Assembly (NCBI GenBank): GCA_031082285.1
Contig: JAVHLK010000001.1
Span: forward strand, 1 to 64,000
DNA length: 64,000 nt
Origin: Desulfomonilaceae bacterium
GTDB lineage: Bacteria; Desulfobacterota; Desulfomonilia; Desulfomonilales; Desulfomonilaceae
Reading direction: 5' to 3'
The translations under genes and the position numbers were made by a program. Positions 1-64,000 of this stretch are shown here, one piece after another. Every line of letters starts with the position of its first letter. Positions within the stretch are counted from its first letter, which is position 1. Under the pieces are notes generated by a model, which searched no databases, was not told the origin of the DNA, and saw only the letters and a program-made list of their open reading frames with translations.

Positions 1-1
1 A

Positions 2-85
2 ACCGTGGTTACGGCTCCGTTGCCCGGAGAATGGGTCGGCATTAGCCCTATCTATCCGCCTGCGAATGATCTTGTGCTTCTGTGA
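2..85 (+). CDS. Possible C-terminal end of a gene cut by the window edge
   Basis: An open frame runs from the left edge to a TGA at 83-85 and encodes 27 residues ending in LVLL. It is open on the 5' side, so it could be the tail of a plus-strand gene that starts outside the window. I recognise no family, and 27 open codons can occur by chance. The remaining bases up to 170 hold nothing I recognise. Confidence 0.2.
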   Translation, partial: TVVTAPLPGEWVGISPIYPPANDLVLL

Positions 86-170
86 GCGCGTCCGATGGTG
101 GGATACCGGCACCAGTCCCCCTGTTCTTTTGGGTCATTCTTCGCTCGTCAATGCGACCCCATCTTCTTGG

Positions 171-1859
171 TCAGTCAATCCGCTGATTCTCCTCACATTC
201 GATGATCAGTTCCGATCCTTCTTCCCCGATCCACTCACATGGTAATCCATTTTCCACGATATCTTTGTTTTCAGCCGTAACTTTTTCCAGATCTCCACGA
301 AATCTTGCTTTGGTTAGGCTCATTTTCAACCCCAGAGTGATTTTGATACCGAAGAAATCAAATATCCTGATTTCTTTGAGCATCACAGCTAAGACGCTAT
401 TGCGACTCTTACGAAGAGCCTGAAGACCTTCTTGGTGAAACACCATTCTCGTCTTCAATGCAAATCCGTCTCCAGCCTGTCGGTACTGTCCTTCTGTGAT
501 GAGACTGTAGAGAAGCCCGATCTCCTGCAATTCACTATCGGAAATACCAGCGAGATCTGGCATCGGAGGATCAATCTTGAGGCGCCGCGCTACGACACGG
601 GCTTGATCCAGCGTCTGAAGGTACCATCGGAACCCTTCGACAAAATCGCTGTCGACCGGCAGACAATGGAGAGCCGAGAACAAGAAATAGCCTTCGCACT
701 CGCACACCAACTTGATCGTAGCGGCGTCTTCCAAGGATAGGAAGAAAGCAAACAATTTGTCGAAATATTTCAAACTCGATAGTGGTTTCCCGTTCCAAGT
801 CGTAGGATCAATGCTGAACGTAACATTGATATCCTGAATCGATTTTTTTGGTATTATTCTCATAATTAGGCTGCAGCACAGAGGCAGTCGGGACGAATCG
901 CTTTTGAAGAAGCCACCCTGCAAACCAAAAGTCATGTTACCCGGGATGCGGATTGATTCCCCTTCTGTTCCTGAGTGATCTATTGAAGTCAGGGTCAGCT
1001 CCGATTCTCGCTTATTCATGGACTGGACTTCTATGAGTTGAAGTGCCTTCTCCTCCAGAATCGCCGATCCCTTTACACATGCCTCTCCAGGACCAAAGCG
1101 CGCTGGACTTCCGTAATTGATCAGATGTTCGAGCTTGGTCTTGATGACATCAGAGTCATCGCCGACGGCATGAAATTGCAGACTGAAGGGCTTCCGAGCC
1201 TCAAGATGATAGGTTATGACCTTTTCTTTAACCTCAATGTCCGCCACAATGATTCGATCATCCAATTTTTCCAGCTTCTGTTTGTCAGCAGCGACAGCTG
1301 CCTCAATAGATGATGGATAGCGGTCTCGCATAAATTTTTCAGCACGGATGACTTCTTGCTGAAATTTCCCGACGTCGGAGATCCGATATTCGCCAGGAAT
1401 TCTTACGGTCGGTTTTACTTTCTCGCGCCAACTCTCGTCCGTGAGAGCCCATTCCTGCATGAATATGTAGTAACATTCCTTTTTCTGCAGATCAGCAACG
1501 ACAAGGAACACCGGCTGTCTCACGCGGTCAGTCCAATACTCGATATAGTCCCGTTCTACTTGTTTGGTTATAAATCCGTCCCGAGTGTATTGGGGTGATT
1601 TCGTCCCTTTCAACTGAACACGGAATCGGATTCCTGAAGGCATTTCGCCCACTTCACCAATATCAACAGAATAATCAATGCCGAAATCCGGCGTTTCTTT
1701 CAGCAGCAGCCACGCTTTGGGCAGCGAGCACTCGAAGATTTGCATGGCCTCCTTATCGATGATGTACGATTCTGGAATCTCCAACCTGCACCTCCAATTG
1801 TGGGAGCAGCACCGGACCCACTGTGAGTCCAAATCGAATCGCAAACCACACGGTCTCAT
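171..1859 (-). CDS. DUF4365 domain-containing protein
   Basis: The 562-residue product has a DUF4365-like N-terminal domain at about residues 35-165. Visible elements are a DFGIDYSVDI stretch, the FRVQLKGT strand and the FLVVADLQ strand, which together resemble nuclease-like folds (D...QLK). The rest, about 170-562, has no motif I recognise. The ATG at 1859 overlaps the TGA of the upstream hsdR-like frame as ATGA, which supports this start and translational coupling. DUF4365 proteins are often found near defence genes, and here the neighbours are a restriction-gene remnant and a toxin-antitoxin pair. A role in defence is inference only. The molecular activity is unknown. Confidence 0.75.
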   Translation of the reverse strand: MRPCGLRFDLDSQWVRCCSHNWRCRLEIPESYIIDKEAMQIFECSLPKAWLLLKETPDFGIDYSVDIGEVGEMPSGIRFRVQLKGTKSPQYTRDGFITKQVERDYIEYWTDRVRQPVFLVVADLQKKECYYIFMQEWALTDESWREKVKPTVRIPGEYRISDVGKFQQEVIRAEKFMRDRYPSSIEAAVAADKQKLEKLDDRIIVADIEVKEKVITYHLEARKPFSLQFHAVGDDSDVIKTKLEHLINYGSPARFGPGEACVKGSAILEEKALQLIEVQSMNKRESELTLTSIDHSGTEGESIRIPGNMTFGLQGGFFKSDSSRLPLCCSLIMRIIPKKSIQDINVTFSIDPTTWNGKPLSSLKYFDKLFAFFLSLEDAATIKLVCECEGYFLFSALHCLPVDSDFVEGFRWYLQTLDQARVVARRLKIDPPMPDLAGISDSELQEIGLLYSLITEGQYRQAGDGFALKTRMVFHQEGLQALRKSRNSVLAVMLKEIRIFDFFGIKITLGLKMSLTKARFRGDLEKVTAENKDIVENGLPCEWIGEEGSELIIECEENQRID

Positions 1860-2125
1860 GCTGCTGCAGTTGCGGGGAACAGCCCACTTGCGCTCAGCTG
1901 CCAGATGTGCTGATAGACCCTCTGGCTCGCCGCCTGATTTTCAACGTCTGAAAAGGGCGGCGTCGGCAGCTCTCGAAAGAGATGGTCCAGAATAGAAACC
2001 TCGACCTCTGCTTGCGTCTGCTCCTTTTCGGTCCACCGCTCAAGAGGGGTAATGAGCTTTCGCAAGGAATCCCATAGATTGTTGCTTGCCGGCTTGACCC
2101 GTTCACGATCCGCCTTGGAAAGATT
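1856..2125 (-). pseudogene. Remnant of the 3' end of a type I restriction enzyme R subunit (hsdR)
   Basis: A 90-codon open stretch ends in TGA at 1856. Its residues resemble, from memory, the extreme C-terminus of HsdR proteins: WTEKEQTQAEVEV, ILDHLFRELPTPPFSD and RVYQHIWQLSASG. Nothing HsdR-like lies upstream, where the frame runs into the 3' end of the ImmA-type gene. The 5' part, with the nuclease and helicase, is therefore missing. A TTG at 2065 could start a 69-residue product. The likely reading is a deletion that joined the tail of a restriction gene to the higBA locus. A comparison with full-length HsdR would settle it. Confidence 0.45.
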
Positions 2126-3194
2126 CTCTTTTCAGATCGTTGAGCCAGCTGAAAGGGATGTGCTTTTCGCGCTGCAATCTACCCACGACGATTCCTGGGG
2201 CCACCCCCACTTTCTCCGAAAACAGGTTTATCGAAGTCCTGCTGAAGCTCTTTCTCGCCACAAAGCCCTTGTACTCTTTTGGTGGAATAAGAATTCGTTC
2301 GGCAAAAGCGTCGGCGGCGATTTCTTCTTCCGAACCGGCTGCATCAGGTTCGTTGATATAGACCCCTTTCTTGGAGTGCGTGAGAATGTGCCCCCCCTCG
2401 TGAAAGAAACTGAACCAGAAGTGGTCATTGGTCTTGTGTCTCAGACTCAACTGGATCAGAGCCTTTTCAGGAGTCAGCCATCGGCTCGCGCCGCTTACGT
2501 GAGTCTTGGGAAATTCCGGGACAAAAACAAGAGCGACTCCCGCTTCTCCGCAAAGGGCCTTTATCTTGGGCTCAAATTCTTCCGGATTTAAGTTTGTGAA
2601 GGATCTGATCGTCAAAAGGGCCTTCATAAAGAGGTCTCTGTCATATGGACTTGTTTGGCTCCCTTGAGCCAGTAATTCGCCGATTCTCAACCAAGTGGCC
2701 AGAGACTCTAATTCGCTCTTGAATACAGGGGAATGGCGAAAAGCCGCGCCCACCAAGGCATAGCGTTCCTCCCACACTTCAATTGAAGCCACTCCAAAAA
2801 ATCTCAACACCAACTCTACGGCATGGATTCTATCCTTGGGCTTCTCGATCAAGCCTCGCCTAATCAATTCCTTGACCGGAAATTTATCGGCCCATGCGAC
2901 TTGTTTCTCCAGTTCCTGACCTGCCTTCTTTCGGGCCTGGAAGGCACGGTAATTGGCTTCAAGATTGTTCCAGACATCACCTGCAATACCCAGAACACGC
3001 TCAAAGCGGATTGCCGTCTCCGGAGTCACCGAAGCCTTTCCGCTAATGATCTGGCTCACATGTTTGGTGGACAGACCGCAACTTTCCGCGAAATCCTTCT
3101 TCTTTATCCCGAGGGCGTCCAAGGTCTCTTCCAAGATCTCGCCGGGAGAGGTTGCATAATCAGGCTTGTATTGGTTTTTCGGCTGGCTAATCAT
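2103..3194 (-). CDS. HigA-type XRE antitoxin fused to ImmA/IrrE metallopeptidase domain
   Basis: The 363-residue product has a HigA-like helix-turn-helix at about residues 15-75 (SPGEIL, then SCGLSTKHVSQIISGKA). A linker leads to a C-terminal ImmA/IrrE-type zinc peptidase domain with HEGGH at 265-269 and a downstream EEEIAADAFAERILIP helix. The ATG at 3194 overlaps the end of higB by 8 bp and places the HTH at the usual distance from the N-terminus. An upstream in-frame extension to 3293 has no family-like sequence. It probably represses the higBA promoter and neutralises HigB. The peptidase part may control antitoxin or partner stability, which is inference. Confidence 0.85.
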   Translation of the reverse strand: MISQPKNQYKPDYATSPGEILEETLDALGIKKKDFAESCGLSTKHVSQIISGKASVTPETAIRFERVLGIAGDVWNNLEANYRAFQARKKAGQELEKQVAWADKFPVKELIRRGLIEKPKDRIHAVELVLRFFGVASIEVWEERYALVGAAFRHSPVFKSELESLATWLRIGELLAQGSQTSPYDRDLFMKALLTIRSFTNLNPEEFEPKIKALCGEAGVALVFVPEFPKTHVSGASRWLTPEKALIQLSLRHKTNDHFWFSFFHEGGHILTHSKKGVYINEPDAAGSEEEIAADAFAERILIPPKEYKGFVARKSFSRTSINLFSEKVGVAPGIVVGRLQREKHIPFSWLNDLKRESFQGGS

Positions 3195-3528
3195 TGTGAT
3201 AATCCTCGACCGACATGATGGTGATCGCCGTGACGGCCTGCAGATCGATTCCCCCGTCCTCTCTTCTGGGTACGGGATCATGGTTAGGCTCAAACACCAG
3301 TCGGCAGTTGCCGGTCAAATCTACCGCGAACTGGCCTTTTCGATTTCCCTTCAGCTCATGCCTGCGTGTTGGAGGACTCACAGGAACCTGAGCCAAGTTG
3401 ACTGCAGCACGCAGGAAATCCTGGCGCATCCTGATCTTTCTTGCCCGATCCAAGCCATACTCCTTGACAAGCTTCCCTTCTGAATCAAAGATCTTGCTCA
3501 TCTTCGTCGTCTTGTAGGCGATGTCCAT
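3187..3528 (-). CDS. higB: HigB-like type II toxin (RelE/HigB superfamily)
   Basis: The 113-residue protein has the HigB killer-protein layout. The N-terminal part carries KIRMRQDFLRAA. The middle has PPTRRHELKGNRKGQFAVDLTG, and the NCRLVFEP strand is typical of RelE-fold ribosome-dependent mRNA interferases. It is somewhat longer than plasmid HigB (about 92 aa). It lies directly upstream of, and overlaps, the HigA-ImmA gene, in the toxin-first order typical of hig loci. The family cleaves mRNA on the ribosome. Activity here is inferred. Confidence 0.82.
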   Translation of the reverse strand: MDIAYKTTKMSKIFDSEGKLVKEYGLDRARKIRMRQDFLRAAVNLAQVPVSPPTRRHELKGNRKGQFAVDLTGNCRLVFEPNHDPVPRREDGGIDLQAVTAITIMSVEDYHND

Positions 3529-3610
3529 TACACGATTCCCTCAACTCCCCCTTGCACGGTAGGCGCATCGACCCTCCTTCCCACCCTACCGGATTTCTGT
3601 CCCATGAAAT

Positions 3611-3639
3611 ACATTACCATTCAGGTAATGAAAAAGCAA
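3611..3639 (-). promoter_or_regulatory. higBA promoter with operator in the spacer
   Basis: On the minus strand TTGCTT (3634-3639) and TAATGT (3611-3616) lie 17 bp apart, upstream of higB. A perfect inverted repeat, CATTACC-ATTCA-GGTAATG (3612-3630), covers the spacer and overlaps the -10. This is the expected position for autorepression by a HigA-type dimer. Both hexamers match consensus only partly; the repeat is the stronger evidence. Confidence 0.55.
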
Positions 3640-3827
3640 GGGCAAGGTGTTTTTTTCTCGAATCAACGTAGGTGTAGGCTAGCACCCAGGCTCCATCCAC
3701 AGTCGGGAAGCTCTTGATAAGGTCCGTGGACTCGTCAACTGCGGTATCAGAAGAATTATTGTGGTGACGCGTTCAAAATTTCGCATCGCTTCTAACCCAG
3801 TTACGAAACACTCCCACCGGTCGCTCC

Positions 3828-3935
3828 TGTCATTGCGAGCAGCGCAGTCCCGCACAGAACGCGGGAAAGCAATTTCAGTGCTCCACAAAAGGCTGATATT
3901 GCCACGCCCGCCCCTTAGTCGGGCTCGCAATGACA
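3828..3935. repeat. 108-bp MITE-like element with perfect 13-bp terminal inverted repeats
   Basis: TGTCATTGCGAGC at 3828-3840 is matched exactly in reverse complement by GCTCGCAATGACA at 3923-3935. Inside lies a hairpin, CCCGC-N7-GCGGG (3849-3865). The element has no coding capacity and sits between genes, as a dispersed palindromic or MITE-type repeat would. TCATTGCGAGC-type ends are familiar from intergenic repeats of many proteobacteria. No target-site duplication is obvious. Confidence 0.6.
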
Positions 3936-4058
3936 AACATGAAGGGCTCCACAGTGTTCAAGAGGCGACACTATAACTCGATAGAAGGAGCACGAAAGCA
4001 ACTCGGCGTAATTCCGGGCACGGACGACGCCAAGTGCTTGGCTCACAGTGCAGCGGGC

Positions 4059-4685
4059 TCACGCGATACCTTCTCCCAATTGACCTCCCTCAACAATCCT
4101 CTCCGTCACAACCCAAACCAAGGAAAATATCATATCCAGCTCGAACCAGCGGGTGATGGAGCTATCGAAAAGCACGGACACGGACGCGGGAAATTCGTCG
4201 TCCGCGGCCCACAAGACGTATGTGACGGGGATTTCCGGGAACGGAAAGAAGCGCATGGCCGCGTCCCCATGAGATACGGGAACCGCATTCAGGTCCCGGC
4301 CGCGTTCCTCGAACGCATCGGGATTTCTTCCGTAAAGCTTGGCTATCGGTCGCACGTACAGCGCGTGGGGGCCCTGAAAGAAGGTAACGCCTCCGGGGCA
4401 GTCCTTCTCGCTGATGTCCTTACCGTCGATCGGACTTCCGATGGGGGCGAGCAGGTACTGGATGAGCAGGATCTGGAACATCTCGGTCAATTCCCGAGAC
4501 GGGTCCGGGGAGATCTCGTTGATCCGTTCCGCTGCAGGATCTATCTCATACACCGCGTTCAGAAAGGTCAGTTCATATCCGTTGCCGGTCTTCGAGAGTG
4601 TGACGCCTTCCCGCGCAATCACCCGGTCAACTGCGCAATTCCTGAGATCATCCCAGTGGAAAGGGTGTGGTGCAGCGCAACCCAT
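4059..4685 (-). CDS. DUF3786 domain-containing protein
   Basis: The 208-residue product shows the DUF3786 C-terminal pattern: FPEIPVTYVLWAADDEFPAS, the following SVLFDSSITRW and a final amphipathic helix. A central YLLAPIGSPIDGKDIS segment and the GPHALYVRPIAKLYG region also fit the family. These proteins occur in strict anaerobes, often near corrinoid or Fe-S enzymes, but their role is unknown. The ATG at 4685 follows an AGAGGT ribosome-binding site. It is monocistronic here, between an intergenic repeat and the divergent metal cluster. Confidence 0.8.
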   Translation of the reverse strand: MGCAAPHPFHWDDLRNCAVDRVIAREGVTLSKTGNGYELTFLNAVYEIDPAAERINEISPDPSRELTEMFQILLIQYLLAPIGSPIDGKDISEKDCPGGVTFFQGPHALYVRPIAKLYGRNPDAFEERGRDLNAVPVSHGDAAMRFFPFPEIPVTYVLWAADDEFPASVSVLFDSSITRWFELDMIFSLVWVVTERIVEGGQLGEGIA

Positions 4686-5030
4686 GTGTACCTCTTATGA
4701 TGCCGATTTCAGTTACCATCCGAGAATACGGCAATCAACCGACAAGAATCAAGTTATTCTCGGCAGGTCCGCGCCTCATGCTTCCCGGTATTGCGAAGAA
4801 ATGGCGTCCGGTCTTTTTTTTTCGCGAGATTCCGTCTCGAAGCATGTATTCACAAGTATATGAGCCCGACCGGGATCATCGACGCCGCGCGTCGGCTGTT
4901 TGAGACTCACGGCCGGAAAGGCTCCCCGACGCGGCTCCCGGATGGGACTTTGAAGGGAAGCGATCAAAACTTGATCAAACAACTTGACATTGGTGAAAAA
5001 ATAGTTAGACTTGATCACTAGGAAACTGGA
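4686..5030. other. Divergent intergenic region upstream of the Cys-rich cluster
   Basis: This stretch holds the upstream region of the DUF3786 gene on one side and the promoter and operator-like repeats of the 5031-9829 cluster on the other. No protein-like frame or RNA gene was recognised. Confidence 0.4.
4984..5011 (+). promoter_or_regulatory. Sigma70-type promoter of the Cys-rich metal/redox cluster
   Basis: A perfect TTGACA (4984-4989) is followed after 16 bp by TAGACT (5006-5011, four of six consensus positions). The start of transcription would fall near 5018, giving a leader of about a dozen bases before ATG 5031. Two copies of ACTTGATCA (4969-4977 and 5009-5017) flank or overlap the promoter and may be operators. 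Confidence 0.5.
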
Positions 5031-5528
5031 ATGCGTAAACGGGTTGCTATGTTTCATCGTTCCCTCATATTCCTCGTATGTATCTCCCTGGTGGGGGTAA
5101 CCCTTCTGCCGGCATCCTTACTTCCTTGCTGCTGCAAGTTTGAAGGAGTCGGAGTACGCGGCGAGGGAGCATCATCTTGGTGTCCGCTGCATAAGGCGAG
5201 CCGGCGCACGGCGCCGCACACGCCCCCGGGGGCGTCCTGCTGTTCCGGCCGGTCGCTTGCCGAGGAACGGGGTCAATCAGTGGGTTGTCGTCAAAAAGTC
5301 AACCTGCAGAAACCCTGCGGACAATGCCGATGTCCGGAACTGATGCAGATGGTGACGTTGACGGGATACACGGCGGGCCAGGTCAACCTGAGGACGCCCA
5401 TCGTTCCCGAGGCGACGGTCACCACTTCCGTACTTCCCGCGGTCTTTCATGGGGCCGCACATGTCGATCCCGTCATTCATGAACCCAAGAATACGGTTCT
5501 CCTCAAGACCTGTACACTTCTGATTTGA
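5031..5528 (+). CDS. Cysteine-rich exported protein, unknown function
   Basis: The 165-residue product starts with a signal-like hydrophobic stretch (about residues 9-28) followed at once by LPCCCKFEG. It contains 12 cysteines in all, many in pairs: CCC, SCCSG and CGQCRCPE, with histidines scattered between. I recognise no family. The cysteine pattern suggests metal or thiol chemistry outside the cytoplasm, but this is inference. It is the first gene after a good promoter and precedes the HMA-SurA_N fusion by about 150 bp. An ATG at 5049 is an alternative start. The last gene of the cluster (9152) is also a CC-rich exported protein. Confidence 0.65.
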   Translation: MRKRVAMFHRSLIFLVCISLVGVTLLPASLLPCCCKFEGVGVRGEGASSWCPLHKASRRTAPHTPPGASCCSGRSLAEERGQSVGCRQKVNLQKPCGQCRCPELMQMVTLTGYTAGQVNLRTPIVPEATVTTSVLPAVFHGAAHVDPVIHEPKNTVLLKTCTLLI

Positions 5529-5682
5529 TCCGCCCTCTTGCGCCCGGCGCAGATCGTTCTGTTCTCAAATCACCAACGACATCGATAAGATAACGTGTGG
5601 GCTGCGTTGGTCGAATTCGCAGACCCCTATTTACATGGAATCGTGGTGTCTTGACGGACTCTCGTGCAAGAGGAGTTAAGGT

Positions 5683-6627
5683 ATGTCTGAAAAGCGACGG
5701 ATGAAAGAAATAACCATGGATACCTTGGAACAGTCCGAACACAAAGTGTCCCTGGGGAGATTGAAAAAGGGAATCGGAGCCCTGTTCATGCTGCTCGTCC
5801 TTGCCGGCGGCGTTTACGGGGCGTACAGGCTGGTCGCGGGCGATGTGGTGGCGTCCCGTTTCGTGGTGGACAAGATGAATTGCCCTGCGTGCGTGGTGAC
5901 GGTTCAAGAAGTGACCGGCAAACTTCCGGGTGTGATCCGGGCCGATGTCAGCCTGGCCGGCAAGGACGTTGTGGTCCAATTCCGAGAGAGGCAGACCAGC
6001 GCCGACGAAATTCAGTCGGTCATTGCCAATGCGGGGTACCCCGCCAGGTTGGAAGGACTCTTCAGCCCTGACGGCGGCGGTATTGATGAGACGGTGGTTG
6101 CCGTAGTCAACGGTAAGCCGATTTTTCAGAAAGAGCTCAAGGTGCCGTTCAACACGGCCGACAAAGAGGTCAAAGCGCAGGAACCTGCCGCCGCTCTCTT
6201 TACGGTCGTGGGCAAGGCAATCGTGCTTCAGGCCGCGGACAAGGAGACCGTAGTGGTCCAGCCCTTTGAGGTGGACGAGGAGGTTGAAAGGATCTTCAAG
6301 AATCGGGGAGGCACGAGAGAAGAGTTCCGTGCGTGGATAACCGCCAACTATGGTTCCCCGGAAAAGTTCAATCAAATCGTGGGACAGCGGCTGGGGATCC
6401 GGCGATTGCTTGAAGACCACATCCTGGACGGGGTCACGGATGCCGAGACGAAGAAGCACAAGGCCATGGAGTGGATCGGAACGCTCTTCCGGGACTCGAA
6501 GGTCCTCATTGTGGACGAGCAGTTGAAGGAGACATTGCAGGCTTCCGTGGGACAGAAGGAATGGAGCACATTCTGGCCGCGTATGATCGGTTCGGAGACC
6601 GAACTGAAGAAGCTGTTGACCCAATAG
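5683..6627 (+). CDS. Membrane-anchored HMA metal-binding domain fused to a SurA_N-like chaperone domain
   Basis: The 314-residue protein has a short cytoplasmic N-terminus, one membrane span (about 31-52) and then a heavy-metal-associated domain (about 58-122). That domain has a CPAC metal-binding pair at C67 and C70 and the typical GVIRADVSLAGKDVVVQF strand. Residues about 130-310 (VAVVNGKPIFQKEL onward) resemble the SurA/PpiD N-terminal peptide-binding domain, without a parvulin PPIase domain. The start has an AGGAG site 8 bp upstream. It lies between the Cys-rich protein and the DUF2318 gene. It plausibly hands a soft metal to, or helps fold, a metal-loaded periplasmic partner. Both domain calls come from motif reading. 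Confidence 0.75.
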   Translation: MSEKRRMKEITMDTLEQSEHKVSLGRLKKGIGALFMLLVLAGGVYGAYRLVAGDVVASRFVVDKMNCPACVVTVQEVTGKLPGVIRADVSLAGKDVVVQFRERQTSADEIQSVIANAGYPARLEGLFSPDGGGIDETVVAVVNGKPIFQKELKVPFNTADKEVKAQEPAAALFTVVGKAIVLQAADKETVVVQPFEVDEEVERIFKNRGGTREEFRAWITANYGSPEKFNQIVGQRLGIRRLLEDHILDGVTDAETKKHKAMEWIGTLFRDSKVLIVDEQLKETLQASVGQKEWSTFWPRMIGSETELKKLLTQ

Positions 6628-6721
6628 CCTGCGCGGCGACTCGTGGTCTTGCGAAAGAAAGTCCTCCGAGTCCGAAAACTCGGTATCCAAGAAACTACAA
6701 AGCTAAAGAAGGATGCGTGAA

Positions 6722-7210
6722 ATGAACCGGAGATATAGAGCAAGAAGATATCCATTTATCGTCGTTTTCGCGGTGACGGCCGCGTGCGCGGGCGTATTCT
6801 GGACCGGCCCTGCCGAATCCGCCTGGAACTTCGTCGTACCTGCGGTTGAAGTGAAGCCGCAAAACGGGGTGTTTGCCTTCCCTCAAAACGCCTTTGCCGA
6901 CGGCAAGGCCAAGCACTTCGAGTACAAGCACTCGCCAAGTCAATGGGTACGGTTCTTCGTGGTGAAGAGTAGCGACGGCACCATCAGAGCAGCTTTTGAC
7001 GCGTGTGACGTATGTTGGCGTCATAAGAAGGGGTACGCCCAGCAGGGCAACTTCATGGTGTGCATAAATTGCGGCCTGAAGTTCCGAACGGACAAAGTGA
7101 ACGAGGTGAAAGGCGGGTGCAACCCGTCGCCGTTGAAGAGGACCATCCAAGGCGACAACGTGATCGTCACGCAACAGGACGTAATGTCGGGTCAGGGATT
7201 GTTCCAATAG
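6722..7210 (+). CDS. DUF2318 (FtrD-like) membrane-associated protein
   Basis: The 162-residue product has an N-terminal hydrophobic signal or anchor (about 10-30). The DUF2318 hallmark follows: AFDACDVCWRHKKGY, MVCINCGLKF and GGCNP, giving two CxxC pairs and a fifth cysteine. The family includes FtrD of bacterial ferrous iron transport and a component of the Campylobacter p19 iron-uptake cluster. ATG 6722 is preferred over ATG 6713 because AAGAAGG lies about 8 bp before it. It is followed after 14 bp by the permease gene. In this context it is probably an extracytoplasmic electron-transfer or metal-binding partner of the ABC pair. Confidence 0.85.
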   Translation: MNRRYRARRYPFIVVFAVTAACAGVFWTGPAESAWNFVVPAVEVKPQNGVFAFPQNAFADGKAKHFEYKHSPSQWVRFFVVKSSDGTIRAAFDACDVCWRHKKGYAQQGNFMVCINCGLKFRTDKVNEVKGGCNPSPLKRTIQGDNVIVTQQDVMSGQGLFQ

Positions 7211-7224
7211 AGAGGGGAATACAC

Positions 7225-8382
7225 ATGAAACTTCGCGATATAGCCGTAAACAATCTGAGACGCAGGAAAGCGAAAGTGTTCTTCCTGGTGGCGGGTCTCC
7301 TGGTCGGTGTGGCCTCCGTGGTCGCATTGATGACGACCACCCGTATTTTGGAGGAGGATATCGCTCACAAGATGGACGAATTCGGAGCCAATATCATCAT
7401 CACCCCTCGATCCGAGGGCCTGTCCCTGACGTACGGCGGGTTGAGCCTGGGCGGGTTGTCTTTCGACCTGAAAGAAATGTCCGAGGATGACGCGGCCAAG
7501 ATCACGACCATCAAGAACTCGGAAAACATCCGGTACGTCAGCCCTAAGCTCTTCGGCGTGTTTGAGAATCGAGGACACAAGGCACTGGCGGTCGGCGTTG
7601 ATTTCGACGCGGAACTGGAGATGAAGAAGTGGTGGAAAATTACCGGACAGCCTCCCAAGGCGGAGGATGACGTCCTCGTGGGAAAGGAGGCCGCGGAGAA
7701 GTTTCGAGTCGCCCCGGGGGACACTTTGGACATCAAAGGCAAGACGTTCAAGGTGGCCGGAGTTCTCCATCCCACGGGCTCCCAGGATGACGGCCTCGTC
7801 TTCATTTCTCTGCCCGTGAGTCAGCAGCTTTTCGACAAACCGGGCAAAGTGGGCATGATCGAAGTGGCGGCGCTTTGCCATAACTGCCCCATCGCGGAGA
7901 TCGTAACCCAGATCTCCGAGGCTCTTCCCGCGGCAAAAGTCACCGCGGTGCAGCAGGTGGTCGAGGGGCGTATGGACACGCTGCACAACTTCCGGAAGTT
8001 CTCACTGGGCATCTCGGGCCTGATTCTCATGGTCGGTTCCATGGTGGTGTTCGTGACCATGATGGGGAGCGTAACCGAACGCACCAGAGAAATAGGGATC
8101 TTCAGCGCGATCGGTTTTCGGAGGTCCCACATCATGAGGATAATCCTTCTGGAAGCCTTTGTTGTCTCGCTCATTGCAGGAGTCGTGGGGTACGCGTCCG
8201 GTATCGGGGCGACCAGAGTTCTGTTGTCGTTTCTCACGGACAAGGTGCCGCACTTCTCTCTGGATCCGATCGTACCGGTGGGCGCGGTCTTCCTGTCCAT
8301 CGTGATCGGATTGACTGCATCTCTGTACCCGGCCATGGCCGCATCGAGAATGGATCCCAGCGAGGCGTTGAGGACCTTATAA
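7225..8382 (+). CDS. MacB/FtsX-type ABC transporter permease
   Basis: The 385-residue protein has one N-terminal span (about 17-38), a large periplasmic MacB_PCD-like domain and three C-terminal spans, which is the FtsX-fold topology. The C-terminal motif MAASRMDPSEALRTL is typical. The periplasmic domain carries an unusual CHNC pair (C218, C221) next to a proline, fitting the Cys theme of the cluster. ATG 7225 has AGAGGGG upstream; a longer open frame from 7060 overlaps the DUF2318 gene and is not credible. The ATPase gene begins 11 bp downstream. The substrate is unknown; Campylobacter p19-type loci use similar permeases with DUF2318 proteins. Confidence 0.88.
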   Translation: MKLRDIAVNNLRRRKAKVFFLVAGLLVGVASVVALMTTTRILEEDIAHKMDEFGANIIITPRSEGLSLTYGGLSLGGLSFDLKEMSEDDAAKITTIKNSENIRYVSPKLFGVFENRGHKALAVGVDFDAELEMKKWWKITGQPPKAEDDVLVGKEAAEKFRVAPGDTLDIKGKTFKVAGVLHPTGSQDDGLVFISLPVSQQLFDKPGKVGMIEVAALCHNCPIAEIVTQISEALPAAKVTAVQQVVEGRMDTLHNFRKFSLGISGLILMVGSMVVFVTMMGSVTERTREIGIFSAIGFRRSHIMRIILLEAFVVSLIAGVVGYASGIGATRVLLSFLTDKVPHFSLDPIVPVGAVFLSIVIGLTASLYPAMAASRMDPSEALRTL

Positions 8383-8393
8383 GGAGGCGTTTG

Positions 8394-9101
8394 ATGAGTT
8401 ATATACGAGCGATAAATGTTGCAAAGTATTTTGGAACGGGCGAAGGAAAGGTCGCGGCCGTTCGGAGCATAGATGTTTCCATCGAGCAAGGCGAGTTCCT
8501 TTGCATCATGGGAGAATCGGGAGCCGGCAAGAGCACTCTGCTTTCCATGTTGGGCGGACTGCTCAGCCCCAGCCGCGGGGAAGTCCTCATCGGCGACATC
8601 AACATCTATGAACTCAAACCGGACAAGCGAGCGGACTTCAGGAGAGAGTTCATGGGATTCATTTTCCAATCCTTTCAATTGGTACCGTATCTCAACGTAC
8701 TGGAAAACGTTCAGTTGCCCCTGGCCGTGACGCATCATACGGAGGCGGAAAAGAAGGAACTGGCCATGTCCGCGTTGGAGAGAGTGGGTCTCAAAGACAA
8801 GGCTCACCGGCTCCCCAATCAGATTTCCGGCGGAGAGCAGGAGCGGGTGGCCATTGCCAGGGCCGTCGTCAACGAGCCGCCCGTGCTGTATGCGGACGAG
8901 CCCACGGGAAACCTGGATTCTAAGAACTCCGCGGAAGTAATGAAGCTTCTTAAGAGGCTCAATGCCGAGGGGCAGACGATCGTGATGGTTACCCACAGCA
9001 GACACAACGCCGAGTATGCCGACCGGATAATCGAGGTGGCCGACGGCACCATCGAGGAGTCCGGACCGCTGTTCCAAGCCGCAGCAGGCGCATCGGTCTG
9101 A
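8394..9101 (+). CDS. LolD/MacB-type ABC transporter ATP-binding protein
   Basis: The 235-residue ATPase shows Walker A GESGAGKST (40-48), the Q-loop FQSFQLVPYLNVLENV, signature SGGEQ (145-149), Walker B VLYADEP (164-170) followed by TGNLDS, and a switch histidine in MVTHS. This is the MacB/LolD (3.A.1.122/125) subgroup, which matches the FtsX-fold permease upstream. AAGGAGG lies 6 bp before ATG 8394. It powers the 7225 permease, probably to move or mechanically couple something in the periplasm rather than to import it. The signature SGGEQER, with E where R is common, is within normal variation. Confidence 0.9.
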   Translation: MSYIRAINVAKYFGTGEGKVAAVRSIDVSIEQGEFLCIMGESGAGKSTLLSMLGGLLSPSRGEVLIGDINIYELKPDKRADFRREFMGFIFQSFQLVPYLNVLENVQLPLAVTHHTEAEKKELAMSALERVGLKDKAHRLPNQISGGEQERVAIARAVVNEPPVLYADEPTGNLDSKNSAEVMKLLKRLNAEGQTIVMVTHSRHNAEYADRIIEVADGTIEESGPLFQAAAGASV

Positions 9102-9151
9102 TGGGAGAGAGGCTTTCGGTCAATATTGAGAAAGACCAAAGGAGAAAACTC

Positions 9152-9829
9152 ATGAGAAGATTAGAGATAATTCTGTTGGCGGCACTGTGTGCGTCATTGC
9201 TGATGGTGTCGTCGAGCCTGGCCCTCCCAAGTTGTTGTGGTGCGAACGACCGCGGCGCGGTGAATATCGTGGGTGTGCCGGGGAGCAGCCCGGTCGCCGG
9301 GTTCGGAGCACCGTCCGCGCCCGAACCTTCACCGCGGTATCGCACGGAGTCAAGACGAGCGGCGTCGCCTCCGCCGTTTCGAGCTTTGGCGGCCTCTTCG
9401 GTGCCAAGCTGTTGCGCAGTGGACGGAGCGAGGTACCCGCAGGGTGCAAGCAGGTATGTCCCCAACTACGGACAAGTCGGACCAAGAGCCGCTTCCGGCC
9501 CGGCAGGTACCTATGGAGGTTGCTGCGGAGCTCCCGTGTATTCCAATCGACCGGCCGTGGAGAACCTGCCGAGTTGCTGCAGCACCGGCCGCGGTTCCTA
9601 TGCCCGTTATCAGGGTGCGCCCGCTCCCGCGTCCAACATCTCTCCCTGCCGGCGGGCAGGGTGCGGAACCGGCGCGGCATATGAGGCGAGTCCTTCCCGA
9701 CAACCAGCTCGGGCCGTCCCCGCGTCGGCAACCCAGAGGATCGGAAATGCCTACTACCGGAACAGCGTAGCCGACTCGGGACCTTTTGGTAAACCGGGTT
9801 ATTTTCCGACAGTCAGGAATATGTGGTAA
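9152..9829 (+). CDS. Exported protein with repeated CC motifs
   Basis: The 225-residue product begins with a clear signal peptide (residues 1-25, ending in SLALP). It then has five cysteine pairs at intervals: LPSCCG, VPSCCAV, GGCCGAP, LPSCCST and PCRRAGC. The spacers are rich in Pro, Ala, Gly, Ser and Tyr and look disordered. ATG 9152 has AAAGGAG upstream. It is the last gene of the cluster, 50 bp after the ATPase. No family was recognised. The vicinal cysteines could bind soft metals or form disulfide cross-links in the envelope; which of these is not shown by sequence. Confidence 0.65.
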   Translation: MRRLEIILLAALCASLLMVSSSLALPSCCGANDRGAVNIVGVPGSSPVAGFGAPSAPEPSPRYRTESRRAASPPPFRALAASSVPSCCAVDGARYPQGASRYVPNYGQVGPRAASGPAGTYGGCCGAPVYSNRPAVENLPSCCSTGRGSYARYQGAPAPASNISPCRRAGCGTGAAYEASPSRQPARAVPASATQRIGNAYYRNSVADSGPFGKPGYFPTVRNMW

Positions 9830-9836
9830 AGGGCGA

Positions 9837-9918
9837 GGGGTCAGGTCTTGTTTCTTGAATCAAGATGAAAGACCTGACCCCCTTTATTCGCGATGAAAGA
9901 CCTGACCCCCTTTATTCG
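9837..9918. repeat. Tandem 28-bp repeat with inverted copy
   Basis: A 27-bp unit containing GACCTGACCCCCTTTATTCG occurs at 9864-9890 and again, identical, at 9892-9918, giving a 28-bp period. Its core AAGACCTGACCCC (9869-9881 and 9897-9909) is matched in inverted orientation by GGGGTCAGGTCTT at 9837-9849, so a hairpin can form just after the stop codon at 9829. The position suits a transcript end. This looks like a REP-type element. Confidence 0.6.
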
Positions 9919-9960
9919 GCGTCCCTTCAGGACGCGTCCACCATGTTCGGCCATCGATTT

Positions 9961-9980
9961 CCGGGCCTTGAAAGGCCCGG
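9961..9980. terminator. Perfect GC-rich hairpin between convergent genes
   Basis: CCGGGCCTT and AAGGCCCGG are exact reverse complements separated by GA. There is no T-tract on either side, so it may be a REP-type stem or a bidirectional transcript-end structure rather than a standard intrinsic terminator. Confidence 0.35.
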
Positions 9981-10211
9981 CTCACATCACGTGTCCCTTC
10001 GGGACGGCATGAATCGGACCAAGATGAACCTGACCAACGGGCTTAACTTAACGCCCATGGGCCTGCGCCGGGGAGACGTCGGGCATCCCGCCTTCCGCGC
10101 GACCCTCGTGGATTGCAGCTGTTTACCGGCCCCAGCACCTGTCACGAATCGTGATCGGTGTTGTTCGTGGATACGGTACAGAATTCGTATCCGTATTTCC
10201 GAACCCCTGTC

Positions 10212-11654
10212 CTAGTCTTGTACTCCCGCCAGCTTCTTTGCCCACTTCTTCTTCATGTCGAGCTTTCCCAACCGGCCGTACATGACCTTCTGTGTTTGCG
10301 GTGAACCGGCCCCGTGCATGGATTCCACCAACGCGGTTCCGCCGGTCATGTTTTCGATGAGCCTGAGGATCCGTATTCGATTTTCGGCCGAGACTCCCTC
10401 CACGCCCGCCAGGTACTTCTCCACGTACTTGCCGATCTGTGGGCTCCTGAGGTCGCTCTCAAACGGCATCGTGGCCAGAATGCCCCCGGCTACGTCGTGT
10501 GCCAACCGCGCAATCTCGTAGATGTGCCGGGTGATGTTGTGCTTCGTGCAGTTGGCCAGAAGCGGATCCGGGTAGTAGGCTCCGCTGTCGGTCTTGGACC
10601 CCATCGCGGAGCATGCGATTGATCCCGAGTAGACCGTCTCGGTGAGATGCATCATTTCCGCCAGTTTCTCCTTGACGTGCGATGCCTTCTCCGTTCCCTG
10701 CATCTCCGCGGCAAGGAAGCAGGCCCCGACGATCACGTCGGACACTCCCCCCTTACAGCCCCCATAATTCTGGCGGTGCAGTGTGGCGAAGCGCTCGACC
10801 AGAATTCCTGAGAATTCCGTTTCACCACACATAAAGACCCGATCCCACGGCACGAACACGTCTTCAAAGATGATCAGGGTTTCGCCTCCCACCAGGCCGT
10901 AATCGGGATTTCCTGCATCGATGCGGCCGTCGAATTTCCTACCGTCATTGGTCTGGCGGCCGAAAACTTGAATCACGCCCGGCGAGTCCAGCGGCACTGC
11001 ACAGACCAGGGAATAGTCACGGTCGGCTTCCCGCATGAACTGGGTCGGCATGATGAGGATCTCATGACTGTTGGCCCCTCCCGTCTGATGGGCCTTAGCA
11101 CCGCGTATGACAATGCCGTCGTCCCGGCGTTCCGCCACCCGTGTGAACAGATCCGGATCCGCTTGTTGGTGCGGGGCCTTGTTTCGATCTCCCTTGGGAT
11201 CGGTCATGCCTCCCACAACCATCCTGTTGCTCCACTGAATGGTCTTCAGGTAGTCCAGAAAGCGTTGATGATAATTCGTCCCGTGCTTCTCGTCGATTTC
11301 ATAGGAGGTCATGTACACTGCATTGAGCGCGTCCCAGCCTACGCAACGCTGAAAGCAGCTTCCTGTCTCGTGGGCCACGGCCCTGAGCAGTTGCACTTTT
11401 TTGATCAAGTCCTCCACGGACTGGTGGATGTGCGTAAATCGGCTGATCTTCTCACCCGTCAGATGGCTCACGGCGGTCGCAAGATCCTCAAACTCAGGCA
11501 AAGTCGCCATCTCGTACGTCTTCGCGGCGGAATTAATGTGGGGGATGAACGCGGGATGAACCGTGATGTCCTCCACTCGTTCCCCGTTATAGTACACCAA
11601 ACGATCCTGGTCCCTCAGGCTTTGGATGTAATCATCCGCGGTCTTGATCTTCAT
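10212..11654 (-). CDS. abfD: 4-hydroxybutyryl-CoA dehydratase / vinylacetyl-CoA delta-isomerase
   Basis: The 480-residue protein belongs to the 4-hydroxyphenylacetate 3-hydroxylase/AbfD flavoprotein family. All four ligands of the [4Fe-4S] cluster of Clostridium AbfD are conserved in position and spacing: C100 and C104 (SCFQRCVGWDAL), then H293 and C300 (HRQNYGGC). This separates it from the monooxygenases, which lack them. The enzyme dehydrates 4-hydroxybutyryl-CoA to crotonyl-CoA by a ketyl-radical route, with FAD. ATG 11654 has AAAGGAG upstream and overlaps the stop of the CGGC gene by 4 bp. Nearby acyl-CoA ligase and transporter genes suggest acid catabolism; a related hydroxyacyl-CoA substrate is possible. 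Confidence 0.88.
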   Translation of the reverse strand: MKIKTADDYIQSLRDQDRLVYYNGERVEDITVHPAFIPHINSAAKTYEMATLPEFEDLATAVSHLTGEKISRFTHIHQSVEDLIKKVQLLRAVAHETGSCFQRCVGWDALNAVYMTSYEIDEKHGTNYHQRFLDYLKTIQWSNRMVVGGMTDPKGDRNKAPHQQADPDLFTRVAERRDDGIVIRGAKAHQTGGANSHEILIMPTQFMREADRDYSLVCAVPLDSPGVIQVFGRQTNDGRKFDGRIDAGNPDYGLVGGETLIIFEDVFVPWDRVFMCGETEFSGILVERFATLHRQNYGGCKGGVSDVIVGACFLAAEMQGTEKASHVKEKLAEMMHLTETVYSGSIACSAMGSKTDSGAYYPDPLLANCTKHNITRHIYEIARLAHDVAGGILATMPFESDLRSPQIGKYVEKYLAGVEGVSAENRIRILRLIENMTGGTALVESMHGAGSPQTQKVMYGRLGKLDMKKKWAKKLAGVQD

Positions 11655-11968
11655 GATGGAGAAACTCCTTTCTCGGAAGGCTCGGAAGCCGGTATAAGCC
11701 TGTGTCTGAAGCGCGATTCCAAACGCGACACAACGTCCGCGGGGTCAAGCGTATCATCCTTGAGCACGACAACAATCTCATCGGGAAGCATATCGTCTCG
11801 AGGACATGTTTTCGCGCAACCACATATCAGAAGGACCGCGTCGTGGATGCCTGAATCCGCTGTGGTCCATGTGATTCCGTCGCCCGCCGCACCGCGTATC
11901 CGTTCCCAGTATTCCACTCGGTCGTACGCCGGATCGCAACCGCCACAGAATTTAAGAGCCACTTTCAT
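11651..11968 (-). CDS. Small CGGC-motif protein coupled to the dehydratase
   Basis: The 105-residue product starts with MKVALKFCGGCDPAYDRVEYW. It has a second cluster, LLICGCAKTCP, and a charged, non-conserved-looking tail. The four or five cysteines suggest a metal or Fe-S site, or a thiol redox role. I know similar short CGGC-x-P-x-YDR proteins from anaerobes but no function. The stop overlaps the ATG of the dehydratase, so the two are probably made together. A role in maturing or reducing the dehydratase cluster is speculation drawn from this coupling. Confidence 0.65.
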   Translation of the reverse strand: MKVALKFCGGCDPAYDRVEYWERIRGAAGDGITWTTADSGIHDAVLLICGCAKTCPRDDMLPDEIVVVLKDDTLDPADVVSRLESRFRHRLIPASEPSEKGVSPS

Positions 11969-12085
11969 GAGACCGCTTGAGGAACTCTGAAGACGCGGAT
12001 TTCACGGACCAAATCGGGAACTCCCGCCGGTGTACTTCCTCGCATCGTCCGGGGTCCCGCACGTGGATCGGCTTTTCCCGGGTTC

Positions 12086-12631
12086 TTACCAACTTGGCGG
12101 ATGATTCACCCAGACAATCTCAACGTTCTCATCGGTTGTGTTGCGGAATCGGTGTGGTCTGGTCGACTCGAAATAAAACGTATCACCCTCGCGCAAGATG
12201 TGCGTTGCGCCGTCCACGGTGAGTTCAAGGGTTCCCTTGACAATGAAACCGAACTCTTCCCCGGGATGCGTATAGTCGCCTTCGGAGCCTCCTCCGGGAG
12301 CAACGATCGCCAGCCGGGCATCGATCTGCTTGCCGGGAGATTGGCGAACCAGGATCTCTATCAATAACTTCGATCCTCGCACAGCCACCCGTTGACGCTC
12401 TTCCTTGCGAAGGACGACCTCTGCTCCATTGGACTGCTCGGAGAATAATTCGATGATGGTGAATCCCAGCGCGTCGGCAATTTTCTTGAGGCGTGACGCG
12501 GATGGGTCGAGTTTGCCGTTCTCCACCATAGAGAGGTACGAAGGCGTACAGCCGACGCGTTCCGCCACCTGTTTCAAGGAAAGCCCTTGTGAGTTTCGCA
12601 GAGTCCGTAATCGGCTTCCGATGGAATCCAT
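12086..12631 (-). CDS. XRE-family transcriptional regulator with C-terminal cupin domain
   Basis: The 181-residue protein has an N-terminal helix-turn-helix (about 5-60; SLKQVAERVGCTPSYLSMVENG) and a C-terminal cupin barrel (about 105-178) with YTHPGEEFGFIVKGTLELTVDG and a closing FESTRPHRFRN strand. PuuR and similar regulators share this layout and sense a small ligand through the cupin. ATG 12631 places the HTH normally; a TTG at 12640 is an alternative. It is 117 bp upstream of the CGGC-abfD pair on the same strand and divergent from the SDR gene, so it probably controls both sides. Confidence 0.85.
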   Translation of the reverse strand: MDSIGSRLRTLRNSQGLSLKQVAERVGCTPSYLSMVENGKLDPSASRLKKIADALGFTIIELFSEQSNGAEVVLRKEERQRVAVRGSKLLIEILVRQSPGKQIDARLAIVAPGGGSEGDYTHPGEEFGFIVKGTLELTVDGATHILREGDTFYFESTRPHRFRNTTDENVEIVWVNHPPSW

Positions 12632-12657
12632 AGCCTGCAAGTCCCGGGAGATTTCAG

Positions 12658-12678
12658 TATCCTAGAACTCGCAGGATA
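12658..12678. promoter_or_regulatory. Inverted repeat, possible operator of the cupin-XRE regulator
   Basis: TATCCT (12658-12663) and AGGATA (12673-12678) form a perfect 6-bp inverted repeat with a 9-bp spacer, about 30 bp upstream of the regulator start. The position suits autoregulation. No second copy was found near the SDR gene. Confidence 0.35.
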
Positions 12679-12983
12679 ATATGGCTGGATGCGGAAGTCA
12701 ACCCGAACAAGCCAACCTTTTGACAAAGCTGCTCCGTCAATGTACCCGGGTGGTTACGGTGAACGACAGGACCACGCCCGCGGGGTGAGGTTTGTCCGAG
12801 CCACGACATTGATTTCTTCGAGCGTTGCTGTTTCCTGAACGAGACTCCGTGAGTTTCAGGTCCTTTGAATTACGGCAGGCATTCTGGTGAGTGAACCGTT
12901 AAGTCAACAACGGCAGGATGTTAGTCTACATCTTGCGTCATGAGGACGATCTTTTCCGCATACGGGCGAGCGACAAAAAGGCC

Positions 12984-13012
12984 TTGACATTTGTTCAGTA
13001 TCTTGTTAACGA
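12984..13012 (+). promoter_or_regulatory. Candidate promoter of the SDR-ligase-Liv gene set
   Basis: A perfect TTGACA (12984-12989) is followed after 17 bp by TAACGA, a weak -10. It would leave a leader of about 200 bases before ATG 13224. It is the only good -35 seen in this gap, but the -10 is poor. Confidence 0.3.
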
Positions 13013-13223
13013 GGTTCAGGGCGGTTATCAAGATATAAGGTCCCCGTCACATAAGGATCTTTGACGACACGTCGGCCATCTGCATTCAGTATCGAGAAAA
13101 TGTCGGATATGTGGGGCGATTCTTCCGATCGCCACCGTGAAGACAAGACGAACGCTTGAATATACCCGCGGCGGCCCTATCCACCATACCGTTTTGTCCG
13201 AACACGAAATGAATGGAGAGACT

Positions 13224-13988
13224 ATGTCCACGGCATTGTTTGATCTCACAGGCAAGACGGCCATGGTCACAGGAGGTACCCGAGGCTTGGGAGAGGTCTC
13301 GGCCATGGCGCTGGCAAAGGCCGGAGCCGATGTGGCGGTCTGCGGACGGAGCCAAGAGGATCTGGATCGTGTCTCTGCGGCGATTTCGGATTTGGGCGGC
13401 CGATCCCGCGGATTTTTTCTTGACGTGACCTCCAAGGAAAGCATTCGAAAAGGAGTCGATGAGATCCTGCAGCAATTCGGCAAGATCGATATCCTTGTCA
13501 ACAACGCGGGCGTGAATCACCGTGTGCCGGTTCTTGAGTTCCCTGAGGACATGTGGGACCTCATCATCAGCACGAACCTCAAAGGTTATTTCCTTGTGAC
13601 GCAGGCAGTGGTGCCGCAAATGTTGGAGCGCGGCTACGGCAAAGTGATCAACATGGGGTCCATCTTGGGGACGGTGGCCCTTCCGATGCAGGCCGCGTAT
13701 GCTTCTTCAAAGGGCGGAGTGCACCAGCTCACCAAGGTCATGGCACTAGAATGGGCAAAGCAGGGCATCACGGTCAATGCCATCGGCCCCACGTATTTCG
13801 AGACGGAATTAGTCTCTCAGATTCGCAACGATCCCGAGCGCTTCAACTTCATAAACGAGCGAACCCCGATGGGACGCTGGGGTTATCCGTCGGAATTGGA
13901 AGGCATCGTGATTTTTCTGGCCGCGCACGCTTCCGATTTCATCACGGGACAGACCATCCACATTGACGGTGGTTGGACTGCCTGGTAA
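13224..13988 (+). CDS. Short-chain dehydrogenase/reductase (SDR), FabG-like
   Basis: The 254-residue protein is a classical SDR. It has the cofactor motif TGGTRGLG (about 16-23), NNAG, the catalytic serine in INMGS, YASSK (Tyr-x-x-x-Lys) and a C-terminal IDGGW. The family reduces or oxidises hydroxyl or keto groups with NAD(P). The substrate is not determinable; the adjacent acyl-CoA ligase suggests a hydroxyacyl-type compound. ATG 13224 follows GGAG at 6 bp; an ATG at 13209 is in frame but lacks a site. It is probably co-transcribed with the ligase, 83 bp downstream. Confidence 0.85.
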   Translation: MSTALFDLTGKTAMVTGGTRGLGEVSAMALAKAGADVAVCGRSQEDLDRVSAAISDLGGRSRGFFLDVTSKESIRKGVDEILQQFGKIDILVNNAGVNHRVPVLEFPEDMWDLIISTNLKGYFLVTQAVVPQMLERGYGKVINMGSILGTVALPMQAAYASSKGGVHQLTKVMALEWAKQGITVNAIGPTYFETELVSQIRNDPERFNFINERTPMGRWGYPSELEGIVIFLAAHASDFITGQTIHIDGGWTAW

Positions 13989-14071
13989 CGGGGACGCGAT
14001 TCCCGCTTACCGGTATTTCAATAGATACGGCACGCAAGCCGAAATACGGCGGATCGAGAAAAGGAGTCACC

Positions 14072-15769
14072 ATGGGCTCCCTTTATGAACAAAGGGTGTG
14101 GCTGAAGCACTATCCCGAGTGGGTCCCCCACGATCTTGAAATCACTTCCGGTACGGCCATTGGAGACTTCAGTGCCGCCGCGGCGCGAAGCCCCCTTGCT
14201 CCTGCAGTGTACTACTTCGACACCGTCATCACCTATGGAGACATTGACCTCTATTCGGATGCCTTGGCTTCCTCGTTTCGGGATTTGGGGCTCAAGAGAG
14301 GAGATCGAATCATTGTCGATCTTCAGAACGTACCTCAGTTTCTCATTGCGACGTACGCAGCGTGGAAGCTCGGTGTGATAGTCGTTCCCGTAAATCCCAT
14401 GTACAAGGAAGACGAACTGTCCTATTTCTGCCGGGATTCGGGAGCCCGATTGTTCTTTGCCCTCGACGAGATCACGGCCTCGTTGGATCGGTCGTTTCTT
14501 GACGATTCTCCGGTCGAAACCATTGTCACTACCTCTCCGCTGGATCTGCTCTCGAAGGATGCCCCTATCCCCGCGATGTTGAAGGACGCGAAGAAGATCT
14601 CGGTACCCGGAACGCTGGACATGCTCGAACTGTTGGAAAAGCACCGCGGGGAAAGCGTTCCCGATCCCGGCCTATCTCCGGATGACGTTGCGTATCTCAC
14701 GTACACTTCCGGAACCACGGGCCCGCCGAAAGGTGCAATGAACACCCACGGCAATATCGCCTTCAATGCAAGGGTGTATCGGGCGATGCAGCGCATCGAC
14801 GAGACCGACGTCGTGCTCGGCATGGCTCCGCTGTTTCACGTGACCGGCGAGGTCGCGCATCTGGCAATAGCGGCCCTCGCAGGGATTCCGGTGATCCTGT
14901 ACTACCGATTCGATGCGGGTGAAACACTCAGGCTCATCGAGCAATGGAAGGCTACGGTGACGGTGGCTTCCATTACCGCCTACATCGCACTGATGAATCA
15001 TCCGGATTTCACGACGAGAGACATGTCTTCTTTTGTCAAGGCGTACAGCGGCGGCGCACCCGTATCGGAAGCCCTGGTCGAAAGATTCGAGCAGCTGACC
15101 GGTTTGTATCTCCACAATGTGTACGGCATGACGGAAACCAATTCCCCGTCTCACATTGTTCCCTTGGGAAAAAGGGCGCCGGTGGACCCCGAAAGCGGGG
15201 CGCTCTCCGTAGGAGTGCCCGTTCCCAATTGCGTCTCCAAGATCGTGGATCTGGAGGACTCGACCAGGGAGCTCCCGTGCGGCGATGTTGGCGAGATCGT
15301 GAATTCCGGTCCCATCGTGATACCCGGATACTGGGGGAAACCGGACGAAACCCGACACGCCATCCGGGATGGGTGGCTCGCCACCGGTGATGTGGGGAAG
15401 ATGGACGAGGACGGATGGTTCTATGTGGTGGATCGCAAAAAAGACATGATCGTGGCTTCCGGGTACAAAGTATGGCCCCGAGACGTGGAAGATGTCATCT
15501 ACCGGCACCCGGCGGTGAAAGAGACGGCCGTTGTGGGGGTACAAGATCCGTACCGAGGCGAGACCGTTAAGGCCTTTGTTTCGCTCAAGGAAGGAATGGA
15601 ACGCGGCGTGACCCCGGAAGAAATCATCTCCTTCTGCAAGAGTCGCATGGCCGCATACAAGTACCCGCGTCAGGTCGAATTCGTTGACGAGATTCCAAAA
15701 ACCTTGACGGGCAAGTTTCTCCGGCGACGGCTCAGAGAGCCGGGAAAGGAAAAGGATAGCGTGCGATGA
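14072..15769 (+). CDS. AMP-dependent acyl-CoA synthetase/ligase
   Basis: The 565-residue enzyme has the AMP-binding P-loop-like motif YTSGTTGPPKG (211-221), the YGMTET core motif, GWLATGDVG and YVVDRKKDMI. The C-terminal lysine in KTLTGKFLRR completes the adenylation chemistry. It activates a carboxylic acid to its CoA thioester with ATP. Long-chain, medium-chain and aromatic acids are all possible from sequence. ATG 14072 has AAGGAG at 7 bp; an upstream in-frame extension overlaps the SDR gene and is not family-like. Its position before a Liv transporter suggests it activates the imported acid. Confidence 0.88.
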   Translation: MGSLYEQRVWLKHYPEWVPHDLEITSGTAIGDFSAAAARSPLAPAVYYFDTVITYGDIDLYSDALASSFRDLGLKRGDRIIVDLQNVPQFLIATYAAWKLGVIVVPVNPMYKEDELSYFCRDSGARLFFALDEITASLDRSFLDDSPVETIVTTSPLDLLSKDAPIPAMLKDAKKISVPGTLDMLELLEKHRGESVPDPGLSPDDVAYLTYTSGTTGPPKGAMNTHGNIAFNARVYRAMQRIDETDVVLGMAPLFHVTGEVAHLAIAALAGIPVILYYRFDAGETLRLIEQWKATVTVASITAYIALMNHPDFTTRDMSSFVKAYSGGAPVSEALVERFEQLTGLYLHNVYGMTETNSPSHIVPLGKRAPVDPESGALSVGVPVPNCVSKIVDLEDSTRELPCGDVGEIVNSGPIVIPGYWGKPDETRHAIRDGWLATGDVGKMDEDGWFYVVDRKKDMIVASGYKVWPRDVEDVIYRHPAVKETAVVGVQDPYRGETVKAFVSLKEGMERGVTPEEIISFCKSRMAAYKYPRQVEFVDEIPKTLTGKFLRRRLREPGKEKDSVR

Positions 15770-15980
15770 GACGGCCCGACGGCCGTTGATGAGGATCTTC
15801 ACGTCTGCCGATGGATGTCTCGAAGAAAAAGACGATGCCGGCGTGACCGCTTGGAGCATTGTATGAGGAGACCCGGCGGCCCATCACCACCCGGGAGCCT
15901 TTCCAAGACCCGGGCCCGGGCTGAGTTGCATCGGGATGGGATGGGCGCCGCACACGTACCGGAAGAAAAGGAGGATCTGC

Positions 15981-17270
15981 ATGTTCAAGAAAGGGTTAAC
16001 GAGGAGGGATTTCGTAAAGGCGGGGCTTCTTACGGCCGCGGCCACGGGCCTGGGCGCGGGAGTGCTCAAGCCCACGGGCCTCTGGGCCGCCGAAGCGAAG
16101 ATCAAGGGTCCGGTCAAGGTCGGGTATCAGGCAATTCTGAGCGGTACCTTGGCGGGGTACGGCGAGTTCCACAAAATGGGCGTGGACATGGCGGTCGAGG
16201 AGATCAATGCGGCAGGCGGGATTGGGGGCGCCAAGCTGGAAGTCGAGTTCCGCGACTCTACGCTCAAGAACCCTGAGGCCATCAAGAATGCCCGCTACTT
16301 TGTGGATTCGTGGGGCGCCGACTTCCTGGCCGGTGTGGACTCTTCCGGACAGGCGCTGGCGCTTGCTCCGGTGATGGCCCAGTTGGACAAGCCTCTTATG
16401 GTGACCCACGCGGCGACTGAAAAGCTGACCGAGCAAGAGGTCTTCAAGAACGGGGTCAAGCAGATATTCCGTATCTGCACGCCCACCTATCAGGACGGCA
16501 ACGCGGCCGCCTTTGTGGCCAAAGATCTCCCCGCGATGAAATGGGCCACGATCAGCCCGAAATACGAGTACGGGTACACATGCTGGGGAATGTTCAAGGA
16601 CACGCTCGGCAAGTTGAAGCCGGGAACGGAGTTTGTCGCCGAATCATGGGCGCCGTTCGGCACGACGGACTTCCGGGCTCACATCAATACCATCATGGAT
16701 GCCAATCCCGACGGTCTGTACTCGGTTGAGTGGGCCGGCGAACTGATCACCATGATGAAACAGGCCGATCAGGCCGGGCTGTTCAAGAAGATAAAACATG
16801 TGATGCTCCCGGTGGGAGCGGCCATGGACGTGCTGGAAGGCCTCGGGGCGGAGATGCCCGACAACATTTGGATCTCCGGCCGCTATTTCTTCCTGTATCC
16901 CGACAACCCCAAGAACAATGAGTGGGTGGCGGCTTTCCAGAAACGGTGGAAACATTATCCGGCGTACGTCTCGGAAACCGGGTACTCTTCGATCTATGCT
17001 TTTAAGGCGGCCGTCGAGGCCGCGGGTTCCAAGGACACCAAGGCCGTCATCGAGGCGCTCGAGGGCATGGAGTTCGACAGTCCGGCCGGTAAGCGCGTCT
17101 TCCGTAAAGAAGACCACCAGGCGATGTACTCGGTGCCTTGGGGGCTTACCAAAGCCGATCCAAAGTACCCGTTCAAGATCATGGGAAAGATGGTCGTCAT
17201 CCCTCCCGAAGAATGTTTCAACCGTCCTCCTTTTGAAGGCGCTGCATCCATGCCCCCATTCAAGTCCTGA
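15981..17270 (+). CDS. Liv-type ABC transporter substrate-binding protein
   Basis: The 429-residue protein has a Tat-type signal, TRRDFVKAG, followed by a hydrophobic stretch ending near GLWAAEAK. The mature part is a type I periplasmic binding protein of the LivJ/LivK family: VKVGYQAILSGTLAGYGEFHKMGVDMAVEEIN in outline, GVDSSGQALALAPV and a C-terminal KRVFRKEDHQA. AAGGAGG lies 7 bp before ATG 15981. The family binds branched-chain amino acids, but homologues beside acyl-CoA ligases often bind aromatic or short acids. The genes for both permeases and both ATPases follow in order. Confidence 0.88.
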   Translation: MFKKGLTRRDFVKAGLLTAAATGLGAGVLKPTGLWAAEAKIKGPVKVGYQAILSGTLAGYGEFHKMGVDMAVEEINAAGGIGGAKLEVEFRDSTLKNPEAIKNARYFVDSWGADFLAGVDSSGQALALAPVMAQLDKPLMVTHAATEKLTEQEVFKNGVKQIFRICTPTYQDGNAAAFVAKDLPAMKWATISPKYEYGYTCWGMFKDTLGKLKPGTEFVAESWAPFGTTDFRAHINTIMDANPDGLYSVEWAGELITMMKQADQAGLFKKIKHVMLPVGAAMDVLEGLGAEMPDNIWISGRYFFLYPDNPKNNEWVAAFQKRWKHYPAYVSETGYSSIYAFKAAVEAAGSKDTKAVIEALEGMEFDSPAGKRVFRKEDHQAMYSVPWGLTKADPKYPFKIMGKMVVIPPEECFNRPPFEGAASMPPFKS

Positions 17271-17361
17271 CGTTGCCGTGTCGTCTCCGGCCGATTCCGT
17301 TGGAACGCCGGAGGCGACCGTACCGGCGGCTCATTGAGGGCGACTGCAGAGGATCACGCAA

Positions 17362-18231
17362 ATGCTGGAATCGCTGATTCATGTATGTCTGGCCGGTCTG
17401 TCCAAAGGCATGTTCATCTGGTTGGTGGCCAGCGGACTGACCCTGATTTTCGGGGTATTGGGAGTTCTGAACTTTGCCCACGGCAGCTTCTACATGCTGG
17501 GCGCGTATTTCTGCTATACGCTGCTCTCCATGTTTAGCGACAATTTCTGGCTGGGGCTGGCGTTGGGACCTCTGTGCGTATGCGCGGTGGGGTTCGTGGT
17601 GGAGCGTTTCTTTCTGCGATACGTCTACCACCTGCACTTACCGTATCAGCTCCTGCTTACCTTCGCGTTCGTGATCATCTTCGACAACCTGGTGAAGATT
17701 TTGTGGGGAGGCGGTTCCATCGGCTCGCCCACCGTAACGGGTATGGCGGGGTCCGTATCGATCGCCGGTCGGCTCTTTCCCACGTACAGCCTCTTCATCA
17801 TGGCGGTCGGTCCGTTGGTCGCGTTGGGACTGTGGCTGATGTTGGAGAAGACCTGGGCCGGGCGCATCATCAGGGCCGCGTCCTCGGACCGAGAGATGGC
17901 CTCGGCCTTGGGCGTTCGCGTGCCCGCGCTGTACACCGGCGTGTTCGTATTCGGCACGTGGCTGGGAGCGATGGGTGGAGGCCTGGCCGTACCGTACGTG
18001 GGTCTGCTCACTCCGGGCATGGGCGAGGGGATTATTATCGACGCGTTCGTGGTCGCGGTCATAGGCGGGTTGGGCAGCCTCAAGGGAGCTTTCCTGGGGG
18101 CCCTGATCATCGGCCTGTTGTCATCGTTCGGAACCAGATTCATCCCGTCTTTCGACATGTTCCTGATCTTCATCCTGATGGCCGGCGTTCTGCTCTGGCG
18201 GCCGCAGGGGTTCTTCGGAGAGGCTTCTTAA
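17362..18231 (+). CDS. livH: Liv-type ABC transporter permease (LivH family)
   Basis: The 289-residue membrane protein shows the LivH pattern: SGLTLIFGVLGVLNFAHGSFYMLGA near the N-terminus in outline, about eight membrane segments, and a GLGSLKGAFLGALIIG loop near the C-terminus that contacts the ATPase. It forms the channel heterodimer with the LivM-type protein whose start lies 1 bp after its stop. Substrate specificity is set by the binding protein upstream, so the gene symbol refers to family rather than proven leucine transport. Confidence 0.88.
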   Translation: MLESLIHVCLAGLSKGMFIWLVASGLTLIFGVLGVLNFAHGSFYMLGAYFCYTLLSMFSDNFWLGLALGPLCVCAVGFVVERFFLRYVYHLHLPYQLLLTFAFVIIFDNLVKILWGGGSIGSPTVTGMAGSVSIAGRLFPTYSLFIMAVGPLVALGLWLMLEKTWAGRIIRAASSDREMASALGVRVPALYTGVFVFGTWLGAMGGGLAVPYVGLLTPGMGEGIIIDAFVVAVIGGLGSLKGAFLGALIIGLLSSFGTRFIPSFDMFLIFILMAGVLLWRPQGFFGEAS

Positions 18232-18232
18232 C

Positions 18233-19195
18233 ATGGGCCGCTATTTACCCTATATGGCATTCGGTTTGCTGATCGTGCTTCTCGTATGCATAGGCCTGTT
18301 CGCCGATCGCTTCGTGTTGTACCTGACCATGCGGGTGATGCTCCTTTCCATTTTTGCTCTCGGGTACAATCTGCTCCTGGGCCGTACCGGCCTGTTGTCC
18401 TTCGGACACGCGGCCTTCTACGCGGCCGGGTCGTACGGGATGGCGCTGTTCTACCTGCACATAAACCCCGACCCCCTTCTGGGGATCCTGGCCGGCGTCG
18501 GCTTGGCGGTGGTCGCATCTCTGGTGATAGGGTTTTTCTGCGTTCGCCACACGGAGATCTACTTTGCCATGCTCACCTTGGCCTTCGGAATGATGGTGTT
18601 CTCACTGATCTGGAACCTGCGCGACATCACCGGAGGCGACGACGGCCTAGTGGGGATCGGAAGAAATCCGTTGCTCGGATTCTCCATCGCCAAGGACAGT
18701 CAATACTATTTCCTTGTGGTATTCTTCTTCGCCCTCACCGTGTGGATAATTCACCGCATTCGTTCGTCTCCCTTCGGCCTGGTGCTCGCCGGCATCAGTG
18801 AGAACCACCAACGCGCGTCGTTCGCGGGAATTTCGATCAAGAGCTACCGACTGGCGGCATTCGTCATATCCGGCGCGTTTGCCGGTCTGGCCGGATCGCT
18901 GGGCGCCATGCTCGAGAGCAACTCCGATCCCTTCTCCGCACACTGGACCCACTCGGCCGAGCCCGTACTGGTCAGCTTGATCGGGGGGCTCCATACCTTC
19001 AGCGGACCGATCGTGGGCAGCGTCCTTTTTGTGGTGTTGAGGGAGATCATCGAGCGATTCACCCAGAACTGGATGCTGTGGTTGGGAATTATTCTTCTTG
19101 TCATCATCATGGGCTTCCGTGGCGGAGCCATGGGGTCCGCAGAGCAGTACCTGGCCCGATGGGGAAGGAAATTCCGAGAGGAGAGTGCTTCATGA
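18233..19195 (+). CDS. livM: Liv-type ABC transporter permease (LivM family)
   Basis: The 320-residue protein has about nine membrane segments. It has the LivM signature LGYNLLLGRTGLLSFGHAAF near residue 40-60 and the cytoplasmic GISIKSYRLAAFVISGAFAG loop. The C-terminal part has GGLHTFSGPIVGSVLF. It pairs with the LivH-type permease. Its TGA overlaps the ATG of the first ATPase as ATGA, which indicates translational coupling. Confidence 0.88.
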   Translation: MGRYLPYMAFGLLIVLLVCIGLFADRFVLYLTMRVMLLSIFALGYNLLLGRTGLLSFGHAAFYAAGSYGMALFYLHINPDPLLGILAGVGLAVVASLVIGFFCVRHTEIYFAMLTLAFGMMVFSLIWNLRDITGGDDGLVGIGRNPLLGFSIAKDSQYYFLVVFFFALTVWIIHRIRSSPFGLVLAGISENHQRASFAGISIKSYRLAAFVISGAFAGLAGSLGAMLESNSDPFSAHWTHSAEPVLVSLIGGLHTFSGPIVGSVLFVVLREIIERFTQNWMLWLGIILLVIIMGFRGGAMGSAEQYLARWGRKFREESAS

Positions 19196-19950
19196 GTTCA
19201 CTCCTCAAGGTCGAGGGCCTCAGCAAGGCTTTTGGAAGGGTGGTAACCGCGGACGGGCTGAACTTCGAGATTCACGCGGGTCAAATCACCTCCATCATCG
19301 GCCCCAACGGTGCCGGCAAGTCTACGCTGATCAACATACTTTCGGGAACGCTTGCCGCGGATGCCGGCCGCGTGTTCCTGGAAGGTCGGGACATCACTCG
19401 CCTGCCGACCCATCGTCGAGTCCGGTTGGGTCTGTGCCGCTCGTTTCAGGTGGTCAACGTGTTTCCCGATCTCACCGTCTTCGAGAATATTCAAATTCCG
19501 GTCCTGGGCATTGTGCGCAAGGCCCACCATGTGTTTCGGAGCCTCCGCCGCGAACGCGGCGTAACCGAAAGGGTCATGGAAGTGCTCGGACAGCTCAAGC
19601 TGGTCGGGAGAGCCCACGACCTGGCCTCGGAACTCTCCCACGGAGACCAGCGTCTCCTTGAAATAGGGATCGCGCTGGCCGTGAAGCCGAAACTCCTCTT
19701 TTTGGACGAACCTACCGCGGGGATGAATCCCGTTGAGCGTGTGGAGACTCTGGAGACGATCCGACGGCTGTCGGCAACCGGCAGAACCACATTCGTGATC
19801 GTCGAGCATGACATGGACATCGTCTTTTCGTTGTCCGACCGTGTAATGGTCCTGCACCGGGGAGAGATCATCTGCGACGGAACTGCCGAAGAAGTGAAGA
19901 ACGACAAACAAACCCGAGAATGCTATCTGGGGGAGGAGGTGATTGAGTGA
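19192..19950 (+). CDS. livG: Liv-type ABC transporter ATPase (LivG family)
   Basis: The 252-residue ATPase has Walker A GPNGAGKST, the LivG-type signature ELSHGDQRLLEIG in place of LSGGQ, Walker B LLFLDEP followed by TAGMNPVE, and the switch histidine in VIVEHDMD. This SHGDQ variant is typical for the LivG subgroup. The start ATG 19192 overlaps the livM stop; a longer in-frame extension lies inside livM. Its end overlaps the GTG start of the second ATPase. Confidence 0.9.
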   Translation: MSSLLKVEGLSKAFGRVVTADGLNFEIHAGQITSIIGPNGAGKSTLINILSGTLAADAGRVFLEGRDITRLPTHRRVRLGLCRSFQVVNVFPDLTVFENIQIPVLGIVRKAHHVFRSLRRERGVTERVMEVLGQLKLVGRAHDLASELSHGDQRLLEIGIALAVKPKLLFLDEPTAGMNPVERVETLETIRRLSATGRTTFVIVEHDMDIVFSLSDRVMVLHRGEIICDGTAEEVKNDKQTRECYLGEEVIE

Positions 19951-20648
19951 TCCTTACTCTGAAGGATGTCAATACCTATTACGGTACGTCGCACGTGTTG
20001 CAGGACATCTCCCTGGATGTGGACACCGCGGAAGTGGTGGCTTTGCTCGGGCGAAACGGAGTCGGCAAGACCACGACACTGCGTTCCATAATGGGGTTGA
20101 CCCCACCCAAGAGCGGCTCCATCGTTTTCAACGGGCAAGAGGTGCAGGGACGGCCACCCTATGCATTGGCGTCATTGGGAATCGCCTACATGCCGGACGA
20201 TCTGCGCATCTTTCCGGATCTCACCTGTGAAGAGAATCTTGAAATCGCGGCCCGGGTAGCCAAGCGCAGCGGCTACTGGAACAAATCGAGGGTGCACGAA
20301 CTCTTTCCCGTCCTCAATACCCGGCGCAAACAAAAGGGATTGAACATGTCCGGCGGAGAGAAGAAGATGCTCAGCTTGGGAAGGGCCCTCATGGCGAACC
20401 CGGATCTGGTGCTTCTTGACGAGCCCTCGGAAGGCCTGGCTCCCCTCATCGTGCGAATGCTTGCAGACGTGATCAATACCATCCGAGGCCATGAAGTGAC
20501 GGTGCTGCTTGCAGACCAGAACCTGAGATTTTGTCGCCGCGTGTGCGATCGCGGGCATATCATCGAGAAGGGACGCATGGTGCACTCCGACACCATGGAA
20601 GGAATCATGTCGACCGAGCGAGTGGTCAAGGAGTACCTGGCTCTGTAG
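19947..20648 (+). CDS. livF: Liv-type ABC transporter ATPase (LivF family)
   Basis: The 233-residue ATPase has Walker A GRNGVGKTT, signature MSGGEKKMLSLGRAL, Walker B LVLLDEPSEGLAPLI and the C-terminal LADQN variant of the switch region, all typical of LivF. The GTG start at 19947 follows GGGAGGAGG and overlaps the livG stop by 4 bp. It is the last gene of the transport set. The final LivG/LivF heterodimer drives the LivHM channel. Confidence 0.9.
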   Translation: MILTLKDVNTYYGTSHVLQDISLDVDTAEVVALLGRNGVGKTTTLRSIMGLTPPKSGSIVFNGQEVQGRPPYALASLGIAYMPDDLRIFPDLTCEENLEIAARVAKRSGYWNKSRVHELFPVLNTRRKQKGLNMSGGEKKMLSLGRALMANPDLVLLDEPSEGLAPLIVRMLADVINTIRGHEVTVLLADQNLRFCRRVCDRGHIIEKGRMVHSDTMEGIMSTERVVKEYLAL

Positions 20649-21040
20649 GCGAGCCGTGCGGCCCGGCCAATCTCCCTTTTTCCTCCAAGCGTATAGCTGT
20701 GCAGTCGTTTTCGCAAGTGCGGTTACGTATTCAAGACACGCATCCTTGCTTTGGCAGCGCACGCCATCCCGGCGTTCTGCGCGGGACTCATCTCGCTCTC
20801 CCGGTTTCGAGACAATCTGTATAACCCACGGCTGTTGAAGGTGCGTCCTTTCAGGGCACCAAGTGTTCATCGACAAGCACCTCGGTCCACTGGCAATGAT
20901 CCGGGGGGGAATGGTAGACTGCCATACGGAGACCCGACACGAAGAAAAGCGACGGCCTCTTGGCGTCGTGCTCACTATATGCGGATGCGGAAGTCGGTGT
21001 TTCTTGTTGAGGCTGAGGCGGGTTCACGAGGTCGGAACGT
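20649..21040. other. Intergenic region with an isolated hairpin repeat
   Basis: This 390-bp stretch between livF and glnE holds an imperfect hairpin at 20768-20785 (CCCGGCGTTCTGCGCGGG). In reverse complement this is close to the hairpins at 3849 and 60856. No gene, RNA or strong promoter was recognised. Confidence 0.4.
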
Positions 21041-24000
21041 ATGGATGCAAGCAACCTGAGCGGTTACATGGAACGCAATTGCCCGGCGACGATCGATCTG
21101 TTGTCGAGCGTCTTGCCCGGGCAGAGGGAAGAATTGCTGAATGCTTTTCGAGACACCCCGAATCCTGCCGCGACTGTGGGTCGTCTTGACGACTTGCTGT
21201 CGGAAGAGACTCAACCACTGGTGAGAAAGGCGATCCTGGAGAAGGATATCCGGGACCCGTTCTTGGCAACTATCGGCGGTTCGCAGTTCCTGTTCTCCAT
21301 TCTTCGCCGAACCCCGGAACTGCTGAACTCGTTGTTTCTTGCGGGAGGCTTTCGGACGGTGAGAGGTCGGGCGGTCATGGCGAGGGAACTCGAACAACGA
21401 CTCGACGATATTCACGACACGGCGGGCTTCGATCGTGTTCTTCGCCTTTACAAGGAGGAAGAGTACCTGAGGATAGGATGCAGGGATCTCGCCGGGCTCG
21501 CGGACACCCGGGAAGTGATGGCGGAACTGTCGGATTTTGCTGCGGCCTGTATTCAGGCGGCCCTGGATTTTCACAAGGTTGGGCTCATTACCAAGTACGG
21601 AACCCCGGAAGGGGTGGGCGATCAGGTCGGTCTCGCGGTTCTCGGCCTGGGCAAGGTGGCGGGCAGGGAATTGAACTTCTCCTCGGATGTGGATCTGATC
21701 TTTCTTCGCGGACCGGAGGAAGGCCGTACACAAGGGCCGCAGGGCGTTCCGGTCCTGCGATTCTATGAGTCATTGGTGAGGTCCGTCGTACGAAGCCTGT
21801 CCGACATCACCGAGGACGGATTCGTCTTTCGGGTGGACCTGAGGTTGCGGCCCGAAGGCGAGAAGGGCGAACTCGTGCCGTCCATAACCAACGCGATCGA
21901 TTACTACCTGGGATGGGGCAGGACCTGGGAGCGGGCCGCCATGATGAAGGCCGTGCCCGTCGCAGGCGATATTGAACTCGGGGCGGAATTCATGGAGGAA
22001 CTCGAGCCGTTCATCTACAGAAAACACCTTGATTACTCGACCTTGGAAGATATGCGCGCGATGAAGATGAGCATCCAATCGCAGCTCAAGAGAAAACCCG
22101 GCCTCAATATCAAGTTGGGACAAGGCGGAATACGGGAAATCGAATTCTTTGTCCAAGCGCTTCAACTGATCAACGCAGGCCGAAAACCTCGGGTTCGGTC
22201 CTCCGGCACGCTTCGCGCGCTGGCTCTTCTCCGGGAAGCGGGACTGCTCGACGAAACCACTTCGGAAGGATTGGCCGAGGCGTATCTTTTCTTCCGCAAG
22301 ATAGAGCATCGCATCCAGATCAATCACCAGCTGCAAACCCACGATCTCCCCAAGAGCAGGGAAGAACAGGAGGAACTGGCTCGACGGTTGGGATACCGCG
22401 ATGACGCGCTCCCTGCATTTCTGCGCGACCTGGATGAACGTCGTCGATTCGTGGAGGATCTCTTCTCCAGTATGTTCCACCAGACGAGTGAGGAAACTCT
22501 CCTGAAAGTATCCTCCCGAACCAGGCGATTAGTGGAGACGATCCATGACGAGCTTGCGACCCTCGCACTCTTGGAGGAATACGGTTTTGAAGACCCTGCG
22601 GCATCCTATCCCATTCTCCGAGATCTTGTGGACCCGTCCCCGGCGTCACTTGATTCGGAGAAAGGACGGACTCTCTTGGCACGGCTTGCTCCGCTACTCA
22701 TCGAAGAACTTCTGAAAGTCCCCGAACCGGGCGGCACTCTCGTGTCTCTCGCCGCGTATATCGAATCGTTGCAATCGAGTTCCGGTTACTTTTCGACTCT
22801 GCTGGAGAACCCTCCCACAGTGGGTTTTCTCATGAAGATCCTCGGTGAAAGCGGCTTCTTCACCGAGCTTCTTATCCACCATCCTCAGGCGATTGATTCT
22901 CTCATTTCCAGCGGCGCTCACGAACATCCAACGGAGAGGCGTCCGCTTGCGGAAGAGCTTTCCGACAGACTCGCGTTTTATGACGATTTTGAGGTCAAGT
23001 TGGATGTGATCCGGATATTCAAGCACGAAGAGATGCTCCTTATCGGTGTTCGTCATCTGTTGGGGGAGATCGAATCCACGGGGGCAAGATGGCTCGTGAC
23101 GGAGCTGGCCGAAGCGTGCCTTGAGATCGCCGTAGAACTGGCTGCACGGGAAATGACCAGAAAGTACGGCCCGACGGATCTCTCGGACACGCTGCCCTTC
23201 GTGGTGCTTGCCATGGGCAAGTTCGGCGGGATGGAGATGACATATCTTTCCGACCTGGACGTCATCTTCATTTATGACTCGCCTGTTCAGGAGATGGGAC
23301 GGCTTGGTACCCACGAGTGGTTCACGAGGCTCGCAAATCGGATTATCTCGATTCTCAGCGTTCCGACATCAGAGGGGACCGCGTTTGCCATCGACACCAG
23401 ACTCAGGCCCTCGGGAAACAAGGGGCCGCTGGTGTGTTCGCTGGATGCGTTCAGGGAGTATCACCGCACCAGTTCACAGTTGTGGGAGAAACAAGCCCTC
23501 ATCAAGGGACGAACCGTGATTGGTCCCCCGGAACCGGCCGGCGAGGTTCAAGCGATCGTGAGGGACTGCATCATGAGAACAGAGCCGTCCGACGACGACA
23601 TTCGCGAGATCGCCCGTCTGAGATCGAGAATGCAAAGGGAACTGGCATTGGAAGACGAACTGCACGTGGACATGAAGACCGGACACGGCGGCATGGTGGA
23701 CGTGGAGTTCTTCGTGCAGGGGCACATCCTCAAGTACGCGAAGCATCACCCCAGAATCCTCTGCCGGAACACCCTGGAAGCCCTGGCGGAGATGAGGCGT
23801 GCAGGACTGTTGGATAAGCAGACATTTCTTGCACTAGACTCGGGGTATCGTTTCCTGAGCAATCTGGAAGACCGGCTGAGAATCATGGAACATCGAAGCG
23901 TCAACAGAATGCCCCTGGCGGGGAAGAAACTCTCCGGTCTGGCGGTGCGTATGGGGTACGGCAACGGCCGGGAAGAGGATCTCCTGAAAGACTACTTCGC

Positions 24001-24073
24001 GACGACCAACGCCATACGACGGATCTACGCGTCTTTCTTCGGAAAGGACGGAACGGAACGACCGAACGGGTAG
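21041..24073 (+). CDS. glnE: Bifunctional glutamine synthetase adenylyltransferase/deadenylase
   Basis: The 1010-residue protein has the two-domain GlnE architecture. The N-terminal nucleotidyltransferase has LGLGKVAGRELNFSSDVDLIF; the C-terminal one has AMGKFGGMEMTYLSDLDVIFIYD. Each is followed by a GlnD-like helical domain with an IEFFVQ or VEFFVQ motif. GlnE adds AMP to a tyrosine of glutamine synthetase to switch it off, and removes it, under control of PII and glutamine. The length is close to the usual 940-1000. The target GlnA (61080-62492) and PII (62697-63035) are encoded in the same window and keep their modified tyrosines. The ATG at 21041 has no strong ribosome site. Confidence 0.93.
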   Translation: MDASNLSGYMERNCPATIDLLSSVLPGQREELLNAFRDTPNPAATVGRLDDLLSEETQPLVRKAILEKDIRDPFLATIGGSQFLFSILRRTPELLNSLFLAGGFRTVRGRAVMARELEQRLDDIHDTAGFDRVLRLYKEEEYLRIGCRDLAGLADTREVMAELSDFAAACIQAALDFHKVGLITKYGTPEGVGDQVGLAVLGLGKVAGRELNFSSDVDLIFLRGPEEGRTQGPQGVPVLRFYESLVRSVVRSLSDITEDGFVFRVDLRLRPEGEKGELVPSITNAIDYYLGWGRTWERAAMMKAVPVAGDIELGAEFMEELEPFIYRKHLDYSTLEDMRAMKMSIQSQLKRKPGLNIKLGQGGIREIEFFVQALQLINAGRKPRVRSSGTLRALALLREAGLLDETTSEGLAEAYLFFRKIEHRIQINHQLQTHDLPKSREEQEELARRLGYRDDALPAFLRDLDERRRFVEDLFSSMFHQTSEETLLKVSSRTRRLVETIHDELATLALLEEYGFEDPAASYPILRDLVDPSPASLDSEKGRTLLARLAPLLIEELLKVPEPGGTLVSLAAYIESLQSSSGYFSTLLENPPTVGFLMKILGESGFFTELLIHHPQAIDSLISSGAHEHPTERRPLAEELSDRLAFYDDFEVKLDVIRIFKHEEMLLIGVRHLLGEIESTGARWLVTELAEACLEIAVELAAREMTRKYGPTDLSDTLPFVVLAMGKFGGMEMTYLSDLDVIFIYDSPVQEMGRLGTHEWFTRLANRIISILSVPTSEGTAFAIDTRLRPSGNKGPLVCSLDAFREYHRTSSQLWEKQALIKGRTVIGPPEPAGEVQAIVRDCIMRTEPSDDDIREIARLRSRMQRELALEDELHVDMKTGHGGMVDVEFFVQGHILKYAKHHPRILCRNTLEALAEMRRAGLLDKQTFLALDSGYRFLSNLEDRLRIMEHRSVNRMPLAGKKLSGLAVRMGYGNGREEDLLKDYFATTNAIRRIYASFFGKDGTERPNG

Positions 24074-24142
24074 TCCCCGGGCGATGGATCCGAACCTCGT
24101 CACCGGGTATACGGACCGTGTAGGAGTCAAGGAGGCGCGGAG

Positions 24143-24415
24143 GTGAATAATTCATTGAATTGCGTGGGATGCGGATTCTGCTGCACGCAAGTGATCTGCA
24201 GGATGGGGTCCATGCTGTACGGCCACTACACGAACCCGTGTCCTGCGCTGGCGCGCAGAAACGATCGCCACGTGTGTACACTCTATCTCAGCGATCCGGC
24301 CCGATATGAAGGCATCCTTGCCATAGGCGAAGGGTGTTGTTTCCCGGATAATCCTTTGAGACGCGATATCACGAAGGAAGTCCTTTCACATCTCGGGTCA
24401 CGGGATAAACCGTGA
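24143..24415 (+). CDS. Small cysteine-rich protein, YkgJ-like
   Basis: The 90-residue product begins with CVGCGFCCTQVIC and later has NPCPAL, HVCTLYL and GCCFP. This resembles a compact version of the YkgJ/Fe-Zn-chelating cysteine cluster family. It starts at a GTG (24143) that follows GGAGGCGCGGAG. It lies 69 bp after glnE and could be co-transcribed; a functional link to GlnE is not evident. Function unknown; metal binding is likely from the cysteines. Confidence 0.65.
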   Translation: MNNSLNCVGCGFCCTQVICRMGSMLYGHYTNPCPALARRNDRHVCTLYLSDPARYEGILAIGEGCCFPDNPLRRDITKEVLSHLGSRDKP

Positions 24416-24435
24416 ACGCCGGCGAGAGGGGTCGA

Positions 24436-26496
24436 TTATGGGGGACCAAACCGTATGGCATCACCGCCGACCACGACGGTCACCTTTGGGCCGACGGCAA
24501 GGTAGGCTCCCATCTGCGGGTCGGCCCGAAGACTGGAAAAATACTCGTCACTCAAGAACGCGACATCCTTGACGGGCATGTTCGGTTGGTAAGCCGTATC
24601 GATCCATCCCGCTTCGTCCCTGCGAAACATCTTCCCCCGGATTCTCTTGAAGGTACTTGATGCGACCTCGGCGGGCACGCACGAAGTCTTGAAGCGCCAT
24701 AACAATTTGGCCGCGGCCGGCGTACTTGATCGCACACGGGGGTCCCGGTTGTCGTGACTGAAGGGTAACGGATCGAGGAACCCAAACTCCTCGGCGAGAT
24801 TCGTAGTCTTCTTGGCCAATTCGGGCAACCGTCCGTTGAGTCTGTATTTCCCCACGAGTTGAGCTATTTGTCTCATGGCCCAGATTTCCGGTATGTACGG
24901 GTGTTCCGGGGCAACCAGAGGGAGAGAGAACTTTTTCGTTACCGTTGTACGTGCTTCCGTATCCCCTTTCCCACGCAGTGTGATTCGAGCCTGCTCATCC
25001 GCGTCTCCGGAATATCGGCCGAATGCGATAGCGCTTTCGGTTCCGAAGAGATCCTGAACGGGATACGGCACCACATCCTCGATTGATGCACCCTTGAAGT
25101 CCAACGAAATGTCCGAGACCTTGGGAGGAGATATCCGAGAAAAAAAGCGTTTCATCGTCGATTCGAGATCGTCGCCGGGGGAAAGATGAATGGCACCGCC
25201 CCTCGTTGTATTTGCCAAACGATCCAAGAGCGCCACGTCGGCGGCATTTCCCAGAGACGTAACGAAGATCCGCGCTCCAACGGCGTTGCTCTTGTCGACA
25301 TGCTCGATGATGGTCTCCGCATCCGTCACGCCTACCGTGGCCCTCCCGTCACCGATCAGCAAAACCACGTTGGACCGGTTCTTGGAAACAAACAGTTCCA
25401 GCGCATCCATCAGTCCGTTGTATAGATCGCTCCCTCCTTCACATACCCTCGAGTTCACGAATCGAACCGCCTCGAGAACATTTTCCCTGGAAGCCGGCAT
25501 GAGCCCTTCCGAAAGCCGTCTCGGTCCGGTTCCAAGCGTCACCACATTGAACCTGTCGCCGGGACCCAACCGCTCCAAACCTGCAGCTGCAACTGATTTG
25601 GCACGTTCGAATTCGGCTCCGGCCATGCTTCCCGAGGTGTCCAGCAGTATGACGATGTCTCGGTCGGGATCCTTGCTCCCTCCGGGGTTCAACGGCGGTT
25701 CGATCAAGGCCATGAACGCGCCCGGTTTGCCTGGAGATCGGTGGGCAAGGACCCGAAGATTCAGGTTTCTCCCTGCGAAGGTCGTGAGCAACATGAAATC
25801 GTGGCGAATGGCCGTGTCCTTGTGACGGCTCTTAATTAGGCAGCGGTGGGGAGCTTCTCTTGACACCGAGATGTGATGGGTGGGGGAAAGAACGGTTCGT
25901 ACCGTCCGTGACAAGGTGAATCGAACGCCTATCTCGAACTCCCCGACCGGACCAAGAGAATATCGCTCGCCCGCCATTGATAGAGAAAGGTCCAACCTAT
26001 CCCCACGGAGCCGATGAGGATGTTCGTACTGAATGAGAAACGACTTCTGCCCGCCGACTCCCATTCCTATAGGCCGTATCACGAGGACATCCTTTCCGGC
26101 CAGTTCCAAGAGAGACGGATCGCGCATGGACGTCGTAAGTTTCTTCAGTGTGGGAAAGAACTCTTCGGAGGGAACGATGCTGTACGGACTTCGAGTACCG
26201 TCGACCCTGACCTCGACCTCGACCGGGCCGTTGGACTTATCCAACGGCAACAGAAACAGGCCCTTTACGGGAAATTCGTTGTCATTCAGAAACGTCTGAT
26301 CAATTCTCGTACGTATGACTTTCTCCGATACGGTGACCATGGACTTGGAGACAAGCAGATTAGGCCGGGCCACGGCAAAGGCCCTATTCTCCAATTTTGG
26401 AGGAAAGATGTGGAGAATGCCTCCCCCGGCGCAGACCGAGGGAATCATCGAGATCAGGAACACTACTGCGGAGACGAGGCCTTGTCGTGTGAGCAT
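24436..26496 (-). CDS. Exported VIT and von Willebrand type A domain protein
   Basis: The 686-residue product starts with a signal peptide (about 1-23, ending SVCAGG). A VIT domain follows (about 45-180; TVSEKVIRTRIDQTFLNDNEFPVKGLFLLPL in outline), then a VWA domain (about 280-450) with a complete MIDAS start, DTSGS (286-290), and a C-terminal beta-rich part. This is the inter-alpha-trypsin-inhibitor heavy chain layout found in many bacterial envelope proteins. ATG 26496 is chosen because it begins the signal peptide. No sortase motif is visible. It probably mediates metal-dependent adhesion or complex assembly outside the cytoplasm; partners are unknown. Confidence 0.83.
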   Translation of the reverse strand: MLTRQGLVSAVVFLISMIPSVCAGGGILHIFPPKLENRAFAVARPNLLVSKSMVTVSEKVIRTRIDQTFLNDNEFPVKGLFLLPLDKSNGPVEVEVRVDGTRSPYSIVPSEEFFPTLKKLTTSMRDPSLLELAGKDVLVIRPIGMGVGGQKSFLIQYEHPHRLRGDRLDLSLSMAGERYSLGPVGEFEIGVRFTLSRTVRTVLSPTHHISVSREAPHRCLIKSRHKDTAIRHDFMLLTTFAGRNLNLRVLAHRSPGKPGAFMALIEPPLNPGGSKDPDRDIVILLDTSGSMAGAEFERAKSVAAAGLERLGPGDRFNVVTLGTGPRRLSEGLMPASRENVLEAVRFVNSRVCEGGSDLYNGLMDALELFVSKNRSNVVLLIGDGRATVGVTDAETIIEHVDKSNAVGARIFVTSLGNAADVALLDRLANTTRGGAIHLSPGDDLESTMKRFFSRISPPKVSDISLDFKGASIEDVVPYPVQDLFGTESAIAFGRYSGDADEQARITLRGKGDTEARTTVTKKFSLPLVAPEHPYIPEIWAMRQIAQLVGKYRLNGRLPELAKKTTNLAEEFGFLDPLPFSHDNRDPRVRSSTPAAAKLLWRFKTSCVPAEVASSTFKRIRGKMFRRDEAGWIDTAYQPNMPVKDVAFLSDEYFSSLRADPQMGAYLAVGPKVTVVVGGDAIRFGPP

Positions 26497-26638
26497 GGTT
26501 GAAAGTATACAGGACGGGAAACGAGATGATAAGGCAAGGAATCCCCCCGACCGCGTCTTGCCAAGGTGGGGGAAAGCACGCATTGCTCCCTCTTGTAAAG
26601 GGAGGCGGGAGCGAAGAGAAATTGGTTCGGAACCTTTG

Positions 26639-27367
26639 TCATGCCGGTTGGTCGGCGGACTTCTCCAATTCCCGATCCCAATAGGCGTTGGCCGTGTCGA
26701 TCAGTTCCCTATCCGAGCAGATATCGCTTGCGACTGCGTCGAAAGTGCCGGCCGACACCCTGCCGTGTCGCACCAATTCCTCGCCCGCTCCCCGAATCGC
26801 GTCCATTACCTCCCTGATCCTGTCGGGATATTTCTTTTTCAGCAGCAACGAGTAGACACCCGGTCGAAGCAGGGCTCCACAGAATTCGGTATGAAGATTT
26901 TTCGCGATGGCCTTCATGTGAAGAAGGAGCGGATCGAAATTGTGAAGTCCGGGATACCCGCAGACCGAAACGAGGAAGAGCTTCTCCGGAAATTTCCAAC
27001 GCAGGGGATGCCTGACGCCGACCTTGTCGGCAACGAAGTGCGGGTCCATGAACGCCACCAATCTGTCGACAAAAATCTTGGCCAAGGAAGTCATGCCGTC
27101 AAGGTACACGGGGGTGGCCAGAATCATCGTGTCAACACCGCGGATTCGGTCGATGAGGGCTTCCATATCGTCATGATGTATGCACGAACCCGGTGTGGCC
27201 GCGTAACAAGTGAAACAGCCCTCGCAACGATTGATCTCCTTTCGGGCCAGGAGAGCAATGTCGATCTTCGCACCCTCGTGACGCATACCGACGAGAAACG
27301 GGGTGAGTATCATTTGTGTGTTTCCCGCTTCCATGCGGGGAGCGGCGTTGATAACGATAGCCTTCAT
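26639..27367 (-). CDS. NAD(P)H/FMN flavoprotein of the iron-sulfur flavoprotein (Isf) type
   Basis: The 242-residue protein has a flavodoxin-like fold. Its N-terminus is MKAIVINAAPRMEAGNTQ (FMN phosphate loop), followed by the cysteine motif CEGCFTCYAATPGSC and then ATPVYLDGMT. The cysteine set resembles that of methanoarchaeal Isf and of related anaerobe reductases, but with different spacing, so a [4Fe-4S] cluster is possible rather than certain. It probably handles electrons in oxidative-stress or redox reactions. It lies 96 bp downstream of the kinase-CRP gene on the same strand. Confidence 0.8.
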   Translation of the reverse strand: MKAIVINAAPRMEAGNTQMILTPFLVGMRHEGAKIDIALLARKEINRCEGCFTCYAATPGSCIHHDDMEALIDRIRGVDTMILATPVYLDGMTSLAKIFVDRLVAFMDPHFVADKVGVRHPLRWKFPEKLFLVSVCGYPGLHNFDPLLLHMKAIAKNLHTEFCGALLRPGVYSLLLKKKYPDRIREVMDAIRGAGEELVRHGRVSAGTFDAVASDICSDRELIDTANAYWDRELEKSADQPA

Positions 27368-27463
27368 GCTCTTTCCTCTAGGATCGAATGTGCATCACTC
27401 ATACCGGGACTCGGACAAGGTCAAAGGGACGTGCCCCGCGCGCCTTCGGTCCGCCTTGGCAGG

Positions 27464-29251
27464 TCAAAGTTTCAGGACAAACTTGCCCTGACCCCTCAAG
27501 ACGCCAAGAATATTCTCAAGTGTGTCGGCGTTGGTGATGCGTACAGCCTGGTCATCGGTCTGAAGAATGTTTAGCGATTCCAACTTAGTAAGGTATTTCT
27601 TGACCAGTTCGGCGTCCTGCAGCCGGAATAACTCGCGTAATTCCGTGAGGTCTATATCTCTTCCGTTTCGGCGGTTCAGTCTGCGTTGAAAAAACACGAG
27701 CGCAAAGATCAGTCGTGAGAGACTGTCATCCAACAGGACGCCTTCGAAGTGCGCGCGTGAATCTCGGAGTTTTTCCACCAGGTTTGCGATCACGCTTCCT
27801 GCAAAATCATCGTGAATCAGGTGTGCGAAAATCTCTCTGTCCAGACACACGAGAACACTATCTTCATGGGTGCGGGCGGAGACGGATCGGTGAGCTTCGT
27901 TTATCAATGCGGTCTCACCGAAGAAATCTCCTTCTTGCAGAACGGCGACTGTTTGTTCGACGTTGCCCACGGCAAGGGACAGTTTCACCCTTCCGGTGCG
28001 TATCACATACAAGTCCCTGCCCGGGTCTCCTTGTCGGAAGATGATGGTGCCGGCGGGAACGGTAAGTGTCTTGTGAGGAATTTGAAACGTCTCGTCCCGG
28101 GATTCGTGTTGTTGGTCAAAGGGCCATGAAGCAGGCGTCAGAGGGGCACTGAACACATCCCTATCCAGTGTTGACGGAGGAGTCAACGTGAGCGCCGCGG
28201 TACTCACGGGAACGGCGACCGAGCCCGTCAGCTTGTGTGAGCTCAACTTTCTCATGCGTCTTCGGTCCAACAGTATTTCGCGGTGAAACTGCTCCTTCAT
28301 GTACATTGCTAATTCACTCGAGTCAGTGTCTATGCCGCATTTCCTGATCACCCCCCGAAGGTCTTGTATCATCTCCTCCATCCACGAATACCGATCGGCA
28401 GGGTCGAACGCCATGGCCTTGCTGAGGATTGGTTTCAGTTCATCACCAATCTTGTCGCTCTTGGCCACCTTTTCCGCGACGTTCACTTCCAGGATGGCCT
28501 TCACGGTGTCCCCAACCGTTTCTTGGTGTTCCACCAGTCTTTCCCCGGCAAGCATTTCATACATGAGAACACCGGTTCCATAAATGTCGACTCTGCGATC
28601 CACCGGCTTTTTCCGGAGTTGCTCGGGAGAAAAATAGAGGAGCTTTCCCGCGACGGGCAGATTCTCGACTTCTTGCTTGTCCAGAAATATCCGGGCAATG
28701 CCGAAATCGATGATCTTCACTTCGGCCTCGTAAGAAACCATGACGTTGAAGGCGTTGATATCCTGATGCACAAGCATGAGGTTTTCGCCGGTCTCGCCCT
28801 TCTTGCGGTGCGAGTACGCCAGTCCCCGGGCCAGTTCCATGACGACGTGGAGGACGAATTCCAACGAGGGGGATCGGCCGGTCTTGGCCGCTTTGGACGT
28901 AATGTGGGCCACATTTCTCCCCTCGATGTACTCGAGGGCAATATAGTATTCTCCGTCGATGATCCCCATGTCCAGGACCTGAACGATGTTGGAGTGGTTC
29001 AGGCGTGCTAGGGTCTTGGCCTCATTGACGAATCGTTTCACGAAGCTGGGCTTGGCGGCATAACGGGGTATGAGTTTCTTTATGACCAACGGCTTCTGAA
29101 AGCCCGACTCTCCCACGGTCTTGGCCAGGTAAATGTCCGACATGCCCCCCTTGGATATCTGGTCGATTAGGCAGTAACGTCCGAACACCCGGGGCTCGAA
29201 GACTCTCTGTCTGAATCTGCCTGCAACCTGGTCTTTTACTCGAGCATTCAT
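27464..29251 (-). CDS. Ser/Thr protein kinase fused to a CRP-like cNBD and winged helix
   Basis: The 595-residue protein has an N-terminal Hanks-type kinase domain (about 24-300). The glycine loop is ISKGGMSDIY, and the ATP lysine is in VIKK (about K58). The catalytic loop is HQDINAFN (162-169; Q replaces the usual R of HRD) and DFG is at 182-184. A linker (about 300-390) leads to a cyclic-nucleotide-binding domain (393-490; GDFFGETALI phosphate-binding cassette). A short winged-helix region (about 535-575; LTELRELFRLQDAELVKKYL) looks like the CRP HTH. The fusion could couple kinase activity to ligand and perhaps to DNA. It is the last gene of the GTPase set. Confidence 0.85.
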   Translation of the reverse strand: MNARVKDQVAGRFRQRVFEPRVFGRYCLIDQISKGGMSDIYLAKTVGESGFQKPLVIKKLIPRYAAKPSFVKRFVNEAKTLARLNHSNIVQVLDMGIIDGEYYIALEYIEGRNVAHITSKAAKTGRSPSLEFVLHVVMELARGLAYSHRKKGETGENLMLVHQDINAFNVMVSYEAEVKIIDFGIARIFLDKQEVENLPVAGKLLYFSPEQLRKKPVDRRVDIYGTGVLMYEMLAGERLVEHQETVGDTVKAILEVNVAEKVAKSDKIGDELKPILSKAMAFDPADRYSWMEEMIQDLRGVIRKCGIDTDSSELAMYMKEQFHREILLDRRRMRKLSSHKLTGSVAVPVSTAALTLTPPSTLDRDVFSAPLTPASWPFDQQHESRDETFQIPHKTLTVPAGTIIFRQGDPGRDLYVIRTGRVKLSLAVGNVEQTVAVLQEGDFFGETALINEAHRSVSARTHEDSVLVCLDREIFAHLIHDDFAGSVIANLVEKLRDSRAHFEGVLLDDSLSRLIFALVFFQRRLNRRNGRDIDLTELRELFRLQDAELVKKYLTKLESLNILQTDDQAVRITNADTLENILGVLRGQGKFVLKL

Positions 29252-29271
29252 GGCGTCAGGGGCCTGATGAG

Positions 29272-30612
29272 CTAGCGAAAATTCGCCAGGTTAAGGAGGG
29301 CGAAGGACGTTGCCCCGATCTTGATTCGGGTCTGCTCGGTAAGATTCATTCCTTTTGGGGTAACGCGAAATCCCAAAGACCGGTCGACCAACAGAAAATA
29401 CTCCTTGTCGGCGTGCAAGAGGTGGACGAGCCACGCGGGGGGCCGACTTCCCGCCCGCTCCCCGCCCTTGGGCTTCTTTAAGGGTAAGCGAGGGATTGAA
29501 CGCGATCCAATGGAGATGGAGGGCTTATCTTGAAACTGATGAGCCTGAGATTCGGAGAGCGGGTACATGGCAGCCACCGTGGACGAAGGAACGGCCAGAT
29601 TGATGCCTTCCCAGGCAAGCATGAGCAGGCCGTCCGAAGTCGTTCCGGGTATGCGACCGCCCTCATCGCCGTGAGTCCCCCTTCCGGCCCCAACAGGTAC
29701 TTTTGCCATCTCCTTGTGGAACGAAGAGAGTTGTCCCACCCGTTCCGACAAGAGATGCTCGAGCGTGCCCAGACGCCTGGTTATCTCGTCGCCGGACATT
29801 TCCCCCCCCTGTCGTAACACGCCGAGGATACGCGCGAGACGCCGGCTCACTTCTTCAAGGGAATGGACTGCCGTGCCGACATTCTTAACCAGGGCCATGT
29901 AGACTCGCCGATCGTCGTCCACTCCACCGGGTTCGGCAGGCCCGGGACGGCGGTCCGCAGGAGTGGCCGCCATGATTTCTCTGTAGCTTGCCGAGAGCCC
30001 TGCAATAAGTGCATCGCTTGGTGGGCGCTTGCCTCTCGAGGAATGGATTTGCTTGAGCGCGGCGAGGCTGTCCTGAAGCAACTTGATCAAGGAGGGGTGC
30101 GGAACCGCATCCGGGGCGGCAAAACGCCGAAGACCGCGGCCGTTCATTGCAAGGATGGTTCTTGCCTGCCCGGTCCCCGGAAAAAACGTTTCCAACTCTT
30201 TGAACTTCTTGATCAAGCCGTTAACGGACTCGGGAGACACCTCCCACTCCAGGTTCAAGATGAGTATCTCCATTTGCTCGACGATGTCGTCAAAAGTGCC
30301 CCCACGCTTCTGTCCGGAAACCGGTCGGCCGGGGCGATCCTCCGGCCTGGCCGCTCCGGCGGTCACCGGAGTCGCACCGGCCCGAGCGGCCGGCTGCTGT
30401 TTCTTCTCGACGGCGGGCCTTGGTTGGGGCTTCGGACTTGACGGTCCTTGCCGGGCCTCCATCCCACCCCTCTCGCCTCGCGGAGCACCTGACGGCGACT
30501 CTTCCTGCTGAGGAGCTTCGTCCCCAAACATGCCCCCGAAGAGTTCCTCAATCTTCTTCCCGACGGCTTCGCCAAGCTCTTCGGGCGTCTTGTGTCTGTT
30601 CTGGTCAGCCAC
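29272..30612 (-). CDS. Hypothetical protein with disordered N-terminal region and possible CheW-like C-terminus
   Basis: The 446-residue product has a short amphipathic start (EELGEAVGKKIEELFGGMFG) and a Pro/Arg/Gly-rich disordered stretch (about 30-110). Helical segments follow, with coiled-coil character around 235-290. The last 115 residues (GLLMLAWEGINLAVPSSTV onward) read like a CheW-type beta domain, but only weakly. It lies between the GTPase and kinase genes on the same strand with gaps of about 20-30 bp, so it is probably a scaffold or adaptor of that module. Family assignment is uncertain. Confidence 0.6.
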   Translation of the reverse strand: MADQNRHKTPEELGEAVGKKIEELFGGMFGDEAPQQEESPSGAPRGERGGMEARQGPSSPKPQPRPAVEKKQQPAARAGATPVTAGAARPEDRPGRPVSGQKRGGTFDDIVEQMEILILNLEWEVSPESVNGLIKKFKELETFFPGTGQARTILAMNGRGLRRFAAPDAVPHPSLIKLLQDSLAALKQIHSSRGKRPPSDALIAGLSASYREIMAATPADRRPGPAEPGGVDDDRRVYMALVKNVGTAVHSLEEVSRRLARILGVLRQGGEMSGDEITRRLGTLEHLLSERVGQLSSFHKEMAKVPVGAGRGTHGDEGGRIPGTTSDGLLMLAWEGINLAVPSSTVAAMYPLSESQAHQFQDKPSISIGSRSIPRLPLKKPKGGERAGSRPPAWLVHLLHADKEYFLLVDRSLGFRVTPKGMNLTEQTRIKIGATSFALLNLANFR

Positions 30613-30643
30613 AAATCCACTCCATGGTCCCTGATGATAGATC

Positions 30644-31276
30644 CTAGCCGGTGAGACTCATGCCCCTGTCTTTGAGCAATCGCGCACTGACGTCCACCAC
30701 GGTCATCATGCAGATTTTCTTAAAAGTCTCTCGCACTCCGTCCCCCTTCAAGGCACTTGCAGGAAACGAGGGGTAATGACCGTTGGAATTCAGGTCGGCC
30801 TCCATTTCTTCAACTGGAAGCAAGGCAACTTTGCTGCCGGCCAGATCTCGTTTGTTATACTGGAGGACCAGGGGGAGGTCCGACAGACTCTTGCCCTGAT
30901 CCTGCAGGTTCTCTCTTAAATTCCCGAGGCTTTCCACGTTATTGCCTTTTCTCGCCTCAAGAGAGTCGGCAACGAATACTATTCCGTCCACCCCCTTAAG
31001 CACCAGCTTCCTCGTATCGTTGTACCTGACTTGACCCGGGACGGTATAGAGAGAAATCTTGATTCTGAACTTTCCAATGCTGCCGAGATCCATGGGAAGG
31101 AAATCGAAGAACAGAGTGCGATCCCCTGCCGTGTCTATGGAAAGGAGCTCGCCCCTGACCTGGTGTCCAAGAGCTTTGTGAATGGTTATCAGGTTGGTGG
31201 TCTTCCCACCCCTCCCAGGGCCGTAATAAACAATCTTGCAGTGAATTTCATCGGAACGAAAACTTATTATGGCCAT
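30644..31276 (-). CDS. MglA-like small Ras-family GTPase
   Basis: The 210-residue protein has the bacterial MglA P-loop GPGRGGKT (19-26), a switch I region ending in LLSIDTAGDRTLFFDF, the switch II TVPGQVRYN in place of DxxG, as in MglA, and the base motif NKRD. MglA switches polarity in Myxococcus motility, with a roadblock-domain GAP (MglB). Here the roadblock gene lies 34 bp upstream, as in mglBA operons. At 210 residues it is slightly longer than MglA (195). The process it controls in this organism is unknown. Confidence 0.9.
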   Translation of the reverse strand: MAIISFRSDEIHCKIVYYGPGRGGKTTNLITIHKALGHQVRGELLSIDTAGDRTLFFDFLPMDLGSIGKFRIKISLYTVPGQVRYNDTRKLVLKGVDGIVFVADSLEARKGNNVESLGNLRENLQDQGKSLSDLPLVLQYNKRDLAGSKVALLPVEEMEADLNSNGHYPSFPASALKGDGVRETFKKICMMTVVDVSARLLKDRGMSLTG

Positions 31277-31310
31277 TAAAAATCATCCTGTCAGGTGCTT
31301 CACGCTCGAC

Positions 31311-31727
31311 TCAGGTGTTGAACCACTGCCGCAAGTTCTCCGCGAACATTGCTTCTATGTGCTCCAGGCCCTTGCGGACCTCGAGGCGTACTAAGCCCAG
31401 ATGAGTGTTGTTGTTGAAGACGGTAATCATCAGATACTCTTCCCCAACGTTGGAAAAATGGATGTTTTCTTCCTTTCCCTTGTGGAAGAGCAACGTGAAT
31501 TCTTCCTCCCCGAAAAGACGAGCGATTGCGGTCGTGGCTCCGTAATTGGCCGCGGTCAATGCGGCCAGAGATGCCACCTTCTCTTGATCCATCGTTCCTT
31601 GAAAGCTGATCAACTGTCCCGCCTTGTCGATCAGAAGCACGGTATGAGCCCCGCTGGCCGTCAATAAGGACTGGAGTACCTGGTCGATCCGATCCAGGGT
31701 TTGTTTCGTTAAGATAAGATCTGCCAT
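31311..31727 (-). CDS. Roadblock/LC7 domain protein (MglB-like)
   Basis: The 138-residue protein is a roadblock/LC7 fold: an N-terminal helix (LTKQTLDRIDQVLQSLL), the strands HTVLLIDKAGQLISFQG, the helix SLAALTAANYGATTAIARL and strands to YLMITVFNNNTHLGLVRL. MglB dimers act as GAPs for MglA-type GTPases, and the gene lies just upstream of the GTPase. A role as its GAP is inferred from the pairing. Confidence 0.88.
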   Translation of the reverse strand: MADLILTKQTLDRIDQVLQSLLTASGAHTVLLIDKAGQLISFQGTMDQEKVASLAALTAANYGATTAIARLFGEEEFTLLFHKGKEENIHFSNVGEEYLMITVFNNNTHLGLVRLEVRKGLEHIEAMFAENLRQWFNT

Positions 31728-31925
31728 TTCGTTCCCTTAGTCGGCTCGCCGCGAGCCTTATCCGTGACGGGTAAACTTCGCTTCAGATGCCTCCGGACCC
31801 GTGCCGTCGCTCCATGATGCGCCAAACCTTAAAGCGCCCCGCGTGAACGCATGACCGGCATGGCACCCTGCTCTCGGTGCACGACGGGTGGTGTCGGTAC
31901 GCGGCCCCCGACAAAGGCTCATCCA

Positions 31926-32252
31926 TCATCCCGCGCTCCACAGCGTGTCGAGTCGGCGCATACTCTCCATAAGCAGAAAGTCCCAACTTTCCTGGATGGT
32001 CTCCGTTTCCGTCGGAACAACATCGCATTCAAACAGTCCGAGCTCCCAGGAGACTATGGCGTAAAATGCCTCCTCTCCCATCAAGTCGTCGCATTCCGCA
32101 TGAACTATCTCACCATCTCGGAAATATATCCATCCTCTCTTATCTCGGCTTTTCACGCACATGCGACAGGAGTTGCGTCCTATGCAAATGAGTTGAATGA
32201 TGTCGTGAAGGCTCGTATTGGTCACCGTACCGCTGAAGCCGGACATGTTCAA
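31926..32252 (-). CDS. DUF4388 domain-containing protein (PatA N-terminal-like)
   Basis: The 108-residue product is a stand-alone DUF4388 domain: GFSGTVTNTSLHDIIQLICI, then GRNSCRMCVKSRDKRGWIYFRDGEIVHAEC in outline, and a helix with MGEEAFYAIVSWELGLFE. The domain is common in signalling proteins next to receiver and GTPase genes. It begins the minus-strand set that continues with roadblock, GTPase, scaffold and kinase genes, after a gap of about 200 bp to the roadblock gene. Its ligand is unknown. Confidence 0.82.
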   Translation of the reverse strand: MNMSGFSGTVTNTSLHDIIQLICIGRNSCRMCVKSRDKRGWIYFRDGEIVHAECDDLMGEEAFYAIVSWELGLFECDVVPTETETIQESWDFLLMESMRRLDTLWSAG

Positions 32253-33149
32253 CTACTTCCTGCTCGTCGAGAACTCACTCTCACGAAGTACCGTGAAATC
32301 CACATCGAAGACCGGAGGGAAATGCAACTCCCCATATCCTTGCGCGGAATCCCCTCCATGATGAGTGCAATCAACGGAGATCGCTCCGGACATCAGTCTC
32401 CGGAAGCCCATCTCGGGACAGGTCGGCAGGATCGGCCGTTCTCGTGTCCCCCGCGACAGAGCCACAACACCGGTTAACCCTATCATCCCGTCTGGTTAAC
32501 CTGCCTCGTTCACCGTCGCCGACTTCCGTGAGCAGGAGCGAAACCGCTCTCCCGTTCCGCTCGACCGCCTCATTCCGCCCGGTTGCATCAAAAATGCCTT
32601 TTCCCCTGCATGTGATCCGTCAAGCTTCCATTTTCCATACTATAGCAGTATCGCAAAGAAAAAACAATAAATTCCCCAATTATCGGGAGAGAGAAAAAGC
32701 TCTTTATGACCTTTTGCGCCGGGCTCTATCCCGCACGCCGTTCTTCACCCGATTGACTTTCATGAGTGCGAGGCCCCGAGTCTTTATCCGCAATGCACCG
32801 GTCCGAATCGTTCCAGGGATCGTCCCTTCATTGGAACGTTTTGTTGCACGGATCGGACGAGCACGTTAGACTCGGGTGGAGGACTTTGAATTCCAATGTG
32901 CAGTCACGTGGGCTTGCTGGGGATACCGGATTGCAGTCCGGCGTCTCAAATCGGCCCAGAAGGCCGATTGCCCGCGCGGAACCGCGTGGGCAGCGGCAAT
33001 CATGTCGCACATGGTACAGTCGGCGGATGCGAAAACGACCGCGACGTCCGGATTTCGCCCAAACCTGCGGTATCCGCCGCAACACGAGGCCGCCGGCTTT
33101 GCCTTGGTGCCGGTCGCGTCGATTCACTACTCAACCAGCGGAGGAGTCA
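32253..33149. other. Long intergenic region upstream of the GTPase module
   Basis: Almost 900 bp separate the DUF4388 gene from a small plus-strand membrane protein. An AT-rich patch near 32630-32700 holds a candidate minus-strand promoter (32639-32667). Frames here have no family-like sequence and I do not accept any as a gene. No RNA gene was recognised. Confidence 0.4.
32639..32667 (-). promoter_or_regulatory. Candidate promoter for the DUF4388-to-kinase gene set
   Basis: On the minus strand TTGTTT (32662-32667) and TATAGT (32639-32644, five of six consensus positions) are 17 bp apart within an AT-rich patch. It would leave a leader of almost 390 bases before the DUF4388 start, so its link to that gene is uncertain. 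Confidence 0.3.
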
Positions 33150-33353
33150 ATGGCCGGAAAGAAATTCTTGAACCCCATCACGAGGATCGTCCTGTGCTCC
33201 ATCGGGATGATCGTCATGGGGTACTTCCTTCTTCCTGCAATTCAATCCGGAGACTACGGGGACCGAACCACAATTGCTCGCGCACTTGTTTTCCTGGCCT
33301 TCGGTGTGCTGTTGATTCGAAGCATTGCAGGAATATGGCGACGAACCGACTGA
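33150..33353 (+). CDS. Small two-span membrane protein
   Basis: The 67-residue product has two hydrophobic segments (about 12-31 and 44-61) separated by a short charged loop (SGDYGDRT) and ends in RRTD. ATG 33150 has GGAGGAG just upstream; a long in-frame extension to 32766 is unlike protein. It is alone on the plus strand between two signalling sets. No family was recognised. Confidence 0.55.
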   Translation: MAGKKFLNPITRIVLCSIGMIVMGYFLLPAIQSGDYGDRTTIARALVFLAFGVLLIRSIAGIWRRTD

Positions 33354-33584
33354 GAGACCCACGCCGTTAAGCTCTCGCAGGCGCACATACGGTCGGTATC
33401 GCTGCGCGGCGACAATGCTTCGTTATTTCTCTCCTTGAAACGACACACTGGTCGTCGATCTCTTCCGCCCCCATGGGTGAATGGTCGGTTGCGCAGCACT
33501 ACATGGCCGGTCCCGCGGTACCCTGAGGGGTATCCGGCCGAGAGCGGTCCTTCGATCCTCTTCGCACGCAAACTTGCGGCGGAG

Positions 33585-34634
33585 TCAAGCCTGGTTATCT
33601 TGGGATTCCCATTCGGTTTCATCCGCCCGGTCACTGAGTGCCGAGAATCTGGTCTCAAGTTTCCGGACTTCGTCCTGCCGGCCCATGGACTTGTACAGGG
33701 CGGACAGATCTCTGACCACATTGAGGACTCTGTCGTCATCACTCCCCAAGTGCTTCTCGAAGAGCAGGAGAGCCCTTCTGTAGAACGATACCGCTTTCGC
33801 ATGCTCCCCGTCGGATGACAAGAGTGCGGCCGTGAGATAAAGGTTGGCCGCGAGATTGAACCAGCCGTCCCAATCCGGACGGTCTCCCCAGACTTCCTGA
33901 AACGCAATGATGATCCCTGAAAACCTCCCCTCGGAGTCGGTTATGGGGAGTACGGTATGTTCGATGTACACGTCCGTCTCATGCTTGGACTTCAGAACGG
34001 CCACGTGAGCCCCGGAACTGAATCCCATCTTCAACGGCATGGAAACGGGGTTTTCCAGGATCTTTCCGGTCTTGGGATCCTGAAGCACGAACACCTCACT
34101 GAACTGCTTCGTTATTGCTTCGCTTGCGCTCCATCCGGTCAGAGACTCCGCCACGTGATTGAGATGTTTGACGTTACCCTCCAGGTCGGCAACAATCAAC
34201 GCCGCACCGAGAACATTGACGGTTGAGGCGAGGCACTGCGCCATCTCTTTCGTTTTCACGTCCTGTACGTGTTTGTGGAGCGCTATCTCGATAGTGGTTC
34301 GCAACTCGGTTTGGGAAAACGGCTTGACGAGGTAGCCGAAGGGCTCGGTCAATTTGGCCCGATTGAGCGTGGCATCATCTGCATATGCGGTAAGGTACAC
34401 GACCGGAAGGTCGTGGTTCTTGCGGATGAGTTCCGCCGTTTCTATACCGTCGAGTCTCCCGTCGAGTCTTATGTCCATGAGCACAAGATCCGGCCGCCGC
34501 GCTTCAATGCCCGAGATCGCTTCCTCGCCGGACGAACATATGGAGACTACGTCGTAACCGATAGCTCGAAGCTTTTCCTCGATCTCCATGGCGACCACGA
34601 CCTCATCTTCAACTACCAGAATCGAAGAATGCAT
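33585..34634 (-). CDS. Response regulator with REC, PAS and TPR-like parts
   Basis: The 349-residue protein has an N-terminal receiver domain (about 3-120) with the phospho-acceptor D54 in VLMDIRL and a lysine in LVKPFS. A PAS domain follows (about 130-250; ALIVADLEGNVKHLNHVAESLTGW in outline), then helical repeats (about 258-335; AKAVSFYRRALLLFEKHL) that look like TPRs. There is no DNA-binding domain, so output is probably by protein contact. Its start shares one base with the stop of the histidine kinase (TGATG), so the two form a coupled two-component pair. Confidence 0.87.
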   Translation of the reverse strand: MHSSILVVEDEVVVAMEIEEKLRAIGYDVVSICSSGEEAISGIEARRPDLVLMDIRLDGRLDGIETAELIRKNHDLPVVYLTAYADDATLNRAKLTEPFGYLVKPFSQTELRTTIEIALHKHVQDVKTKEMAQCLASTVNVLGAALIVADLEGNVKHLNHVAESLTGWSASEAITKQFSEVFVLQDPKTGKILENPVSMPLKMGFSSGAHVAVLKSKHETDVYIEHTVLPITDSEGRFSGIIIAFQEVWGDRPDWDGWFNLAANLYLTAALLSSDGEHAKAVSFYRRALLLFEKHLGSDDDRVLNVVRDLSALYKSMGRQDEVRKLETRFSALSDRADETEWESQDNQA

Positions 34635-37354
34635 CAGTTGTCTTCCTTGTGGTTGATGTGCTCTCGGTCCTCGAACTCGATTTTGACCGTCGTTCCGTTG
34701 CGCGAAGATACGTCGAGACTGCCGCGAAGCTGGAGCTCCGTCAAATTGGTGACCAGTCTCAATCCCAGCGAGTCGGACTGTCGATAATCCAGTTGCTCGG
34801 GGAGACCCGTACCGTTGTCCGCGACACTCAGCTCGTACGTACGGGCTCCGGTGCTGCGAACCCGAACAAGGATTTCTCCATTGCGGTCGCCGGGAAAGGC
34901 ATGCCTGAGGCAGTTGGAAACCAGTTCATTCATGATCAGGCCGCACGGAAGGGCCGTCCCGACTCCCAGAAACACGGGGTCGACGTCCAATCTCAAGGAG
35001 ACTCGACTCCCCACATGCGAGTACGATTGGAGCAGGGCGCCCAAGAGATCCCTAATGTACGCTGCAAAGTCGATCCTTGCAAGATCTTGCGACCGGTACA
35101 AGTGCTCGTGGATGAAGGCCATGGAACGAATACGACTCTGGCTGTCCGTCAAGACTTCCAACGTTTTCTTGTCCCGTACGTGGGTCGATTGCAGCGCAAG
35201 CAAGCTCGAAATAATCTGCAGGTTATTCTTCACTCGGTGGTGCACCTCCTGGAGCAACGCCTCCTTCTCCTGGAGAGATCTCCTGATATGCTGCTCCGCG
35301 GTCTTGCGCTGTGTGATTTCTTGTTCGAGTCTTTTGTTGGCTTCCAGGAGTTCCTCGGTCCGCTCGTCCACCCTGATCTCCAGTTCCTGATGAGCCTTTC
35401 TCAACGCCGCTTCGGCACTCAGACGTGCAATAGCGGATCCCATTTGCGCAGTGATCGCCTCAAGCTCGTTGCTCAAGGAACGAGATACGCTGTTCATCGT
35501 CCGTGAACCCGTGATGAAACACGCGATGACCGTCGCTTCGTGATGAATGGGGATCACTGCGATCGCCTCGAAACCGTCGCTCGGTTCGAATGGAGAAAAG
35601 AGCGATCCTTCAGGGGTCTGTCCCGAATAGACCGGCAGGCCTTCCATGATGCGCCGGGTTTGGGGCGAACGGGGGTGCAGATGAGTTGCCCTTGACAGAA
35701 ATGCGTTCGTCAGCCCGCGATGCGCGGCCAGATCGAGACCGGAGCTCCTGTTGGTCAAGTAAATTCCTGCAGAGTCCATCTTCGATACCTGTAGCGCCGA
35801 GTCAACGCACAGCAGTAATGCTTCGTCGAGGTTGGAGACCGCGCTCAAGCGCGTGCTCAGATCGCGTTGGGCCAGCGTTAACCGTTCGACTCTCTTACGG
35901 TCGGTTATGTCGCTCATGATGGAGAGAAACAGGGTTTCACCCCCTGTTCTGAGAGGCGCGCGGTTCACCTCGACGGGTACCATCGTACCGTCGCGTTTCA
36001 GGACAACCATTTCGGCCGGTCCTGCGCCCTCGATCGCGCCGTGCGAGTCGCCGGCCGGTTCCCTACCGGAGGCTACACACAAGTCCGACATTTTCATCAA
36101 GGTGATTTCACGGGCCGAATATCCGGACAACGTGGCCGCGGCCCGGTTGCAGTCAACAATCTCTCCCTTCTCGTTCTCGACGACGATGGCGTTGCCCGCC
36201 TGATCGAAAAGTGTCCTGTAACGCTTTTCGCTGTCTCGTAGGGCCTCGAGGGCGCTTTCACGGGCGCCGACGTCGCGGAAGGTCGCAAGAATGGCGGTTC
36301 CGCCGTTCCACGGTATCGTGGTGGCCGTGAGGTCCATAGGAATCGTTCGGCCGTCCCCGCACAAGACCTGCTGAGCTTCAAAGACCGGGCCATGAGGGCG
36401 AACCTCGTCAAGATTATCCACCGCGGAAAGGTCATCGCCGCGAGGGTAGAGAATTGAAACGTGCTTGCCCACGATGTCCTCCATCTCGTAATTCAGCACG
36501 TCCTTTACCGCGTCGTTACCGCCGATGATGGCTCCGTCCTCACCGCTGATAAGGAGGATCACGTCCAGAGAATGACGGAAAATAGTTCGAAACTTGTCCT
36601 CAGATTTCTTGAGTGCTTTCTCGGCTTCCCGACGATGTAATATTTCCTTGATAAGGCGCCCGTTGATCGTCCTTAGTTCCGATGTTCTTTCTTGAACTCG
36701 CTGCTCGAGTTGATTGTGAGCCATGCGCAATTCTTCCTCGGCGCGTCGACGTTCGAGAATTTCGTTTCGGAGCCGAGCGTTGGCTGCGGTAAGCTCGCCG
36801 GTACGCTCTTCAACACGCTTCTCCAGGTCATTACGGGCACTAATGAGTTCTTCCTGATGTCGCTGATTGATCTGGAGTTGCTTCTTCTCAAGAGTCAGGT
36901 CTTCGACCAGGACCAGGACGAACCGGTCACTCCCCATCCTGATGGATCGCAAGTGAATCCGGCCCCAGATCTCCTCGCCCCGTACAATGAGGGCCGCCTC
37001 GGTGACTCGAGGTTGTCTGGTGGTGAAGGTGGCCTCCAACATGGTTCGGACGGTCTCGCAACCACTCGTAGTGGGAAACAGCGAGCTCAGCTCGACCAAT
37101 CCGGCGTGTTCACCTCTGCCGCCCACGAGGCCGGACGCGGTGTTGCCGAACACGACCGCGTACCCGCCATCAACCAGAAAAGCCGGGATAGGGATTGCGT
37201 CGAGCAGGTTCGTGAACGAACGTAACCCACTGTTTCTCAGATCAAAACTGCCGGTGAAGGTCAGGTCGTTCGGCACCCACGTTGTGAAATCAATCGTTTC
37301 GGTGGCCTCATCACGCTGCAGGTGCTCAAAACTCAGCGGACGGTGCTCGTCCAT
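34634..37354 (-). CDS. Soluble multi-PAS/GAF sensor histidine kinase (HisKA_2 type)
   Basis: The 906-residue kinase has no clear membrane span. It shows a first PAS (about 45-160), long coiled coils built of repeated ERT-EL-N-L segments (about 165-250), PAS 2 (about 250-370), PAS 3 (about 375-495), a GAF domain (about 505-655) and another coiled coil. A HisKA_2 domain follows with the phospho-histidine in EVHHRVKNNLQI, then an HATPase with NELVSNCLRHAF and DNGTGLP. This class typically signals to stand-alone receivers, here the downstream REC-PAS-TPR protein. The sensed signal is unknown. Confidence 0.9.
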   Translation of the reverse strand: MDEHRPLSFEHLQRDEATETIDFTTWVPNDLTFTGSFDLRNSGLRSFTNLLDAIPIPAFLVDGGYAVVFGNTASGLVGGRGEHAGLVELSSLFPTTSGCETVRTMLEATFTTRQPRVTEAALIVRGEEIWGRIHLRSIRMGSDRFVLVLVEDLTLEKKQLQINQRHQEELISARNDLEKRVEERTGELTAANARLRNEILERRRAEEELRMAHNQLEQRVQERTSELRTINGRLIKEILHRREAEKALKKSEDKFRTIFRHSLDVILLISGEDGAIIGGNDAVKDVLNYEMEDIVGKHVSILYPRGDDLSAVDNLDEVRPHGPVFEAQQVLCGDGRTIPMDLTATTIPWNGGTAILATFRDVGARESALEALRDSEKRYRTLFDQAGNAIVVENEKGEIVDCNRAAATLSGYSAREITLMKMSDLCVASGREPAGDSHGAIEGAGPAEMVVLKRDGTMVPVEVNRAPLRTGGETLFLSIMSDITDRKRVERLTLAQRDLSTRLSAVSNLDEALLLCVDSALQVSKMDSAGIYLTNRSSGLDLAAHRGLTNAFLSRATHLHPRSPQTRRIMEGLPVYSGQTPEGSLFSPFEPSDGFEAIAVIPIHHEATVIACFITGSRTMNSVSRSLSNELEAITAQMGSAIARLSAEAALRKAHQELEIRVDERTEELLEANKRLEQEITQRKTAEQHIRRSLQEKEALLQEVHHRVKNNLQIISSLLALQSTHVRDKKTLEVLTDSQSRIRSMAFIHEHLYRSQDLARIDFAAYIRDLLGALLQSYSHVGSRVSLRLDVDPVFLGVGTALPCGLIMNELVSNCLRHAFPGDRNGEILVRVRSTGARTYELSVADNGTGLPEQLDYRQSDSLGLRLVTNLTELQLRGSLDVSSRNGTTVKIEFEDREHINHKEDN

Positions 37355-37595
37355 CGCCGGCCCCTTCCCGAGAAGACGGTTCCGAAAGCAGATGCTTCTC
37401 CTTGAGCTATTCCTCGAACCGTACGAACAGCTTCCACGTCAAAGAAAACGTGGCGGATCTTACGTTCAGTTTGAATTTCAAGGGGGGTATTGTCAAGCTC
37501 CGTCGATGCAGTCGTCCTCCATTCCTGTAATGGAAGGACGCCCGCGAAGCATCCACGGAGGATCATACACTCGGCGTACCGATCCTGCGGGTTTT

Positions 37596-39707
37596 CTAAC
37601 GATTTCCAGCCGGTCGCCCACGTCCCCTCGGCGGCGGCCTTCGTTGATCGGGGGGCGGAGCGGGACGTCGGGGTCTCTTGATGTCTTCCAGTGCGACTCC
37701 CAACTCTCCTCCCGGCACCACGGTAGTGGTTATCTGGTCGTTATTGAAGATACTCAACGTCACTTGGTCGGCATGCGCAAAATCCTCGACAATCTTCTTG
37801 AATCCCGCGACGCGGAACCCGGTCTCGCCCGCATATTCTATGATGGTGTCGCCTTCCACTATGCCCGCCTTGTCCGCGATGCCGCCCTTGCGGATCTTTA
37901 CTACCCGCACACCGGGAGATGTCTCGAGTTCCCTCAGGCGGGCCAGAAGTATCCGAGCGGCCGCGGTGTCGCCAATCTTCCGAAACTCCGCCAAGGCCTG
38001 GGTGTAAAGCTCTTTGCTCTTATACCTTCTCCCGCGCTCGGCATAGACGCCGGCCAATGTCGCCTTGACCCGCGCAGTCCACATGTGATCCTGACGCTCT
38101 TCATAGATCTTGAGAGCTTCCTCGAGATCTCTCGTCGCATCGTCCCATTGTTGTTGTTGCGCGGCAAACATTGCCTGTCGAAACAGGCTCAACCCGTCTT
38201 CGGTAGTCGGAGGCAGCTCGGCCGATCCCCGGGATTCGGCGCGGGCAGAATGGACGCCGTCTTCAGTCTTTGCGGAAAGCGTGCCCTCGTCCTCTTTCTC
38301 TTCCATGACCACGCGAAAACCAAGATTCCAGAAACTCATCTCCGGACCGGAAAAACCGCGGAACGCGCACCGGCCGTCCGCGGGGCTGGCAAACCAGTTT
38401 CCGCCCTTGTTGACTCTGGAAGTACCTATATCAGGCCCCATCGGGTCCTCGAGGGGAGAGCCTTCGTAGTAGTTTCTCCCGTAGAAGTCCTGCACCCATT
38501 CCATTACGTTGCCGCCCATGTCGTACAGTCCATAGGCATTGGGGGGGTAGCTTCCCACCGGCGACACGAACTCGTAGCCGTCATTCACCGTTGTAAGACT
38601 TTCGGGGAGCTTGGGGTATCCGTCGCCGAAATTCGTGTCCCTGTCTCCGGGCAGTCTGTTTCCCCAAGGAAAACGGACCCATGCCGCTCCACCGCGGCAC
38701 GCCATTTCCCATTCCGCTTCCGTGGGTAGACGGTACGTCCGCTTCTCTTTGCGACTGAGCCACCGGCAAAAGGCCTGAGCATCGTTCCACGACACAAACA
38801 CCACGGGCTGGTCATCGGAGATTCTCCAAGGCACGGAGTTCCAGGCCATGTTCTTACGGGGAGTCCATCGATACTCCTTATTGCTCCAAATCATTCCCCC
38901 GTCTTCCTTTTCCGCGTCGGTCTTGTGGTTGGTACTTCGCACGAACTCCCTGAATTGGCCGACCGTGACCTCGGTGGCGCCCATGTAGAACGGTTTTGTG
39001 ATACGGACCGGATGGAGGGGAAGTTCGTCCTGGAACCACTGTTTATGCCCGTCGCGCCAGGTCGATTTGAAGGTCAGCCGGAGCCAGTCCATTTCTTGGC
39101 GGAGACTCCCCATCATATAATCGCCGGCCGGAATGCGAACCATCTCCATACCGATGGAGTTCGTGAGGACGATCCGTTCCCCGGAGCCGGTCAATGCCGT
39201 GTCAAGTCCTCGGAGTGCCCGGAGCCAATCGGCACAGTCCCTCAGGTCTCCGGCTGAACCCTGACAGCCTCTGATGCCTTCCCGTATCATCTCCTTGGCC
39301 CGAACCCGATCGCCTTCGTGCAATAGTTCGCCGGCTTTCTTGATCTTTTCCGACAAGCGCGTCGTCGGTTGAGCAACCGTATTCTCTCTGGCGATCTCGC
39401 CGGGAGACTGAGCCAATCGGATGATGTCGAGGACGTCAATTGGTTTGTGTGTTCGGGAAGGGGATTCCGAAACCTTACCCCGGTGGGAAGGTGAATCCGA
39501 GAGTTCGGTCCGACCGTAGGATTGGCCCGTTACCCCTGTAATGGCGAGGAGCGGACCGGAAAACATAATGCCAAACACGAGAAGAATGAGCCGGCACATT
39601 GATATGTTGAGTGAAAAAATTCCAAGAAACCGCCAGGGGCGAGTTTGGCGCTTCCCAGCACCCGCTTCAGGACTGGTTTTGAGTGGACGTGCCGGTTTTC
39701 CTTGCAT
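37596..39707 (-). CDS. FGE-sulfatase-like, TPR and PDZ domain protein
   Basis: The 703-residue protein has an N-terminal hydrophobic segment (about 36-56) after a basic stretch, suggesting export or an anchor. An FGE-sulfatase (SUMF1-like) domain follows (about 181-470), with GATEVTVGQF, FVSWNDAQAFCRWL, RLPTEAEWE and GGNVMEWV. The catalytic cysteine pair of formylglycine-generating enzymes is incomplete: GGNWFASPADGRC keeps only the second. TPR-like helices (about 500-590) precede a PDZ domain (about 600-675) and a Pro/Arg tail. ATG 39707 has AAGGA about 10 bp upstream; ATG 39599 is an alternative. A non-catalytic binding role is likely. Confidence 0.83.
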   Translation of the reverse strand: MQGKPARPLKTSPEAGAGKRQTRPWRFLGIFSLNISMCRLILLVFGIMFSGPLLAITGVTGQSYGRTELSDSPSHRGKVSESPSRTHKPIDVLDIIRLAQSPGEIARENTVAQPTTRLSEKIKKAGELLHEGDRVRAKEMIREGIRGCQGSAGDLRDCADWLRALRGLDTALTGSGERIVLTNSIGMEMVRIPAGDYMMGSLRQEMDWLRLTFKSTWRDGHKQWFQDELPLHPVRITKPFYMGATEVTVGQFREFVRSTNHKTDAEKEDGGMIWSNKEYRWTPRKNMAWNSVPWRISDDQPVVFVSWNDAQAFCRWLSRKEKRTYRLPTEAEWEMACRGGAAWVRFPWGNRLPGDRDTNFGDGYPKLPESLTTVNDGYEFVSPVGSYPPNAYGLYDMGGNVMEWVQDFYGRNYYEGSPLEDPMGPDIGTSRVNKGGNWFASPADGRCAFRGFSGPEMSFWNLGFRVVMEEKEDEGTLSAKTEDGVHSARAESRGSAELPPTTEDGLSLFRQAMFAAQQQQWDDATRDLEEALKIYEERQDHMWTARVKATLAGVYAERGRRYKSKELYTQALAEFRKIGDTAAARILLARLRELETSPGVRVVKIRKGGIADKAGIVEGDTIIEYAGETGFRVAGFKKIVEDFAHADQVTLSIFNNDQITTTVVPGGELGVALEDIKRPRRPAPPPDQRRPPPRGRGRPAGNR

Positions 39708-39847
39708 GGCGAAAAATTCCTTGACAAAGTTCTGATTTGGGAGAATCCTATCAGAGGATCCGGGTGAGTCAAGGGACTTTCGACAGAAGGTCGGATGTCC
39801 GGGATCTCCGGGTGGACAAGAGCAAGAGGGCTCGGACAGAAAAAATA

Positions 39848-39880
39848 TTGACAAGAATCGGTAATCGTGGTAGCGATTAC
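39848..39880 (+). promoter_or_regulatory. TTGACA box with adjacent inverted-repeat operator
   Basis: A perfect TTGACA (39848-39853) is followed by a perfect inverted repeat GTAATCG-N6-CGATTAC (39861-39880) that covers the expected -10 region. No good -10 hexamer is visible, so an activator or another sigma factor may be needed. It lies about 95 bp upstream of the Ser-rich repeat gene. Confidence 0.4.
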
Positions 39881-39972
39881 ACAACCGTATTTGACTTTAC
39901 CGAGGGGATAACTGTTTTCGATTGAGAGAACAGAAGAATGGGATTTAATTCCATGAGGAGGTAAGTGTTTCA

Positions 39973-40329
39973 ATGAAAAGACTTGCAGTAATGCTAGCAG
40001 TCGTCGGTATGGTTATGTTGTTCGCATCATATGCCGTGGGCTTCTTTGCCTGGGCGCCCTATGCTTCTTGGGGGGCGGCGTCCTCGAGCGGCAGCGGATG
40101 GTATGGCAGCTCATCCAGCAGCGGATACTGGCCGGCGAGTGCATCGGGTTCGAGCAGCGGCTACAGCTATCACGCGGCCCCCGCGGCGAGTAGCTCCAGC
40201 AGCGGCTACGGCTATTACGCGGCTCCCGCGAGCAGTTCCAGCAGCGGCTACGGCTATTACGCCGTTCCCGCCAGCAGCTCCAGCAGCGGCTACTGGCCTG
40301 CGAGCAGCTCTTCCAGCGGCTGGTTCTAG
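39973..40329 (+). CDS. Exported Ser/Gly/Tyr-rich repeat protein
   Basis: The 118-residue product has a signal peptide or anchor (about 1-28). Short repeats follow, each built of a run of five serines, then GYGYY or GYW, then APA or VPA. The protein ends in SSSSSGWF. The mature part has no charged residues that I can see and is rich in aromatic and hydroxyl side chains. ATG 39973 has AGGAGG at 11 bp. No family was recognised; the composition suggests a surface, adhesive or self-assembling polypeptide. The terminal aromatic residue recalls outer-membrane targeting, but it is too short for a barrel. Confidence 0.65.
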   Translation: MKRLAVMLAVVGMVMLFASYAVGFFAWAPYASWGAASSSGSGWYGSSSSSGYWPASASGSSSGYSYHAAPAASSSSSGYGYYAAPASSSSSGYGYYAVPASSSSSGYWPASSSSSGWF

Positions 40330-40372
40330 ATAAGTCGATCGCGAGAGGATCACTTATCATAGCAAGAGTGAC

Positions 40373-40402
40373 GGGGCGACCAAACCTCGGTGGGGTCGCC
40401 TC
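40373..40402 (+). terminator. Hairpin after the Ser-rich gene
   Basis: GGCGACC (40375-40381) pairs with GGTCGCC (40394-40400) around a 12-base loop, 45 bp after the stop codon. The following bases are TCGTCTTATT, only moderately T-rich, so terminator function is uncertain. Confidence 0.35.
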
Positions 40403-40436
40403 GTCTTATTACATTCCCCCTGTGACACGCCGCGAT

Positions 40437-40910
40437 ATGTACGCAAAGAAAGAATCCGTCAGGCCGCTGATTCAGGCCGTTGCATTGGCACTCCTGCTTT
40501 GTGGAGGCTGTTCGACCGAATCGCCGAGGCTTGATGTGCGCGGCGACAACGGCCGCGTTGCAGGAACGTGGATGCTCGAAGCAAGAGTGGTCGACGGAAA
40601 CGTCTCGCCGGCCAACGAGCGTTTCATCAAGCTCCGTCTCAGCCCCGATGGAACGTTTTCGGCCGATTTTCGAGGGGAGCCGCAGCAACCGTGGATCAGA
40701 GCGGGTCAGGGCGCATTCCTCTACGATCCTCCTTTACTGAGTCTATTCTGGGACGGCGGTGCTTCGGTGACGTTTCTCGTCACGGAATCGGAGCCCGATC
40801 GAATGAAGCTGCATCGCGGACGCAACCTCGTCCCGCTGAAAGAACAAGAGCCTGACGAGATCTTTGTTCGGCACCGAATCGAGCAAGGTCCGACCAAGAA
40901 ACCTTCCTGA
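40437..40910 (+). CDS. Putative lipoprotein, unknown function
   Basis: The 157-residue product starts with basic residues and a hydrophobic stretch ending in LLLCGGCST, a plausible but atypical lipobox. The mature part contains a lipocalin-like or META-like pattern (VAGTWMLEARVV, LRLSPDGTFSADFRG, SLFWDGGASVTFLV) suggestive of a small beta barrel. ATG 40437 is chosen to begin the signal; no strong ribosome site is visible, and an upstream extension overlaps the hairpin. No family is firmly recognised. Confidence 0.55.
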   Translation: MYAKKESVRPLIQAVALALLLCGGCSTESPRLDVRGDNGRVAGTWMLEARVVDGNVSPANERFIKLRLSPDGTFSADFRGEPQQPWIRAGQGAFLYDPPLLSLFWDGGASVTFLVTESEPDRMKLHRGRNLVPLKEQEPDEIFVRHRIEQGPTKKPS

Positions 40911-41304
40911 CGTTTCCCGCCTGGAGACCGTTTTCAACCGTCTGATTCCTTACTCGCTGCGCGCGTAGTGGAGTGCGGCGCACAATGAAGGGGGAGGACC
41001 GCCCATCCAACAGTCAATTCGTCCGTGAGCCCGGTTGTCACAGGAGGCCGGCGAAAGGTTCGATTGAAACGACGAGGCCGGACGAGTGAAGAGCCTCATG
41101 CCAAGGGCCGGGGCGAAAATGCAATGTCGACGCGACAAATGCGAAGCGGAAATTGAGAACGAGCTTACTATGAGCCGTGCGAACGGCGGGGTCCGTAATT
41201 CCCCGCGATCGCGATCCCATGGGATGACGGCCGGCCCCGCGGTGCTACGGTCTTGATACGCGTTATTCTGGCTTATTACCCTGCAGGTACGCGGTCATCG
41301 AATG
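40911..41304. other. Convergent intergenic region
   Basis: This stretch lies between the lipoprotein gene and the end of the aconitase gene. It contains a hairpin GCGGGG-N9-CCCCGC (41186-41206), possibly at a transcript end, and no coding or RNA gene that I can support. Confidence 0.4.
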
Positions 41305-43230
41305 TCAGGCCTCAGTGGCCGTGTTGACCAAGCCTCCGGCGAGGAGGATTCCGCGTTCACGGTCCGTAACATCCAACTGCAATGGAATCATCTTCCCTGT
41401 TCGGACCAGCTGCGCGGTGAAGCGTTCCAGTCCAGCCTGAACATCGGCACGAACCTGTTCGATGCGAATCAGGTCACCCTGGCGGATGGAATCGTAATCG
41501 TCCGGATTCACAAACGTAAGCGGCAAGATCCCGAAATTGATCAGGTTGGCCTTGTGAATTCTGGCGAAGCTCTTGGCCAGTTTCACCTGGATCCCGAGGA
41601 AGCGAGGAGCAATGGCCGCGTGCTCTCTTGACGATCCTTGCCCGTAATTCTCTCCTCCGACAACGATTCCGACGCCCGCGGCCTTGGCGCGTTCGTGGAA
41701 TTCCGGGTCCATCCGGTAGAAGACGAACTCACTGATGGCTTCGATATTGCTTCTCAGCGGCAACACATTGGTACCGGCAGGCATGATGTGATCCGTGGTG
41801 ATGTTGTCTCCAACCTTAAGGACGGTCGCCGCTAGAATGGTGTCGGGCAGGGGTCCGAACTTGGGGAAGGGGCGGATGTTGGGGCCCATAACGATCTGCA
41901 CATCGGAAGAATCGTCCGGAGGAAAAATGAGGTTTTCGTCGTTGGTGGAGAACCGAGCCGGGTCGGTAACCTTTGGAAACTCGCCGAGTTTTCTGGGATC
42001 GGTGATCTTCCCGAACACCGCTGCCGCCACCGCGGTCTCGGGAGAGCAGAGGTACACCTGGTCGTTCACGGTTCCGCTTCGGCCGGGAAAGTTTCTCGGA
42101 AACGTTCTCAAGGATACGGATCCTGTTGCCGGTGCCTGGCCCATGCCGATACAACCCAGGCAGCCTGACTGATGGATTCGTGCGCCGGCGAGTATAAGAT
42201 TCATTACCCCGCCCGCCTCGGCCACATTCAAGAGCACCTGACTGCTTCCCGGATTTATTTCAAAGCTCACGTCGGGGTGACAGTGCCGCCCCTCGACGGC
42301 CCTGGCGGTCACCATGAGGTCGCGGAAGGACGAATTGACGGAGGATCCCACGATGACCTGTCCTACATCCAGTCCTTCGACTTCGGAAACCTTCCTCACA
42401 TTGTCCGGCGAACTGGGACACGCGATAAGGGGCTCCAGCGTGCTCAAGTCGATTTCGATCACCTCGCTGTACTCCGCGTCCGGGTCGGCCTTGAGTTCGG
42501 TCCACAGATTGCCGCGACCCTGACTCTCGAGGAATTCCCTGGAGCGCCGGTCGGAAGGAAATATGCTTGTGGTGGCGCCAAGCTCGGCTCCCATATTGCA
42601 TATGGTTGCTCGGTCCGTTGTAGAAAGCGTTTCGACGCCGGGACCGAAATACTCGTAAATCTTGCCTATTCCTCCCTTCACCGTGAGGCGTCTGAGCATC
42701 TCAAGAATGACGTCCTTGCCCGATACCCACGGCTGAAGAGCGCCTGTCAGTCTTACTCCTACGATTTCCGGCATATTGAGATAGAAAGGTTGGCCGGCCA
42801 TAGCCATGGCGACATCCAGTCCGCCGGCTCCAATCGCGAGCATGCCGATGCCGCCGTTGGTGGGAGTATGACTGTCCGATCCCAACAGGGTGTTTCCCGG
42901 AACGCTGAAGCGTTCAAGGTGAACCTGGTGAGAAACACCGTTTCCCGGTCTACTGTATACGACGCCGAATTTGGCCGCCGCACTCCTTAGAAATCGATGA
43001 TCGTCGGCGTTCTTGAAATCGGTTTGGAGCAGATTATGGTCGACGTACACCACCGAGAGTTCGGTGTTGACGCGGGGAACCTCCATGGCCATGAATTCGA
43101 GGAACACCATAGTTCCTGTGGCGTCCTGTTGGAGCGTATGATCGATTCTTATGGCTATCTCACTGCCCGGTTCCATTTTCCCATGGACCAAGTGAGTCTC
43201 GATGATTTTCTCGGCAAATGTTTTTCCCAT
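41305..43230 (-). CDS. Aconitate hydratase
   Basis: The 641-residue enzyme has the aconitase layout: LGSDSHTPTNGGIGMLAIGAGGLDVAMAM in outline, the cluster cysteine in IACPSSPDN and the pair CLGCIG. The swivel domain (about 480-641) has GGENYGQGSSREHAA and SFARIHKANLINFG. It isomerises citrate and isocitrate through a [4Fe-4S] cluster. The length matches the short, mitochondrial/archaeal-like bacterial type rather than AcnA (about 890) or AcnB. ATG 43230 follows GGGAGGA at 8 bp. A homoaconitase-like or methylaconitate role is less likely but not excluded. Confidence 0.9.
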   Translation of the reverse strand: MGKTFAEKIIETHLVHGKMEPGSEIAIRIDHTLQQDATGTMVFLEFMAMEVPRVNTELSVVYVDHNLLQTDFKNADDHRFLRSAAAKFGVVYSRPGNGVSHQVHLERFSVPGNTLLGSDSHTPTNGGIGMLAIGAGGLDVAMAMAGQPFYLNMPEIVGVRLTGALQPWVSGKDVILEMLRRLTVKGGIGKIYEYFGPGVETLSTTDRATICNMGAELGATTSIFPSDRRSREFLESQGRGNLWTELKADPDAEYSEVIEIDLSTLEPLIACPSSPDNVRKVSEVEGLDVGQVIVGSSVNSSFRDLMVTARAVEGRHCHPDVSFEINPGSSQVLLNVAEAGGVMNLILAGARIHQSGCLGCIGMGQAPATGSVSLRTFPRNFPGRSGTVNDQVYLCSPETAVAAAVFGKITDPRKLGEFPKVTDPARFSTNDENLIFPPDDSSDVQIVMGPNIRPFPKFGPLPDTILAATVLKVGDNITTDHIMPAGTNVLPLRSNIEAISEFVFYRMDPEFHERAKAAGVGIVVGGENYGQGSSREHAAIAPRFLGIQVKLAKSFARIHKANLINFGILPLTFVNPDDYDSIRQGDLIRIEQVRADVQAGLERFTAQLVRTGKMIPLQLDVTDRERGILLAGGLVNTATEA

Positions 43231-43450
43231 GGTTCAGTCCTCCCAATATGTTGAAAATGCTGCGGTATATGCCGACGGCCTCTGCATGCAATTGGCGTTC
43301 ATGTAATGGGCCGGCGGGCCATTTCCACACATAGTGTGAAAGGCGGTCCTCCGCACTTAAGGCACAGCCTCGTCCCCGTACCTTTCCGGATACCGAATCG
43401 TCACACGACGGCCGCCCGGAACGCTCATACCTCTTCTCGGGCAGTGTTCA

Positions 43451-44179
43451 TCATGTCAACAGCGAAGCCCACTGCCGCACGGTATTTCTTACCATAGCAT
43501 CGGCGCCGCCGTTCACAATTCTGTTGTGGCAAGGAAGAAGAATATCAATGTTCAGTCCTGCGATTTTCTCCAATGAGTTTTTCAGTGCCGCGGGGTCGGC
43601 TGACACGAGGTCGTAGCGCCCGATGGCTCCGTCGGCATATATGGTGTCTCCGGACATGAAAAGTTTGTGTTCGCGGTTGAACAGGCCAATGCTCCCTGCA
43701 CTGTGCCCCGGTACATGTATGACCTCGAACGGAATGCCGCCCAAGTCCAATTCTTCGCCGCCTTCCAGCTTCCTGTGAACCTTGAAGGTGAAATAATCCT
43801 TGGGAAAGGAGTATTGTGACCGTACCAGCGACTCAAACATCGAGTTGCCGTACACGATCCGCGCGTCGCCACGTTCAAGGTAGAGTGCCTCTTCCCTGTG
43901 GACCCAGACTTCCGCATGGGGTACGGCCTGCAGGATTTCGGGCAGGCATCCGATATGATCCAGGTGTGTGTGCGTCATAATTATACGTTTGATGTGTTTC
44001 AAAGGTATATTTGCCTTGTCCAGCTCTTCCAGTTTGTACGATCCCATTTCAAGGAGTCCGCAGTCCACCAGAGAAAAGTCTTCCCCATCGGGCTTTCCCA
44101 CCACATAGACGTGCGAATCGGGAATGAACTGGTCTCGACCCGGTATCCAGTAGATGCCTTCAATGACTTTTTCTATCAC
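43451..44179 (-). CDS. MBL-fold metallo-hydrolase
   Basis: The 242-residue protein has the metallo-beta-lactamase motif HTHLDHIG, the later VPGHSAGSIGL, SGDTIYADG and a C-terminal histidine in LLPCHN, so it can bind two metals. This is the glyoxalase II/hydrolase branch; the substrate is unknown. A GTG at 44179 is preferred because AGAGGAGAAGGC lies directly upstream, while the in-frame ATG at 44200 has no site and would place that ribosome site inside the gene. It is on the minus-strand run with thiolase and hotdog genes, so a thioester substrate is conceivable. Confidence 0.83.
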   Translation of the reverse strand: MIEKVIEGIYWIPGRDQFIPDSHVYVVGKPDGEDFSLVDCGLLEMGSYKLEELDKANIPLKHIKRIIMTHTHLDHIGCLPEILQAVPHAEVWVHREEALYLERGDARIVYGNSMFESLVRSQYSFPKDYFTFKVHRKLEGGEELDLGGIPFEVIHVPGHSAGSIGLFNREHKLFMSGDTIYADGAIGRYDLVSADPAALKNSLEKIAGLNIDILLPCHNRIVNGGADAMVRNTVRQWASLLT

Positions 44180-44371
44180 GCCTTCTCCTCTGTGAAACAT
44201 GTGGTCTTAAAGAGACTGACGGACAGTCTCCCACAATAGATGTGAACCCCGAGTTCGGGAACTGACGACGCCTCGTTCCCGTTCGGGTCTCATCTACCCC
44301 GTTGAATTCCATCCACAACCGCTTCTTGCGCGGTTTCGCGCATGCGTCGCCGTATGTGCGCAACCGTGCAC

Positions 44372-45316
44372 TCAGGAAGAGAATATCCAACTCCAGTCCC
44401 CTGCAGGAAGCAGGTTGCTCTTGATCTGCTCCGTGTACGCCGTCAGGATGACCCATTCACCGCGGCCGTAAGCGACCGGCTCGGGGTGGTGAGGGTCCGC
44501 GAGGGAAAGGATCTGTCCTTCTCCCTTGAAGAATCGAGGGGCCTTGGGATTTCCTCTGATTCCCGCGGGACGACCGACGAAGATGAGCTTCTCCGTCCTT
44601 GCCACGGGTCTGAGAATCGTGAAATCCAGACGTACCGAAAGCCCTCCGGCTCTCGTATCCATGAAACCGCCCCACGCGGTGTTTTCGTCGAAAATCGAGA
44701 TCAGGACGGCCGGATGGAGTTCCTCCTCTGCAATGAGAAACTCGGCGGCCCGATCAAAATCGGCCGAGTCATGTCCCCAAGGGGTTGTCACGGCATAGGA
44801 TCCGTTCTCTTCGTGGAGCCGAAACCTCCGTTGGAGTCCCACGGCCGTTCGATGGTGCCCACAGACGAAGCAATTCCGATAGTACGGAAGTGAGCGGAAG
44901 TCGGAACTGGGGGTAGGCACGGTAAATTCCGAAGAGACGCCGGTGCGCGCGGGCGTCATGCACGCGCTTAGGTACGGAGTCTTGTCCGCCGCCTTGGAGA
45001 TCCGGACCACGATGCCCGGATCCAGCCCCTCGCCGGCACGTTCCGCGGTCAACGTGGCTCCGTCCCCGATTGCAATGCCCGATCCGCCAAATTTGAATCG
45101 GACGTCGACAGGGTAGCCGCGTATCGGGGACCTCAGCCACACATCCAAACACAGACCCATCGGCAATCCGCCGTGGGGGATTCCGATGAAGCCCTCATGA
45201 CGATCCTGGAATTCCAGTTCAGCCGTGTACCTGTTCCCGTTGTTTTCCACCTGCCTGAGTTCCAGGAACGGGTCGTCCCCGGTGAGAAAGGAATACGGGT
45301 TGTGTTCGATCAGCAT
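44372..45316 (-). CDS. Tandem hotdog-fold protein, probable thioesterase-like
   Basis: The 314-residue protein seems to hold two hotdog folds. The first (about 10-130) has GIPHGGLPMGLCLDV. The second (about 150-290) begins with the PaaI-like CFVCGHHRTAVGLQRRF motif and includes SIFDENTAWGG. It plausibly hydrolyses or hydrates an acyl-CoA, inferred from fold and from the thiolase gene upstream. ATG 45316 has GGGAGG at 6 bp; a TTG at 45340 is in frame. Domain reading is from short motifs, so the assignment is moderate. Confidence 0.6.
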   Translation of the reverse strand: MLIEHNPYSFLTGDDPFLELRQVENNGNRYTAELEFQDRHEGFIGIPHGGLPMGLCLDVWLRSPIRGYPVDVRFKFGGSGIAIGDGATLTAERAGEGLDPGIVVRISKAADKTPYLSACMTPARTGVSSEFTVPTPSSDFRSLPYYRNCFVCGHHRTAVGLQRRFRLHEENGSYAVTTPWGHDSADFDRAAEFLIAEEELHPAVLISIFDENTAWGGFMDTRAGGLSVRLDFTILRPVARTEKLIFVGRPAGIRGNPKAPRFFKGEGQILSLADPHHPEPVAYGRGEWVILTAYTEQIKSNLLPAGDWSWIFSS

Positions 45317-45402
45317 CCAATCCTCCCACGCCCTCGTCAATCGATCATTGCACTATCTCAATGCCCTAAAGAACTTAGGAAACTCCTCGCCGCATCCGGC
45401 AC

Positions 45403-46587
45403 TTACCGATCGACATAGAGCGACACGGCCTCTCCGCCTCCAAGGCAGAGAGATGCCATCCCCGTCTTCTTGTCCCGATTCCTCATGGCATAAATGAGGG
45501 TGGTAAGCACGCGTGCTCCACTGGCTCCTATCGGATGGCCAAGGGCAACGGATCCTCCGTTGACGTTGCACCGATCCTGATCCAGCCACAGTTCACGCAT
45601 GGCCCCCACGGTAGATCCGGCAAACGCCTCATTCACCTCCATGAGATCGACGGACCGATAATCGACCCCTTCCTTCTTGGCACACTTGGGAATGGACAGT
45701 ATCGGTGCCATCAACACGTACTTCATGTCCAAGCCGGCGCTTGCCTGAGCTCCTACCCGCGCGAGAATCTCAAGTCCGCGCTCTCGTGCGATATCCTCGG
45801 CCATGACGCACAGTGCGCTCGCTCCATCGGAAATGATGGACGAATTTCCCGCGGTGGCGAAGCCCTCCTTCTGAAATGCGGGTTTCATCTTGCTGAGCGC
45901 TTCATACAGTGTTTCCCTCGGGCATTCATCCGTGTCGAAGATCTTCGGGTCGCCCTTTCGTTGCGGGATTGCGACGGGAAGGATCTCGTCCTTGAAACGA
46001 CCTTGGCCTATTGATTCCAGAGATCGTGCATAACTGAGAGCTGCGTAGCGATCCTGGTCTTCTCTGGAGACATTGTACTTAACACTGCACAAGTCGTTGC
46101 TGATGCCCATATGAAAGTCGTTGACTATATCCCACAGGCCGTCATGCAGCATGTGGTCGAGGAGGGTTCCATTTCCCATGCGATATCCAAATCTTGCCTT
46201 CTCGAGATAGTACGGTGCCGCGCTCATGTTCTCCATGCCGCCTGCCACCGCGATGTCGCAATCGCCCAATTGAATGGCCTGCGCTGCGAGCATGACGGCT
46301 TTCAGTCCGGAACCGCACACCTTGTTGAGGGTAAAACACTGAGTCTCGTAGGGAAGCCCTGCCTGTAATGCCGCCTGACGCGCCGGATTCTGGCCGTAAC
46401 CGCAGGGAAGCACCTGGCCCATGATGACTTCATCCACATCATTGTTGTCGATGCCGGCCCGTTTGACGGCTTCTTCGATCACCAACCCCCCCAGTTTTGT
46501 CGCTCCAATACCGCTGAGAGAGCCGTTGAAAGAGCCCAAAGGCGTCCGACACGCGCTGACGATCACAGCTTCACGATTCAACCTCAT
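45403..46587 (-). CDS. atoB: Acetyl-CoA acetyltransferase (thiolase)
   Basis: The 394-residue thiolase has the acyl-accepting cysteine C91 in [12 protein letters not shown]351 in [10 protein letters not shown] and C381 in CLGGGEAV, the complete catalytic set. The length and these motifs are those of the biosynthetic/degradative short-chain type that interconverts acetyl-CoA and acetoacetyl-CoA. It lies between asd and the hotdog gene on the same strand. Together with the dehydratase at 10212 it would serve crotonyl-CoA and acetoacetyl-CoA metabolism, although the two loci are separate. Longer 3-ketoacyl-CoA substrates cannot be excluded. Confidence 0.92.
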
Positions 46588-46714
46588 TCGTTCTCCTTTT
46601 CATACTTCAGTCGCTCTCGCCCGATCTTGGCAAAGCAGGCACGGTGGGCGCCCGCCGACACCAGGGAACGGTCGACGAATCGGCCCGGTCTCAATGGTTG
46701 AGACACTCACTCCT

Positions 46715-47791
46715 TTACAGGTATTGATCGGCCAGGATTTCAGCTATTTGCACCGCGTTCAGGGCTGCACCTTTGAGAATGTTGTCCGACACGACCCAAA
46801 GATTAAGTCCGTTTGCAATGGACTCGTCTTCCCGAATACGCCCCACCAGCGTGAAATCTTCCCCGGCGGCCAGAGCGGTCAAGGGGTACCGATTCTTGGC
46901 CGGTTCGTCAAACACCTTCAGTCCGGGTGCCTGTGACAGCAGCTCCCGTGCCCGTTCCGGAGTAATCTTCTTTTCGGTCTCAATGTTGATGGACTCCGAG
47001 TGCCCGAAAAACGTCGGCACCCGGACGGTCGTTGAGGTAACCCCTATCGCGGGATCGAGGATCTTTTGGGTTTCCCACACCATCTTCATTTCTTCCTTGG
47101 TATAGCGGTTCTCCAGGAAGACATCTATGTGGGGCAGGCATTCGAATGCAATCCGATGCGGATAGACGTTGGTTTCCATTGTCCGGAATGAACTTAGGCC
47201 GCTCCAGAGCTTATCCAATCCGTCATCCTTCGTCCATTGAATTGACGACGCCATCTCTCGAGCCTGTACGAGCATCTCTTCCAGGGCGTCCTTGCCCGTT
47301 CCGGAAACTGCCTGGTACGTGGAGACCACGACGCGTTTGATGGTTCCCTCGTCATGAAGCGGCTTGAGGGCAAGCACCATCTGAATGGTCGAACAGTTGG
47401 GATTGGCTATGATGTTTCGCTTGGTGTAGCCGGAAATGGCTTGCGGGTTCACCTCCGGTACGACCAGAGGCACATCCGGCTCCATGCGGAAGTGAGCCGT
47501 ATTGTCGATTACCACACAGCCCGCTTGGGCGGCTATGGGAGCAAACTTGGCGCTGATCGATCCTCCCGCGGAGAACAAACCGATTTCCACACCGTCAAAC
47601 GACTCATCCGTCAGCTCGCGTACGGGATGATCCGTGCCTTTGAACTTGAGCGTCTTTCCGGCGGAGCGTCCCGAAGCCAGCAAGACAATTTCCTTGACGG
47701 GAAACGATCGGCGTTCGAGCACGTTGATCATCATGTTTCCAACGGCGCCGGTGGCCCCTACAACCGCAACTTTGTAGCCATCTTTCTTCAT
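46715..47791 (-). CDS. asd: Aspartate-semialdehyde dehydrogenase
   Basis: The 358-residue enzyme has the NADP loop VVGATGAVGNMM, the active-site cysteine C133 in NPNCST, and the TYQAVSGTGKDALEE and HRIAFECLPHID regions. It reduces aspartyl phosphate to the semialdehyde for lysine, threonine and methionine synthesis. At 358 residues it is slightly longer than the usual 335-345. It is on the minus strand upstream of the thiolase, 127 bp apart, and is probably an independent unit. Confidence 0.93.
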   Translation of the reverse strand: MKKDGYKVAVVGATGAVGNMMINVLERRSFPVKEIVLLASGRSAGKTLKFKGTDHPVRELTDESFDGVEIGLFSAGGSISAKFAPIAAQAGCVVIDNTAHFRMEPDVPLVVPEVNPQAISGYTKRNIIANPNCSTIQMVLALKPLHDEGTIKRVVVSTYQAVSGTGKDALEEMLVQAREMASSIQWTKDDGLDKLWSGLSSFRTMETNVYPHRIAFECLPHIDVFLENRYTKEEMKMVWETQKILDPAIGVTSTTVRVPTFFGHSESINIETEKKITPERARELLSQAPGLKVFDEPAKNRYPLTALAAGEDFTLVGRIREDESIANGLNLWVVSDNILKGAALNAVQIAEILADQYL

Positions 47792-47852
47792 CGTGAGTCC
47801 TATTCCTTACGTATTCGTCTTCTTCTCCCGAGATTCCTCTCCCGTGCCCCCC

Positions 47853-48188
47853 TCACTTGTCCTTTTCAGTCGTTTCCCCGCCGCCGGGCTTCTCAGACGA
47901 CGCGGAATCAACTTCCTCCACTCGTATCCGTTTGAATCCATATTCGCCGGACGTCATGTCCTTCTTGAGCAGCCATACCCTCCCCGTGTCCGTGTCGAGC
48001 ATGAAGGTGTCGCCCTTTTGGTGGGGTGACGTGAAGATCTGGAACCGTCCGCTCACCGTCACCGTCGGGCCGGGTTCGGTCTTTGTCATTTGCATAGCGT
48101 CGCGGCCGAGCGGCCATTGAGCTTCAATGCTTGGGCAAGCCGCTGCGAGAGCCGCAACAAAGAACGCCGTCGTTACCATAGTCTTCAT
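47853..48188 (-). CDS. Small exported protein, unknown function
   Basis: The 111-residue product has a signal peptide (about 1-23, ending IEAQ). A short beta-type region follows (VTVSGRFQIFTSP, then TFMLDTDTGRVWLLKKD), which resembles single-repeat WD/kelch-like strand pairs seen in small periplasmic proteins. The tail is charged, with a KPGGGETTEKDK end. It lies upstream of asd on the same strand, 61 bp apart. No family is assigned. Confidence 0.55.
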   Translation of the reverse strand: MKTMVTTAFFVAALAAACPSIEAQWPLGRDAMQMTKTEPGPTVTVSGRFQIFTSPHQKGDTFMLDTDTGRVWLLKKDMTSGEYGFKRIRVEEVDSASSEKPGGGETTEKDK

Positions 48189-48559
48189 CGATCTTCTCCC
48201 CCATCGGGTCGGTCAACGCTATATATACCAGTGAGTCGCACTAGGGTCAAACACGCGAATTGCATGGACGGCCGTACAATTACCGGGCGACCTCCGTTCG
48301 ACCCCCGAATCGGAGCGATGCCTTTGCGACCGCCAAAGTTCGTCGGCCGCGATCCGGCGCTATTTCCGGCACGTTACTGATTGCAGGAAAGGCTCTCCGG
48401 AAGCGGCCTATTGGAGAATTCCATTGACATATCGTGGATTTTTGTGGTATTTGAAGGTGTCCAATACGTTTGCTTGGACAGGCACGCTGTTGATGGAACC
48501 GTGGCGGTGCGTGGCAGGGTACGCGCTCACACGGTGCGCGGTACGGTAAGCCTAGGGAG
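48189..48559. other. Divergent intergenic region
   Basis: This 370-bp stretch separates the small exported protein from the LolA-like gene. It holds the candidate promoter at 48424-48453. A minus-strand open frame crossing it continues into the LolA-like gene and is a shadow. Confidence 0.4.
48424..48453 (+). promoter_or_regulatory. Candidate promoter of the LolA-like gene
   Basis: A perfect TTGACA (48424-48429) is followed after 18 bp by TATTTG (48448-48453). The transcript would begin near 48460, about 115 bp before the start codon. Confidence 0.4.
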
Positions 48560-48574
48560 ATGGATTGGAAACTC

Positions 48575-49360
48575 ATGAGGATTGCAGTAATTCTTAGTGT
48601 CCTGGCTCTTGCGACCTTGTCCGTTCCGTACTTTCCCGGCGATGTACGAGCCGTCACGGCACGGGAAGTCTTTGATGAGGTGATAAGACGTAATCTCGAC
48701 GACAGCTTCCGTGTCGTTTTGACGGTACACACGTTCAAGGGCAAGAAGGCCGTATCGAAGCACTCTCTGTGGCTCATGGGAAAGACCGGGGAGAAAACCG
48801 GGCGCTTTGTTCTCGACTTTGAGGAACCTGAGGAATCAAAGGGATTGAGGTTTCTCATTATCGTCACGGAGGGCAATCCGCCTGAGGCCTACATGTACCT
48901 CCCCGCCACGAAACGCACCATACCCTTGGCCGCGGACGATCCTTCCGTGGATCTCGGCGGTACCGGTCTGACCATGGAGGACATCGACGTCTTCCACCTC
49001 AAAGGAGACGAAAAAGCCGAGATCGTAGGTGAGGAAGAGGTGAAAGGCCGGCAATGCTACAAGATCGAGGTCTCCGTGCCCGGTGAAAGCGGGCGGCGCT
49101 ATGTATGGATTTCCAAAGACGAGTTTCTCGTCGTAAAGTCCGAGAACGTAGACGACAAGGGCAAAATTGAGAGAAGGCTTGTGGTTTCAGAGTTCTTCAC
49201 GACGAGCAGCGGTAAGGAATTCCCGCGTGAGGAAGAGATCGAAGTTCCGAAGCGGAATATTCGCATCCGTGTCAGGCAGGAGCACGCGGTGTTCGGCATA
49301 GAGTTGCCCGAACAGCTCATGGACCCCAAGACCTTTGGGACGCACGAGTGGCGAAAGTAG
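48575..49360 (+). CDS. Outer-membrane lipoprotein-sorting-like (LolA/TP0789-type) exported protein
   Basis: The 261-residue product has a signal peptide (about 1-27). The mature part reads as a LolA-like half-barrel of the TP0789 type: FRVVLTVHTFKGKKAVSKHSLW in outline, FLIIVTEGNPPEAYMYLPATKRT, the YKIEVSVPG strand and YVWISKDEFLVVKSEN. These periplasmic proteins are thought to carry lipids or lipoproteins, often beside RND exporters, but no exporter gene is adjacent here. ATG 48575 begins the signal peptide; ATG 48560 is an in-frame alternative. Confidence 0.8.
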   Translation: MRIAVILSVLALATLSVPYFPGDVRAVTAREVFDEVIRRNLDDSFRVVLTVHTFKGKKAVSKHSLWLMGKTGEKTGRFVLDFEEPEESKGLRFLIIVTEGNPPEAYMYLPATKRTIPLAADDPSVDLGGTGLTMEDIDVFHLKGDEKAEIVGEEEVKGRQCYKIEVSVPGESGRRYVWISKDEFLVVKSENVDDKGKIERRLVVSEFFTTSSGKEFPREEEIEVPKRNIRIRVRQEHAVFGIELPEQLMDPKTFGTHEWRK

Positions 49361-49429
49361 CACTGTGTTGAAGCCGGCGTGACCGCGGCGTCAACACCGA
49401 ACGACGGATTGAATGGTAGGTAGGACACT

Positions 49430-49936
49430 GTGACGGGAACATTGAGGATACCGCTGTTGGTCCTGGCGTTGGCGTGTGTCGCCGGATGCGCGAGCATGCC
49501 TGATTTCGGAAGGATGCAGGCGACCATGGATCGCATGGCTTACTCCACAGGGTTAATGGCGTCCAACATGCCGCATATGGCCAACAGCACGTCCAGGATG
49601 GCCGCGGTCGCCGAACGAATGGAACGCAAATCCGACACCATGCTGTCCAACCTGGAAGACAGAGGCTCCGCAATGGAGCGTACGGTTCAGAATTATGCCC
49701 AGTCGTTTCTGGACAACGATCGCGCATTGATCAACAGCCTCAAGGATATCAGCCGGGAGATCGGCGACCTGAAACAAGCTATTGGGCAAAGCCGCGGCAG
49801 TGCACTCGGAGATCAGTCCGACGGCCGCATTAATGCCCGTCTGCAAGCCAAACTCAATCGGCTGGAAGCCCAACTGTCCGCCATTTCTTCCAAGGTCGAC
49901 GACCGGAATCGAGACGCTGCCGCGGCAACAAAGTAA
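49430..49936 (+). CDS. Putative coiled-coil lipoprotein
   Basis: The 168-residue product starts at GTG 49430 with a hydrophobic stretch and the lipobox VAGCAS (cysteine near 20). The mature part is helical and methionine-rich (MQATMDRMAYSTGLMASNM), with a coiled coil near 125-155 (LQAKLNRLEAQLSAI). It would be anchored in a membrane and rod-shaped. It lies 69 bp after the LolA-like gene, so the two may be co-transcribed. Family unknown. Confidence 0.6.
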   Translation: MTGTLRIPLLVLALACVAGCASMPDFGRMQATMDRMAYSTGLMASNMPHMANSTSRMAAVAERMERKSDTMLSNLEDRGSAMERTVQNYAQSFLDNDRALINSLKDISREIGDLKQAIGQSRGSALGDQSDGRINARLQAKLNRLEAQLSAISSKVDDRNRDAAAATK

Positions 49937-50102
49937 ACCACCGCGCTCCACGCCCGAATTCACGTCTCCAAGATCACCGCGATGCTTGAGTATTTCTTGG
50001 CACTGGGGGAGAATGTGCCGAGAGACCACGCGATGCCCGTTCATCGCATGAGTGACCGACGTGCCGCGACGGAGAATTGATGCCGAGATCGGGAGACCTC
50101 GT

Positions 50103-50876
50103 ATGCTTGATTTTGCCGACTATGTTTCAGGAATTTCCTTTCGCTTCATACGGCCCCACACGCGAATGCCGTTCCGGGACGAGTACTATGAACGAAGACT
50201 GGAAAAGATTCTGAAGAAGGGCCGTGTGGGACTACCGGAGAAGATAGGGGCCGGCCTTGAATACCTGAACACCGTGTTTCCCGAGGATGACGCGGTGATG
50301 AAATCGACCCTGCGGCATATCACCGGAATTCCCAAGATGTCCACCCTTGCCGTCGCGGGCATGATCAATCGCGGCGTGGCTCAAATGGCCCCGGATGAGG
50401 TCTTCGTAAACGTTGGAGTCTGGTACGGGTTTACCTTCCTGGCCGGCGTGGTGGGTAATCCGGACAAGAAGTGCGTAGGAGTCGACAATTTCTCACAGTT
50501 CGGGGGACCGCGAAAGGAGTTCCTGTCGCGTTTCGAGCAGCTCGGGAGCGACAACCACATCTTCCACGACATGGACTATGCGGAGTACTTCTCGAGAGTT
50601 CACCGGGATCCCATAGGTTTCTACATCTATGACGGAGGTCATGCGTACGAGGATCAACTCAGGGGCCTGCAGCTGGCCGAACCATATTTCTCGAGAAACT
50701 GCATCGTTCTCGTCGACGACACGAACTGGCCTGAACCCCGGAACGCAACGATGGATTTCATTGCCCGCCGCGGCGATCGGTACCGAGTGCTCCTCGATGT
50801 CCGGACGCGGGGGAATTGTCACCCGACTGTCTGGAACGGCGTAGTCATATTTCAGAGGGCCGGCGGAACAAAGTGA
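50103..50876 (+). CDS. Class I SAM-dependent methyltransferase-like protein (Methyltransf_24 type)
   Basis: The 257-residue protein has a Rossmann-like core: FVNVGVWYGFTFLAGV (motif I variant), CVGVDNFS, FYIYDGGHAYEDQLRGLQLA and CIVLVDDTNWP. This pattern is that of Methyltransf_24 and CmcI-like enzymes, often in polysaccharide or secondary-metabolite loci. The substrate is unknown. ATG 50103 has GGGAG at 7 bp; a GTG at 50052 lacks a site. It is convergent with hldE. Confidence 0.75.
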   Translation: MLDFADYVSGISFRFIRPHTRMPFRDEYYERRLEKILKKGRVGLPEKIGAGLEYLNTVFPEDDAVMKSTLRHITGIPKMSTLAVAGMINRGVAQMAPDEVFVNVGVWYGFTFLAGVVGNPDKKCVGVDNFSQFGGPRKEFLSRFEQLGSDNHIFHDMDYAEYFSRVHRDPIGFYIYDGGHAYEDQLRGLQLAEPYFSRNCIVLVDDTNWPEPRNATMDFIARRGDRYRVLLDVRTRGNCHPTVWNGVVIFQRAGGTK

Positions 50877-50909
50877 TCGCCGGCGCAGCCGGAACGCCCA
50901 CGACCATCT

Positions 50910-52349
50910 TTACTTGTCTCGGATTCTTCTGATGATTTCACTGGTGGACACGCCGCCCACATGGTCCACGAACGCGACCGTTCCCCCTCGTGCCCTCACC
51001 AGGTCTTCGCCGACTACCTTCTTTCCTTTCCAATCTTCACCCTTTACCAGTACGTCGGGCTTGACTCTCTTGATCGTCTCGAACGGAGTGTCCTCCTGAA
51101 AGACGACCACGTAATCGACAATACTCAACGCGGATATGAGTTCCACCCGCTCGGATTCCGTGACCACGGGACGCCCCTGTCCCTTGATCCGCTCCACGGA
51201 TGCATCCGAATTGACGCCCACGACGAGCACATCGCCCAGAGCTTTCGCCTGACGCAGTATCTTCAGGTGGCCGACGTGAAAGAGATCGAAACATCCGTTG
51301 GTGAAGACTATGCTGTGACCTTCAATTCTGTGGTTTCTGAGCACCGCGTCGATTTCGTCCACGGTGACCGCTTTGCTTTTCTCATTGGGTTGTCGAAGGC
51401 TTTCGGCCATCTGCTCCAGGGTTACGCATGCCGCGCCGAATCGTGAAACGACCAATGACGCGGCAAGGTTTGCCAGGTTGATCGATTCTTCAATCGAAAG
51501 GCCGCCGGCAACGGCAAGGGCCAACGTGGAAACCACCGTATCGCCGGCGCCGGTGACGTCAACGATCTCAACCGGCTTGACCGGGAAGTCCCGGTCGACC
51601 TTCCGCGTAATGAGCGTGATGCCTTCTCTCCCACGCGTTATGATGATCCCTTCGGCCTGGGCATGATCGAGCAATGTCCTGCCGGCCTTGGTCAGCGATT
51701 CACGGTCGCGAATCTCAACGCCGGACGCCAAGGACGCTTCTCGTATATTGGGAGTGATGTAGCGTGCCCCGCGATATCTTGTGTAATCCATCCCCTTGGG
51801 GTCGACGAATACGGGTAGTCCCGTCCGGGCGGCCATGGACAAGAGAGCCTTCAGCAGTGTCGAAGTGAGGAATCCCTTGCCGTAATCCGATATTATGACG
51901 GCCTTCACTTGCGGAATCACGTTCTTCACGTCGTCGATCACCGCCTTCTCAATGGCCGGGTCGATTCCGTTCACATGTTCCTCATCGATTCGGACGATCT
52001 GCTGATTCCTCGCCACGACGCGGGTCTTGATCGTGGTGGGCCGCGACGTGTCCTCCTTCAACCAGAACGAATCGACACCCATGGCTTCACAATGCTGCTT
52101 GAACCACTCACCGGATTCATCGGTTCCCACGGTTGCGAAAAGTGCAACCCTGCCTCCCATGGAAACCAGATTTCGCACCACATTGCCGGCTCCGCCAACC
52201 CGTCTGAGGCGATCCCGAGCCACAAGCACCGGAACGGGAGCCTCGGGAGATATCCGATCGACTTCCCCCAGAACATATTCGTCGACCATGACGTCTCCAG
52301 CCACCAGAATGGGGGCCGGTTTCATCTTCCACACCACACTTTCGTTCAA
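50910..52349 (-). CDS. hldE: Bifunctional heptose 7-phosphate kinase/heptose 1-phosphate adenylyltransferase
   Basis: The 479-residue protein has an N-terminal ribokinase-type domain (about 12-315) with GGAGNVVRNL, SDYGKGFLT and the anion hole TGAGDT. A C-terminal nucleotidyltransferase domain follows (about 340-479) with FTNGCFDLFHVGHLK and VGVNSDASV. It makes ADP-heptose for the LPS inner core, which indicates a Gram-negative envelope. The TTG start at 52349 follows GGAGG at a good distance; an ATG at 52325 is the alternative. The length is that of E. coli HldE. Confidence 0.94.
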   Translation of the reverse strand: MNESVVWKMKPAPILVAGDVMVDEYVLGEVDRISPEAPVPVLVARDRLRRVGGAGNVVRNLVSMGGRVALFATVGTDESGEWFKQHCEAMGVDSFWLKEDTSRPTTIKTRVVARNQQIVRIDEEHVNGIDPAIEKAVIDDVKNVIPQVKAVIISDYGKGFLTSTLLKALLSMAARTGLPVFVDPKGMDYTRYRGARYITPNIREASLASGVEIRDRESLTKAGRTLLDHAQAEGIIITRGREGITLITRKVDRDFPVKPVEIVDVTGAGDTVVSTLALAVAGGLSIEESINLANLAASLVVSRFGAACVTLEQMAESLRQPNEKSKAVTVDEIDAVLRNHRIEGHSIVFTNGCFDLFHVGHLKILRQAKALGDVLVVGVNSDASVERIKGQGRPVVTESERVELISALSIVDYVVVFQEDTPFETIKRVKPDVLVKGEDWKGKKVVGEDLVRARGGTVAFVDHVGGVSTSEIIRRIRDK

Positions 52350-52977
52350 TTCTCGACCTCCGCGATCAGGGCCCGCCGCATCGACACGTCAATTCGAAGC
52401 GCGCAGCAGTATGGGATAGGGTGCCATCCATACATATCCCAGAAAGGTGCGCTCGTCCAGGACAAAGATCCGAGCAAGGCCACGCCGCGGAATCCGATAC
52501 AGTACATTAACAAATGGAGATTAATTATTGATAATAGTGTTGAATTTGACTGGATAATCTGATACAAACCTCCGTGAATACAGGGCCCGCCCGCGATTCC
52601 ATCACTCTAAGCGATCGGGTCCCACACGGTTCCCCATGCCGCTCGCCGGTCGATGAACACGGAGAGCCGGAACATGAGGGCAAGGCGTGAGAGGGGAATG
52701 ACATTGATGCAGAGCGCATCGGCTGGAAGAAGAACGAGCCGAAGAGAACGGCGAACGGCTTCCTCGGCCCGGGTTGAAGACCTATGAGCCTTTTTGGGTC
52801 TTGCTCAGGACCTGGTACTGCAGCCTTCACTGCAATGCGCGACTCGCGGAACAACGTATCTTTTCAAAGCAACCTCCTTTCCCCTGAGGGGATTGTTTAT
52901 TACTTTCGTATTAAATAGTCATGGGACCGGTGAGTTGTCAAGACCCTATAGTCCCAGCGCGGAACGGACAAAGAGCA
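52350..52977. other. Divergent intergenic region, partly AT-rich
   Basis: An AT-rich patch (about 52500-52560) upstream of hldE could hold its promoter, and another lies at 52885-52920 after a small CCCC-TGA-GGGG stem, before the sensor-like gene. Neither gives convincing hexamers. No gene or RNA was recognised. Confidence 0.35.
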
Positions 52978-54504
52978 ATGAGCACGCATTCGACGACGGA
53001 AACCGCCGACTCTGTTCAAGAAACCATGCAGGCACGCACCAAGATGGTATCCGGGCTTATCTCGTCACTGACGCGGAAAAACCTCGGCCGAGGGTCGTTG
53101 AACAGGTCTCTCCTGACCTGGGCCTGTATCGCGTGCATTCCCGGTTTGATAATTGGACTGGCGGCGTTTGCCTCATCGGTGGGACCGCTCGAACAACGGC
53201 TGCTCGAGCTCGAGGCTCACGGCTTGGCGCGCGATATCGACTCGGTGGTAAAAGTGAGATTGGCCGCCATAAGAATAGCCGCGGAGGGGATAGACCGGGA
53301 AAGACTTTCCGAGGCAGGGTCATTGGATACCCTACTCAACACGTTCCGTCGGTCTTTTCGGGATTTCCTGAGCCTGGAAATTCTTGACAAGCGCGGGGAA
53401 GTGGTTGCAATGGCCGGGGAATTGCCCCTTTCCCAGGCGCGAAGATTCTCGGGAAGCGACAGAGCGGACGGACCCGGAAATATGGCTTTGACACGAAGCG
53501 AAGTATTTCAGGACGATCCGAAGGCCAAGGATTTCTTCATCACGGTGAGACACAAGGCGCAAGACGGGACGACGTGGTACTCGCGAACCCGATTCTCACG
53601 CGATCCCATTGAGAACGTCCTGTCTTCCAGAGGCGGTCAATGGCAAGCTCGCATCGTGGAAGATTCAAACCAAAACCCGAAGCCCGGCAGGGACCATACG
53701 GCGACGACCCCTTCTCTCGGTACCTGGTGGCGATCCTCAGACACCGTTGAGGTTCCTCTGCAGACACATGGGTGGACACTGAAGTTGGAAAAGCCTTCCA
53801 AGCAGACGTTCCTCACCGTCGTACCTTTCGTCGTGCTCCCCCTGCTGGCGCTCGTCGCGGTCTTGGCCTGCCTTCACCGACGATACGGGTCGGGCGGTCG
53901 AATGCAGTTGCCCGGTGCCGCGGTTCTTGCCGCCCCCCAGTGCTCGTCACGGGAGTTCAGGCCAGAGCGTGCCAAGGAAACCCCAAGGTCTTTCGATGTG
54001 GGTTCATGCGCCCGGACCGACTTGGATGAGCCGGCCGGAGAAGATGGGGCGGATCATGACTTCTGGACGCCCCGCAACGTGCCCATGGGCATACGGATTC
54101 TTCCGGAAGCTGCTGTGTCCGAATCCGAAAGGGCCTTGTCGCCCGTCACACCGGATCCCGCGGAACATGAGGAACGGACCGCCCAAAGCCCCGAAACGGA
54201 CGGGCCGTCTCCGCTCGAGGAGCTCATGTCGGACGGACCTGAGCCGTCATGGGCTGAGAGCGATGCGCGTGACGTCCCCGACACGATTGAACTCACGTGG
54301 TATGAGCCGCCGCATTGCGAGGAACAAGACGGCGTCGGTGCTCCCCATCCCCATACGTTCTCGACCGTACCGGAGGCCGAGACGCGAAGGGTCGCACTCC
54401 CCGAGATTCCGGAAGTCGCAAGGTCCAAGCCCGAGCGCGGCACGCGGGACGATCTCGACGATGACCGGGCCGAACATCAACCCACAACCTACTTCACTGC
54501 CTGA
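52978..54504 (+). CDS. Membrane protein with periplasmic sensor-like domain and long disordered tail
   Basis: The 508-residue product has a first span (about 44-64) and a predicted periplasmic helical/beta region of about 210 residues with a single-Cache-like look (FLSLEILDKRGEVVAMAG). A second span follows (about 279-300), then a cytoplasmic tail of some 200 residues rich in Pro, Glu, Asp and Ser that seems disordered. No kinase, cyclase or methyl-accepting domain follows. It resembles the input half of a receptor without its output. ATG 52978 is chosen; ATG 52921 is in frame but lies next to the likely transcription start. Confidence 0.6.
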   Translation: MSTHSTTETADSVQETMQARTKMVSGLISSLTRKNLGRGSLNRSLLTWACIACIPGLIIGLAAFASSVGPLEQRLLELEAHGLARDIDSVVKVRLAAIRIAAEGIDRERLSEAGSLDTLLNTFRRSFRDFLSLEILDKRGEVVAMAGELPLSQARRFSGSDRADGPGNMALTRSEVFQDDPKAKDFFITVRHKAQDGTTWYSRTRFSRDPIENVLSSRGGQWQARIVEDSNQNPKPGRDHTATTPSLGTWWRSSDTVEVPLQTHGWTLKLEKPSKQTFLTVVPFVVLPLLALVAVLACLHRRYGSGGRMQLPGAAVLAAPQCSSREFRPERAKETPRSFDVGSCARTDLDEPAGEDGADHDFWTPRNVPMGIRILPEAAVSESERALSPVTPDPAEHEERTAQSPETDGPSPLEELMSDGPEPSWAESDARDVPDTIELTWYEPPHCEEQDGVGAPHPHTFSTVPEAETRRVALPEIPEVARSKPERGTRDDLDDDRAEHQPTTYFTA

Positions 54505-55053
54505 ACAGACCGATCTCTGCGGCTGGTTGCGTTCGAACCAGCAAAACGGCGCGTTCCTTCACCAAGGTGCGCGTGCGGTGACGGATTCCCCGCCCGTTCT
54601 TGAGGATCCTCCATCTCGCCGGATTTCCCGCTTTCGCCGGGCCGGACTCCCGACTTGGTCGAAGAGAACGCGTGGTAAATGCGTCCCCTCTCAACGGGCC
54701 TGAAATTGCTTTACTTCACCGGCGCCAAGATCTCCAACAAAGCAGATCTCTTTCCGATATTGAACGGCTGATCCGACCCCGCGTCACACGAACCGAGCGG
54801 ACCCGACTCCGGGGAGACGCCAATGAGTCCGGGACGGTAAATTGTGCCCCATACCCGCCATAGAGGTTTTGTCGCGGTTAAAGATATGGTAAACATAGGG
54901 TTTGGAAAAGCGTTCATACGCTGAAGGGCCTTGTGCGACTACGGTTACACGTTGGGCCGCTCTCATGGGGATCGGTCGCCTGCGAAAAACCGGCAGTCCG
55001 AGCCATGAGTCGTGGAAACGCAAGACCTTCGCGGAGGGGTGAGCGACAAGAAT
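54505..55053. other. Intergenic region upstream of the thiamine gene
   Basis: This 550-bp stretch holds a GC-rich stem-forming segment near 54612-54645 and no clear gene. I looked for a TPP riboswitch before the thiamine gene and did not find its conserved CTGAGA and ACCTGAT elements. Confidence 0.4.
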
Positions 55054-56376
55054 ATGTTCAAAGTGCTGACAATCGGGGGGTCGGACTCCAGCGGCGGAGC
55101 CGGAATTCAGGCGGATATCAAGACCATTCTATCCCTCGGAGGGTACGGGATGAGTGTCGTCACCGGCGTGACGGCGCAAAACACCCTTGGCGTTCAGGGC
55201 TTGATGGCCGTGGAGCCGGACTTTGTGCGGTTGCAGCTGGAATCGGTTCTGAGCGACATAGGAGCCGACTGCGTCAAGACCGGGATGATGGTGAACGCCG
55301 AAATCGTCAAGGTCGTGTCGGAACGGCTTTCGCGCTACGGCATCGACAAGATTGTCGTCGACCCTGTCCTGACCTCGAAGAGCGGGGCCACGCTGCTTGA
55401 CGATGAAGGGCGAGACGCCCTGGTGGAGTGCCTTTTCCCCAAAGCCTATCTCGTGACGCCCAACATCCCCGAAGCCGAAATACTGTCCGGATTACCGGTC
55501 AACGGGATTAGAGACATGATTCGTGCGGCCAAAGAAATCCTGTCCATGGGCCCGAAGTATGTCCTGGTCAAAGGGGGCCATCTCGGTGATAATCCGATCG
55601 ATGTTCTGCACGACGGATCCCAACATTACGAGTTCAGCATTCAACGGGTTCGAACGCGCCACACTCACGGAACGGGTTGTACCTTGGCATCCGCGGTGGC
55701 TACCCTGCTTGCCAAGGGGCTGCCTCTCCTGGAATGCATCGACAAGGCGAAGCGGTACCTTTATCGGGCACTGCGGTTTTCACTGGGCATCGGTCGCGGA
55801 ATCGGTCCCACGAACCATTTCGCCTCTATTACCAGAGAGATAGCTCGGACCCACGTCATGGAAGAATTGGAAACTGCCTTTGACCGACTCAAGCGATTAA
55901 ACATCGGTCACCTGATCCCCGAAGTGCAGTCAAACCTTGCGTACGCAATCCCGTACGCGGAATCGGTGCACGACGTGGCTTCCTTCCCGGGACGGATCAT
56001 CCGCCTGGGAAACACGGTGGATACGCTTGCCTCGGCAAGGTTCGGAGCATCACGGCAGATACACCATTTGGTCCTTGCCGCCATGGATTACGATCCCGAG
56101 CGGCGAGCAGCCATGACGATCCACTACTCGGATACGCTGGTGAAACGGATCAAGTCTTTGGGATATAGTGTGGCTGAGTTCGACCGGAACCGCACCCCGC
56201 CGGATCTCCAACGAGAAGAAGGAAGCACGCTGGCCTGGGGCGTACAGGACGTCATGGAGGAACTCGGCAAGGTCCCGGACGCCATCTTCGACCGCGGCGC
56301 CATGGGGAAAGTGCCGCTCATCCGGTTGTTCAGCATTAACCCCGGCTCGATCGTGGATCTCATTGCAAAACTTTAG
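55054..56376 (+). CDS. thiDN: Bifunctional HMP kinase/HMP-P kinase fused to ThiN thiamine-phosphate synthase
   Basis: The 440-residue protein has an N-terminal ThiD domain (about 1-260) with LTIGGSDSSGGAGIQADIKT, VDPVLTSKSG and the HGTGCTLASA anion loop. A C-terminal ThiN domain follows (about 275-440) with IPEVQSNLAYAIP, RLGNTVD and FDRGAMGKVPLIRLF. It phosphorylates the pyrimidine precursor twice and joins it to the thiazole phosphate, so it replaces ThiE. Such fusions are best known from archaea and some anaerobes. ATG 55054 starts the domain; GTGs at 55039 and 55012 are possible. No thiazole genes are adjacent. Confidence 0.88.
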   Translation: MFKVLTIGGSDSSGGAGIQADIKTILSLGGYGMSVVTGVTAQNTLGVQGLMAVEPDFVRLQLESVLSDIGADCVKTGMMVNAEIVKVVSERLSRYGIDKIVVDPVLTSKSGATLLDDEGRDALVECLFPKAYLVTPNIPEAEILSGLPVNGIRDMIRAAKEILSMGPKYVLVKGGHLGDNPIDVLHDGSQHYEFSIQRVRTRHTHGTGCTLASAVATLLAKGLPLLECIDKAKRYLYRALRFSLGIGRGIGPTNHFASITREIARTHVMEELETAFDRLKRLNIGHLIPEVQSNLAYAIPYAESVHDVASFPGRIIRLGNTVDTLASARFGASRQIHHLVLAAMDYDPERRAAMTIHYSDTLVKRIKSLGYSVAEFDRNRTPPDLQREEGSTLAWGVQDVMEELGKVPDAIFDRGAMGKVPLIRLFSINPGSIVDLIAKL

Positions 56377-56464
56377 GCGGTCACGCCGCAACGCGGAAGC
56401 ATTTGACCTGTAGACTTGGCCTCGGCCGCGGAATAATTCGGCGGCATCATACCGCTCATCAGGG

Positions 56465-57454
56465 ATGATCCAGTTGGCCCTCTACGATCTTCATCAGCGC
56501 GTCATTGATTACCTGCGGGTCTCCATTACGGATCTGTGTAACTTGAGGTGCGTCTATTGCAGGCCCCCGGAAGGAGTGCCGTTAATCCCCCACGAAGACA
56601 TTCTCAGGTATGAGGAGTTCCTTACGATCATTGGGGTCGCGCGAGACATGGGAATCCGGAAGATTCGGGTAACCGGGGGGGAGCCGCTGGTTCGCCGCGG
56701 GGTTTTGGGGTTCCTGGAAAAACTGATCGCCATGGAAGGTATTGAAGACGTGGGACTCACCACCAATGGAGTGCTCCTGGCATCCATGGCGTCGGATCTT
56801 CGCGCGATCGGACTCAAACGCGTCAATGTGAGTCTGGACTCGTTGCGCAGGGAAACATTCAAATACATCACGCGCAGCGATCGCCTTGACGAAGTGTTGG
56901 CGGGAATCCAAGAAGCGCTCGACCGGGGGTTTCATCCGGTGAAGATCAACGTGGTCCTTCTTCAGGGCATCAACGAACCCGACGTTGTGGGATTCGCTCG
57001 GCTCACCCTGGAACAACCGCTTGACGTGCGTTTCATCGAACGGATGCCGTTCGGCGCGGACACGGTTCCTAATTCGCCGGACCCGTTCAGTTCCCTGGCG
57101 GTGTTGAACATGATTCGCGAGCAGGTGGGTGAACTTCTTCCGCAGGAACGAGGACCGCTGGACGGACCGGCAACCATGTTTCGCATCAAGGGCGCGGTGG
57201 GGCGGATAGGGATCATCGATCCGGTCACGGGCCACTTCTGCGGCACGTGCAACAGACTCAGGCTCACGGCTCGGGGAACGCTCAGGCCCTGTCTCTTGTC
57301 CGGCCAAGAGCTGGACCTGCGCACACCTCTGAGGAGAGGAGCTTCCCGCGACGAGATAGGGCAGATTATCGAGGCCGCGGTTCTTGCCAAACCGATGGGA
57401 CACGATTCACATCTCTGCGCCATGGGAGAGGGGATGAACCGGATAGGCGGATGA
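56465..57454 (+). CDS. moaA: GTP 3',8-cyclase (molybdenum cofactor biosynthesis, radical SAM)
   Basis: The 329-residue protein has the radical SAM cluster motif CNLRCVYC, the GGEPL SAM-binding motif, and the second, C-terminal cluster in GHFCGTCNRLRLTARG with a later cysteine in RPCLL. It ends in Gly-Gly, as active MoaA does. It makes the first intermediate of molybdopterin synthesis. The other moa genes are not adjacent. ATG 56465 lies 88 bp after thiDN, so co-transcription is possible. Confidence 0.93.
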   Translation: MIQLALYDLHQRVIDYLRVSITDLCNLRCVYCRPPEGVPLIPHEDILRYEEFLTIIGVARDMGIRKIRVTGGEPLVRRGVLGFLEKLIAMEGIEDVGLTTNGVLLASMASDLRAIGLKRVNVSLDSLRRETFKYITRSDRLDEVLAGIQEALDRGFHPVKINVVLLQGINEPDVVGFARLTLEQPLDVRFIERMPFGADTVPNSPDPFSSLAVLNMIREQVGELLPQERGPLDGPATMFRIKGAVGRIGIIDPVTGHFCGTCNRLRLTARGTLRPCLLSGQELDLRTPLRRGASRDEIGQIIEAAVLAKPMGHDSHLCAMGEGMNRIGG

Positions 57455-57681
57455 CGCGATAGGTCGTCGGAAGTGTACCGGTGGTTCGGGAGGCGGGCCT
57501 CCGCGTCGGTATTCCGTGGATGCCGGCGCCCGGCAGAGACGCCGGGACGCTACTAAAGCTTCGGCAACGCCGTCCTCCGTGCCGGTCGGTCTTCGGCGGC
57601 ACGGCCACTCAACCGGTTGGTTTCGTGAAGGCCGTGGGGTAAGTCTCCGAATTCCGTTGGCATCGCGCGTGAACACATTCC

Positions 57682-58641
57682 ATGAGCATGTCCCCTGAAA
57701 CAGTTCTGAGCGTCATCGTCGTGAACAGGAACACGTCGGATCTGCTGGTCCGGTGCCTGGACCATATCTTTCGCTCGGAAATCGACGGTGAGTTCGAAGT
57801 GATCGTCGTGGACAACGGCTCCGGGGACGATTCCGTGGAGCGCGCGGCGCGGCATCACCCCCGGACCACGATCATCGAGGCCGGGAGGAATCTCGGCTTC
57901 GCGGCTGCAAACAACCGAGCCTTTGAGGAAACGCATGGTGAGTTTCTGCTCCTGGTGAATACCGACGCCATGCTTCGGCCCGATTGCGGGGGGAAACTCC
58001 TCAACCTCATGAGAACGTCGCCACGAGCCGGGATGGCGGGACCGCAGCTCCTCAACGAAGACGGCAGTCCTCAAACGTCGTATGAAGCGGTTCCGACCTT
58101 GGCCACTGAAACCCTGAATCGAAGTCTGCTGAAACGACTTTTCCCCGCTCGGTACCCGAGCAAGTTTAAGAACCTTTCCGAGCCTACGCCGGTGGAGGCT
58201 CTCATCGGCGCGGTCATGATGATTCGACGGGACGCGTGGATCGAGTTGCGCGGATTCGACGAGGACTACTTTTTCTTTCTGGAAGAGACCGACCTTGCCG
58301 TACGCATGGCCGCGGCAGGATGGGGGGTCATTCACGAACCGAACGCATCCGCAGTGCACCTCCAAGGCGCGACCGCAAACACGGTCAAGACCGGCGCGCG
58401 CATCGAGTTCTATCGCTCACGGTACCTGTTCTTCCTGAAACACTACGGAGCGCGCTCCATGAACGTGCTCAAAGGAGCGCTCACCGCGAACCTGGCCATA
58501 AATGCGGCATTCCTCGGCATGCTGAACGCGGCGACTCGTGGAAGATCCAGAAGCGTCTCAGAAAAATACCTGGTCCGGCGAGCCCTCTGGGAGTGGCATC
58601 GGGCGGGGTGCCCCGCGGGCCCCGGATTGCCGAGGGACTGA
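57682..58641 (+). CDS. Family 2 glycosyltransferase (rhamnosyltransferase-like)
   Basis: The 319-residue protein has the GT-A start LSVIVVNRNTSDLLVRCL, VVDNGSGDDS, NLGFAAANNRA, the DXD-like VNTDA, and GFDEDYFFFLEETDLAVR. This is the WbbL/RfbF-type pattern of GT2 enzymes that transfer rhamnose or another sugar in surface polysaccharide assembly. The C-terminal part has one hydrophobic stretch. It is isolated from other polysaccharide genes; hldE and the methyltransferase are several kilobases away. The sugar cannot be assigned. Confidence 0.88.
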   Translation: MSMSPETVLSVIVVNRNTSDLLVRCLDHIFRSEIDGEFEVIVVDNGSGDDSVERAARHHPRTTIIEAGRNLGFAAANNRAFEETHGEFLLLVNTDAMLRPDCGGKLLNLMRTSPRAGMAGPQLLNEDGSPQTSYEAVPTLATETLNRSLLKRLFPARYPSKFKNLSEPTPVEALIGAVMMIRRDAWIELRGFDEDYFFFLEETDLAVRMAAAGWGVIHEPNASAVHLQGATANTVKTGARIEFYRSRYLFFLKHYGARSMNVLKGALTANLAINAAFLGMLNAATRGRSRSVSEKYLVRRALWEWHRAGCPAGPGLPRD

Positions 58642-58961
58642 GCAGAGTCCTCCGGCATCAGGGAGTGATCGGACACGCTGTTTTGGGGCTTGAATCCTTT
58701 CTTGCGAGTCCGTCCTTTCCGGCACGACATTACCCGGGGGAATTGAATTCCGACCTCCGCAGCAGCGTACGGGAACGCTTCTTCAGGTTCGTCATGGCCA
58801 GGTACAAGGCCGGAGTGAGAATCAATGATGCCGGGCCGAGCCCAGCGTATGGCGGGTCTTCTCGGACCCGAATAACCTCTCGACCGGCCTGTGCGGCAAA
58901 GGGAATACGAGTGAACGATCCGAGGGACTCCATGTCCTGACCGGGTCGTAGAATCAACAAG
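58642..58961. other. Convergent intergenic region
   Basis: This 320-bp stretch lies between the glycosyltransferase gene and the end of nadE. A minus-strand open frame covers most of it, but its composition is not convincing. I see no RNA gene or strong terminator. Confidence 0.35.
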
Positions 58962-60668
58962 TTATCCTCTGATGATAAAGTCCAGGTACCGGTTCGTGAT
59001 GGGCATGCGTCTGTCTTTTCCGAAGGCCTTGGGAGTGATCTTCACCCCGGGCGGCATCTGTCTGCGTTTGTATTCGTTTCGGTCGACCATGCGCACCACT
59101 TCCGTGACGAGACGCGGGTCAAAACCGACAATGTCCTCGGGGGACTTGTCCTCCTCGACGTATTCTTTCAGGATCGCGTCCAGGACGGGGTACGGCGGCA
59201 AGGAATCTTCGTCTTTCTGGTCGGCCCTGAGTTCCGCGGAGGGTGCGCGCAAGATGGTGCTCTCCGGGATGACGGGCCGGCCCTCGCAGGCGTTCACATA
59301 CCGGGACAGTTGGTAGACCAGCGTCTTGGGCACGTCCTTCAACACCGCGAATCCGCCCGACGTATCCCCGTACAACGTGCAATACCCCACGGCGATTTCA
59401 CTCTTGTTGCCGGTCGTGAGTACCAGATGTCCGAATCTGTTTGAGAGAGCCATGAGGATATTGCCCCGGACGCGGGCCTGGAGGTTTTCGCTCTCCGTGT
59501 CCGGCCGGCCTTCTCTGAACGGTTCTTCCAATGCAGTGAGATATCCCTGAAAGATGTCGTCGATGGGAATGGTAAGCAGACGGACACCCAGACTCTCGGC
59601 AAGGAGACCCGCGTCGGAAAGCGTTTCCTTGGACGTGTATCGGGACGGCATGGTCACCCCTATGACATTGTCTTTTCCCAGGGCATCCACGGCTATGGCC
59701 GCGGTCAGCGCTGAGTCGATCCCTCCGCTGAGTCCCAACAACACTTTCTTGAAACCGTTCTTGAGCACGTAGTCTCGCGTCCCCAGGACCAGTGCCTTAT
59801 GCACATCCGCGAGGGGGTCCGGTTCGGGGATCCTCGATGGGGACAGGAACGCTCGGTTCTCAGAGCTTGCGGCTTCCAGTACGTGGAATTCCCCTTTGAG
59901 ATTCCACGACGGGATGCTCGTGAAGGAATCCTCAACCCTGATGTCCGTTACGAGCAAGTCCTCTTCGAAACGTGCCGCGTTCGCAACAAGCTCGCCGTGT
60001 TCGTCGAGAACGAAGCTGCCGCCGTCAAAGACGAGCTCGTCCTGGCCTCCCACCAGGTTGTTCACAAAGAGTATTGCATTGGCGGCACGAGCAAATCGCG
60101 CAAAGATTTCTCGTCGCATTTGCGGTTTTCCCGCATGAAACGGAGACGCGGCGATGTTGAAGACCACGTGTGCGCCGTTGCGTCGCGCGTAGTCTTCGGT
60201 AACGGAACCTTCGATCCAGATGTCCTCGCACACGGAGGCCGAACACCGCACTCCGTTGATATCGAAGATGAGGGCACCGGTTCCCTGGGAAAAATACCGT
60301 TTCTCATCGAACACGCCGTAATTGGGGAGTTCAACCTTGTGGTACACGTCGATCAAACGTCCTTGGCTGAAGAGCGCGGCCGCGTTGTACACTCGATCGC
60401 CCACGGAGTCCGCGAATCCCACTAGGACGTTCACTCCTTCACAATGCGGCGCCAGCCGTTGGAGGGCGAGGCGGTTATCTTTAAGAAAGCCGGGTCTCAG
60501 CAAGAGATCTTCGGGGGGATAGCCGCACAGCGCCAGTTCCGGAAAGGTCACGATATCGCTGGACGCGGCCCTCGCCAAGCCGATTGCGTGCACGATTTTG
60601 TCGAGGTTGGACTCAAAATCACCCAAAGTTGTATTTATCTGAGCCTGCGCAATTCTCAGATCGGCCAT
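58962..60668 (-). CDS. nadE: Glutamine-dependent NAD+ synthetase
   Basis: The 568-residue enzyme has an N-terminal nitrilase-type glutaminase domain with the catalytic triad E44 (TFPELALCG), K111 (YHKVELPNYG) and C147 (ASVCEDIW). A C-terminal synthetase domain follows with the ATP loop LGLSGGIDSALTA, VGYCTLYGDTSGG and the YKRRQMPPGVKIT tail. It amidates deamido-NAD with glutamine-derived ammonia. ATG 60668 has AAGAGGT at 8 bp. The length fits the fused, glutamine-using class. It lies near glnA but is a separate unit. Confidence 0.94.
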   Translation of the reverse strand: MADLRIAQAQINTTLGDFESNLDKIVHAIGLARAASSDIVTFPELALCGYPPEDLLLRPGFLKDNRLALQRLAPHCEGVNVLVGFADSVGDRVYNAAALFSQGRLIDVYHKVELPNYGVFDEKRYFSQGTGALIFDINGVRCSASVCEDIWIEGSVTEDYARRNGAHVVFNIAASPFHAGKPQMRREIFARFARAANAILFVNNLVGGQDELVFDGGSFVLDEHGELVANAARFEEDLLVTDIRVEDSFTSIPSWNLKGEFHVLEAASSENRAFLSPSRIPEPDPLADVHKALVLGTRDYVLKNGFKKVLLGLSGGIDSALTAAIAVDALGKDNVIGVTMPSRYTSKETLSDAGLLAESLGVRLLTIPIDDIFQGYLTALEEPFREGRPDTESENLQARVRGNILMALSNRFGHLVLTTGNKSEIAVGYCTLYGDTSGGFAVLKDVPKTLVYQLSRYVNACEGRPVIPESTILRAPSAELRADQKDEDSLPPYPVLDAILKEYVEEDKSPEDIVGFDPRLVTEVVRMVDRNEYKRRQMPPGVKITPKAFGKDRRMPITNRYLDFIIRG

Positions 60669-61079
60669 AACGCGTACCTCTTGAATCCTTCAACCAGTTC
60701 TACGCCTCCAGAGAGCGCGGCTTGAGATTGAGGCCGGTAGTTCCTGAGCGGTCCATGGCGGAAGTATAGTGGCGCAGTATCCCAAGCAGACCCTGTCTTG
60801 GCAGCGCCGGCATTCCCGCGTTTCGCGGGATATTTTCTCGGCAAGCGTGCGGCATCCCGCGCAGAACGCGGGACGGGACGCTACCGCGCGTTTACGAGAA
60901 TACGGCACCGTGTTTCCGCAATCGTGTACTGAAGGCCTTCACAGATCCCGTGAAATCAGGGACACGCGTTCCCTGGAAAGCAGTCAGCCGTCGGTCGTTC
61001 TCTCGAACGCATCGACGGCTGATGGTTACCTATCGGGTGCGGATTGTCAATGTTTGGCGGTCAAGCCCTCATCCACACA
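60669..61079. other. Intergenic region between nadE and glnA with hairpin repeats
   Basis: This 410-bp stretch contains the hairpin-repeat pair (60815-60872). No gene or RNA was recognised. Confidence 0.4.
60815..60872. repeat. Two GC-rich hairpins of a dispersed intergenic repeat family
   Basis: CCCGCG-TTT-CGCGGG (60815-60829) and CCCGCG-CAGAA-CGCGGG (60856-60872) are perfect 6-bp stems. The second differs little from CCCGC-ACAGAAC-GCGGG inside the element at 3828-3935, and from the reverse complement of the imperfect hairpin at 20768-20785, so they appear to share a family. Confidence 0.5.
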
Positions 61080-62492
61080 TCAACAGTCGAAATAGAGGGC
61101 GAACTCGTACGGATGAGGCCTTGTGCGTACGGGATTGAGTTCCGCTCTGGTCTTGTAGTCGATCCACATGTCGATGACGTCCTGGGTGAAGACGTCCCCT
61201 TTGAGCAGAAACTCGTAATCCGCCTCAAGAGCCTTGAGAGCATCGGCGAGACTGCCCGGGGTGGAAGGAACATCCTTCAAGTCCTCAGGAGAGAGGGCAT
61301 AGATGTCCTTGTCCAGGGGCTCGCCCGGGTCCATTTTGTTTTCTATGCCGTCCAGGCACGCCATGAGCAGCGCGCTGAAAGCCATGTACCCGTTGCACGA
61401 AGGATCGGGGGTCCTGTATTCAATCCTCTTGGCCCTGGGCGACGGGCTGTACATGGGGATCCGACAGCATGCCGAGCGATTCCGGGAAGAATACGCCAGG
61501 TTCACGGGAGCCTCGAAGCCGGGTACCAGTCTCTTATAGGAATTGGTGGTGGGGTTGCATATCGCACACAGGGCCGGAGCGTGCTTGAGTATTCCGCCAA
61601 TGGCCCACAGAGCTTCCTGGGACAACCCCGCGTACTTGTCGCCTGCGAAGACCGGATTTTCACCTCTCCAGATGCTTATGTGAGTGTGCATGCCCGATCC
61701 GTTGTCCTCGAATAAGGGTTTCGGCATGAACGTCACCGTCTTGCCGTGTTGTTTCGCGATATTCTTCAACACGTACTTGAACCACATCAGCTGATCGCCC
61801 ATCTTGACCAGCGGTGCGAACTTCATGTCGATTTCGCCCTGGCCGGCGGTGGCGACCTCATGGTGCTGGGCCTCAATTACGATACCGAGCTGTTCCAGGG
61901 TCAACACCATTTCGGTTCGCATGTCCTGCAATGAGTCGCTCGGGGAAACGGGGAAATACCCTTCCTTGTGTCGCGGCTTGTAACCGAGATTGGGATTCTC
62001 TTCCCGTCCCGTGTTCCACCAGCCTTCCACGGAATCCACCTCGTGGAAGCCGTGGTTGGAACCAAAGCTGTACCGCACGTCGTCAAAAATGAAGAACTCC
62101 GCTTCAGGACCGAAGTAGGCCGTGTCGCCGATCTTGGTGTACTTGAGGTACGCTTGAGCCTTCTGTGCTATGTTTCGAGGGTCTCTGGTGTACCGCTCTT
62201 TTGTGACGGGATCCACGATGTTGCAGATAAGCGACAAAGTGGGATGCTTCATAAATGGATCGATCACCGCGGTGGCCGGGTCGGGAACCACCAACATGTC
62301 CGACGCATGGATGGGCTGCCATCCACGGATCGACGACCCGTCAAATCCAAAACCGTCTTCAAAGCTGTCCTCATCCAGTTCATGAAGCGGCACGCTGAAA
62401 TGCTGCCACATCCCGGGAAAATCCATGAACTTCAGGTCGACCATAAGACAGCCGTTTTCCCCGGCAAATTCAATTACCTCTTTCGGCTCCAT
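61080..62492 (-). CDS. glnA: Glutamine synthetase, type I
   Basis: The 470-residue enzyme is a type I-beta glutamine synthetase: [23 protein letters not shown], the ATP/Mg region [37 protein letters not shown] and [10 protein letters not shown]398 lies in [10 protein letters not shown], the site adenylylated by GlnE in enterics. The length is that of E. coli GlnA. ATG 62492 follows AAGGAG; an in-frame extension to 62549 has no site. It is about 200 bp downstream of glnB on the same strand, as in many glnBA units. Confidence 0.95.
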
Positions 62493-62696
62493 GCAGTACT
62501 CCTTTTCTATTTGGGTTTGTATGAATGTCCTCTCATCAAGACCCCCCATCGAGCCAACGGTCGAAGACGCCGGGAGGCAAGACCGCTCTCTTCTCCGAAC
62601 ATGGCAGGGCGTGACGTTCTTCCCGTTTGTCTCCGAGGCAAAGCCACGGGGAGCTGGAATCGGCCGAGAACTTTCATCTTTTGTGGTGCCATATTT

Positions 62697-63035
<339 letters not shown>

Positions 63036-63103
63036 TCAGTTCCCCTTACGTGCAAGTCGGGTGTTTAACCGGTCAAGCGTTTCATACAACCCGGAAGCGC
63101 CGG

Positions 63104-64000
63104 TCAGAGATTGTAGCCCACTTCGCCATGGGCGGCAGTGTCCACGCCGGCGTCCTCTTCTTCCTCAGTCACGCGGAGTCCGACAAGGGCCTTCACCACG
63201 AAGAGTATAGCAGCCGTTGCCACCGCGCAATAAAGAATAGTGGCCACAACTCCGACTGCCTGCACGCCCAACTGCGACGCGTTGCCGAGAAACAAACCGT
63301 CGGCTCCGTCCGCGTTGATCAGCGTTGAGGCGAAAAGGCCCGTAGCAAGGGTCCCCCACACGCCTCCAACGCCGTGGATACCTACTACATCCAGGGAATC
63401 GTCGTACCCCAAACGATCTTTGGCAAGCACCGCCAGATAGCAGATGACGCCTGCAACTCCTCCGATCACCAGCGCGGCCGTTGTCCCTACATATCCGCAC
63501 GCCGGTGTAATGGAACCCAAGCCTGCAACCGCACCGGACGCAAATCCCAACGTTGTGGGCTTCTCCTTCAAGATCCACTCTGCAAAGACCCATGAGAGGG
63601 CCCCTGTCGCAGCAGCCATGTGCGTAACCAGGAATGCGTTGCCTGCCACTCCGTCCGCTGCAAGCCGGCTCCCTGCGTTGAATCCAAACCAACCGAACCA
63701 GAGCAGTCCGATGCCCAGCAAGGTCAATGTCAGGTTGTGGGGTATGAAAGCTCTTGTGCCGTACCCTCTCCGTTTCCCTACTATGATTGCTGCCGTAAGC
63801 GCTGCCACGCCGCAGTTGAGATGGACCACCAAGCCCCCTGCAAAGTCCAGGCACCCCAGCTCTTGGAGCCATCCTCCGCCCCAGACCCAATGACAAATCG
63901 GCGCGTACACCACGGTAATCCAGAGAATGGTGAAGATGACGTATGCTTTGAACTTCATCCGCTCAGCCACCGCACCGGATATGAGCGCCGGCGTGATGAT
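63104..64000 (-). CDS. amt: Ammonium transporter (Amt family), N-terminal part beyond the window end
   Basis: The C-terminal 298 residues of an Amt channel run off the right edge; the frame is still open at 64000 with IITPALISGAVAERM. Visible are the twin pore histidines (VVHLNCG and GIHGVGGVWG), CGYVGTTAALVIGG and several membrane spans. The cytoplasmic C-terminal tail (LVGLRVTEEEEDAGVDTAAHGE) is the usual PII contact. It is 68 bp upstream of glnB on the same strand, the classical amtB-glnK arrangement in reversed order. The missing part would be roughly 100 or more residues. Confidence 0.93.
   Translation of the reverse strand: MITPALISGAVAERMKFKAYVIFTILWITVVYAPICHWVWGGGWLQELGCLDFAGGLVVHLNCGVAALTAAIIVGKRRGYGTRAFIPHNLTLTLLGIGLLWFGWFGFNAGSRLAADGVAGNAFLVTHMAAATGALSWVFAEWILKEKPTTLGFASGAVAGLGSITPACGYVGTTAALVIGGVAGVICYLAVLAKDRLGYDDSLDVVGIHGVGGVWGTLATGLFASTLINADGADGLFLGNASQLGVQAVGVVATILYCAVATAAILFVVKALVGLRVTEEEEDAGVDTAAHGEVGYNL

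Follow-up and report, generated by a model that had tools for sequence, protein, structure and literature searches.

A run of six genes near the start of contig JAVHLK010000001.1 from a Desulfomonilaceae bacterium (assembly GCA_031082285.1), an environmental relative of sulfate reducers, raises the question of what function could join a DUF2318 protein, a heavy-metal-associated (HMA) domain fusion, and an ABC permease/ATPase pair with cysteine-rich exported proteins. The stretch analyzed, hereafter the window, spans positions 1 to 64,000 of the forward strand. The original prediction described a six-gene exported cysteine-pair cluster, and all six plus-strand ORFs are indeed present at 4969–9829 with the cysteine motifs attributed to them. 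Our best reading is that the encoded proteins, here termed P1–P6, constitute an ABC module that handles Cu(I)/Ag(I) in the periplasm, a variation on the DUF2318/ABC module of the Fet type; its metal, regulation, and mechanism are what we infer.

The six genes are neighbors, with intergenic gaps from P1 to P6 of 154, 94, 14, 11, and 50 bp. A sigma70-like promoter (4984..5011, + strand) with the sequence TTGACA-N16-TAGACT, equivalent to TTGAC-N17-TAGACT, precedes P1. Across the family, TTGAC-N17-TA[GA]ACT lies 58–87 bp ahead of P1 in every one of the 15 loci compared, which are those with enough upstream sequence, and it occurs nowhere else on the promoter's strand in the 235 kb scanned. The shared promoter is absent ahead of the cusBA genes of the window genome, which reside on other contigs (C210 and C292). 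A search for RNA elements returned none, and a gene for a metal-sensitive (CsoR-type) regulator was located near the module only on plasmid pPRO1.

The outermost genes encode thiol-rich exported proteins with no matches in Pfam or NCBIfam. P1 (5031..5528, + strand, with the start at 5031 or 5049) contains 12 Cys arranged in CCC, CC, and CxxCxC motifs and retrieved no match from the PDB. Homologues of P1 occupy the same block position in 15 family loci, the window included, and C27, C29, C64, C65, and C93 are invariant in an alignment of 14 sequences; outside the cysteines, identity falls to 20–35%. P6 (9152..9829, + strand) is rich in Pro/Ala/Gly and displays four CC pairs and one CxxxxC. Relative to composition-preserving shuffles, the four CC pairs of P6 are in clear excess (mean 0.50, p ~0.0008), and the excess in P1 alone is weak (p ~0.04). 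P6 was ruled out as a conserved gene by sequence search, with several genera lacking it, and is therefore retained only as a positional analogue: CC-rich proteins appear at its position in seven genera, with analogues in g2, g4, g6, g7, g9, and g11. The expectation that CC proteins would accompany DUF2318/ABC genes elsewhere is thus borne out by P1 homologues and P6 analogues in the same block of other genera. Co-occurrence of all six proteins holds for P1–P5 but not for P6, whose sequence is poorly conserved.

P2 (5683..6627, + strand) is a membrane-anchored protein in which an HMA domain (PF00403, E = 7.6e-9) carrying a CPAC motif is fused to the N-domain of SurA (PF13624, SurA_N, E = 7.3e-7). 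The CPAC is invariant in the alignment. The HMA half is of the copper/mercury chaperone type, matching copper ATPase, CopZ, and MerP domains, with the MerP model (5e-11) and copper-binding HMA models (2.5e-11) scoring nearly equally. An AF2 monomer model (pLDDT 83) submitted to Foldseek aligned with MerP/CopZ-type HMA domains at TMt values up to 0.95 and with SurA (8pzv) at a TMt of 0.65. Compared with the SurA chaperone, P2 possesses the N-domain only and is devoid of the parvulin PPIase domain(s). The HMA–SurA_N fusion also occurs in families f60 and f81.

P3 (6722..7210, + strand) is a periplasmic DUF2318/FtrD-like domain (PF10080, E = 1.3e-32) with the pattern CxxC-x15-CxxC-x15-C, and both CxxC motifs and the fifth Cys are invariant in 50 sequences. 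When its AF2 monomer model (pLDDT 83.6) was used as a Foldseek query, Rieske proteins accounted for all of the 50 matches listed (best E = 3.3e-4), with TMt values to Rieske ferredoxins of 0.55–0.61. The model thus predicts a Rieske-like fold with four Cys ligands; bona fide Rieske proteins bind their [2Fe-2S] cluster through CxH...CxxH ligands, whereas P3 has an invariant CxxC...CxxC instead.

P4 (7225..8382, + strand) is a type VII ABC permease of the FtsX/MacB type, composed of MacB_PCD (PF12704) and FtsX (PF02687) regions, with a periplasmic CxxC (CHNC, residues 218–221; C218/C221) that is invariant in every homologue checked from the family, Geobacterales, and the phylum sample. Its cognate ATPase, P5 (8394..9101, + strand; PF00005, E = 5.4e-33), is of the LolD/FtsE/MacB type and adjoins P4 in the loci examined. 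The pair thereby resembles MacB, LolCDE, and FtsEX, from which P1–P6 differ in lacking MacA or LolA, in the periplasmic CxxC, and in the metal-protein partners. MacAB-TolC, moreover, pairs MacA with a fused MacB; here the ATPase is encoded by a separate gene, and the adaptor found in relatives is of the CusB type.

The genomic context of the block points to copper. P1–P5 occur in the same order in 17/18 genomes of the family (Desulfomonile relatives), and in 13 of the 17 loci concerned the block runs on into cusB–cusA on the same strand. The CusB proteins in family loci contain HMBD, HlyD_D23, and DUF3347 domains, and NosL follows CusBA in both of the two family loci checked. Rather than being restricted to the source lineage, the core (DUF2318 protein, FtsX/MacB permease with CxxC, and ATPase) recurs across the Desulfobacterota, and there too it lies near cusBA. 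Among Geobacterales, CusA/B is encoded within 10 kb downstream in 36/48 loci and upstream in three more, compared with a chance expectation of about 2–4% calculated from 72 RND matches in 37.6 Mb. No CusBA was nearby in 9/48 Geobacterales and 13/20 phylum-sample loci, several of these being contig-limited. On pPRO1, genes for a metal-sensitive regulator, a metal P-type ATPase, HMA, DUF2318, permease, and ATPase precede TolC-CusB-CusA. All 50 intact RND pumps inspected, whether linked or own-genome, carry Met at the positions aligned to CusA M573/M623/M672, including two pumps of the window genome; in the window itself, no RND pump adjoins the block. Because the conserved unit adjoins copper/silver pump genes in most relatives, the product of the six genes is probably a machine, powered by ATP, that deals with toxic copper outside the inner membrane. 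Judged from sequence, it is fairly probable that P1–P6 form one operon for Cu(I)/Ag(I) handling in the periplasm. Counting against this assignment, CusBA is unlinked in the window genome and in some relatives, and linkage is no proof of metal specificity.

Two known copper systems offer further points of comparison. CusCFBA shares the periplasmic Cu(I)/Ag(I) setting, and the pumps linked to the block keep its three-Met site; P1–P6 differ in adding an ATP-driven module and Cys-rich proteins, the putative chaperone being an HMA protein rather than CusF. In NosDFY-NosL, too, an ABC ATPase/permease acts in the periplasm alongside a Cu(I) chaperone; this chaperone, NosL, serves N2O reductase assembly (PMC6530538) and has a homologue in the linked operons. 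P4, however, is a MacB/FtsX-type rather than a NosY-type permease, and neither NosD nor N2O reductase was noticed in the blocks.

A possible mechanism, advanced tentatively, is an ATP-driven periplasmic copper relay in which Cu(I) would be removed from thiol proteins and delivered to CusBA by a type VII homodimer with a redox CxxC, working mechanically with a Rieske-like all-Cys domain and an anchored metallochaperone–chaperone fusion. P1 and P6 would buffer Cu(I) on their thiols, and the anchored HMA domain of P2 would accept Cu(I). The CxxC of the permease, together with P3 and its predicted Rieske-like domain of four Cys, could keep the site reduced or pass the metal. ATP cycles of P5 would then drive the P4 homodimer to act mechanically on its periplasmic partners, as do MacB, LolCDE, and FtsEX; it would not pump ions through the membrane but move the metal toward CusBA, to be exported from there. 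For the SurA-like half of P2, candidate roles are holding polypeptides that are unmetallated or damaged by copper, or docking P3/P4. We know of no described copper efflux system with an energy-coupled metal hand-off step.

Much of the same evidence could be read as a machine for envelope-protein repair or maturation under copper stress, in which DUF2318, the CxxC of P4, and the SurA-like part of P2 reduce, refold, or metallate exported thiol proteins and the metal is the cause of damage or a cofactor rather than the substrate. This reading accommodates the invariant CxxC of P4, the redox capability that a Rieske-like P3 would have, the NosL chaperone encoded in linked operons, and the presence of SurA_N-type domains beside the core even without HMA, as in L227, where the domain accompanies a zinc ribbon. 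Precedent comes from Campylobacter jejuni, in which FetE is a thiol oxidoreductase and FetABCD are proposed to relay reducing power (PMC10783030). Family blocks, however, encode no thioredoxin or Dsb partner, a FetE-like match was found in only 1/20 phylum loci, and no client cuproenzyme gene was found in the blocks; the HMA domain and the CusBA/CopA neighbors fit metal removal at least equally well. We consider repair rather doubtful. For a metal-linked envelope structure, another suggestion of the original prediction, no evidence was found.

Two further readings keep metal as the substrate but change its identity. Fet, the one DUF2318/ABC system that has been studied, contributes to iron uptake, with fetA-D mutants growing poorly without iron (PMC10783030), a point that also stands against the Cu(I)/Ag(I) assignment. 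Like Fet (fetMP-fetABCDEF, with representatives in C. jejuni and E. coli plasmid homologues), the block combines DUF2318, an FtsX-type permease, and an ATPase in one operon, P3–P5 being homologues, in kind, of the DUF2318 part of FetA, of FetB/C, and of FetD, and P3 sharing the paired CxxC of DUF2318 (CxxC-CxxC-C). The block could accordingly be an iron uptake accessory served by an unlinked iron permease, were it not that none of the 18 family genomes contains FTR1 (PF03239), with positive control matches in E. coli and three others; this agrees with the view that the block is not a Fet/p19/FTR1 system. The block itself lacks FTR1 (FetM), P19 (FetP), and thioredoxins. In the phylum sample, 0/45 permease matches lie near FTR1; P19/FetP is missing from 20 phylum loci and from the six block proteins but present in Fet loci L282 and L283. 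Blocks carry one permease gene with a CxxC, whereas Fet loci carry two (FetB-FetC) without it, the motif being absent from the five permeases of Fet type examined in the phylum as well as from both E. coli ones. The HMA partner, the Cys-rich exported proteins, and the CusBA/NosL neighbors in relatives set the block apart as well, and genome G112 harbors both systems at separate loci, the CxxC version beside CusBA. The iron reading was rejected on the absence of FTR1 and the CxxC split between permeases, and we rate it highly improbable. Just as improbable is a system whose soft metal is mercury or some metal other than Cu/Ag. This reading would draw on the near-equal scores of the MerP and copper models for P2, but no mer genes were seen in linked blocks, and the neighbors are of a copper/silver type: HMBD, NosL, a metal-sensitive regulator, a metal P-type ATPase, and CusA with its Met triad. 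Of the soft metals originally named, copper is thus likely, given the three-Met RND pumps and NosL in linked operons, and mercury is not favored by the neighbors.

To our knowledge, DUF2318/FtsX modules have been studied experimentally in iron uptake only. In gut Firmicutes, DUF2318 and HMA-DsbD_2-DUF2318 proteins had been assigned by inference to a copper regulon under CsoR (PMC4938975). Those proteins likewise place DUF2318 with HMA in a copper context; they differ in being membrane fusions with no FtsX/ATPase pair described, and the regulon is a bioinformatic inference. Since that link was already drawn, the term undescribed suits this operon and its CxxC permease but not every part. According to one survey, the location of DUF2318 genes is nearly always that iron-uptake cluster (PMC6083913). 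In contrast, across 197 Desulfobacterota genomes, 40/56 DUF2318 genes accompany a CxxC permease with no FTR1 nearby and 3/56 lie near FTR1, making DUF2318 plus CxxC permease without FTR1, often beside copper pumps, the common arrangement. Confirmation of the copper-handling reading would add an ATP-driven periplasmic step to the P-type ATPases and RND pumps of Gram-negative copper resistance. It would also make testable, in culturable Geobacter, what DUF2318 does biochemically, a question that the C. jejuni work did not settle. GSU1338-1341 of Geobacter sulfurreducens has been named a metal efflux pump (PMC3495685) and goes unmentioned in the main text of a cobalt RNA-seq paper on this species (PMC7726332); GSU1340, which carries the annotation ABC permease and is a candidate P4 orthologue, has a lowered transcript in anode biofilms (PMC2680965).

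The six genes P1 to P6 were all found where the original prediction had placed them, on the + strand at about 5031–9829, with intergenic gaps of 154, 94, 14, 11, and 50 bp. Pfam assigns HMA and SurA_N_3 to P2, FtrD-like (DUF2318) to P3, MacB_PCD and FtsX to the permease P4, and ABC_tran to the ATPase P5; the exported proteins P1 and P6 have no Pfam match. P6 contains four CC pairs against a shuffle mean of 0.50 (p ~0.0008), and the three of P1 are a mild excess over shuffles (p ~0.04). The sequence TTGAC-N17-TA[GA]ACT lies 58–87 bp upstream of P1 in 15/15 loci, with no further copy on the block's strand across 235 kb and none preceding cusBA in the window genome. This common promoter and the short gaps support a single predicted transcript for P1–P6. 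Directly past P6 (9850–9920) stand two close copies of 'gatgaaagacctgaccccctttattcg'. Divergent from the block is a DUF3786 (PF12654) gene (4059–4685, −) that keeps its place in most family genomes, and 2103–3528 (−) holds what by eye resembles a HigBA-type pair, comprising a RelE/HigB-like ORF of 113 aa and an HTH plus ImmA/IrrE-like (HEGGH) ORF of 396 aa.

The window genome, a 5.6 Mb draft, belongs to a family of 18 genomes, some of them labeled Desulfomonile tiedjei. DUF2318 is present in 17 of these (the remaining genome, G002, is 81% complete), all with the same P2–P5 order, two blocks being divided between contigs or ended by a contig edge. Identities are 41–58% for P2, 57–73% for P3, 65–78% for P4, and 76–85% for P5. 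The proposed membership of both CC proteins holds for P1, which occurs in 15/15 loci, the window counted, whose contig is long enough upstream; its identity falls to 20–35%, the cysteines being what is conserved, and P1-like CC proteins also lie upstream of DUF2318 in two further families (L222, L223). For P6, sequence search gave no clear match; its position is taken in seven loci (L062–L065, L067, L069, L136) by an exported Pro/Ala/Gly-rich protein with 3–5 CC pairs, and in genera g5, g8, and g10 this protein is missing and cusB is directly next. The permease frame of draft genome G009 (L061, 7353–8507) has one in-frame stop, reflecting a degenerate gene or sequencing error. A dCache-HAMP-cyclase gene lies downstream of the block in L064 (10897–12699), with similar sensor-type ORFs in L065, L077, and L136.

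DUF2318 genes have been reported to map nearly always to Fet-type clusters (PMC6083913), a rule that does not hold in Desulfobacterota: among 56 DUF2318 genes in 197 sampled genomes, 40 lie within 2 kb of a P4-kind permease and three near FTR1, and none of the 45 permease matches has FTR1 nearby. The Fet cluster of E. coli plasmids reads FTR1-P19-DUF2318-permease-permease-ATPase-TlpA, whereas FTR1, already noted as missing from the cluster, is found in 0/18 family genomes. The permease CxxC occurs in every aligned family member, in 66/66 Geobacterales loci counted (one search pattern itself contained the first Cys), and in 20/20 phylum-sample loci from a profile search, the weakest being CIAC (L236); neither E. 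coli Fet permease has this motif, nor do five Fet-type permeases of Desulfobacterota. Together with the lack of FTR1, this makes a Fet identity very unlikely. Genome G112 carries both kinds, a Fet-like locus without CxxC (L281) and DUF2318-permease(CKDC)-ATPase-TolC-CusB-CusA (L288).

The suggestion of a soft metal such as copper is supported by the neighborhood. Downstream of the block, 13/17 family loci carry a CusB-type adaptor (HMBD, HlyD_D23, DUF3347) on the same strand, followed by a CusA-type RND pump wherever the contig continues; NosL, an established Cu(I) chaperone (PMC6530538), comes next in both checked loci extending that far. The window genome is one of the exceptions, with cusBA copies on contigs C210 and C292, away from the block. 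The C292 copy lies in a second copper cluster (L182, 2139–12482), where CusA and CusB are accompanied by a two-HMBD protein that is probably a metal P-type ATPase, a small exported CCC-rich protein, and a NosL-like protein. A profile-guided GTDB search with the permease retrieved 80 loci, mostly from Desulfomonile relatives and Geobacterales. Among 48 Geobacterales-type loci with at least 9 kb downstream, CusA/CusB lies within 10 kb downstream in 36, upstream in three, and in neither place in nine; the chance expectation downstream is ~2%, given 72 RND matches per 37.6 Mb in eight of these genomes. A simple motif scan placed an HMA protein upstream of DUF2318 in 39/60 loci. Pelobacter propionicus plasmid pPRO1 is annotated, in order, with a metal-sensitive regulator, metal P-type ATPase, HMBD protein, HMA protein, DUF2318, FtsX permease, ATPase, and TolC-CusB-CusA. 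Each of the 50 intact pumps taken from these loci or the window genome carries Met where the alignment places E. coli CusA M573/M623/M672, the three residues that form the Cu(I)/Ag(I) site in CusA crystal structures. In L285 (5522–15000), a DUF2318 gene adjoins TolC-CusB-CusA with no P4-kind permease detected between, and DUF2318 may there have a copper role without the ABC pair. A Vibrio campbellii plasmid (L186, 3673–10747) has another FtsX/ATPase pair among metal genes (ArsR regulator, TlpA, SMR transporters, P-type ATPase), its permease lacking CxxC and the locus lacking a DUF2318 match.

Comparative sequence analysis thus establishes a unit with a predicted promoter, assigned domains, conserved thiols, and copper-pump linkage. 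The system is real, widespread, and under-described; it was predicted to be an undescribed metal/redox system, but the DUF2318/FtsX ABC kind is already known, and it is a variant of that kind, most likely for Cu(I)/Ag(I). P1 and P6 would buffer Cu(I), the P2 HMA domain would take it up, P3 and the P4 CxxC may serve redox or ligand exchange, and P4/P5 would power hand-off to CusBA. Relatives of the P4/P5 fold act by mechanical transmission, not ion passage. The main rival to such hand-off is a repair or maturation function under copper stress. Independent support for the copper reading comes from gut Firmicutes, where DUF2318 and HMA-DsbD_2-DUF2318 proteins are inferred CsoR targets (PMC4938975).

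The P3 model, built from 50 sequences (pLDDT 83.6), matched Rieske domains in 50/50 matches listed (best E 3.3e-4; target-normalized TM 0.55–0.61 against Rieske ferredoxins). Unlike the CxH...CxxH of Rieske proteins, P3 has an invariant CxxC...CxxC, so its predicted metal could be Fe–S, Cu, or Zn. The P2 model (pLDDT 83.1) comprises a helix, an HMA domain (TMt 0.94 to MerP 1osd), and a SurA N-domain (TMt 0.65 to 8pzv), with no PPIase domain. The HMA-SurA_N fusion lies upstream of DUF2318 in two further families, and L227 (7176–8108) encodes a zinc ribbon-TM-SurA_N protein, without HMA, directly upstream of DUF2318-permease-ATPase, which makes the SurA-like domain a recurrent partner.
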